Positions 1-32,416 of a stretch of 32,416 bases of DNA are shown piece by piece. Made by a program: the position numbers and the translations under genes. Under the pieces are notes generated by a model that was given only the letters and a program-made list of their open reading frames with translations, had not been told where the DNA came from and did no database searches. Position 1 is the first letter of the stretch. Each line of letters starts with the position of its first letter. The DNA is taken from the NCBI GenBank assembly GCA_900539845.1, contig UQDP01000020.1, forward strand, positions 1 to 32,416, given 5' to 3'. Source of the stretch: an uncultured Oscillospiraceae bacterium. GTDB taxonomy: Bacteria; Bacillota; Clostridia; Oscillospirales; Acutalibacteraceae.

Positions 1-289
1 TTTTTGTCACTTTTTTTGAAAATGCACTATATTATATTGTAGGGGTTTTTTAACCATAAAACAGAAAAGTGTCGAAATACCCATATTCAAAAATTTTTTA
101 GTATTTTTGAAAAATTTTTTTGTCACTTTTTTTGAAAATGCACTATATTATATTGTAGGGGTTTTTTAACCTAAAAACAAAAAAATGTCGAAATACCCAT
201 ATTTGAAAATTTTTTAATGTTTTTGAAAAAGTTTTTGTAATTTTAGGTTGAATTTGCACTATATTATATTGTAGGGTTTTTTAACCCAA
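1..289. repeat. Tandem repeats with exact 116-bp period
   Basis: Three copies of a core beginning GCACTATATTATATTGTAGG lie at 24, 140 and 256, exactly 116 bp apart. Copies 1 and 2 are near-identical over the whole unit; copy 3 is kept mainly in the core. Each core ends in a small inverted repeat, GGGTT-TTTT-AACCC in copy 3. Copies 1 and 2 also carry TTGTCA followed 18 bp later by TATATT, which resembles a sigma-A promoter (4-33 and 120-149). They carry TGTCGAA, identical to the Spo0A 0A-box consensus, at 70-76 and 186-192. The array may continue to the left. Function unknown. Confidence 0.85.
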
Positions 290-309
290 AACTTCATTGA
301 AAGGAGTGG

Positions 310-326
310 TCGGAAAACATTTCCGA
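310..326. repeat. Small inverted repeat upstream of xis
   Basis: TCGGAAA-aca-TTTCCGA is a perfect 7-bp inverted repeat with a 3-nt spacer, in the untranslated stretch about 80 bp before the excisionase start. It could be a protein-binding site or an RNA hairpin. No T-run follows, so a terminator is unlikely. Confidence 0.5.
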
Positions 327-403
327 GATGACATACAGACTTACCATCTTTAAACTTTAAGTCTTTTTAATAAAAATGATTTAATTAATATGGAGGTAAT
401 TGT

Positions 404-586
404 ATGACAAATGAAAAATTTACATTAAATTTCAAAGAGGCTGCCGAATACTTTGGTATCGGAGAAAATAAATTGCGCAGTTTGGCGAAAGATCCTGATT
501 GCCAATTTGCTTTACACATAGGAAATCGCACAAGAATAAAGAAAGATGTCTTGGCAAAGGTAATATTAACTTCAAATGTACTTTGA
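404..586 (+). CDS. xis: Excisionase-type small DNA-binding protein (Xis)
   Basis: A 60-residue protein with the winged-helix look of Tn916-family excisionases: FKEAAEYFGIGENKLRSLAK forms the helix-turn-helix (about residues 10-29), followed by a wing ending in GNRTRIKKD. Such proteins bend the element end and steer the integrase toward excision. The start has a good ribosome site (GGAGG, 8-12 nt upstream). It lies 101 bp before the integrase on the same strand, the usual partner arrangement. The assignment rests on size, the HTH pattern and this context. A general MerR/Xis-like regulator is the alternative. Confidence 0.8.
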   Translation: MTNEKFTLNFKEAAEYFGIGENKLRSLAKDPDCQFALHIGNRTRIKKDVLAKVILTSNVL

Positions 587-626
587 TATTTAAAACTATT
601 TACATATAACACAAAACAGAAAATAT

Positions 627-664
627 GAGCTTGATATGATATAATAAACGCGTCATATCAGCTC
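627..664 (+). terminator. Hairpin between xis and int
   Basis: GAGCT-(T bulge)-GATATGA pairs with TCATATC-AGCTC across a 13-nt loop and is followed by TTTCT. This is a 12-bp stem with one bulge, placed exactly between excisionase and integrase. It could attenuate read-through into int and so set the Xis:Int ratio. The T-run is short, so processing or mRNA stabilisation is also possible. Confidence 0.55.
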
Positions 665-687
665 TTTCTAAATGAAAGGAAGATGCT

Positions 688-1863
688 ATGTCAGAAAAAA
701 GAAGAGATAATAAAGGAAGAGTTCTCCAAAAAGGAGAAAGTCAAAGAAAAGACAATCGTTATCAGTTTCGCTATACCGATAATATGGGGAAGAGACGTAC
801 TATTTATTCTTCAGATTTAAATGACCTTAGAAAGAAAGAGAAAGAAGTTCGCAAATCTATTGAAAACGGCATTAATTATGCTGAAGGAAATATCACGGTT
901 TTGGAATTGGTAAAACGATATACCAGCTTGAAACAGGGTGTAAGATATAACACGAAAGTAGGATACAGTTCAGCTCTTAACATAATCGAAGATGAAGAGT
1001 TTGGACATAAAAAAGTAAGAGATGTAAAGATGTCTGACGCTATGCAGTGGCTAGTCAAGTTAAGTAACGGCGGCAAGGGATTCAGCTCAATAAGAAACAT
1101 AAGAGGTGTTGTTAAACCTGCGTTTCAAATGGCCGTCAAAGAGGATGTGATTTTAAAAAATCCTTTTGACTTTCCTCTTAAGGATGTTATTGTAGACAAT
1201 TCAAAAAAGCGTGATGCTTTAAACTCTCAACAGCAGAAGATCTGGATGAATTTTATTAAGAATGACAAGACTTACAGCAAATATTATGATGAGTTTTATA
1301 TACTGCTAAAAACGGGACTTCGAGTAAGCGAGTTTTGCGGGCTGACTAAAAAGGACATTAACTTTGAGGAAAAATATATAAATATAGATCATCAGCTCAG
1401 CAGGACCAAAGACGGAAAATATTATGTTGAAAAAACTAAAACCAATTCGGGTACCCGTAGAATTCCTTTAACAGATGATGTTGCAAAAAGCCTGAAGAAC
1501 ATTATAGAACGCAGAAATAATCCAAAAAAAGAAATGGTTGTAGATGGTTACAGCGAATTTCTGCTCCTTGACAAAAATCAAAATCCAAAGGTTGCGCTTC
1601 ACATTGAAAACGAGATGCGCTGGGCAATGAAAAAATATAAAAAGCTTCATCCCGACGTACCTCTGCCGAACGTAACACCTCATGTACTAAGACATACATA
1701 TTGCACCAATATGATAAAAATGAATACACCGCTCAAAGTTCTTCAGTGTTTAATGGGCCATTCAAGTATTGAAGTAACGAGCGATATTTACACTCATTTA
1801 GCTTCTGAGGATGTTAATAATGTGGTTCAGCAACTTTATAAAAAAGAAAATAATTGGGTTTAA
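688..1863 (+). CDS. int: Tyrosine integrase, Tn916/Tn1545 type
   Basis: A 391-residue site-specific recombinase. The N-terminal 60-70 residues resemble the arm-type DNA-binding domain of Tn916 Int (KGRVLQKGESQRKDNRYQFR, then GKRRTIYS). A SAM-like core-binding domain follows (about 68-160), then the catalytic domain. Visible catalytic residues are R212 (TGLRVSE), a lysine near 251 (KTKTNSGTRR), H332-x-x-R335 (HVLRHTYC), H358 (LMGHSS) and nucleophile Y368 (IYTHL). Length matches the family at about 400 aa. AAAGGAAG precedes the ATG. It should cut and rejoin element ends together with the Xis encoded just upstream. The gene appears intact. Confidence 0.95.
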   Translation: MSEKRRDNKGRVLQKGESQRKDNRYQFRYTDNMGKRRTIYSSDLNDLRKKEKEVRKSIENGINYAEGNITVLELVKRYTSLKQGVRYNTKVGYSSALNIIEDEEFGHKKVRDVKMSDAMQWLVKLSNGGKGFSSIRNIRGVVKPAFQMAVKEDVILKNPFDFPLKDVIVDNSKKRDALNSQQQKIWMNFIKNDKTYSKYYDEFYILLKTGLRVSEFCGLTKKDINFEEKYINIDHQLSRTKDGKYYVEKTKTNSGTRRIPLTDDVAKSLKNIIERRNNPKKEMVVDGYSEFLLLDKNQNPKVALHIENEMRWAMKKYKKLHPDVPLPNVTPHVLRHTYCTNMIKMNTPLKVLQCLMGHSSIEVTSDIYTHLASEDVNNVVQQLYKKENNWV

Positions 1864-1898
1864 AATCCAGTTAAATATATAGAAAAAAAGCACACCGA

Positions 1899-1927
1899 TT
1901 TGACACCATTTTTGACACCATTTGACA
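1899..1927 (+). repeat. Short direct repeats, candidate integrase arm sites
   Basis: TTTGACACCA occurs at 1899-1908 and 1911-1920, and a third partial copy TTTGACA at 1921-1927. This direct repeat just after the integrase gene resembles the arm-type (DR-2) sites bound by the N-terminal domain of Tn916-like integrases near an element end. No core attachment site can be defined without the other end of the element. Confidence 0.55.
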
Positions 1928-1950
1928 GTAACAATGCATGAAGTTATAAT
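1922..1950 (+). promoter_or_regulatory. Perfect sigma-A promoter at the element/host junction
   Basis: TTGACA (1922-1927), a 17-bp spacer and TATAAT (1945-1950) give an exact consensus promoter. It reads into the phosphatase gene that starts at 2038, giving a leader of about 80 nt that contains the hairpin at 1983-2015. The -35 box is the last copy of the TTTGACA direct repeats, so integrase binding and transcription may interfere with each other. Confidence 0.75.
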
Positions 1951-1982
1951 AAAATGTGTGTTGAAAAGATTTTTAATAAAAA

Positions 1983-2015
1983 GCCGAAAACCCAGTCATA
2001 CCAACGGTTTTCGGC
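1983..2015 (+). repeat. Inverted repeat in the leader of the phosphatase gene
   Basis: GCCGAAAACC (1983-1992) and GGTTTTCGGC (2006-2015) form a perfect 10-bp stem with a 13-nt loop. No T-run follows on the + strand. On the - strand the sequence after the stem is TTTTTATTAAAA, so it could terminate transcription coming from the right. It may also mark the attachment region. Confidence 0.55.
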
Positions 2016-2037
2016 ATTATAGAAGGAAAAACAATAT

Positions 2038-2508
2038 ATGATAAAAATCCTATTCGTATGCCACGGCAATATATGCCGTTCACCTATGGCGGAGTTTATC
2101 TTTAAAGATATGGTCAAAAAGCAGGGAAAAGAAAAGGACTTTCTGATTGCCTCCGCCGCCACAAGCACGGAGGAAATCCGGAACGGAATCGGCAATCCTG
2201 TTTATCCTCCCGCGAAGAGGGAGCTTGAACAGCATGGACTGTCATGTGACGGAAAGCGCGCCGTTCAGCTCAGGAAAAGTGATTATGATAAATATGATTA
2301 TTTCATAGGTATGGACAGCGCGAATATCCGCAATATGGCGCGCATTTTCGGCGGCGATCCGCAGAAAAAGATAAGCCGTCTTATGGATTATACAGCTTTT
2401 GGCGGAGATGTTGCAGATCCCTGGTATTCGGGGGATTTTGAAACCGCTTACCGTGATATATACGCCGGTTGTGAGAAACTGCTGAAATATTTAACGAGGA
2501 GAAGATAA
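2038..2508 (+). CDS. Low-molecular-weight protein-tyrosine phosphatase
   Basis: A 156-residue cytosolic phosphatase of the LMW-PTP/arsenate-reductase fold. The P-loop C-x5-R-S is seen as CHGNICRS, with catalytic C8 and R14. The general acid is D127 in the DPWYSGDF motif near the C-terminus. Length and motif spacing are typical. These enzymes remove phosphate from tyrosine and sometimes arginine residues of proteins. It is the first gene after the integrated element, preceded by the perfect promoter at 1922-1950. Only 3 bp separate its stop from the next start, so the two are co-transcribed. Confidence 0.92.
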   Translation: MIKILFVCHGNICRSPMAEFIFKDMVKKQGKEKDFLIASAATSTEEIRNGIGNPVYPPAKRELEQHGLSCDGKRAVQLRKSDYDKYDYFIGMDSANIRNMARIFGGDPQKKISRLMDYTAFGGDVADPWYSGDFETAYRDIYAGCEKLLKYLTRRR

Positions 2509-2511
2509 GCT

Positions 2512-2823
2512 ATGAGAATCTACAATAAATTAATAAGGGATCATATTCCCGAAATCATCAGAGCCAACGGGCAGACTGCATATATTTCCACGCTTGATGA
2601 TGCACACTATATGGAGGAACTCAGGAAAAAGCTTACCGAAGAGGTGCAGGAATTTTTGGAAAGCGGAGAACTCGAGGAGCTTGCGGATATCGCGGAAGTC
2701 CTTGACGCTCTGGCTGCTGCCGGCGGAGCCTCATTTGATGAGGTGCTGAAGATCAAGGAGAAAAAAGCAGTGAAAAACGGCAGGTTTGAAAAACATCTAT
2801 TTCTTGAAAAGGTTGAAGACTGA
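2512..2823 (+). CDS. MazG-like nucleotide pyrophosphohydrolase
   Basis: A 103-residue all-helical protein starting MRIYNKLIRDHIPEII, typical of the small proteins annotated as phosphoribosyl-ATP pyrophosphohydrolase-like or MazG-like. The metal-binding acidic pattern is EEVQEF (43-48) followed by EELADIAEVLDAL (55-67). The family hydrolyses NTPs or dNTPs to the monophosphate and pyrophosphate, often removing damaged nucleotides. It sits between a phosphatase and a Nudix hydrolase, consistent with a house-cleaning role. True HisE function is unlikely since no his genes are nearby. The ribosome site GAGGAGAAG lies in the end of the previous gene. Confidence 0.82.
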   Translation: MRIYNKLIRDHIPEIIRANGQTAYISTLDDAHYMEELRKKLTEEVQEFLESGELEELADIAEVLDALAAAGGASFDEVLKIKEKKAVKNGRFEKHLFLEKVED

Positions 2824-2844
2824 TACGGATAAGGAACAGCTGAT

Positions 2845-3333
2845 ATGAACGGAAAACTCAGAAATATGGCGACTGTATACATAAAAAAGGACAGCCAAAT
2901 CCTGCTTCTTGATCGGATCGGCTCAAGAGTTGTGAAACGTTCTTGGTGCGGAGTAGGCGGTCATTTTGAAAAGAACGAGCTCAACGATGCAAAGGCGGCG
3001 GTTTTGCGCGAGACGAAAGAAGAAATCGGGCTTTGTGAAAAAGATCTGGCAAATCTTGCCCTTCGCTATGTTGCTTTAAGACTCGTTGATGATGAACTTC
3101 GTATAAATTATTATTTCTTTGCGGATTTAACGGAAGGCGCCGTAATAAAAAAGCATTGCTCGGAAGGAATTCTCGAATGGGTAGACGTAAATGAGATTAC
3201 CGAGAGGAAAATGCCGTATACAGCACAGTATGTTATCGAGCATTATCTTAAAACAGGTATCAACACGAATGTTCTTTACTGTGCAACTGTTGATAATGAG
3301 CATGTGAATATAACATCACTCGGCATTTCGTGA
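2845..3333 (+). CDS. Nudix hydrolase
   Basis: A 162-residue Nudix protein. The Nudix box runs from G39 to L63 (GHFEKNELNDAK... REtkEEiGL), with R55-E56 and E59-E60 as metal-binding residues. The spacing between the first E and the RE pair is two residues longer than the textbook motif, a variant I associate with Clostridia 8-oxo-dGTP-type Nudix proteins beginning GGHFE. The substrate cannot be read from the sequence; oxidised dNTPs or another nucleoside diphosphate derivative are plausible. It lies 21 bp after the MazG-like gene in the same run of genes, which supports a nucleotide-sanitation theme. Confidence 0.9.
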   Translation: MNGKLRNMATVYIKKDSQILLLDRIGSRVVKRSWCGVGGHFEKNELNDAKAAVLRETKEEIGLCEKDLANLALRYVALRLVDDELRINYYFFADLTEGAVIKKHCSEGILEWVDVNEITERKMPYTAQYVIEHYLKTGINTNVLYCATVDNEHVNITSLGIS

Positions 3334-3423
3334 ACATAAGGGGAATTTGCAAAGCAATCGGAAAAATCAATGCTTTAGGTTATACGTCAAACAACATTTG
3401 AAAATGAAACGGAGATTAAGATT

Positions 3424-3843
3424 ATGGAATACAGACGATTTGAAAACACGATAGTCGCAAGGATAGATAAAGGTGAGGAGATCCTTGAACAGGTGAAGAA
3501 TATCGCACTTCAGGAAAATATTAAGCTGGCATCTGTGCAGGCGATCGGCGCTGTGCATGAATTTACCGTCGGCGTGTTCAAAACAGATGAAAAGGAATAT
3601 CACTCCAATGCGTTTGCCGGAAATTTTGAGATCGTTTCGTTAACCGGCACGATAAACACTATGAATAACGCGTTTTACTGCCATTTGCATATGAGCGCCG
3701 GGAATGAAAAGGGCGAGGTCTTCGGCGGTCATCTCAACCGCGCGGTTGTCAGCGCCACCTGCGAGATGGTGATAACCGTTATAAACGGAAGCGTTGACAG
3801 GCGTTTTGATGAAAATATAGGGCTTAATTTGTTTGCATTTTAA
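3424..3843 (+). CDS. PPC/DUF296-domain protein
   Basis: A 139-residue single-domain PPC (plant and prokaryote conserved, DUF296) protein. The family forms trimers with a metal site. The likely His ligands are visible as H87 and H89 (FYCHLHMS) and H103 (GGHLNRAVV). The start MEYRRFENTIVARID, with GEEILEQVKNIA following, is typical. Bacterial members are often called DNA-binding proteins by analogy to plant AT-hook proteins, but this one has no AT-hook and its role is unknown. It is preceded by CGGAG 9 nt upstream and followed by a strong terminator. Confidence 0.85.
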   Translation: MEYRRFENTIVARIDKGEEILEQVKNIALQENIKLASVQAIGAVHEFTVGVFKTDEKEYHSNAFAGNFEIVSLTGTINTMNNAFYCHLHMSAGNEKGEVFGGHLNRAVVSATCEMVITVINGSVDRRFDENIGLNLFAF

Positions 3844-3857
3844 TTGGTGAGTTTATG

Positions 3858-3880
3858 ACGGCGGATCGGGCATCCGCCGT
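3858..3880 (+). terminator. Terminator after the PPC gene
   Basis: ACGGCGGAT-cgggc-ATCCGCCGT is a 9-bp perfect GC-rich stem followed by TTTGCTGTATT, just 15 nt after the PPC stop codon. It closes the gene run that begins at 2038. Confidence 0.8.
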
Positions 3881-3927
3881 TTGCTGTATTCTGCAGATTT
3901 GTTTTTGGCGGTGTAAATTATCTTTAC

Positions 3928-3956
3928 TTGACATTGCATATATTATAATATATAAT
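3928..3956 (+). promoter_or_regulatory. Sigma-A promoter of greA-lysS
   Basis: TTGACA (3928-3933), 17 bp, TATAAT (3951-3956) is an exact consensus. The -10 lies about 40 nt before the greA start at 3995. The position between the terminator at 3858-3880 and greA makes it the likely promoter of greA and lysS. Confidence 0.85.
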
Positions 3957-3994
3957 TAAGTGATTAAAATATGGTAAAGGAGTATCATTTTATT

Positions 3995-4462
3995 ATGGCA
4001 GCTAAAACCTTTAAGATGACTGCGGTCGGCAAGGCTGAGCTTGAAAAAGAACTTGAGGCGCTCAAAACAGAGGGCCGTATCGATATAGCGGAAAAACTGA
4101 AGGTTGCCCGTTCATACGGCGACCTTTCCGAAAACAGCGAATACGATGAGGCGAAATCGGAGCAGGCAAAGATCGAAGCAAGGATTACGGAGCTTGAGTA
4201 TCAGCTCGACCATGCGGAGATCATTGATGTGGAGGACGCCGATTCGGTTTCGATCGGTAAAAAAGTAACCGTTAAACGCCTTTCGGACGGCGCTGAATCC
4301 GTTTACGAGATTGTTGGCTTTTCCCAGTCCGATCCGTCAAACGGAAAAATTTCAGACGAAAGCCCGGTAGGCAAAGCGCTTATGGGCGCAAAAATCGGAG
4401 CGACTGTAACCGTGGAAGCTCCGATCGGCAATCTGGAATATGAGATACTGAATATAGAGTGA
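3995..4462 (+). CDS. greA: Transcription elongation factor GreA
   Basis: A 155-residue GreA. The N-terminal coiled coil is followed by the acidic tip loop YGDLSENSEYDEAK (41-54), whose D43 and E46 reach into the RNA polymerase secondary channel and stimulate cleavage of backtracked RNA. The C-terminal FKBP-like domain shows VSIGKKVTVK and the usual ending SPVGKALMGAKIGATVTVEA. I chose ATG 3995 over the in-frame ATG at 3971: AAAGGAG lies 13 nt upstream and MAAKTFKMTAVGKAELEKEL matches known starts. lysS follows 15 bp later, an arrangement often seen in Firmicutes. Confidence 0.95.
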   Translation: MAAKTFKMTAVGKAELEKELEALKTEGRIDIAEKLKVARSYGDLSENSEYDEAKSEQAKIEARITELEYQLDHAEIIDVEDADSVSIGKKVTVKRLSDGAESVYEIVGFSQSDPSNGKISDESPVGKALMGAKIGATVTVEAPIGNLEYEILNIE

Positions 4463-4477
4463 TAAAGAGGAGGATAT

Positions 4478-6313
4478 ATGGCGGGAAAGTTTGAAATCAG
4501 CAAAAGTGCTGACGGCACTTTCAGCTTCGTCTTTAAGGATGAGGACAGGATATATGCCGAATCGCCCGTTTTTCAGAAGGAGGACGAGTGTAAGCGCGGA
4601 GTCAAGGCTGTAAAGAAGAACAGCCGCATGAAAGTGCAGAACGCGCTTCAGAACGAAGAGGAAAAAACAAATCCCAAGTATCTTGTTGAACCCGACGGGG
4701 ATAAGGTTAAATATACGCTCTTTCTTCAGACAGGCGCAGTTGCCTGCACAGGCAGCGCTGTCTCTGAGGAAGAGGCTCTTAAAAATATAGAATTCATAGG
4801 CAACAACGCGAATGCGGCTCCTATGGCTATGGCAGAAGTCGTGCTCTCGGAAAACGAGCTGCGACAGATTCGTGTGGACAAGCTCAGAGCGCTTCAGAGC
4901 GCAGGAAAAGACCCGTTTGAGATCACTACCGCTACCCAGACCCACGAAAGCGAACAGATCAAAAACGATTATGACGCGCTCGAGGGCAAGGACGTAACGA
5001 TCTGCGGCAGGATCATGACATGGCGCGATATGGGCAAGGCAAATTTCATAGACGTTCAGGATAAGATGGGCAGGATTCAGGTCTATGTTCGTATGAACGA
5101 TATAGGCGGGGAAGAATACGCCGAGTTCAAAAAATGGGATATCGGCGATATCGTTGAAGTGAACGGTTTTGTTTTTAAAACAAGAACGGGCGAGATCTCC
5201 GTTCATGCAAAAACGATCAGACTCCTTTCAAAGTCGCTTCTGCCTCTGCCGGAGAAGTTCCATGGACTCACGGACACAGATACAAGATACAGAAAACGCT
5301 ATCTTGATATGATCATGAATCCCGATGTAAAGGACGCGTTTGTAAAGCGTTCCAAAATCATTACTTCAATCAGAAATTATCTTGACAGCCACGGATTTAT
5401 CGAGGTCGAAACGCCGATGCTCAACACCATTCCCGGCGGAGCGGCGGCAAGACCTTTTATAACGCATCACAATTCGCTCAATTTGGATATGTATCTGCGC
5501 ATAGCCACGGAGCTTTATCTTAAAAGGCTTATCGTAGGCGGTATGGAACGCGTTTACGAGATCGGCAGAAACTTCAGAAACGAGGGTATGGACGTAAGGC
5601 ATAATCCTGAATTCACCTGCATTGAGTTGTATCAGGCATACACCGATTATCACGGAATGATGGATATTGCCGAGGAACTTGTCAGAAATGCCGCGCAGGA
5701 GGCGTGCGGCACACTGCACATCAATTACTGCGGCACGGATATAGACCTTGAAACGCCTTTTGCCAGAATGACGATGGTTGAGGCAGTCAGCAAATTCAGC
5801 GGCGTGGATTTTGCCGCGTTTATGTCAGACAATGAAAAAGCCGTTGCAATAGCAAAGGAAAAGGGCATAGAGGTTGAAAACGGCAAGGAGACTTGGGGAG
5901 ATGTGCTCAACTCCTTCTTTGAGGAATACGTTGAGAAGAATTTGGTTCAGCCAACGTTTATTATGGATTATCCCGTTGAGATCAGCCCTCTTACCAAGAG
6001 AAAGCCCGATTGCCCCGCGCTTACGGAAAGGTTCGAGCTTTTCATAGTCGGCGGCGAATACGGAAACGCGTATTCAGAGCTCAATGACCCGATCGATCAG
6101 ATGGAACGTTTTGAGGCGCAGATGAAACTGCGCGAGGCGGGCGACGACGAGGCGAATATGATAGATCACGACTTTGTTACCGCACTCGAGTACGGAATGC
6201 CGCCCACAGGCGGTCTCGGCATAGGAATAGACAGGCTTGTCATGCTGCTCACAAATTCGTACAGTATACGCGATGTTCTTCTGTTCCCCACAATGAAACC
6301 GTTGGATAAGTAA
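4478..6313 (+). CDS. lysS: Lysyl-tRNA synthetase (class II) with N-terminal YegP-like (DUF1508) domain
   Basis: A 611-residue protein in two parts. Residues 1 to about 112 hold two YegP/DUF1508-like repeats ([18 protein letters not shown] at 3-20 and a weaker copy at about 65-111). Residues from about 120 are a complete class II LysRS starting [18 protein letters not shown]. They include an OB-fold anticodon-binding domain (about 173-250), motif 1 around [12 protein letters not shown], motif 2 [15 protein letters not shown] (366-380) and motif 3 GGLGIGIDR (578-586). It attaches lysine to tRNA-Lys. Normal bacterial LysRS is about 500 aa, so the extra 110 residues are unusual. GAGG precedes ATG 4478. 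The in-frame ATGs at residues 116 and 118 lack a clear ribosome site, favouring a true fusion. Confidence 0.93.
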
Positions 6314-6485
6314 CAAGCGAAAGAAACGGCGTCTATGCGTGTTTGCGGCCTTTTCTCAAGCCGGAAGCGTACATCTTGCATCGCATTTTGTGCAGGCAAG
6401 TGCGCAGAGACAAAAAACGCATAATCAACAGTGTGAATGGGCAGTCTCAAATGAGATTGCCCATTTTCAAAATCAGGCAAATGAG
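6314..6485 (+). terminator. lysS downstream region with terminator hairpin 6436-6465
   Basis: ATGGGCAGTCTC (6437-6448) pairs with GAGATTGCCCAT (6453-6464), 12 bp with one G-T pair and a 4-nt loop, followed by TTTC. It closes the greA-lysS unit. The stretch before it (6314-6430) has no ribosome site or convincing gene and looks like an untranslated tail or a degenerate intergenic repeat. Confidence 0.65.
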
Positions 6486-6938
6486 ATGACGTTTATGAAC
6501 GTAAAGGAAATAAAAGAAAATAAAAAGAAATACATCGGACTGTTGCTGTTGGCAGACGAACAGGAGGATATGATAGACCGTTATCTTGAAAAAGGCACAA
6601 TGTATGTTTTGGAGGATGATGGGGTCAAAGCGGAATGCGTTGTATTGGATATGGGCGGCGGTGTGCTTGAAATCAAAAACATCGCAACCGTTCCGGCGTA
6701 TCAGGGCAAAGGGTACGGCAAAGCGCTGATCGAATTTATTGTGCAAAAATATCAAGGCGAATACGCGGTATTGCAGGTCGGAACCGGCGACAGTCCGGCA
6801 ACGATCCCGTTTTATGAAAAGTGCGGATTTATGCGTTCTCACAGAATTAAGAACTTCTTTGTTGACAATTATGACCACCCGATTTATGATGGCGGCGTGC
6901 AGTTGATCGATATGGTTTACCTGCAAAAAAATATATAA
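6486..6938 (+). CDS. GNAT-family N-acetyltransferase
   Basis: About 150 residues with the GNAT acetyl-CoA pyrophosphate-binding loop VPAYQGKGYGKALI (Q-x-x-G-x-G) preceded by the beta-strand GGGVLEIKNIAT. The tail FYEKCGFMRSHRIKNFF is typical of the family. The opening LLLLADEQEDMIDRYLEKG is shared with a clostridial subgroup of unknown substrate. The start is uncertain: ATG 6486 has a weak AGG 8 nt upstream, while ATG 6495 gives the family-like MNVKEIKENKK. A longer reading frame from 6339 is rejected because it crosses the terminator hairpin. No obvious partner gene nearby indicates a substrate. Confidence 0.85.
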   Translation: MTFMNVKEIKENKKKYIGLLLLADEQEDMIDRYLEKGTMYVLEDDGVKAECVVLDMGGGVLEIKNIATVPAYQGKGYGKALIEFIVQKYQGEYAVLQVGTGDSPATIPFYEKCGFMRSHRIKNFFVDNYDHPIYDGGVQLIDMVYLQKNI

Positions 6939-7024
6939 GTATTGGTTTTTATCAACAGCGAGTTTCTTGTTATCAGATTTTTACTGCTGACACCGAGGGA
7001 AGGGGCGTTGTGCACTTGAAGGTC

Positions 7025-7053
7025 TTGACTTGTATTTCAAAACAGTGTAAAAT
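7025..7053 (+). promoter_or_regulatory. Probable promoter for the DUF1648 gene
   Basis: TTGACT (7025-7030), 17 bp, TAAAAT (7048-7053) resembles a sigma-A promoter about 120 nt before the start at 7175. The rest of the 236-bp gap (6939-7174) shows nothing else that I can support. Confidence 0.6.
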
Positions 7054-7174
7054 AATATAATCCTTATATGCATTACAGAAGTATCAGAGCTTTCTGTATA
7101 TTTTTTGCTGTTGGATAAATAAATTTAATAAGCCGGCGATCTTTCTCTTTGAGACATATGATGAGGAGATTCAA

Positions 7175-7558
7175 ATGAAAAAGTCAGAAAAGGTTTCAAA
7201 AAAAGCAAAGTCATTTATGATGCCTTATAACGCTGTGCCATACGGGTTTTCCGTATTCAGCTTCCTAATCGCGCTCTGCTTTCTGATTGTGTTTTTCGTT
7301 ATAACGGCGCAGCTCCCGGATATCGTGCCCACGCATTGGTCGGCAGGTGCGGGAATAGACGGCTGGGGGGCTAAGACCGAGCTTTACCCGGTCGGGATCA
7401 TACCGATGGCTTTTGCTGTTGCTGCGCTGCCGATTTCCGTTGTTCTTATCCGTAAGGATTACCGGGGATTTTCCTATTTTGTGAACGGTTGCTCCGTTTT
7501 CGCCACCGTTATGTGTATGCTTGCGGCAGCAGTTCTTCTTAAAGGCGCGTTGGCTTAA
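7175..7558 (+). CDS. DUF1648-domain membrane protein
   Basis: A 127-residue inner-membrane protein with three predicted membrane segments (about 27-45, 72-90 and 102-124). The loop IVPTHWSAGAGIDGWGAKTEL is the signature of DUF1648, found in SdpI-like immunity proteins and in many uncharacterised Firmicutes membrane proteins. The YJL-type SdpI six-helix region is missing, so only the DUF1648 part is present. GAGGAG lies 8 nt before ATG 7175. It is followed 55 bp later by ilvD, but a functional link to branched-chain amino-acid synthesis is not evident. Role unknown. Confidence 0.8.
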   Translation: MKKSEKVSKKAKSFMMPYNAVPYGFSVFSFLIALCFLIVFFVITAQLPDIVPTHWSAGAGIDGWGAKTELYPVGIIPMAFAVAALPISVVLIRKDYRGFSYFVNGCSVFATVMCMLAAAVLLKGALA

Positions 7559-7613
7559 TAATATTTGTATTCATCAAAAATCCGCTTTACGCGGTTAATC
7601 AGGAGATGTAAAT

Positions 7614-9275
7614 ATGAGATCTGATTTGATCAAAGAAGGTCCTTCAAGGGCCGCTCACCGCTCTCTCTTAAGAGCTCTCGGCATTGATGAGCTTGAAATG
7701 AAAAGACCTTTTGTAGCCGTTGTCAATTCAAAAAGCGACTACATTCCGGGTCATATGCATCTTGATAAAATAGCGGAGCAGGTCAAGGCGGGCATCAGAA
7801 ACGCCGGCGGCGTTCCGTTTGAATTTAACACGATCGGCGTCTGCGACGGTATTGCAATGAACCACAAGGGCATGAAATACAGCCTTTGCTCACGTGAACT
7901 CATCGCGGATTCGATCGAGGTCATGCTCACTGCTCATCCGCTTGACGCAGTAGTATTTATTCCCAACTGTGATAAGATCGTTCCCGGCATGCTTCTTGCT
8001 GCCTGCAGGCTCAATCTGCCCTGTATATTTATTTCCGGCGGTCCTATGCTGCCCGGCAAGAGCACGGAGACCAATACGGGCGTAGGTCTTTCCGAAATGT
8101 TTGAATATTCCGGAAAGTATTTCGCAGGCAATATGAGCCTTGAAAACCTTGAAAGCTGCGCTTATTCCGCATGCCCCACCTGCGGCTCCTGCAGCGGTAT
8201 GTATACGGCGAATTCCATGAACTGCTTAACGGAGACGATCGGCATGTCGCTTCCGGGTTCAGGCACGATTCCGGCAGTTATGAGCGCGCGTCTGCGCCTT
8301 GCTAAGCAGGCGGGCGAACGCGTAATGGATCTGCTGAAGGACGATATTAAGCCCAGCGATATCATCACGGAGAAAGCAATCGAAAACGCGATCCGCACGG
8401 ATATGGCGATCGGCTGCTCAACAAATACAATACTTCATTTGACCGCTATCGCTCATGCGGCAGGTCATGATATCCATCTTAAAGAGCTTGACGAATACGG
8501 CAGAAAAACACCTCAGATTTGCAAGCTGAATCCCGCGTCTTCCGTATTTATCACAGACCTTAATGAAGTCGGCGGAATGCAGGCTGTAATGAAAGAGCTT
8601 GCGCGCGGCGGACTCATCAATACAGACGCGCTCACTGTCAGCGGCACGGTTGCCGAAAGAATCGCAAATGCACCGGATGCTGACGGAGAGATTATCCGCA
8701 GACTGGAAGATCCGTTTTCTGCGGACGGCGGAATCGCTGTGCTTTGGGGCAATCTTGCTGAGGAAGGCTCCGTTGTTAAAAAAGGCGCGGTTCTGCCTGA
8801 AATGATGCAGCATAAAGGTCCTGCCAAGTGCTTTGACAGCGAAGAGGACGCCATCGCGGCAATCAACGGCGGAAAGATCGTTGCCGGCGATGTTGTTGTA
8901 ATCCGATATGAAGGTCCGAAAGGCGGACCGGGTATGCGCGAAATGCTCTCACCGACCTCCGCTATTATCGGTATGGGTCTCGGAAATTCCGTAGCCCTGC
9001 TCACGGACGGACGTTTCAGCGGCGCAACAAGGGGTGCTTCCATCGGTCATGTAAGCCCTGAGGCTGCCGAGGGCGGCAATATCGCGCTTGTTGAGGACGG
9101 CGATGAGATCGAAATTGATATTCCGGCAAGAGTGCTCAGAGTCAATGTTTCAGACGAGGTGCTTGCCGAAAGAAGAGCGAATTGGAAACCGCCCGTCCAG
9201 AATCTTACCGGCTATATAAAGAGATACGCCCAGCACGTTACGAGCGGCTCAAAGGGCGCTGTATTTGAGGACTGA
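7614..9275 (+). CDS. ilvD: Dihydroxy-acid dehydratase
   Basis: A 553-residue IlvD/Edd-family dehydratase that makes the 2-oxo acids leading to valine, isoleucine and, indirectly, leucine and pantothenate. Recognisable blocks are [20 protein letters not shown] at the start, NCDKIVPGM (118-126) with an Fe-S ligand C119, [19 protein letters not shown] from 187 with further cluster cysteines, and [21 protein letters not shown] near the C-terminus. Length is normal and the frame is intact. AGGAG lies 8 nt before the ATG. It stands alone here without ilvBNC or leu genes. A weak hairpin GCTGCC-tgcg-GGCAGC-TTT (9282-9300) follows and may be its terminator. Confidence 0.97.
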
Positions 9276-9281
9276 GCAAAT

Positions 9282-9300
9282 GCTGCCTGCGGGCAGCTTT
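9282..9300 (+). terminator. Weak terminator after ilvD
   Basis: GCTGCC (9282-9287), tgcg, GGCAGC (9292-9297), then TTTGC. The stem is short and the T-run is only three bases, so some read-through into the ABC ATPase gene is likely. Confidence 0.45.
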
Positions 9301-9335
9301 GCAGGTCAATAAGGTAGTGTAAGGTAGGTACAGCC

Positions 9336-10190
9336 ATGCGTGATGACGTAGCTATATCGGTTCAGAATGTAACCATGTCATTCAACCTTAATAAAGAAAA
9401 GGTTGATAATCTTAAAGAATATGTGATCAAGCTGATCACCAAAAAGCTTGAATATAAAAAATTCCATGCGCTCCAAAATGTTAGCTTTGATGTAAAAAAA
9501 GGGGAGCATCTTGCGATTCTCGGCTTTAACGGAGCCGGAAAAAGTACTCTGCTGAAAACGATAGTCGGCGTATATAAGCCGACCTCCGGCAAGATCGAAA
9601 AGTGCGGAGTTATAGCGCCTTTGCTTGAGCTCGGCGCGGGATTTGACCCCAACTATTCGGGCAAGGAAAACATCTTTCTTTACGGCGCTATACTCGGCTA
9701 TTCAAGAGAGTATATACAGTCTAAATACAATGAGATCGTTGAATTTTCCGAACTTGGTCATTTTATAAATGTGCCGCTTAAAAACTACTCTTCGGGAATG
9801 AAAGCGCGTCTCGGCTTTTCAATTGCAACAGCTGTTGAGCCGGACGTGCTCATCCTTGATGAGGTGCTTTCGGTAGGCGACGCAAAGTTCCGCACAAAAA
9901 GCCTTAAAAAAGTGCAGTCCATGTTTCAGAAAGGTGTAACCGTTCTTTTTGTTTCACACAGCATCGATCAGGTCAAGGCGATCTGTGATAAAGCCATCCT
10001 GCTCGATCACGGCCGGATCATCGCGCAGGGCGATGTAGAGGAAGTTTCCGATATTTATGATGAAATGACCCGCGGAGTAAGAGACAGCAAGGCGAGAGCT
10101 ATGAGAGAAGAAAAGGAGATCCTGAAAAAAGTAGTTGCCGAAAAGCCCAAAAGCGAAGAGCACAAACAGGCATCTGAAACCGAATCATAA
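9336..10190 (+). CDS. ABC transporter ATP-binding protein, TagH/Wzt-like polysaccharide-export type
   Basis: A 284-residue ATPase. Walker A GFNGAGKST (63-71), signature YSSGMKARL (151-159), Walker B VLILDE (171-176) and the switch H208 (FVSHS) are all present. The N-terminal part VSFDVKKGEHLAILGFNGAG and the phrase LLELGAGFDPNYSGKENIFL are typical of the teichoic-acid/O-antigen exporter ATPases (TagH, Wzt, RfbB). The C-terminal 40 residues are charged and lack the carbohydrate-binding domain of long Wzt proteins. No permease (TagG/Wzm) gene is adjacent in this window, so it may serve a distant permease. The ribosome site is AAGGTAGG before ATG 9336. Confidence 0.9.
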   Translation: MRDDVAISVQNVTMSFNLNKEKVDNLKEYVIKLITKKLEYKKFHALQNVSFDVKKGEHLAILGFNGAGKSTLLKTIVGVYKPTSGKIEKCGVIAPLLELGAGFDPNYSGKENIFLYGAILGYSREYIQSKYNEIVEFSELGHFINVPLKNYSSGMKARLGFSIATAVEPDVLILDEVLSVGDAKFRTKSLKKVQSMFQKGVTVLFVSHSIDQVKAICDKAILLDHGRIIAQGDVEEVSDIYDEMTRGVRDSKARAMREEKEILKKVVAEKPKSEEHKQASETES

Positions 10191-10195
10191 TAAAA

Positions 10196-10222
10196 ACAGA
10201 TGGCACAAAATGTGCCGTCTGT
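10196..10222 (+). terminator. Hairpin after the ABC ATPase gene
   Basis: ACAGATGGCACA (10196-10207), aaa, TGTGCCGTCTGT (10211-10222) forms an 11-12 bp stem with one T-G pair, 6 nt after the stop codon. The T-run is missing on the + strand, but the upstream TAATAAAAACAG gives T-richness on the other strand. Confidence 0.5.
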
Positions 10223-10333
10223 CAGGCTGTCGATAAAGTCGACTGAAACGCACAAAAAACAAATTTGTTTGACAAATGTTGAATTGTAGGGAACGATGCC
10301 CACATCGCTCCGTTTTGAATTTTACAAAGTAAT

Positions 10334-10366
10334 AAACCCGCTCAAGTACTCAACTTGAGCGGGTTT
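10334..10366. terminator. Strong bidirectional terminator-like stem
   Basis: AAACCCGCTCAAGT (10334-10347) and ACTTGAGCGGGTTT (10353-10366) form a perfect 14-bp stem with a 5-nt loop. The A/T ends provide T-runs in both directions. It separates the ABC ATPase on the + strand from the converging yebC. Confidence 0.75.
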
Positions 10367-10412
10367 GTGCTTTCCGCCTTTGTCAATTCTAACGTACCGT
10401 TGTACGCCTAGA

Positions 10413-10684
10413 GGTGGCGAAAGCTGAACAGGATGTGCCGAAAACTTGCCCTTGCGGCGTCTTTTCCCCTTTTCGTCGTATGCGTGCGACAGCACGCATA
10501 CTGTCTCAAAGAGAAAAATACATCCGCAAATTCTACGTTTTCGGTGCGAAGCAGTTTAAAGCGAAAAGATTTTCGTCAGGTCAAGGCATAAAATCGCAGG
10601 TATACTTCCGTATACCGAGATTTTTAACGCAGAACCGGCGGAAAGATTTCGCTTTAAACCATATCTTGTTCAGCTTCCGTCACC
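10413..10684. repeat. Highly structured non-coding element, about 272 bp
   Basis: No convincing gene lies in 10223-10739. Instead there are nested inverted repeats. The outer arms GGTGGCGAAAGCTGAACA (10413-10430) and TGTTCAGCTTCCGTCACC (10667-10684) pair over 18 bp with two imperfect positions. The inner arms TTTAAAGCGAAA (10555-10566) and TTTCGCTTTAAA (10647-10658) pair perfectly over 12 bp. Local hairpins are GTATGCGTGC-gaca-GCACGCATAC (10478-10501) and GGTATAC-ttcc-GTATACC (10599-10616), the latter capped below by AAAATC/GATTTT. This could be a MITE/REP-like mobile repeat or a structured RNA. The stretch 10223-10333 holds a short imperfect repeat only. Confidence 0.7.
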
Positions 10685-10739
10685 TTTTGCCAAATGCGAA
10701 ATTCAGCTCGATTTCTCGAAACCTGTTTAGCGTTCTGCG

Positions 10740-11483
10740 TCAGCCCTCGTATTCGTCTTCGTTTTCCCAGTTGTGCCAGATAGACTGAACATCATCATTT
10801 TCTTCAAACATCTCGATCATACGGCTCATCTTCATCATATCGTCTTCGTTTTCAAGGCGCGTGTAGGTGGAAGGAATGTAAGCCGCTTCGCTTGAAACAA
10901 TCTTATATCCTTTTGCTTCAAGATCGTCTCGTATTGCCCCCACATCGTTCGGCTCGGTGCGTATCTCAAAAACATCCTCGTCATCGCTGATAAAATCGGA
11001 TGCGCCTGCGTCAAGCGCATCCATCATAAGCGTGTCCTCGTCAACATCCTCTTTTTCAACTATGATTACGCCCTGTCTGCTGAACATAAACATAACGGAG
11101 CCTGAGGTGCCCATGTTTCCGCCTGCTTTATCAAAATAGTGCCTGACTTCGCCGGCTGTGCGGTTTCTGTTGTCAGTCAGCGTTTCCACAACAACGGCAA
11201 CTCCGCTCGGTCCGTATCCCTCATAAATGATCTCTTCATAATCCGCTCCGCCGTTGTCGCCGGATGCTTTTTTCAGCATTCTCTCAATATTGTCGTTCGG
11301 CACATTGTTCTGCTTTGCCTTGGCAATAACGTCCTTAAGCTTTGTGTTGACATTCGGGTCGGGTCCGCCGTTTTTAACAGCCACAGCAAGCTCCCTGCCT
11401 ATTTTTGTAAATATTTTAGCTCTTGCGGCGTCATTGGCGCCTTTTTTTCTTTTAATGGTGCTCCATTTTGAATGTCCGCTCAT
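10740..11483 (-). CDS. yebC: YebC/PmpR-family regulatory protein
   Basis: A 247-residue YebC-family protein, recognised by the start MSGHSKWSTIKRKKGANDAA, the block AKANNVPNDNIERMLKK-like (here AKQNNVPNDNIERMLKKASG) and IIYEGYGPSGVAVVVETLTDNRNRT in the middle. YebC proteins were long called transcriptional regulators; more recent work ties them to translation of proline-rich stretches on the ribosome. The length is normal and it ends in a very acidic tail. A clear GAGGAG site precedes the start on this strand, and a promoter is visible at 11529-11557. It converges with the ABC ATPase gene across the structured region at 10196-10739. Confidence 0.95.
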   Translation of the reverse strand: MSGHSKWSTIKRKKGANDAARAKIFTKIGRELAVAVKNGGPDPNVNTKLKDVIAKAKQNNVPNDNIERMLKKASGDNGGADYEEIIYEGYGPSGVAVVVETLTDNRNRTAGEVRHYFDKAGGNMGTSGSVMFMFSRQGVIIVEKEDVDEDTLMMDALDAGASDFISDDEDVFEIRTEPNDVGAIRDDLEAKGYKIVSSEAAYIPSTYTRLENEDDMMKMSRMIEMFEENDDVQSIWHNWENEDEYEG

Positions 11484-11524
11484 TAAAACAACTCCTCGCT
11501 ATATTGCTTTCTTTCAAAAACCGC

Positions 11525-11570
11525 AATCATTTTACCATATAAGCGCTTTTGTTTCAAGAGTAAAATGATT
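11525..11570 (-). promoter_or_regulatory. yebC promoter inside an 11-bp inverted repeat
   Basis: On the - strand TTGAAA (11552-11557), 17 bp and TAAAAT (11529-11534) form a sigma-A promoter for yebC. It is enclosed by AATCATTTTAC (11525-11535) and GTAAAATGATT (11560-11570), a perfect 11-bp inverted repeat. The repeat begins directly at the stop codon of the upstream gene, so it may be an AU-rich terminator for that gene or an operator. Confidence 0.6.
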
Positions 11571-12934
11571 CAGAAACGGAAATACTGAACACCGCTTTCA
11601 AAAGGCGTGCCGTTTGCGAAGCGCGCGCATATTCCGCTGCCCCGGTGGGTTTCCAGTTTTACACCCACTGCTTCAAAGCCGAAAGGTAATTTTGTTTTAA
11701 ACGAAACGGTTCTTCCGCTCAGCAATTTGTTGCGGTTATAGCTGCCGATCTCCTCTTCCCTTAATTCTCCGCTTTGGCTGTTTTTTATGACAAGTGCAAA
11801 GTAATAAAAGGTAAGCGGAGGCGCAAACCCGTAATTGGTAAGCGTGAAAGAGACGGTGTTTTCCGTAAGGTGCAGATCATTTAATACAAGCTGATACCCG
11901 AGATGGTATCTTATTATGTCGTAAACGGACAGCTTGATTTCTTTCAGATCCTTATCTCTGAAAAGCGCAGGATTGACTGTGATACCGTTTTGCTGTGCAT
12001 CCGCAAGGCTCAGATATTCGTTTTTCCATTTCTCCATACTGTAACTTTTTCCCTCATCTTCGCGGTAGTTATGCTCAAGTGAAAATGTGGTGAGGGAATA
12101 TGCCTGAAGCTGTTTGATTACGCTGATGCCGTTCAGGCTGTCGAGCGGCTCCGCTCCCGGCACATCATTCATCGTTGCTCTGCCCCATGGCATTTCACCG
12201 TCATTGACCGTAAAACGCGCGCGGTTGGTGACCTCTGCGTATTTTCTTTTTTTACCGCTCGGTATAAAAGCCCATTTGTGGGATGTATCTCCTATTATAT
12301 AGTCATCATGGATTCCTACCGCAGGTGTATGTTCCGGCGGCACTTTTTTCAGCAGAGAATAGGTGCGCACCTGGTTGTAGATCCCCTTGGGAGCGATACG
12401 GCAGACGTCGGCGATTACTTTCTTTATATGCCGTCTTCTGAGTCTCTTGTATGAATGCCCCTCTCCCCAGTATCCTATTATGCCCGTTTGCAGGCAGAAA
12501 AGCGTTTTGGCAACAAGTCTGCTGTTGTCTTTGAACCATTTGTCTATCTGATCCAGATGCGTCTTTACAGTCTTGTAAGGTGCGTCCGGCTGCGATTCGG
12601 TTGCATAGGCAAAACGCAGGAGAATTCGTATGGAATGACCCGCGAAAAGGCGGAAAAATTTTTCCAGCTGCTCAAACGCAAGCGGATCAAGCGGTCTGTC
12701 TGAATAATCACACAGATAAACATAGACCTGAAATACACGCGGTGAGTCCTCGCTGTATTTTTTTTTGAGAGCTTCTGCGCGTTCAAACGGGTCTTCGTTT
12801 TCTCCCGGATATGCTCGCAGATGCTTTCCGAGTGTGATATACGTTTCGCCGCGCAGACCGCGGTTGGGGTTTTCAAGCAGAAACGATGATTCATCAAAGT
12901 TTATTTCGGAAATCGGGCTGCATTCTGTTTTCAT
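11570..12934 (-). CDS. DUF4874/DUF4832-domain protein
   Basis: A 454-residue protein. The N-terminal part (FLLENPNRGLRGETYITLG, then RIFLRFAY-like RILLRFAYATES and GIIGYWGEGH) matches the barrel-like DUF4874 pattern. The C-terminal part from about 360 (LHLTENTVSFTLTNYGFAPPL) looks like the beta-sandwich DUF4832. These two domains usually occur together in secreted or surface proteins of carbohydrate-utilising bacteria, perhaps as glycosidase-like enzymes. Here there is no signal peptide, so it appears cytoplasmic. Its gene is divergent from the GH110-like gene, sharing a 256-bp control region. Function not established; a role with the glycan locus is inferred from position only. Confidence 0.75.
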   Translation of the reverse strand: MKTECSPISEINFDESSFLLENPNRGLRGETYITLGKHLRAYPGENEDPFERAEALKKKYSEDSPRVFQVYVYLCDYSDRPLDPLAFEQLEKFFRLFAGHSIRILLRFAYATESQPDAPYKTVKTHLDQIDKWFKDNSRLVAKTLFCLQTGIIGYWGEGHSYKRLRRRHIKKVIADVCRIAPKGIYNQVRTYSLLKKVPPEHTPAVGIHDDYIIGDTSHKWAFIPSGKKRKYAEVTNRARFTVNDGEMPWGRATMNDVPGAEPLDSLNGISVIKQLQAYSLTTFSLEHNYREDEGKSYSMEKWKNEYLSLADAQQNGITVNPALFRDKDLKEIKLSVYDIIRYHLGYQLVLNDLHLTENTVSFTLTNYGFAPPLTFYYFALVIKNSQSGELREEEIGSYNRNKLLSGRTVSFKTKLPFGFEAVGVKLETHRGSGICARFANGTPFESGVQYFRF

Positions 12935-12985
12935 ATTTTATCTGTGTTTTCAAAGAAAACTTCCTTTCGTTTGTTTCAATTGTAT

Positions 12986-12999
12986 TTTATCATGATAAA
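12986..12999. promoter_or_regulatory. Palindrome in the divergent control region
   Basis: TTTATCATGATAAA is a perfect 14-bp palindrome about 50 bp upstream of the DUF4874 gene and about 190 bp upstream of the GH110-like gene. It is a candidate operator for a sugar-responsive regulator, which is not encoded in the window. Confidence 0.45.
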
Positions 13000-13037
13000 T
13001 ACGTCTGTTCAATCATTCGGGTAATACTTTTTTAATT

Positions 13038-13138
13038 TTGACAATCCGCGAATTTATGATATTATATGAATTGCACAGATTAAGCCGCCATAGGTGTCAG
13101 AAATGTTGAAGGAATTTCTCAATTTTCAGGCGGTTTTT
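13038..13138 (+). promoter_or_regulatory. Promoter and structured leader of the glycan operon
   Basis: TTGACA (13038-13043), 16 bp, TATTAT (13060-13065) is a probable promoter. Its transcript would begin with GCCGCC (13084-13089), which pairs with GGCGG (13129-13133). An inner stem AGAAAT/ATTTCT (13099-13104 and 13114-13119) lies within, and TTTTT (13134-13138) follows directly. This looks like an intrinsic terminator inside the leader, that is, an attenuator. A second -10 like TATAAT at 13165-13170 lies closer to the gene. Confidence 0.5.
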
Positions 13139-13190
13139 CTAAATTTATTTTTTAGTATATATTCTATAATGTATAAAGGGAGGTATGTTT

Positions 13191-14822
13191 ATGCACATGA
13201 TCAATGCATTGGATTTCGGTATCAGAGACGGAGCGGACATAACAAAAAAATTATGTGCGCTTCTGAAACAGGCTTGTGCCGAAGAAGGAGAAAAAACCGT
13301 TGTGTTTGAAAAGGGCACATATTACATTTCTGCCGAAAAATGCAGAAAAGAAAAGCTCGTTATCACAAATACCGTGGGTGAAAAAGAGTTTTCGCCAGAC
13401 GAAGAGCCGCATATAAACGAAGTCCCGTTCTATTTGGAAAATGCTGAGGATCTGACTCTGGACGGCGGAGATTCCGTTTTCATCATTTCAGGTAAAGCAA
13501 CCAACATGGCGGCGGTACGCTGTAAAAATATAACAGTTAAAAATATGGAGATACGCCATTCGCATCCCGATATGCACGAGCTGACTGTTGTTTCAAAATC
13601 CGCTTTCCATGTTGATTTTCGCATAGATTCACGCTCCCTTTATGAGGTCAGCAACCAAACACTTTATTTTTACGGCGACGGTTACCGTTGTGCGGCAAAC
13701 AAAGACGCAGCTAACGCATTTTGGATCGGACTCGTGCGCCTTGAGACTCCTAATAAGGTGAAAAGGGTAAGCCACCCCCTTATAGGTGCTTGGGGAGCAA
13801 AGGAGATCAAAAAGGGCGTTGTCCGATTCAAATATCCGTCTACTCTGCGCTTCAGAAAAGGAGATAGATTCAGTATATACGATGTGCGCAGACAGTATGC
13901 CGGTATCTTTCTTGACAGGTGTGAAAATGTAACGCTTGAAAATATAAAGCAGCGTTTTAATTATTCTCTTGCGCTCGTTGCGCAGTCCTGTGAAAATGTA
14001 AACGTAAACGGAGTTGCGTTCGCGCCTGAACAGGATTGTCCCGTTTCGCTTGCTTCGGCAGCCGATTTTATTCAGATCTGTATGTGCCGCGGTAATATAA
14101 ATATCAATCATTCAACCTTTGAGGGCGCCGGTGATGACTGCCTGAATGTTCACGGTATACATTTTAAAATTGTAAAAAAAGACGGCAATAAGATTACGGT
14201 CAGGTTTATGCATCCTCAGAGCTACGGCTTCAATCCTATCAAAAAGGGAGATACGGTCGCCTTTATCGATCCTAAAACCCTTCTTGAAAGCGGCAGGGCC
14301 GAAGTGCTGAATTCCCAGATGCTCAGCGATTATGATCTGCTTCTTGAGCTGGACAGTGCCGAAAAAGCGGTTACGGAGAACGTAATAGAGGACGTCAGCG
14401 CCTGCCCGAATGTGGATTTCGGAAATAATTTTATAAACAGGATCATAACAAGAGGACTTTTGCTTACAACAAGGGGTAAGGTGCGGATTCACGATAATCA
14501 TTTCGTCAGCACTACCATGAGCGGGATATTGCTTTCCGATGACGCGAAAAGCTGGTATGAAAGCGGAATGTGCACGGATGTAACGATAGAAAACAATATG
14601 TTTGACTATTGCGGTCAGACACCGATTCTCATAAAGCCCGAAAATTCAGTGCATGGCGGCGCGGTACATAGGAATATAACAATTAAAAAGAATACATTTA
14701 AAAAGTATAAAGGGGTTTGCATTGATGCAAAATCCTCGGATCATATAGTGATTAAAGACAACAGCTTTGCACGCCGAAAGTATCTCAATACCAGAAATTG
14801 CACCAATGTGGACGGTCAGTAA
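13191..14822 (+). CDS. Right-handed beta-helix glycosidase, GH110-like (alpha-1,3-galactosidase type)
   Basis: A 543-residue protein made of parallel beta-helix turns (repeated NITVKNMEI, NVTLENI, NVNVNGV, DVTIENNMF, NITIKKNTF). The opening block with LVITNTVGEKEF, VPFYLENAEDLTLDGGDSVFIISG and HPDMHELTVV follows the pattern of GH110 alpha-1,3-galactosidases. GAGDDCLNVHG further on supplies acidic residues of the likely active site. GH110 enzymes remove terminal alpha-1,3-galactose, including from blood-group B structures. I chose ATG 13191 because GGGAGG lies 7 nt upstream; ATG 13185 would be too close. No signal peptide, so cytoplasmic. It heads a run with a lipoprotein, GH95 and a GPH symporter. 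Confidence 0.68.
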   Translation: MHMINALDFGIRDGADITKKLCALLKQACAEEGEKTVVFEKGTYYISAEKCRKEKLVITNTVGEKEFSPDEEPHINEVPFYLENAEDLTLDGGDSVFIISGKATNMAAVRCKNITVKNMEIRHSHPDMHELTVVSKSAFHVDFRIDSRSLYEVSNQTLYFYGDGYRCAANKDAANAFWIGLVRLETPNKVKRVSHPLIGAWGAKEIKKGVVRFKYPSTLRFRKGDRFSIYDVRRQYAGIFLDRCENVTLENIKQRFNYSLALVAQSCENVNVNGVAFAPEQDCPVSLASAADFIQICMCRGNININHSTFEGAGDDCLNVHGIHFKIVKKDGNKITVRFMHPQSYGFNPIKKGDTVAFIDPKTLLESGRAEVLNSQMLSDYDLLLELDSAEKAVTENVIEDVSACPNVDFGNNFINRIITRGLLLTTRGKVRIHDNHFVSTTMSGILLSDDAKSWYESGMCTDVTIENNMFDYCGQTPILIKPENSVHGGAVHRNITIKKNTFKKYKGVCIDAKSSDHIVIKDNSFARRKYLNTRNCTNVDGQ

Positions 14823-14956
14823 ACTTCCCAAATAACTGCTTGTTTACGCTTTGGTATAACTTTGCGTGTTTTGAGCGGAATTTCTAAACTTTATGAGCGT
14901 TTTTTGATATGTTTTGCTTTTTGCATAAATTATAATAATTTCAGGAGGTTATTTTT

Positions 14957-16108
14957 ATGAAATTCACTAAAATTCTGAAATTATCAGCCATAGCTATGAC
15001 AACTGTTTTGCTGGCATGTGTTATAACATCCTGCAGCGGTGATGAAGGGGTAGCCCCCGATCCCGGATATCTGGAGTCCGTTGCTTCATCGGATATTTGG
15101 ACTAATACTGCCGACACATCTGTTCCGGAATATCAGATCTATAATCATGTACATAATTTTCTTGATCCGTGCCGAATCGAAAACGGCAGCGCGGTCGATG
15201 AAAACGGAAAAACAAGAAAGGTTCTTTTCCTTGGGTTTGACGGAATGCGCGCCGATGCAGCCGAATGGCTTTTGAGCAGAACAAATGAATTTAACAGCAG
15301 CCTGCCTTCGGTTGCGAACGGCTTCAGCGCAATAGATACGGTTCGAAAAGAAGGCGGCCTCTATCTCGGATACTGCGGCGGTGAAACAGGCACTGAAACG
15401 CAGCAGACAACTTCCACCTCCGCAAGCTGGACTTCACAGTTTACGGGCGTATGGGGAACAGGTCATGGAATAAAAACCAATGAAGACAGTAAAAATCTGG
15501 AATATAAAACTTTTATGCTCGAATTTGCGGAAAAGGGACTTGCTTCTTCTCTTGCTTTTGAATGGGATCAGTTTTTTGATGTCAATCTGAGTGAAGAGGT
15601 GAATTACGTTATGCAAAATCCCTCGATTCCGATGGTTTTTTGTGATACAGACCGCTCTGAAGCCGATGAACTGAAAGATACTAACGCAAAATCGCTGGAA
15701 GCGTATAATTTTGTGGCTCCCGAACAGCCGTCGCCCAGCGCGCCGTATGATTCCAGTATAAGAGACTGGGTCATATCAAGAATTGAGGGCGGAGACGATA
15801 TCGTGTGCGGAATATTCCACAATATCGATTCAGCAGGGCATTCATACGAATTTTCCGTTTCAAACAACGAATATAGCAACGCCGTTTCAAATTGTGATCT
15901 TTACGCTTATCAGGTCCTGCAGGTGATCGAAGAGCGTGAGGAGAATGATAATGAAGAATGGCTCGTTGTTTTCGCAAACGACCATGGCGGTATCAATCAG
16001 GGGCATGGGGAGCAGACTCTTGAGGAGCGCACAACCTGGATTGCAACGGATATTCCGTTTGACGAAAGTCTTTATTCCGCAGGATATGACGGATACAATG
16101 TAAATTGA
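14957..16108 (+). CDS. Alkaline-phosphatase-superfamily lipoprotein (phosphodiesterase/phosphatase type)
   Basis: A 383-residue lipoprotein: a basic start, hydrophobic segment and lipobox ITSC with C26 as the lipidated residue. The mature part carries the superfamily metal sites: D95 in FLGFDGMRAD, D291 and H295 in HNIDSAGH, D342-H343 in FANDHGG and H350. The nucleophile is probably a Thr/Ser in TTSTSASWTSQ (151-161). These features fit type I phosphodiesterase or phosphatase members, with sulfatases as more distant relatives. Its place beside GH110-like and GH95 genes suggests it trims phosphate or a related ester from glycans outside the cell. AGGAGG precedes the ATG. A TATAAT at 14931-14936 may give it its own promoter. 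Confidence 0.8.
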   Translation: MKFTKILKLSAIAMTTVLLACVITSCSGDEGVAPDPGYLESVASSDIWTNTADTSVPEYQIYNHVHNFLDPCRIENGSAVDENGKTRKVLFLGFDGMRADAAEWLLSRTNEFNSSLPSVANGFSAIDTVRKEGGLYLGYCGGETGTETQQTTSTSASWTSQFTGVWGTGHGIKTNEDSKNLEYKTFMLEFAEKGLASSLAFEWDQFFDVNLSEEVNYVMQNPSIPMVFCDTDRSEADELKDTNAKSLEAYNFVAPEQPSPSAPYDSSIRDWVISRIEGGDDIVCGIFHNIDSAGHSYEFSVSNNEYSNAVSNCDLYAYQVLQVIEEREENDNEEWLVVFANDHGGINQGHGEQTLEERTTWIATDIPFDESLYSAGYDGYNVN

Positions 16109-16162
16109 TATTTATTTTAAATATAACCGGCGGCTTGTGCTCGCTGCCGGACGGAGGTTTTT

Positions 16163-18385
16163 ATGAACAAGCTTATCTATAATTCGCCCGCCCGCCGGTG
16201 GATGGAGGCGCTGCCGCTTGGCAACGGATATACGGGAATCATGGTCTACGGAGGAAAGAAAACAGAGAAGCTCTGTTTTAATGACTGCACTCTTTGGTCC
16301 GGCTATCCGAAAGATTATAACAGCTCAAAAAGTCTTTTGTATTTGGACGAGGTAAGAGATCTTATCTTCAGCGGAAAAAACGATCAGGCAGACAGGCTTT
16401 GTGAAAGCGCGCTTACCGGCGGCTACAGCGAGGCGTTTATGCCGCTGGGCACCGCCAATATCCGTTTTCACGGTATCGGCACCGATAATTACGGCAGGAT
16501 GCTTGATATTGAGAACGCCGTTCACACCGTTCAGTGCGGCGGCGCAATACGCGAATGTTTTTCATCTTATCCGGCTAAAATATCGGCTTACAGAATTGAG
16601 TCTGATACGCGTTTTTCAATTACGGTCAGCGTTTCAAGCAAACTGAAGAGCCGCGTTGTATGTGACGACGGACTGAACCTTTTGGGCAACGCGCCGGATT
16701 ATGCCGCTCCCAACTATCTTAGAAACAAACCGCGTCCGATACGATATGACGAAGGGCAGGGAATGGGGTTCTGCCTTCGTGCGGAGATAGACACGGATGG
16801 GGAACTTATATTTGAAAAAAGCAGAGCGGTCGTAAAAAATGCAACATATGCCGTTTTGTATTTCGCCACGTCAACAGGTTTTCTCGGCTTTAATCAAATG
16901 CCGGATACTTGCGCGGAAAATGCGCTTGCAAAATGCAGAAAGATTCTTGATGCGGCAGGCAAAGATTATAATAAGCTCAGGGCAGAGCATATCAGTGATT
17001 ATTCGGCACAGTATTCAAAGCAGAGCATTTCCTTTTCGGGTGAAAAAGGCGTTTTCTGCAAGGATCTGCTTTCTCAGGCTGTCAAAGGCAGACCGTCCGC
17101 CGTGCTGTGCGAGCTTCTCTATAATTACGGAAAATATATGATCATCAGTTCAAGCCGTCCGGGCGGTCAGCCTATAAACCTTCAGGGAATCTGGAACAAA
17201 AGCGTCCGTCCGCCGTGGAGCAGCAATTACACCGTGAATATAAATACGCAGATGAATTACTGGGGCGCGTCCCGCGCAGGACTGTCCGACTGTATTGAGC
17301 CTTTCCTTAAAATGATGCTTGAGGTCCTGGAAAACGGCGCAAAAACGGCTGAGGTCAACTACGGCTGCCGCGGGTTTGCCTGCAATCATAATGTTGATCT
17401 GTGGCGCAAAACGCCTCCCGTATGCGGCAGCGCCAGCTATATGTTTGCGCCTCTGTGCGGCGTCTGGCTTGCAAATGAGATTTATTCCCATTTTAAAAAC
17501 GGCGCTCTTTCGGAGTATAAAGAGGATGTTGAAAAGCTCGTAAATCAGGCTGCGCTTTTCTGCTGTGATTATCTTGTAGAGCATGACGGCTGCCTTGTGG
17601 TATGTCCGTCTACTTCGCCTGAAAATATGTTTACCGTAAACGGTAAAAGCTGTTCGCTCGATTACGCGTCCGCATTCGATATGGGTCTGGTAAAACAGGT
17701 CTTTCAAAATGCGCTTGAGATTTCAGAGGATGCCGAACTGAAAAAGCTGATCCTTGAAAAATTGCCGCGTCTGTATCCTTTTGGCAGTACGCCGAACGGT
17801 ATCTGTGAATGGCATAAACCGTATAACACACCCGAAAAGGGTCACAGGCATTTTTCTCCGCTTTACGCATTTTATCCGGGCAACAGCATCGGCTTTTATT
17901 CAGATAAGGAAAACCGAAAACAGGTGGAAAAGCTGTTTGAATACCGCCTTGAACACTCGGGTCAGCATATAGGATGGTCTGCCGCATGGGCTATTTGTCT
18001 TGCGTCACGCCTCAGGCGGGCAGATATTGCCGACAGGGTAATCAAAGGCATGCTTGCCAATTCAGTATTTTCAAATCTGTTCTGCAAGCATCCGCCCACA
18101 TATTTTCAGATAGACGGCAATCTCGGCTTCGTTGCCGGAATCAACGAGATGCTGTTGACGGAGGAAGACGGCGTTATAGAGCTTCTTCCCGCGCTTATTC
18201 CGGAATTTGAGAAAAAGGGCAGCGTAAGAGGTATGCTGGTAAACGGCGCCTGGATCGATTTTAACTGGAATAACGGAAAAATTACACATATAAACAGCAG
18301 CAATGCCGTTAAAATCAGAAACTGCCGTATAGCAGACGGCGCGGAGATCAGCGGCAACATTGAATGGGTTGAGGCGGAATTATGA
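16163..18385 (+). CDS. GH95 alpha-L-fucosidase, cytoplasmic
   Basis: A 740-residue glycoside hydrolase of family 95. The start YNSPARRWMEALPLGNGYTG is characteristic. The (alpha/alpha)6 barrel shows GGQPINLQGIWN, then NYTVNINTQMNYW with N359 and N361 (equivalent to the asparagines that activate water), CPSTSPEN with E487, and FQIDGN with the likely catalytic D651. Family members release alpha-1,2-linked L-fucose by inversion; some act on L-galactose. There is no signal peptide, unlike secreted bifidobacterial AfcA, so the substrate must be imported. The next gene, a GPH symporter, overlaps this stop by 4 nt (ATGA), a tight translational coupling. GGAGG precedes the ATG. Confidence 0.93.
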   Translation: MNKLIYNSPARRWMEALPLGNGYTGIMVYGGKKTEKLCFNDCTLWSGYPKDYNSSKSLLYLDEVRDLIFSGKNDQADRLCESALTGGYSEAFMPLGTANIRFHGIGTDNYGRMLDIENAVHTVQCGGAIRECFSSYPAKISAYRIESDTRFSITVSVSSKLKSRVVCDDGLNLLGNAPDYAAPNYLRNKPRPIRYDEGQGMGFCLRAEIDTDGELIFEKSRAVVKNATYAVLYFATSTGFLGFNQMPDTCAENALAKCRKILDAAGKDYNKLRAEHISDYSAQYSKQSISFSGEKGVFCKDLLSQAVKGRPSAVLCELLYNYGKYMIISSSRPGGQPINLQGIWNKSVRPPWSSNYTVNINTQMNYWGASRAGLSDCIEPFLKMMLEVLENGAKTAEVNYGCRGFACNHNVDLWRKTPPVCGSASYMFAPLCGVWLANEIYSHFKNGALSEYKEDVEKLVNQAALFCCDYLVEHDGCLVVCPSTSPENMFTVNGKSCSLDYASAFDMGLVKQVFQNALEISEDAELKKLILEKLPRLYPFGSTPNGICEWHKPYNTPEKGHRHFSPLYAFYPGNSIGFYSDKENRKQVEKLFEYRLEHSGQHIGWSAAWAICLASRLRRADIADRVIKGMLANSVFSNLFCKHPPTYFQIDGNLGFVAGINEMLLTEEDGVIELLPALIPEFEKKGSVRGMLVNGAWIDFNWNNGKITHINSSNAVKIRNCRIADGAEISGNIEWVEAEL

Positions 18386-20085
18386 GCAGTCAGAGTCTTA
18401 AAGAGAAGATTTCATTTGGTTTAAAAAGTCTCAGATCACACTGGAGCAAGCCCCCGGAGGGGTATTATGTAAGTTACCACGAGTTTTTTAACCTCGCTAT
18501 GGGGTCAGGCAGTCTTTCCTTTATGAGCGTTCTGGTATCATGGACAACGCTTGCCATGAATATACCGATGATGCTGAGCTATTTTAAAGTGTCTTCGGGT
18601 TTCATCTTTGTGGCAGGCATAGCCGGATCCGTGATCGGTTTGATACGTGCGCCGATACTCTCGATGGTGATAGATAATACCAATTCATCCAAGGGGAAAT
18701 TCAAGCCGTTTCTCATTTGGTCATCGGTACTTTCGGCAGTCTGCTTTACACTGATACCCTTTATTCCCGAATCATGGACCACAAGTCCGCTTTTCTCGTT
18801 CGGTATCCCGTCCATGCCTGTATTTGCGGTAGAGGAGTCCGTTATCGAAGTTACGCTCGGCTCACTGGTGATGTTCGTAATACTTCAGATCGGCACTTTC
18901 TTCTACACACTTCTTTCGCAGTGCCTGACGGGAATAGAGCAGACAATTTCTCCCGTTTCACAGGAACGCGCAAATATAGGGGCCTTTAAAGGACTGATCT
19001 CAAATCTCCCAAGTTCTGTCGTCAATATCGTCATGCCCGCGCTCGCAGGCGCTTTCTTTGCGGTCGGAACAGAAACAGGTATGAACAATATCCTGCTTTA
19101 CCGAATTTTCTTTCCGATCTGCGGTGTGTTAGGTGTTGTCTTTGTTTTGTTTGCGTATTTCGGCACAGAGGAAAGAACCGTTGTGCACAAGGAGTTTGTT
19201 TCAAAGGTAAAATTCTGGGAAGGCGCAAAGGAACTGACAAAAAATAAGTATTTCTGGATAATAACAATATACAATGTTGCAGTCGGGATCAGGGGCAATA
19301 TCAATATGTATCTCTGGATATGCTCATATGCGATCGGCGGAAAGACGGGAGATACGGTGCTTACAGTCTGCAATATGGTGCTCAACAATGCGCTGATTCC
19401 CGGAATGCTCCTCGGACCTCTGCTTATCAAAAAGTTCGGCAAGAGAAGGGTTATGATAGGCTCCACCGTGGGCTTCACGGCAATGGCGTTTTTGCAGCTC
19501 GTAACGATAGGCAATCCCTATATTATGCTCGTCGGAATATTCTTTCAGAATCTTTTTAACGGACTCAGCTACATTTCCTCTATTATGGTGCCGGACGCTC
19601 TGGATTATCAGCAGTGGAAGACCGGCAAACGTCTGGAGGGCTTCTGGCAGAATTACAGCGCGTTTATAACAACTTTTCTGGGTATTTTCACAAGTGCGCT
19701 GATGCCGCTGTTCATGTCCTTCGGGGGCGTCGGTTTCGGAGACAGTATTGATGTTGCGCTGAAAGATACTGCGGTTATGAACAGCACGTTCACCAGTGTA
19801 ACCTGGCTCGGCATCATAGGCGCGGTCATCTGTATGGTTCCTATGATATTCTATGATCTCACCGAAGCCAAGCATGCAAATTATATCCGAGCGCTGAGGA
19901 TTAGGGCTGCCGTTCAGAATTATAAAGATGATATCCTTACTCAGGATGATATAGATAATATTAAAGAGATTTCGGAATATGCGAACGAGAAAAACGACCG
20001 GTTCATTCTGGATGAGCTGGAGTTGCATGATTGTATCTCACAGATCTTAAATCACGAGCCTGTAATGCAAGCGTCGGGTGAATAA
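18382..20085 (+). CDS. MFS symporter, GPH (glycoside-pentoside-hexuronide) family
   Basis: A 567-residue membrane protein with about 12 membrane segments. GPH signs are the early DNTNSSKGKFKPFLIWS (cytoplasmic loop 2-3 motif, normally D-x4-G-R/K-x-R/K-P) and the later ALDYQQWKTGKRLEGF loop. Such carriers import sugars or oligosaccharides with H+ or Na+. The C-terminal tail of about 70 residues (EISEYANEKNDRFILDELELHD) is hydrophilic and longer than in basic members. Coupled to GH95 by an ATGA overlap, it is the obvious importer of the fucosylated substrate. A strong terminator follows 6 nt after the stop codon. Confidence 0.93.
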   Translation: MSSQSLKEKISFGLKSLRSHWSKPPEGYYVSYHEFFNLAMGSGSLSFMSVLVSWTTLAMNIPMMLSYFKVSSGFIFVAGIAGSVIGLIRAPILSMVIDNTNSSKGKFKPFLIWSSVLSAVCFTLIPFIPESWTTSPLFSFGIPSMPVFAVEESVIEVTLGSLVMFVILQIGTFFYTLLSQCLTGIEQTISPVSQERANIGAFKGLISNLPSSVVNIVMPALAGAFFAVGTETGMNNILLYRIFFPICGVLGVVFVLFAYFGTEERTVVHKEFVSKVKFWEGAKELTKNKYFWIITIYNVAVGIRGNINMYLWICSYAIGGKTGDTVLTVCNMVLNNALIPGMLLGPLLIKKFGKRRVMIGSTVGFTAMAFLQLVTIGNPYIMLVGIFFQNLFNGLSYISSIMVPDALDYQQWKTGKRLEGFWQNYSAFITTFLGIFTSALMPLFMSFGGVGFGDSIDVALKDTAVMNSTFTSVTWLGIIGAVICMVPMIFYDLTEAKHANYIRALRIRAAVQNYKDDILTQDDIDNIKEISEYANEKNDRFILDELELHDCISQILNHEPVMQASGE

Positions 20086-20090
20086 ATCAA

Positions 20091-20117
20091 AGAGCAGGTT
20101 TAACACCTGCTCTTTTT
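20091..20117 (+). terminator. Terminator of the glycan operon
   Basis: AGAGCAGGT (20091-20099), ttaac, ACCTGCTCT (20105-20113), then TTTTT. A perfect 9-bp stem with T-run right after the GPH symporter gene. Confidence 0.88.
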
Positions 20118-20250
20118 GTCGAAGTGATTTGGATTCGCTTATTATTAAAACCTTTTCAGCGGGTTTCTCCCGATCACCTGCGCCCTAACGGGCTTGACGC
20201 CCGGAAATTCGTTCGCAAGTTTAAGTTTTGTGTTTGTAAAAATAAAAAAA

Positions 20251-20280
20251 CAGGGTATATAAATATACCCTGCTCTTTTT
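20251..20280. terminator. Bidirectional terminator near the element edge
   Basis: CAGGGTATA (20251-20259), TAAA, TATACCCTG (20264-20272), then CTCTTTTT. On the - strand the stem is followed by TTTTTTTATTTTT, so it could be the terminator of a gene on that strand, such as a tRNA whose end abuts at 20280. The stretch 20118-20250 has no gene that I can support. Confidence 0.75.
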
Positions 20281-20386
20281 GGTCGGAGTGACCAATAATT
20301 AACTAAAGACATCCGCTTAAAATATCGCTTAGTTATGCGGTATTTAGTTGCTCAATAAATAGATTGGGGAGCAACGCAGGGAGCAA
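20280..20386. promoter_or_regulatory. Candidate attachment region of the second element
   Basis: TGGTCGGAGTGAC (20280-20292) is the reverse complement of GTCACTCCGACCA, which looks like a tRNA 3' acceptor end including CCA. It also sits inside a palindrome TTGGTC-ggagt-GACCAA (20279-20295). The repeats GGGAGCAA at 20367-20374 and 20379-20386 (12-bp period) and the inverted TTGCTC at 20348-20353 are candidate arm-type sites for the integrase whose gene ends at 20398. The layout fits insertion into the 3' end of a tRNA gene on the - strand, with the displaced end kept here. Confidence 0.55.
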
Positions 20387-20397
20387 TGAACGGAAAA

Positions 20398-21729
20398 TTA
20401 GCTTATGAGGGTTAATTCCTTCATATATTTTTCCGCCTGCGCAAGTGCATCGTTTTCATAGCTTTCAAACACATCGCAATATGTATTTAAAGTGGTTTGA
20501 ATGTCCGAATGTCCTAATATCTTTGATAATACTTTTACAGGCATTCCGCTTTCAATGCATCGCGTAGCGAATGTGTGGCGGAGCATATGAGGGCTGAAAG
20601 GCTTTTCAGGTATTAAGGCTTTGAAATAATACTTTTTCTGATTGCGCTCCCAGTCAGACGGTGGATTCAGTCCGAGAAGTTTATATTCATCATTCTTCTT
20701 TTCGTAATAAGTATATTTTTTATATTTAATAGGCTTTTTCTTTTCACCAAGGGATTGATATTGAGTTGTGCAGTTTATAATATTATATTTGATTATGATA
20801 TGTTTAAAAGCTGAGTTAAGCTGTCCGGGGCTGTAAATATGATTGTTTTCATCATCATAGAAGAGCAGGTCAAGCGGATTTTCCTGCCTGATATCAAGAT
20901 AACTGCGCAGCAGGCTTTCACATGCGTGACTCAGGGGAACTGTTCTAATGCCGTTTTCAGTTTTCGTATCTTCACCAAGCTGTGGCTTATCATTTAAACC
21001 TTTTGTGATGGTTCTTCTGATTGTTATGCGTTTAAAGTTAAAATTGATATCCTTGGTTTTATCCAGTGCAAGCACTTCGCCTGAACGCATCCCGGTCATT
21101 AACATGAGTTGCAGAATGACACTGTACTTGTTTTTGGCTTCCGGACCTGTCAGCACTTCCGTCAATCTTCTCTGTTCATCAACTGTAAGCGAATAGACCT
21201 TTTTGGTTTTTCTTTTTGATTTCGGTCTTTTAATAAATTCCATCGGGTTTTTGCTTATCAAATTTTCAGATTGTGCATAACGAAATGCAGCTTTAAGCTG
21301 ACGGCAGATTTTTAACAAATATGAATTAGACCTGTTCAGGTTTTTATTTAAAAACAGAATGATGTCACGCTCTGTTATTGTTTGAATGGGCATTTTACCA
21401 ATAGCGTTTGATTCTATTATTTTCAGCGTATGCAGTTCACGACTGTAAGTGGAATCCTTAATCAAATTGAGCGTTTTATTTTTTTCAATTAAGAAAGATA
21501 TTATATCCTGAAGGCTGTCTTTGTTCTTTTCAATATATGTGCCCTTGCGTATTTGTTCTTTGAGTTCGGCAAACTTATTTTGAGCCGTTTTTAAATCCTT
21601 GTCGCTGACCTTTTTGCGGATCGGCTTATCATCAGTGGTATAACCGACCGTTACAACGCCATACCAACGCTTCTTTGCCTTATCGTAATAAAAAGAACCT
21701 TCGCCGTTAAATCGTGTTTTGTTTTTCAT
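20398..21729 (-). CDS. int: Tyrosine integrase of the second element
   Basis: A 443-residue site-specific recombinase. The N-terminus NGEGSFYYDKAKKRWYGVVTVG is the three-stranded arm-binding domain of many Firmicutes phage and ICE integrases. The core-binding domain spans about 70-170. Catalytic residues are R215 (TGMRSGE), K256 (DTKTENGIRT), H381-x-x-R384 (HMLRHTFATR), H407 (ILGHSD) and Y417 (NTYCDVF). An insertion of about 50 residues (about 323-372, rich in K and Y) lies between the lysine hairpin and the HxxR box, longer than usual. It is unlike the first integrase of the window. The gene points outward to the element edge; AAGGTG precedes the start. Confidence 0.95.
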   Translation of the reverse strand: MKNKTRFNGEGSFYYDKAKKRWYGVVTVGYTTDDKPIRKKVSDKDLKTAQNKFAELKEQIRKGTYIEKNKDSLQDIISFLIEKNKTLNLIKDSTYSRELHTLKIIESNAIGKMPIQTITERDIILFLNKNLNRSNSYLLKICRQLKAAFRYAQSENLISKNPMEFIKRPKSKRKTKKVYSLTVDEQRRLTEVLTGPEAKNKYSVILQLMLMTGMRSGEVLALDKTKDINFNFKRITIRRTITKGLNDKPQLGEDTKTENGIRTVPLSHACESLLRSYLDIRQENPLDLLFYDDENNHIYSPGQLNSAFKHIIIKYNIINCTTQYQSLGEKKKPIKYKKYTYYEKKNDEYKLLGLNPPSDWERNQKKYYFKALIPEKPFSPHMLRHTFATRCIESGMPVKVLSKILGHSDIQTTLNTYCDVFESYENDALAQAEKYMKELTLIS

Positions 21730-21747
21730 AATAACACCTTCAAAAAC

Positions 21748-21768
21748 AGCCCTGCAAGCAGCAGGGCT
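21748..21768 (-). terminator. Terminator between the TM2 gene and integrase
   Basis: AGCCCTGC-aagca-GCAGGGCT is a perfect 8-bp stem; on the - strand it is followed by GTTTTTG. It would end the transcript of the two membrane-protein genes before the integrase gene. The stretch 21769-21878 holds nothing else that I can support. Confidence 0.75.
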
Positions 21769-21878
21769 TATTTATTCATTTCATAACTAAAATAGAAGGT
21801 TAAATCCTCTTAAATCTGTTCAAGATTAATTGATATCGTTTTATATGTGGTGGGTTAAGTTATGTGATAAACATAACA

Positions 21879-22805
21879 TCAATTAGAATAGTAAACATTT
21901 AGTATAGGAATGGTGTGTCCATTGTCGTCTTCAGTCAGATCTGCAACTGTGATTGCAATGATACCGTAGCTATCATCAATTTCAATAGCTTTCTTCGGAA
22001 GCTTACCGATATAATCAATTTTAGAAACTAAGTAATCTTCATTACCTGTTCTATCATTAAATTCAGTTTCAAATTCAAGTAATGAACCAATTTCAAGCGA
22101 TTCGATTTCAGACTGTTTATCATCGCTCGTACAAGCGGTTAATCTGCAAGAAATCTTTTTATATTTTGAGTCATAGTATTTATTATTATTCCGATAAAAT
22201 CCAAGGCGCAAAGAAGCATCAAGTGGATTAATCGATGCGCGGTTAAGTTCGCAAATGCACGGCCATTCGCGTCGATTCCAGTCCTGATACATAGTTACTA
22301 TATTGTTATTAGGAATGCTTGCAAACTTAGTACCATTGTAGTAAACATAGCCCTTTTCATCTAAAGTCAGTTTAAAATCATTATCTTGTTCTATTTGTTT
22401 AAGAACATTAACATCTATTTCATTAAGTGTTATAAAATAGTGATAAGCGAGACAGCAGTCATCGACTTTTTCAGGAAATTGGTATATATTTCGTGCACCA
22501 AATTCTTTTGGCTGGACTGGAGCAGTTTGGGGATTTTGATAAGTATAATTTTGTGATTGTATCGGATCGGTATTATAGTTTTGATCTTGCGGCATAACAG
22601 GGGCATAAGACTTATTTTTTGAAGAAAAAATCTGAATTAAAGATTTTATGATATCTATCAGCCAACCGATGCCGAAAATACCTCCAGTTAAAATATAGAG
22701 GATTCCTATCCCGATTTTTCCATCAATGAATTTATGAACGCCAAGTCCACCAAAAAAGAAAACGATTATAAAGTATACTATAGGATTTATATTTTTTGTA
22801 TTCAT
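21879..22805 (-). CDS. TM2-domain membrane protein of unknown function
   Basis: A 308-residue protein. Residues about 5-58 are a TM2 domain, two membrane helices joined by a short turn (FFFGGLGVHKFIDGKIGIG, then ILTGGIFGIGWLIDIIK). A Gln/Pro/Tyr-rich linker (about 65-105) follows, then a soluble domain of about 200 residues with many acidic patches that I do not recognise. TM2 domains occur in many bacterial envelope proteins of unknown role. It lies 100 bp downstream of the Ltp-repeat gene on the same strand and is probably in the same transcript. AAGGGG precedes the start. It may act with that protein at the membrane; this is inference. Confidence 0.75.
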   Translation of the reverse strand: MNTKNINPIVYFIIVFFFGGLGVHKFIDGKIGIGILYILTGGIFGIGWLIDIIKSLIQIFSSKNKSYAPVMPQDQNYNTDPIQSQNYTYQNPQTAPVQPKEFGARNIYQFPEKVDDCCLAYHYFITLNEIDVNVLKQIEQDNDFKLTLDEKGYVYYNGTKFASIPNNNIVTMYQDWNRREWPCICELNRASINPLDASLRLGFYRNNNKYYDSKYKKISCRLTACTSDDKQSEIESLEIGSLLEFETEFNDRTGNEDYLVSKIDYIGKLPKKAIEIDDSYGIIAITVADLTEDDNGHTIPILNVYYSN

Positions 22806-22905
22806 AACAAGCCCCTTGATATTAACATTACGATTTTTTTACACTGTGATTTATGAATATATTCTCTTATTTAAATTTCATATCCTAAATGCACTCAATG
22901 GTTCT

Positions 22906-23805
22906 TTATTCATCAAGATGATCGATAGCGTAGTCTGCTTCTTCTTGTGTGAATTGACCGCCATAATCGGATGTGAGCTGATCTCTTATTGCCTCTCGTG
23001 ACATATGCATAGAATTTTGATATGTTTTAGCTTGTTCAAGCGCATTCTCTTTAAAATCAGCTATGACGTTGTCAACAGCATATTGTGCAGCATCTTCAGA
23101 AAACTGACCACCATATTCAGAAATGAGCTGATCATATATCGCTTGTTTTGACATGTGCATGGAATCGCTGTAAATCTGTGCACCTCTCAAAGCATTTTTA
23201 TATTCAATCGGAATATCAGGCTGGGTTTCTGCTTCGGTTGTATCTGGCTCTGTATTTTCTGTTACATAAGAGGGAGTTGTAATTTTAGATTCATTTTCAG
23301 AATCATTTGAACTCGGAGAATCGGAATTCAAAGCCGCCACTATTAAGATGATAAATAATGCTAAAATAACAGCAAAGAAAGCTAACACTTTATTAAGACA
23401 ACCTTTTCTTTCTCTCTTTTTATGCTGTTCTAAGCTGTCGTTAAATGAAACGGGAGTTACACCATCGTTAGTCTCATCGTTTGTAATCTTCGAATATACA
23501 AAATCTCTTAAAGCTTTTGCATCGTCAAGTCTATTCCTGTTAAACTTAATTGCATTCTGCGGCTGATCTGCTGTTCTCAAACTTCCGAGCATAGAGGTTC
23601 TGGCTGTGCAAAACTGAATATAGCCCTTACCGAGCCCAGACGGCTCTTTGAATTTCACTTCGATAATCTGATCGTAAAAAATCCGGGTCTCGCCGCGCAG
23701 CGCTTTGTGAATCCAAAGGTTATGATTGCCGCGGTTTATGGATATGTATTTATCGGTTATAATTACTTTTGTGCTTGGATTTTCAAAATAAATCTCGTTT
23801 TCCAC
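22906..23805 (-). CDS. Membrane-anchored protein with PH-like domain and two Ltp-type repeats
   Basis: A 299-residue protein. Residues 1-110 resemble a small bacterial PH-like/DUF4429-type beta domain (KVIITDKYISINRG, IIEVKFKEPSG). A basic stretch (125-138) and one membrane helix (139-158) follow, then a Ser/Thr/Glu linker. Two copies of the Ltp repeat follow (about 203-248 and 253-298, 50 residues apart), each with YxxSMHMSxxAIxDQLxSxYGGQF. Ltp repeats are known from the lipoprotein of phage TP-J34, which blocks DNA entry of other phages (superinfection exclusion). Here a helix replaces the lipid anchor. The start is GTG with AAAGGA 8 nt upstream. The phage-exclusion role is inferred. Confidence 0.82.
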   Translation of the reverse strand: MENEIYFENPSTKVIITDKYISINRGNHNLWIHKALRGETRIFYDQIIEVKFKEPSGLGKGYIQFCTARTSMLGSLRTADQPQNAIKFNRNRLDDAKALRDFVYSKITNDETNDGVTPVSFNDSLEQHKKRERKGCLNKVLAFFAVILALFIILIVAALNSDSPSSNDSENESKITTPSYVTENTEPDTTEAETQPDIPIEYKNALRGAQIYSDSMHMSKQAIYDQLISEYGGQFSEDAAQYAVDNVIADFKENALEQAKTYQNSMHMSREAIRDQLTSDYGGQFTQEEADYAIDHLDE

Positions 23806-24120
23806 TCTGAATGTCCTTTCTCGATAGTTTAAATAATATATTTGCCTGTATTTTCAAAATAGCACATTTTATTTCATTAAGCAACAGAAAAACAAAAAAA
23901 TATATAAAAATCAAGTAAAAAAACAAAAATAATGAAATTTAGGAGATTTTGGTAAAATTGGAAATATTTACCTGTTGAACATGCGGATAGAGATGTTGTA
24001 TTGTAGAAATGGAAAATATTACAAGTTATTACAATATTTTTCGGGGTGTTGACTTTAATAGAAAACAGGCTTATTCTATATATAGAATAAATGTTCTATC
24101 GAACAAAGGAGAGCACCGAA
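23806..24120. promoter_or_regulatory. AT-rich control region with a 20-bp operator-like palindrome
   Basis: This 315-bp gap separates the Ltp gene (leftward) from a small rightward gene. TTGACT (24049-24054), 17 bp, TATTCT (24072-24077) is a likely rightward promoter. Its -10 is covered by TTATTCTATATATAGAATAA, a perfect 20-bp palindrome at 24071-24090. TGTTC-tatc-GAACA (24092-24105) follows immediately. A further inverted repeat GAAAATATT/AATATTTTTC lies near 24011-24042. The palindrome is a strong candidate repressor site. Confidence 0.65.
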
Positions 24121-24288
24121 ATGAGTACAATGACTTACAAATACTATGTATCACTTATTAATAAAATAACAGAGTTATCTGATGCGGAGTTTATTTCTCT
24201 TCTGAATGAGAGTTCTTTTTTATTGAATCAACAATATCATTCAAAAGTTTCAGCTGAGTATCATCAAGCTGGGAAATCGATGAAATAA
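24121..24288 (+). CDS. Small protein of 55 residues, antisense to the repressor 3' end
   Basis: The protein starts MSTMTYKYYVSLINKITELS and has 55 residues, mostly helical and polar. I do not recognise a family. ATG 24121 is chosen because AAAGGAG sits 9 nt upstream; an in-frame ATG at 24091 lies inside the operator region and lacks a site. Its last 98 bp overlap, on the opposite strand, the end of the repressor gene (24191-24526), so its transcription could also lower repressor output by antisense or collision. The promoter and the 20-bp palindrome at 24071-24090 sit directly upstream. Confidence 0.6.
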   Translation: MSTMTYKYYVSLINKITELSDAEFISLLNESSFLLNQQYHSKVSAEYHQAGKSMK

Positions 24289-24526
24289 ATTCTTGTTTTT
24301 CTTTACTGATTTTAATGTCTCGCTCAGTTTCATCAAAAGCCCAAAAATCTAATGATGTATTAAAAAAGGAGGCAAGTTTTTTCAAAGTGCTAAGTCTTAA
24401 GTCGTCAAAACCTTTTTTATACCAACCATCAATTGTAGTATAAGGAATACCACAAGCTTTTGAAAGTGTACTTTTATTTAGCCCGTTTTTATTCATCAAA
24501 TAATTTAATTTATCAATAAAGTTCAT
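24191..24526 (-). CDS. XRE-family repressor
   Basis: A 111-residue protein with an N-terminal helix-turn-helix of the Cro/CI type: LNYLMNKNGLNKSTLSKACG, then IPYTTIDGWYKKG, then LRLSTLKKLASFFNTSLDF. The remaining 40 residues (SKEKQEFISSISQLDDTQLK) are a short helical dimerisation tail; no peptidase domain, so it is not a LexA-like self-cleaving repressor. I chose ATG 24526 with AGGTG upstream; a GTG at 24535 overlaps that site. It is divergent from the small HTH gene at 24694, with operators in between, the layout of a lysogeny switch. Induction may use an antirepressor or a protease. Confidence 0.88.
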   Translation of the reverse strand: MNFIDKLNYLMNKNGLNKSTLSKACGIPYTTIDGWYKKGFDDLRLSTLKKLASFFNTSLDFWAFDETERDIKISKEKQEFISSISQLDDTQLKLLNDIVDSIKKNSHSEEK

Positions 24527-24559
24527 CCGTATCACCTAATGAATTTAATTTGTGATTTT

Positions 24560-24675
24560 ATAATAACACGAAGATAATTAAATAGCAAGAAAAAAATTAC
24601 CCCTTTACGTAAATTTTTATTGACAAATTACGCAAAGGGGTATATAATTGCCATGAAAGTTACCCGTAGGGGTAA
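24560..24675. promoter_or_regulatory. Divergent promoters with three operator-like repeats
   Basis: Rightward: TTGACA (24620-24625), 17 bp, TATAAT (24643-24648), exact consensus. Leftward, toward the repressor: TTGCTA (24583-24588 reversed), 17 bp, TATTAT (24560-24565 reversed). Operator candidates are TTACCCCTTTACGTAA (24597-24612) and its inverted partner TTACGCAAAGGGGTAT (24628-24643), matching at 14 of 16 positions, and the palindrome TTACCC-GTAG-GGGTAA (24660-24675). They flank the rightward -35 and follow its start, as expected for repressor control. Confidence 0.82.
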
Positions 24676-24693
24676 TAAAAAAGGAGGGATATT

Positions 24694-24894
24694 ATGTATA
24701 AAAATTTGGCAGCTACTTTGAATTCAGAAGGAATATCAAAAAAGCAATTTTGCTTAATTTTGGGTATATCTGAAAAATCTTATGATAACAAAATCAATGG
24801 CGTAACGGATTTTACATATTCTGAATTCAAGAAAACTATGGTTCTTTTATCAAAATATAATGCTGATTACCTCTTTAAAAAATCTGACGATTAA
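24694..24894 (+). CDS. Small HTH protein, Cro-like position
   Basis: A 66-residue protein with a helix-turn-helix pattern (LNSEGISKKQFCLILGISEK, then YDNKINGVTDFTYSEFKKTM). It is encoded first on the rightward transcript opposite the repressor, the position of a Cro-type regulator. AAAGGAGGG precedes the ATG. Its promoter is the consensus pair at 24620-24648 and operators overlap it. It is likely to shut down the repressor gene or its own operon, inferred from position. The family is broad, so a phage-replication activator is possible too. Confidence 0.78.
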   Translation: MYKNLAATLNSEGISKKQFCLILGISEKSYDNKINGVTDFTYSEFKKTMVLLSKYNADYLFKKSDD

Positions 24895-24974
24895 TAAAAC
24901 AACTAAAGTAATAGTTGTTACTCAAATTTGGTCAAACTCTAAATTCAAACTTTGTTTGAAGGTACAGGAGAAAT

Positions 24975-25133
24975 ATGAAAACAGATAAAATCCCAGAATA
25001 CTTAGCGGCAACATTAATCTATTTACTGCCTGAAAAAGAGATAAGTTTTTCAGATGTAGAAGACATTCTAAATGAGACATTATCTATATTTAAATCTATG
25101 CCTTTAGACATCAAGTTTAAGATCAGGAGGTGA
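24975..25133 (+). CDS. Small protein of 52 residues, early operon
   Basis: MKTDKIPEYLAATLIYLLPE begins this 52-residue reading frame, which ends FKIRR just before the next gene. ATG 24975 has AGGAG 5-9 nt upstream, and its stop at 25131-25133 overlaps the ribosome site of the gene at 25139, typical of coupled phage genes. The protein is mostly helical and acidic in the middle. I do not recognise a family. It would be missed by a 60-residue length cut-off. Confidence 0.65.
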   Translation: MKTDKIPEYLAATLIYLLPEKEISFSDVEDILNETLSIFKSMPLDIKFKIRR

Positions 25134-25138
25134 GTTGA

Positions 25139-25420
25139 ATGATAATATCACACAACTATGATGAAGAAATACAACGGCTGAAAGAGCTTAAAGCCCTTGC
25201 TGATGAGGTCAATGCCGTTGAGCTTGACAAGCTGTTTGTAACCGCCGAACAGATTGCAAAAGCCTTGCAATGCAGTGAGCGCAGAGCAAAGGAGCTTATG
25301 AGATCGCCGGGTTTTCCAGCAATTGACTTGGGCGGAAAACCTGTTGTGAATGTTTTTGCTCTTGCAGAATATACACAAAATAGGATTGAATATTCAGATA
25401 TCAAGAGAGGTAAAAAATGA
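25139..25420 (+). CDS. HTH-domain protein, excisionase/MerR-like
   Basis: A 93-residue protein with a helix-turn-helix in the middle (LFVTAEQIAKALQCSERRAKE, about 32-52) followed by LMRSPGFPAIDLGGKPVV, the wing typical of excisionase-like phage proteins. The first 30 residues form a charged helix. Such proteins serve as excisionases or early regulators. A strong AGGAGGTGA lies upstream and the stop overlaps the next start (ATGA). Role not certain. Confidence 0.75.
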   Translation: MIISHNYDEEIQRLKELKALADEVNAVELDKLFVTAEQIAKALQCSERRAKELMRSPGFPAIDLGGKPVVNVFALAEYTQNRIEYSDIKRGKK

Positions 25421-25617
25421 CAGATAAACTCATTGATTTTCAAAAAAGGGACGATAAATATACATATATCGCACTGTGTTCAGATGAAAAGTTTTTAAGA
25501 GAATCTGCTGTGGACTTTGTGAAAGCAACCGCACATAAATTGAACATCAAGCCTTTTGAGCTGTGCGGATATTTAACGGGTTATTTTTTAGGCGACCATC
25601 TTTTCAAAAAAGAATAA
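25417..25617 (+). CDS. Hypothetical early protein, 66 residues
   Basis: MTDKLIDFQKRDDKYTYIAL starts a 66-residue mixed alpha/beta protein with an ending FLGDHLFKKE. No family recognised. It overlaps the preceding gene by 4 nt (ATGA), which shows translational coupling, so it is probably real. Nothing in the sequence suggests a specific activity. Confidence 0.65.
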   Translation: MTDKLIDFQKRDDKYTYIALCSDEKFLRESAVDFVKATAHKLNIKPFELCGYLTGYFLGDHLFKKE

Positions 25618-25637
25618 TACAAGACAGGAGGGTAAAA

Positions 25638-25820
25638 ATGCCGATCAAAGAAGATTGCTGTTATTTAAAATTGCCAAAAGGGAGCGGACGGCGCAGCTGT
25701 ATGATTTTGAAAACAATGATCTGCAAAGAGCGCGACTGCCCGTTCTATAAAACCTTTGAAAAATGGCAGGAGCAGGACAGGAAATATGGTCATAAGTTAA
25801 AAAGGGAGGTACATAAATGA
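25638..25820 (+). CDS. Cys-rich small protein, 60 residues
   Basis: MPIKEDCCYLKLPKGSGRRS starts a 60-residue protein with cysteines at 7, 8, 21, 29 and 34 (CYLKL, SCMI, MICKERDCPFY), suggesting a small metal-binding fold. ATG 25638 is chosen, with AGGAGG 8 nt upstream; the longer reading frame from 25563 overlaps the previous gene by 55 bp. It overlaps the next gene by 4 nt. Family unknown. Confidence 0.7.
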   Translation: MPIKEDCCYLKLPKGSGRRSCMILKTMICKERDCPFYKTFEKWQEQDRKYGHKLKREVHK

Positions 25821-26011
25821 TCGGAGCATTAGGAATGCTTGGCGCGTTAGCCGTTGCCGCAGTGCCGGCAGGGATAATCGGCAAAGCGCTGGACAAGCAT
25901 ATTCGCCGCCGAGAGCGTGAGGCACGCAGGGAGCAGGCAAGGCAGGAGCAGGCTGAAATCGCCGCCTTATATAAAGAAGTTATTTTAAAACAGATCAGAG
26001 GTGATATATAG
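25817..26011 (+). CDS. Small membrane protein with charged tail, 64 residues
   Basis: The first 24 residues (MIGALGMLGALAVAAVPAGI) form a hydrophobic segment that may span the membrane. A very basic helix follows (KALDKHIRRREREARREQAR). The start is the ATGA overlap with the previous gene, with GGGAGG upstream. It could be a membrane-associated early protein; no family recognised. Confidence 0.65.
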   Translation: MIGALGMLGALAVAAVPAGIIGKALDKHIRRREREARREQARQEQAEIAALYKEVILKQIRGDI

Positions 26012-26013
26012 AA

Positions 26014-26268
26014 ATGACAAGTCTGGTTATTGATATTGTGTGTGGCATAGTGCTGATATCCTCGATTCACATAGGATTTGGAATGATCGGAAAGCACAAT
26101 ATGGAAACGGTGCTCCGGCAGGATGAATCAGAAAAGGTCGAGCGGTACCGCAAGCTGCTCGAGGACAAGCAGAAACAGATCGAATTTTACATTAGCCGCT
26201 GCCGTGCATTGGAAAAGAAAGCGGAGCTGCTCGAGGAGGAGATCACCAAATTCAGGATAAAAAAATAA
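26014..26268 (+). CDS. Membrane-anchored coiled-coil protein, 84 residues
   Basis: An N-terminal hydrophobic helix (about 4-26, VIDIVCGIVLISSIHIGFGM) is followed by a long charged coiled coil (ESEKVERYRKLLEDKQKQIE to the end). The gene follows the previous small membrane protein by 2 bp, and the two may act together at the membrane. The shape recalls spanin or scaffold-type proteins, but the early-gene position argues against a lysis role. No family assigned. Confidence 0.65.
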   Translation: MTSLVIDIVCGIVLISSIHIGFGMIGKHNMETVLRQDESEKVERYRKLLEDKQKQIEFYISRCRALEKKAELLEEEITKFRIKK

Positions 26269-26340
26269 GCCGCAGAGCGAGACCCTGCGGCAAAGTTTAT
26301 CGGAGCGATAAACCCAATCCGTTTATAAGTTTACACTCCG
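26269..26340 (+). ncRNA. Structured untranslated stretch with two alternative pairings
   Basis: GCCGCAG (26269-26275) pairs with CTGCGGC (26285-26291). Next, GTTTATCG (26295-26302) pairs with CGATAAAC (26306-26313). The same segment can instead pair downstream: CGGAG (26301-26305) with CTCCG (26336-26340), and ATAAAC (26308-26313) with GTTTAT (26321-26326). The two folds exclude each other. It lies between two early genes, about 30 bp before the next start. It may be an attenuator or processing site; no riboswitch class recognised. Confidence 0.45.
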
Positions 26341-26369
26341 AAAATAAAAATGTCAAGGAGTTATTTAAA

Positions 26370-26678
26370 ATGGCAAAAGAACCGGAAAGAAAAGCATACG
26401 GCGAATTCGGGCACGTGCTGCTGTCTGATGAAGAACTTGCTAAGCTTCAGCAGAAATACCCGAATCAGTATCTTCAATACATAGAGAAGGTGGACGGCTA
26501 TGTGGATTCCGTCGGCAAAAAGTATAAAAAATACTATTCCACGATTCAAAACTGGATAAGGCGCGACAGGGAGCGCACAAAGCCGAAACCGCAATCCGGC
26601 AATATAAGCCGTGCGCCCACATATGACCTGGAGCAGATCAAGCGGGACGCGCGTAATAATACGGAAATCAAGTATTAG
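26370..26678 (+). CDS. Small phage protein of the replication-region type, 102 residues
   Basis: The protein contains YGEFGHVLLSDEELAKLQQK, then YIEKVDGYVDSVGKKYKKYY and TIQNWIRRDRER. This pattern (a G-x-V-x-L-S/T-D-E-E opening and YxxHYxTIxNWxR ending) is common in phage proteins next to replication genes, sometimes as the tail domain of replisome-organiser proteins. AAGGAG precedes the ATG. It is probably DNA- or replisome-associated; the exact function is unknown. Confidence 0.7.
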   Translation: MAKEPERKAYGEFGHVLLSDEELAKLQQKYPNQYLQYIEKVDGYVDSVGKKYKKYYSTIQNWIRRDRERTKPKPQSGNISRAPTYDLEQIKRDARNNTEIKY

Positions 26679-26686
26679 GAGGGTAT

Positions 26687-27073
26687 ATGCGGAAGAAAAC
26701 AGAATTGACGGAGCAGCAGGCTGTGATCGAATGGTGCGAGTGGATGTCTGCGCAGTATCCGGAACTGAAAACGATATATCATATCACAAACGAGGGCAAG
26801 CGCAGTAAATCACAGGGCGCCGCTCTTGTGGCTGCCGGACTGAAAAAGGGTGTTCCGGATCTGTGCCTGCCCATATCCCGCGGCGGATATAACGCGCTGT
26901 ATATCGAGATGAAAAAGAGCAGGAAAGAGCATTGTACCAAGGAGCAGCAGGAATTTCAAATACTGCTCGCGGAGCAGGGTAATTTCTGTTGTGTGGCGCA
27001 CGGCTTTGATGAGGTTAAGGAATATATTGAGCGATATATAAAAATGCCGAAAGGCAGGGTTGTTTATGACTAA
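26687..27073 (+). CDS. VRR-NUC nuclease-domain protein
   Basis: A 128-residue VRR-NUC protein, a stand-alone PD-(D/E)xK-type nuclease fold. Seen are NEGKRS (35-40), the catalytic GVPDL (55-59, D58), and YIEMK (72-76, E74 and K76), followed by a glutamine-bearing helix EQQEFQ. Such single-domain VRR-NUC proteins are common in phages, near replication genes, and are thought to process branched DNA like Holliday-junction resolvases. Length is typical. AGGAGG precedes the start and the stop overlaps the next gene by 8 nt. Confidence 0.9.
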   Translation: MRKKTELTEQQAVIEWCEWMSAQYPELKTIYHITNEGKRSKSQGAALVAAGLKKGVPDLCLPISRGGYNALYIEMKKSRKEHCTKEQQEFQILLAEQGNFCCVAHGFDEVKEYIERYIKMPKGRVVYD

Positions 27074-27362
27074 AGAAGAAGCTGACCTCGCCCAGCGCTA
27101 TAACGTGGGCGTGATGATAAAAGAGCCGGAGTATGAGGGTAAAATGCTTTTTATCAAAGAGTTCATACGCTGGAGAGATCCGAGACTGAATAATCAGTTC
27201 GCCTATTCGCTTGTTTTGTGGAACAAGAACGAGCCAAGGCACAGCCTTGTTCAGATTGATATCGGGAAAGTGGAGATCATGACCGGCTTTAAGCAGTTTA
27301 TTGATAGCAAACTGAAAGAACGCGCCGATAAACAGGCGGTGGAAAGTTTAAAAAGGAGTTAA
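27066..27362 (+). CDS. Hypothetical early protein, 98 residues
   Basis: MTKEEADLAQRYNVGVMIKE starts this 98-residue protein, with a middle of mixed beta-strands (KMLFIKEFIRWRDPRLNNQ) and a helical basic end. I do not recognise it. I chose ATG 27066, inside the end of the previous gene, preceded by AGGCAGGG; a TTG at 27060 is possible but less likely. It continues the tightly packed early operon. Confidence 0.65.
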   Translation: MTKEEADLAQRYNVGVMIKEPEYEGKMLFIKEFIRWRDPRLNNQFAYSLVLWNKNEPRHSLVQIDIGKVEIMTGFKQFIDSKLKERADKQAVESLKRS

Positions 27363-27366
27363 AGCT

Positions 27367-27684
27367 ATGACAGAGAAAATCAAGCAGGCTATCGCCAAAG
27401 TAGACAGCGAGGCTGAAAAGATCAATACGGATATGGCTAAGGTCATATCCTCTCATATTATAAGCACCTATCTTAAATCCGACAGCAACGCCGATTGTGT
27501 CCTGAATCAAAAGAAAACGCTTCAGGACTGTCTTGGGAAAATCACAGAAAAAGCAAGAGGTTTAGCGCAGAATAATGCCGCAATGGTTGAGGATATAACG
27601 GTTTACGGCTGGGTTGAGGAATATTACGGCTTTGCAGTCGACTGCACGGAAAATAAGATCATAGATCTGCTTGATTTTGTGTGA
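27367..27684 (+). CDS. PcfK-like protein (AcrIIA9-related family)
   Basis: A 105-residue acidic protein with the PcfK pattern: SHIISTYLKSDSNADCVLNQ, then KTLQDCLGKITEKAR, then VYGWVEEYYGF. PcfK-like proteins are encoded next to PcfJ on conjugative elements and phages, and a branch of this family has been described as a Cas9 inhibitor (AcrIIA9). Here the PcfJ-like gene follows after 9 bp. Whether this member inhibits Cas9 cannot be told from sequence; the family call rests on motif pattern plus the PcfJ neighbour. GGAGTT lies before the ATG. Confidence 0.72.
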   Translation: MTEKIKQAIAKVDSEAEKINTDMAKVISSHIISTYLKSDSNADCVLNQKKTLQDCLGKITEKARGLAQNNAAMVEDITVYGWVEEYYGFAVDCTENKIIDLLDFV

Positions 27685-27693
27685 GGTAAACGA

Positions 27694-29337
27694 ATGGGAA
27701 ACAGAAAAAACCAGCTCACACAAAAAGAAGCGGACAAGATCTTTCAAAGGCTGAAAAAGAAAGCGCAGCCCTCCGAGAAACTTAAAAAATATGTCCACAA
27801 CACACTGCTTGCGGATCACCATTATATGTTTCAGTTCAAGGCGGGTCGGCAGAGATTCGGCCATTGCTCCGCTTGTGGAAGTGATTTCAATCTTGAAACG
27901 AAAACGATGCGAACCGTAACGCCGGATGATGAAATACGGTTGTGTGCAAAACACGGAGAAAAAGTGTGCTGCCCGGTCTGCGGCAGAACCGTTACAAAAC
28001 GGTATGCCGGATATCCTCACAAGAAGATATATGCTATGGCCGGTGAGTGCAGAGTAGAAAAAAACGGCGCTCTTGTCATATACACATATACATTCAGCTA
28101 TGACTATAACCGCAGCTTCAGAGCAAAGCAGGAGTGGTGCCTGGAGCAGATCTGCTACTTTGATATCCGCAAGTATTTTCAATTACTGTACGGGTATGGA
28201 GTCCGGGCATACACAGGAGATAAATATTCAAACGAATTGAACTTCACAGCCACGCAGTCAGTTGTTGATATTTTCGACTATTCAAAATATTTTAAAGAAG
28301 GCTTTCACCTTATCGGTTTTAAAGAGGCGCTTGAGAAAAGCAATTTGAAATACAGCTGTGCGGATAGGCTGTTGAAATTAAATGCATCCTTTCAGCTGGT
28401 AAGTTATCTTAAATTCTATTGTTCTTATCCGGTGATAACGGAAAGGCTTGTGAAAGAAGGACATGCCGGTATTTTAATGAGTTATATAAACGGCGGAGCA
28501 AGAGGTCTGTTCAAATTCAATAAGCAGACGGTACCGGAATTTTTCGGCTTGGATAAAGAATACTATAACTTTCTGCGCGGTCTGAGCGTTCAGCCTGTAA
28601 ACAGCAGTCAGCTGCGAACACTTCAATTTATGAAAAGAAACGGCATACCTGCTTTAGAAGAATATTTTGATTTTGTGTCAGCAGCTTTGAACTATAAAAA
28701 AGAGCTAGAGCTACTGCTTAAATTCAGAAGCTTCAGGAAATGTGTGTCATACGTAAAGAAACAGAGTCTGCTCTGCGGCTGTGCTTATAACTACGCGACA
28801 AATGTAACGCATAACTTTTTTATGACCTACAGCGACTATGTTTCGGCAGGAAAGAGATTAAACTACGACTTCACAAGTGAAAGCGTCGTATTCCCTCAGA
28901 ATATCAGTATCGCGCATCAGGAGCAGATCGAGTTTGAGAGACAGCAGGAGCTTGAAGAGGAAAAGCGGAAATACAAGAACTTTGGCAAGCGGCTGAAGCA
29001 GCTTAAGAAGAAGTATACCTTTTCAGACGGAAAGTTTCTGATACGACCGGCGGAGAGCTCAGACGAACTGCTTGCAGAGGGTAACGAGCTGCATCACTGT
29101 GTATACAGCTGTTACAAGGACAGTTACATGAAAGGTGACACGGATATCCTGTTTATCCGAAACTGTCAGGAGCCGGACAAGCCGTTTTACACCTTAGAAT
29201 ACAGAAACGGGCATATCGTTCAGTGCAGGACTTATCACAATGAAGAGCGTACCCCGGAGATTTCTGCCTTTCTGGATGATTGGCAAAGCTTTCTGAAAAC
29301 CAATAAAGCACAGCATAAAAAGCGGGAGGTTGCATAA
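27694..29337 (+). CDS. PcfJ-like protein
   Basis: A 547-residue protein of the PcfJ type. Residues 55-100 hold a zinc-finger-like cluster (C58, C61, C84, C93, C96: HCSACG, CAKH, CPVCG). The middle is helical. The C-terminal domain has FLIRPAESS (about 447-455) followed by LAEGNELHHCVYSCY (about 460-474) and PFYTLEYRNGHIVQCR, the hallmark of PcfJ. PcfJ was named from pCF10 and its activity is unknown; the H-H-C motif hints at catalysis or metal binding. It is preceded by the PcfK-like gene, as is usual, and its stop overlaps the next start by 1 nt. Confidence 0.9.
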   Translation: MGNRKNQLTQKEADKIFQRLKKKAQPSEKLKKYVHNTLLADHHYMFQFKAGRQRFGHCSACGSDFNLETKTMRTVTPDDEIRLCAKHGEKVCCPVCGRTVTKRYAGYPHKKIYAMAGECRVEKNGALVIYTYTFSYDYNRSFRAKQEWCLEQICYFDIRKYFQLLYGYGVRAYTGDKYSNELNFTATQSVVDIFDYSKYFKEGFHLIGFKEALEKSNLKYSCADRLLKLNASFQLVSYLKFYCSYPVITERLVKEGHAGILMSYINGGARGLFKFNKQTVPEFFGLDKEYYNFLRGLSVQPVNSSQLRTLQFMKRNGIPALEEYFDFVSAALNYKKELELLLKFRSFRKCVSYVKKQSLLCGCAYNYATNVTHNFFMTYSDYVSAGKRLNYDFTSESVVFPQNISIAHQEQIEFERQQELEEEKRKYKNFGKRLKQLKKKYTFSDGKFLIRPAESSDELLAEGNELHHCVYSCYKDSYMKGDTDILFIRNCQEPDKPFYTLEYRNGHIVQCRTYHNEERTPEISAFLDDWQSFLKTNKAQHKKREVA

Positions 29338-30299
29338 TGAATAACGAACTTACAAGAGACAGAAATTCAGAAGCCTTTTATTTACATAACAGAATCCTTG
29401 CCAACGGTAAGACGGTACAGACTGCACTTATCGATATGTGCAGGGACCTTAAGATGATGAAAGACAAGGAGCTTTTCAGAGAACTCGGATTTGATGATTT
29501 TGAGCAGTATGCGGAGCAGGCCTGCGGGATCAAACGCAGGCAGGCTTATTCATATATAGCAGCATATGAAAAGCTCGGCGAGAGCTTTTTGAAAGAAAAC
29601 GCTGCGCTCGGCATAACCAAGCTGGAGCTCATATCACAGATCTCATCCTATGAAAGAGAGGAATTTCTTGAGGAAACGGATGTTGAAAACGTCTCTACCC
29701 GGGAATTAAAGCAGCAGGTAGATGAGTTTAAAAATCGTGTTGAACAGCTCACGCTTGATCTGACGGAAAAGGAAAGCATCAATCATGAGCTTGAAGATCA
29801 GATTAAGGCGCTGGAAGCCAACCTCAACAGCACGCCTATAACTGCGGTCACTGATGAAACGGCAGTAGAAAATGCTGTTAAGGAAGCTGTTGCCAAGGCG
29901 GAGGAAACAGCTAAAGAAAAGATTGCCGATCTCAAAAAGCAGCTTTTTGATGAAAAGAAAAAGAGAAAAGCGCAGAAGGACGAAACCGAGGCTACTGTTA
30001 AAGCGGCTAAGGAAAAGGTTTTAAAAGAGGCAAATGAAAAGATAGATAAAATGCTTGCTGAAAAAAACGATCTTGAGGAAAAGCTTGGCAAAGCGCTGAA
30101 ATCCGCTAAGGCTGCAAATGCCGATGAGGATCTCACTGCGGTGCGTTTTCTGTTTACGCAATTGCAATCGACTGCAAGCAGGATCACAGGTCATCTTGTG
30201 AAGCTGAAAGATAAAAACCCGGAGCAGGCGGAAAAACTGAAAACCGTAATGTGTAAAACGCTTTTCAAGATATCGTCAACTATGGAGGATGAAATATGA
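29337..30299 (+). CDS. ParB/DUF3102-like HTH protein with long coiled coil
   Basis: A 320-residue protein. The N-terminal 100 residues have a helix-turn-helix resembling ParB/DUF3102 phage proteins (FRELGFDDFEQYAEQACGIK, then RRQAYSYIAAYEKLGE). Residues 120-250 are a continuous charged coiled coil. The C-terminus is a small helical domain. Such proteins are annotated as partition- or replication-associated in phages, but roles are mostly untested. The start is a 1-nt overlap with PcfJ (TAATG), and the stop overlaps the next start by 4 nt. Confidence 0.7.
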   Translation: MNNELTRDRNSEAFYLHNRILANGKTVQTALIDMCRDLKMMKDKELFRELGFDDFEQYAEQACGIKRRQAYSYIAAYEKLGESFLKENAALGITKLELISQISSYEREEFLEETDVENVSTRELKQQVDEFKNRVEQLTLDLTEKESINHELEDQIKALEANLNSTPITAVTDETAVENAVKEAVAKAEETAKEKIADLKKQLFDEKKKRKAQKDETEATVKAAKEKVLKEANEKIDKMLAEKNDLEEKLGKALKSAKAANADEDLTAVRFLFTQLQSTASRITGHLVKLKDKNPEQAEKLKTVMCKTLFKISSTMEDEI

Positions 30300-30493
30300 A
30301 AGTATACGAATTAATGGAAGAATTATCGAAGTATCCGGCAGGGTTTGAAGTGCAGATCAACGGCTGTTTAACGCTTGCCGAATTAACGAACAGCACGGAG
30401 GTTGATGTGGATGAAGACGGAAAATCTCTATATTCAATCGGCGGTCCTTGCAGCGATGTTGACGGTACTGAAAGTGTTATTTTGTATTTTTAA
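30296..30493 (+). CDS. Hypothetical early protein, 65 residues
   Basis: MKVYELMEELSKYPAGFEVQ starts a 65-residue acidic protein of alternating helix and strands, of a small type found in phage early regions. It overlaps the previous gene by 4 nt (ATGA). No activity can be inferred. Confidence 0.68.
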   Translation: MKVYELMEELSKYPAGFEVQINGCLTLAELTNSTEVDVDEDGKSLYSIGGPCSDVDGTESVILYF

Positions 30494-30508
30494 GGAGGCA
30501 CAGCAGGA

Positions 30509-30709
30509 ATGCCTAAAGGATTTATAGAGGTTACGGACACTGCAATTAACGCACCTTGTCTGGTAAATATTGACTGGATAGAAACGGTTGCTGGTAATTG
30601 GATTGATCTTGCGTTTTCTACTTCAGGAGCTCATTCACGACATTATATTAGTTGCGAAGAAACTTATGAAGATATCAAGCAGAAAATCAAGGAGGCACAG
30701 CAGGAATGA
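30509..30709 (+). CDS. Hypothetical early protein, 66 residues
   Basis: MPKGFIEVTDTAINAPCLVN begins this 66-residue, mostly beta protein. It ends in KEAQQE. The ribosome site plus start AAGGAGGCACAGCAGGAATG (30492-30511) is repeated exactly at the end of the gene (30689-30708), where it codes for the final residues and provides the next gene's ribosome site. No family recognised. Confidence 0.65.
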   Translation: MPKGFIEVTDTAINAPCLVNIDWIETVAGNWIDLAFSTSGAHSRHYISCEETYEDIKQKIKEAQQE

Positions 30710-30993
30710 CAACGCAGGAAGCAATTGACATCTTATATAAATCAGTTCCAGAGGCTATTAGTGAGAATTATGAATTGCCTGCACTAATTGGCAGAGTTAA
30801 AGAAGCAATAGAAAAGCAGATACCTAAAGAACCGTTGAAAATTAAAGCGAGCAAAGATGTAAATTTAGGTGCAGCAATATTTAAAGCAGGTTCGACTGTT
30901 TATAAATGTTCTCATTGTGAAAGTTTTATACTTCGTTCAAGCAAATATTGTAATAAATGCGGACAGGCTTTAGATTGGAGGGATGAAAAATGA
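30706..30993 (+). CDS. Zinc-ribbon protein, 95 residues
   Basis: An N-terminal helical part (EAIDILYKSVPEAISENYEL) is followed by a C-terminal zinc ribbon CSHC...CNKCG (two CxxC pairs, about residues 68-87). Small phage proteins of this layout are common but not assigned. It overlaps both neighbours by 4 nt (ATGA), so it is tightly coupled in the operon. Confidence 0.72.
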   Translation: MTTQEAIDILYKSVPEAISENYELPALIGRVKEAIEKQIPKEPLKIKASKDVNLGAAIFKAGSTVYKCSHCESFILRSSKYCNKCGQALDWRDEK

Positions 30994-31610
30994 ATAGTGA
31001 AAGACTAACAATGCACGCGCTTGACGGTGTTTGTTTAATTGTCAATGCCGACAATGAGCAAGAAGCGCAGCAGGAATTTATGGATAAGTTTAAGAAGGCT
31101 TGCAATAAACTCGCTGAGTTAGAGGATAAACTTGAAAATGGAGTGCTTATTGAACTGCCTTGCAGGGTTGGAGATAGATTATATCGTCCTGTTGTTGATT
31201 ACATTAGCGAAGAAACTGTAATGATGATTACTCAGCGTTTTTTAAAAAACGAATCAGTTGCAACATTGCATACAGAGTATTCAACTTATGATTTAAAGGA
31301 AATGGGTGATCTATATTTTCTCACTAAATCCGAAGCAGAACAGAAATTAAAGGAGTTGAAAGAAACGGCTAAATTAAAACCGTGTCCGTTTTGCGGTGCC
31401 AAAGCGACCATAATAACCAATGCACACGAATTAAAAAAATGTGCGAATTTTGATTACGATAATTGTCCTTGTAATGAATATGAAGGCGGTTCTTGTAGCT
31501 ATTATACCATTGTTTGTAGTGTAAATAATGATGGCTGTGGTGCATCTTCAGGCTACTATCCAACAATAGAGCAAGCCATCAATGCTTGGAATAGGAGAAC
31601 TGAGAAATGA
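30990..31610 (+). CDS. Lar-like restriction-alleviation domain protein with N-terminal extension
   Basis: A 206-residue protein. The C-terminal part begins KPCPFCGAKA (about 130-139) and ends AINAWNRR, with intervening cysteines (CANFDYDNCPCN, GGCSY-like GGSCSYY, CSVNNDGCG). This is the pattern of Lar/restriction-alleviation zinc-ribbon proteins of phages, which relieve type I restriction of incoming DNA. The N-terminal part (FMDKFKKACNKLAELEDKLE, then LPCRVGDRLYRPV) is a separate module often found alone in phage genomes. The join contains EAQQE, like the end of the preceding 66-residue protein. A fusion of two small phage genes is likely. Confidence 0.78.
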   Translation: MNSERLTMHALDGVCLIVNADNEQEAQQEFMDKFKKACNKLAELEDKLENGVLIELPCRVGDRLYRPVVDYISEETVMMITQRFLKNESVATLHTEYSTYDLKEMGDLYFLTKSEAEQKLKELKETAKLKPCPFCGAKATIITNAHELKKCANFDYDNCPCNEYEGGSCSYYTIVCSVNNDGCGASSGYYPTIEQAINAWNRRTEK

Positions 31611-31918
31611 ATATAAACGAAGCAAAAAAATTAGGCTTGCGCCCTTGCGTAGTAAGAATAGTAAAAGAAAAATACAAGGCATATTTTCATCAGTGGGAAA
31701 ATTTCAGTCGACCATTGGCAGCATCACTTCTTAAAGGCGGCGCGCCGGCGGGTATTTTTGTTCAGACTTTTGGGATCGTTGAAGACGCCGAAACAGGACA
31801 GATCTTTAAGTGCGTTCCATCAGATATTCGATTTGTTGATGAATTTGTAAACCAATCTGACGGATTATCTGCAGATCAGATTGTTGTTGACGAATTTACA
31901 GATGAAATAAAAGGGTAG
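31607..31918 (+). CDS. Hypothetical phage protein, 103 residues
   Basis: MNINEAKKLGLRPCVVRIVK starts this 103-residue protein. The section KYKAYFHQWENFSRPLAASL followed by APAGIFVQTFGIVED looks like a compact alpha/beta fold common in clostridial phages, with no assigned role. It overlaps the previous gene by 4 nt (ATGA). Confidence 0.7.
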   Translation: MNINEAKKLGLRPCVVRIVKEKYKAYFHQWENFSRPLAASLLKGGAPAGIFVQTFGIVEDAETGQIFKCVPSDIRFVDEFVNQSDGLSADQIVVDEFTDEIKG

Positions 31919-31923
31919 TAACC

Positions 31924-32070
31924 ATGATGAAAAAACAATACATATTTCCGCTGATCTTAATAGTGCTTGATGTTGGTGCAGCTTTGGTTTATCTGAAGCA
32001 TAAAAACATCAGAATGACAATATACTGGCTTGCAGCTGCTGTGTTGAATGCTGCTGTAACATTTCGATGA
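31924..32070 (+). CDS. Small two-helix membrane protein, 48 residues
   Basis: A short reading frame starting MMKKQYIFPLILIVLDVGAA with two hydrophobic segments (about 6-24 and 33-46) and a short basic turn (KHKNIR). It fills the gap between two genes; only a weak GGGTAG lies upstream. Such short membrane proteins occur in phage early regions. No family recognised. Confidence 0.55.
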   Translation: MMKKQYIFPLILIVLDVGAALVYLKHKNIRMTIYWLAAAVLNAAVTFR

Positions 32071-32087
32071 TTAATGGAGGTACACGA

Positions 32088-32416
32088 ATGAAAGGATATA
32101 AAGGATTTTATCCTGGGCTGATCTGTGAGCCCGATAGTGAGCATAAAAAGCAATACGCTGAAAATACAGTTTACGAAGAAGACAAGGCGGAATGCTGTAA
32201 AAGCGGCATGCACTTCTGCAAATATCCGCTTGATGTATTTAATTATTATGCCCCATCAACTAAAAGAGGCGTGTCGGAATATGCGGAGGTTGAAGCACTG
32301 GACGAGCCTGTAACTGATGATGAGAGCAAGCATTGCTCAAAGAAATTGAAGATTGGTGCGAAAATTGGGATTCCGGCGCTGGTACAGGCAAGCGTGGAAT
32401 ACATAAAGAATAACAT
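32088..32416 (+). CDS. DUF7666-like phage protein, cut by the window edge
   Basis: The readable 109 codons begin MKGYKGFYPGLICEPD and contain AECCKSGMHFCKYPLDVFNY, then YAEVEALDEP and CSKKLKIGAKIGIPALVQAS. This pattern fits phage proteins of the DUF7666 type, which are longer and often carry beta-helix repeats after this part. GGAGG lies 8 nt before the start. The frame is open to the right edge, so the gene is partial. Function unknown. Confidence 0.7.
   Translation, partial: MKGYKGFYPGLICEPDSEHKKQYAENTVYEEDKAECCKSGMHFCKYPLDVFNYYAPSTKRGVSEYAEVEALDEPVTDDESKHCSKKLKIGAKIGIPALVQASVEYIKNN

Follow-up and report, generated by a model that had tools for sequence, protein, structure and literature searches.

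The window analyzed here, a stretch of DNA 32,416 nt in length, contains part of a phage-like element that is cut by the window end. Leftward from a divergent promoter region, the genes of its lysogeny module are arranged in the order repressor, candidate gene, TM2 gene, and integrase, with the candidate encoding a putative superinfection-exclusion protein (Table 1). The repressor also matches an RstR-family model below the cut-off of that model, and the C-terminal part of the TM2 protein matches no Pfam family above cut-off. A consensus sigma-70 promoter points toward the early genes and away from the cassette. Promoter-pattern matches within the cassette itself were rejected as meaningful signals, given that 34 were found and 23.1 were expected. 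Between a host transporter gene and the integrase lie two terminator-like hairpins (20089-20115 and 20244-20279) that have the stretch AAAGAGCAGG in common, and the left attachment site may be located there.

Table 1. Features of the element in the window, and recombinases near domain X in other loci
Feature	Position	Strand	Basis or remark
Tyrosine integrase of the element	20398..21729	(-)	PF00589, E 8.7e-28
TM2-domain protein, 308 aa, between candidate and integrase	21879..22805	(-)	PF05154, E 2.8e-13
PH-helix-Ltp protein, candidate superinfection-exclusion protein, 299 aa	22906..23805	(-)	
Ltp repeat 2, residues 250-297	22915..23058	(-)	PF07553 best stretch, 4eqq alignment
Ltp repeat 1, residues about 200-247	23065..23208	(-)	PF07553 (two stretches), 4eqq alignment
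Ser/Thr/acid-rich outer linker, residues 163-197	23215..23319	(-)	4/35 identical to P0010
Membrane helix, residues 140-158, basic stretch before	23332..23388	(-)	Hydropathy script, predicted helix, sequence
Inner PH-fold domain, residues 1-110	23476..23805	(-)	
Repressor of Cro/C1 type, upstream in the cassette	24191..24535	(-)	PF13443, E 1.6e-9; phrog_8, E 1.3e-12
Consensus sigma-70 promoter, 12/12	24620..24648	(+)	Consensus match only
Early-type genes: VRR_NUC, PcfK-like (sub-threshold), PcfJ-like, DUF3102	26687..30299	(+)	
Lar-like restriction-alleviation protein with extra N-terminal part, among early genes	30990-31610	(+)	PF14354
Recombinase, locus L062	56 bases from X		
Recombinase, locus L064	141 bases from X		
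Recombinase, locus L060	676 bases from X		One gene between
Recombinase, locus L059	954 bases from X		bPH_1 gene and short frames between

The sequence-only reading of the candidate gene had described a PH-like domain, one membrane helix, a linker, and two Ltp repeats, and this architecture is confirmed. The Pfam model PF07553 matches the protein in two stretches with a score of 159.2 bits, against a curated cut-off of 23.2, and the repeats match the fold of a solved Ltp repeat pair (PDB 4eqq). In a predicted model of medium confidence, the inner domain forms a seven-strand barrel with a capping C-terminal helix, the arrangement that characterizes the PH-domain superfamily. This fold is common to bacterial PH domains such as bPH_1 (PF08000) and DUF4429 (PF14472), although the score of the candidate lies below the Pfam cut-off. 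For DUF4429, the candidate reaches 17.7 of the 25 bits needed and its relative P0027 scores 21.5 bits. Residues 161-195, which span most of the linker, have pLDDT values below 50 in the structure model. On a positive-inside reading of the sequence, with a basic stretch preceding the helix, the repeats would lie outside the membrane. The Ltp pair has a net charge of -12, compared with -12 in P0008 and -10 in P0009, although a negative net charge is frequent among surface proteins.

Among the closest known systems is Ltp of the Streptococcus thermophilus phage TP-J34 (PDB 4eqq, PF07553), a lipoprotein of 142 amino acids (PMC4737114, excerpt). Its gene lies in a lysogeny module, and exclusion is conferred by its repeat domain, whose negatively charged residues are suggested to contact the positive end of the tape measure (PMC3952083, excerpt). 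Escape mutants of phage P008 map to the tape measure, and the same paper states that direct binding was not demonstrated (PMC4737114). Unlike TP-J34 Ltp, the candidate has no lipobox that can be found by pattern and carries a membrane helix and an inner PH-fold domain in its place. A similar layout of inner part, helix, and two Ltp repeats is present in PHROG 4980 and in gp22 of phiRg507T2_3 (MT980837.1), an isolated temperate phage of R. gnavus. The gp22 protein is labelled “superinfection exclusion protein,” and its gene lies between the repressor gene gp23 and an integrase gene, so that the order of repressor, Ltp gene, and integrase is common to both elements. They differ in that the inner part is zinc-ribbon-like in gp22 (E 7e-4, below the Pfam cut-off) and a PH fold in the candidate, and in that the window has a TM2 gene ahead of the integrase. 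The fold, the position in a lysogeny cassette, and the similar gene order in phiRg507T2_3 all support the earlier proposal of a prophage-carried, Ltp-type exclusion protein.

No structural or packaging genes are present before the window end. We therefore speak cautiously of a “temperate-phage-like element,” whose status as a phage is unproven. The names PcfJ and PcfK come from a conjugative plasmid. The PcfJ- and PcfK-like genes that follow the cassette, together with the lack of a visible virion gene in the window, would therefore also be compatible with an integrative conjugative or mobilizable element whose protein keeps out another copy that enters by conjugation. We consider this explanation improbable. 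The PcfJ-like protein of the window matches 117 of 50,697 phage records, and the gut phage contig MT839207.1 carries relatives of it and of the DUF3102 protein next to each other, ordered as in the window. Furthermore, the ten window proteins scanned with Pfam, a set that leaves some early frames outside, include no relaxase or transfer gene, and the Ltp protein that has been tested acts on phage infection.

A search for Ltp relatives returned 1149 proteins at E <= 0.001, of which the best 120 were examined. By means of a rough script, 118 collected proteins with a repeat match (window protein included) were sorted by N-terminus into those in which a domain or an extended segment precedes the helix (52) and those with a helix near the N-terminus (36), a lipobox-like pattern (20), or none of these by threshold (10). 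The sorting rules are crude, and by eye several proteins in the last group resemble plain lipoproteins or proteins with short helices. Parts that precede the helix in other Ltp proteins include zinc-ribbon-like domains, TM2 (P0096), and others. Together with gp22, these varied N-termini indicate that the combination of inner part and helix is well established among Ltp proteins, and the window protein is its PH variant. The different anchor and added inside domain claimed by the sequence-only reading are present, but they do not set the protein apart as unusual. We also rejected the view that the PH-helix-Ltp arrangement is a one-off. The layout of P0039 is similar but distant and has three repeats, and its hhalign score of 24.8 (probability 21%), versus at most 17.7 in shuffles, is suggestive only. 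In P0096, TM2 is fused to Ltp repeats, and the window cassette has a separate TM2 gene.

Sixty-three of the 50,697 records in the phage collection match the candidate, and 0 cover 80% of it. A tyrosine recombinase lies about 100 bases away from the Ltp gene in both viral contigs found to carry one (2/2). A recombinase was detected in the flank of one of eight bacterial Ltp loci, for which some flanks stop at contig ends and the recombinase profiles are weak. With none detected in the other seven, Ltp repeats are not restricted to prophages. These chromosomal Ltp-repeat proteins away from detected recombinases would suit a prophage-encoded surface protein that benefits the host by wall or matrix binding or by adhesion rather than by exclusion. 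Such a role seems unlikely for the candidate, however, because phage DNA entry is blocked both by its nearest relative of solved structure and by the family member that has been tested, and because the gene lies between a repressor and an integrase, as does the Ltp gene in phiRg507T2_3.

When the base of the candidate (residues 1-165) was used as a query, only 10 database relatives were recovered. Ltp repeats are present in four of them (P0006-P0009), and the other six (P0010, P0021, P0027, and P0126-P0128) carry a different C-terminal domain, which we call X. Some X-bearing relatives are 96-99% identical to the candidate in the PH domain, and the same base occurs with Ltp or X at 98% identity over residues 1-165. 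The linker is where the outer module of the candidate begins to diverge from P0010. Between P0001 (Ltp) and P0010 (X), identical positions number 109/110 in the PH domain, 29/29 in the stretch before the helix, and 21/23 in the helix, versus 4/35 in the linker, after which the domains are unlike. A second pair, P0008 (Ltp) and P0021 (X), gives 108/110, 23/29, and 19/23 for the same three segments, followed by 9/35 in the linker and again by unlike domains. P0010 and P0021 are identical at 82/100 positions of X and at only 79/110 positions of the PH domain. Thus, in relatives of the candidate, the outer part has been swapped on a nearly identical PH-helix base, a result beyond the view of the sequence-only reading.

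On a tree of the base, the Ltp and X labels change four times, and the well-supported branches alone force at least two changes. When the labels were shuffled at random, 382 of 500 trials required as few changes as observed or fewer, so the outer domain does not track the base. A PHROG “nuclease” match of P0027 was rejected as a sign of a nuclease, since it covers mainly the helix and linker. Among the listed titles and abstract openings on Ltp and superinfection exclusion, drawn from a collection with few subscription-journal papers and preprints, no description of a PH-Ltp protein or of an outer-domain exchange was found.

Domain X is about 115 amino acids long, acidic (net charge between -10 and -17 in four proteins for which it was calculated), and predicted to be a helical bundle. 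Its structure model is confident, with pLDDT block means of 97-99 over residues 61-140, and has no strong structural match. Among the proteins scanned, no Pfam family covers X with a score above cut-off. When residues 166-300 of P0010 served as the search query, X was also found on the short helix proteins P0129-P0134 and behind DUF4236 in P0135, and an X profile revealed X followed by three Ltp repeats in one chain in P0088 and P0029. The same profile matches lipoprotein-like frames in genomes G430 and G432, which belong to the family of G168, the sampled genome closest to the window by lysyl-tRNA synthetase. Overall, X is rare. A class search matched 28 of 391 genomes, mostly through the helix and linker, and confirmed X in one of the 30 loci fetched.

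Flanks were read for six X loci (L059-L064), whose sources are two genomes and one viral contig. A site-specific recombinase lies within 1 kb of X in four of the six, and none was detected in L061, where X is at a contig end, or in L063. L060 and L062 both include a terminase large subunit and are related prophages, with terminases 95% identical and X domains 89% identical. Because of this relatedness and the few sources, the six loci represent about three independent cases. On the viral contig (L064), the gene order is a small HTH protein (DUF739), a repressor with HTH and S24-peptidase domains, an X lipoprotein, and a serine recombinase, with each neighbour of X confirmed by Pfam. Here the X lipoprotein stands in the ltp position. 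A bPH_1 gene (PF08000, E 3e-37) and an X lipoprotein gene are separated by 12 bases in L059, so PH and X are neighbours in this locus and fused in relatives of the window protein. We regard X as a candidate second exclusion domain.

Several minor features of these loci were also observed. Genes for bPH_1, the X lipoprotein, and a DUF4236 protein stand in a row near a serine recombinase (L059:7576-9511), and DUF4236 is fused to X in P0135. Between the integrase and the X lipoprotein of L060 (7562-8068, minus strand) is a gene for a 169-amino acid protein that looks PH-like by eye, has a glycine-rich insert, and gives only a weak, sub-threshold C19orf12-like match in Pfam. Two adjoining membrane proteins with weak X-like domains are encoded in genome G428 (L097:7242-9021, minus strand), about 1.9 kb from a tyrosine recombinase. 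This locus and L096, another weaker X-like locus for which no recombinase was found, were excluded from the X count.

It is likely, in our view, that the candidate serves a prophage in superinfection exclusion and that it consists of a conserved base, made up of PH domain and helix, and an outer effector that can be exchanged. The gene is probably expressed in the prophage state, as its location between repressor and integrase suggests. The PH-fold domain would remain on the cytoplasmic side, against the inner membrane face, the single helix would span the membrane, and the disordered acidic linker would keep the acidic Ltp pair just outside. Homology and gene position point to a block of DNA entry. 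On injection by a long-tailed phage, the Ltp pair could bind the tape-measure protein on its way out of the tail. By analogy with TP-J34 Ltp, such binding would stall channel formation, so that the phage DNA stays out. Most likely, the PH domain would hold the protein where injection takes place by attaching to a lipid patch or to a membrane protein of the host. An X domain in place of the repeats would probably act in the same way on other phages.

A docking or membrane-placing role has been proposed for PH-bearing homologues of SNIPE, a membrane-bound nuclease defence that comes into contact with tape-measure proteins. The N-terminal part that targets SNIPE homologues to the membrane is variable and in some of them contains PH-like domains (PMC13190303, excerpt). 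For this reason, our guess for the PH domain of the candidate is docking rather than signalling. The candidate would resemble SNIPE in being a membrane-tied defence at the place of injection, in contact with the tape measure, and in its varied N-termini. However, SNIPE cleaves DNA by its nuclease and uses DUF4041, whereas neither domain is among the Pfam matches of the candidate at E 0.1, and the effector of the candidate would be outside. PADLOC defence models matched the candidate with 0 families at E 0.1.

The earlier suggestion that the inner domain could sense or signal is unsupported, because the cassette has no gene that resembles a signalling partner and because docking or membrane placing fits better. 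Exclusion through a true PH sensor, in which tail contact is passed via the helix to trigger an inner response, would make use of the one helix between the binding part outside and an inner domain that is strongly conserved (65/110 PH positions identical even between P0001 and P0126), but it is very unlikely given that the cassette shows no responder such as a kinase or nuclease, that TP-J34 Ltp works as a bare lipoprotein (PMC3952083, excerpt), and that the inner parts of other kinds on Ltp proteins (zinc-ribbon-like, TM2) leave no common signal path visible.

The lysogen of phiRg507T2/3, which should carry gp22, counts against a broad exclusion effect. It admits two of the three other phages listed, since phiRgPS6 and phiRg507T2/2 formed plaques and phiRg519T2 did not, with text and table disagreeing on phiRg507T2/2; the authors ascribed its immunity to the repressor (PMC10072058, excerpt). 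It is possible, though somewhat doubtful, that Clostridia prophages possess a modular device in which the conserved PH domain and helix bring the protein to where injection occurs and a swap between Ltp and X changes which phages are excluded. Within that modular reading, X would be a new family of injection-blocking domains, used also as a lipoprotein at the place of ltp and in series with Ltp.

Exclusion proteins encoded by prophages of Gram-positive bacteria are understood in few cases, and only few have been described (PMC4737114, excerpt). The layout of inner part, helix, and Ltp repeats was already known, and the interest of the present case lies in the swapped outer domain and in X, a candidate for a second domain with exclusion activity. 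This natural exchange, with one base carrying either Ltp repeats or X, hints that such shields are assembled from swappable pieces. If X does exclude phages, then a new effector family will have been reached by following a known one. Likewise, if the modular reading is true, lysogens could change which phages they exclude while the base remains unchanged.

Two observations were made elsewhere in the window. A second tyrosine integrase of 391 amino acids (688-1863, plus strand) is followed by phosphatase-like and Nudix-like genes and is perhaps the end of another integrated element. The lysyl-tRNA synthetase frame (4478-6313, plus strand) has about 125 additional N-terminal residues beyond the family model, which reflect either a wrong start or an added domain.
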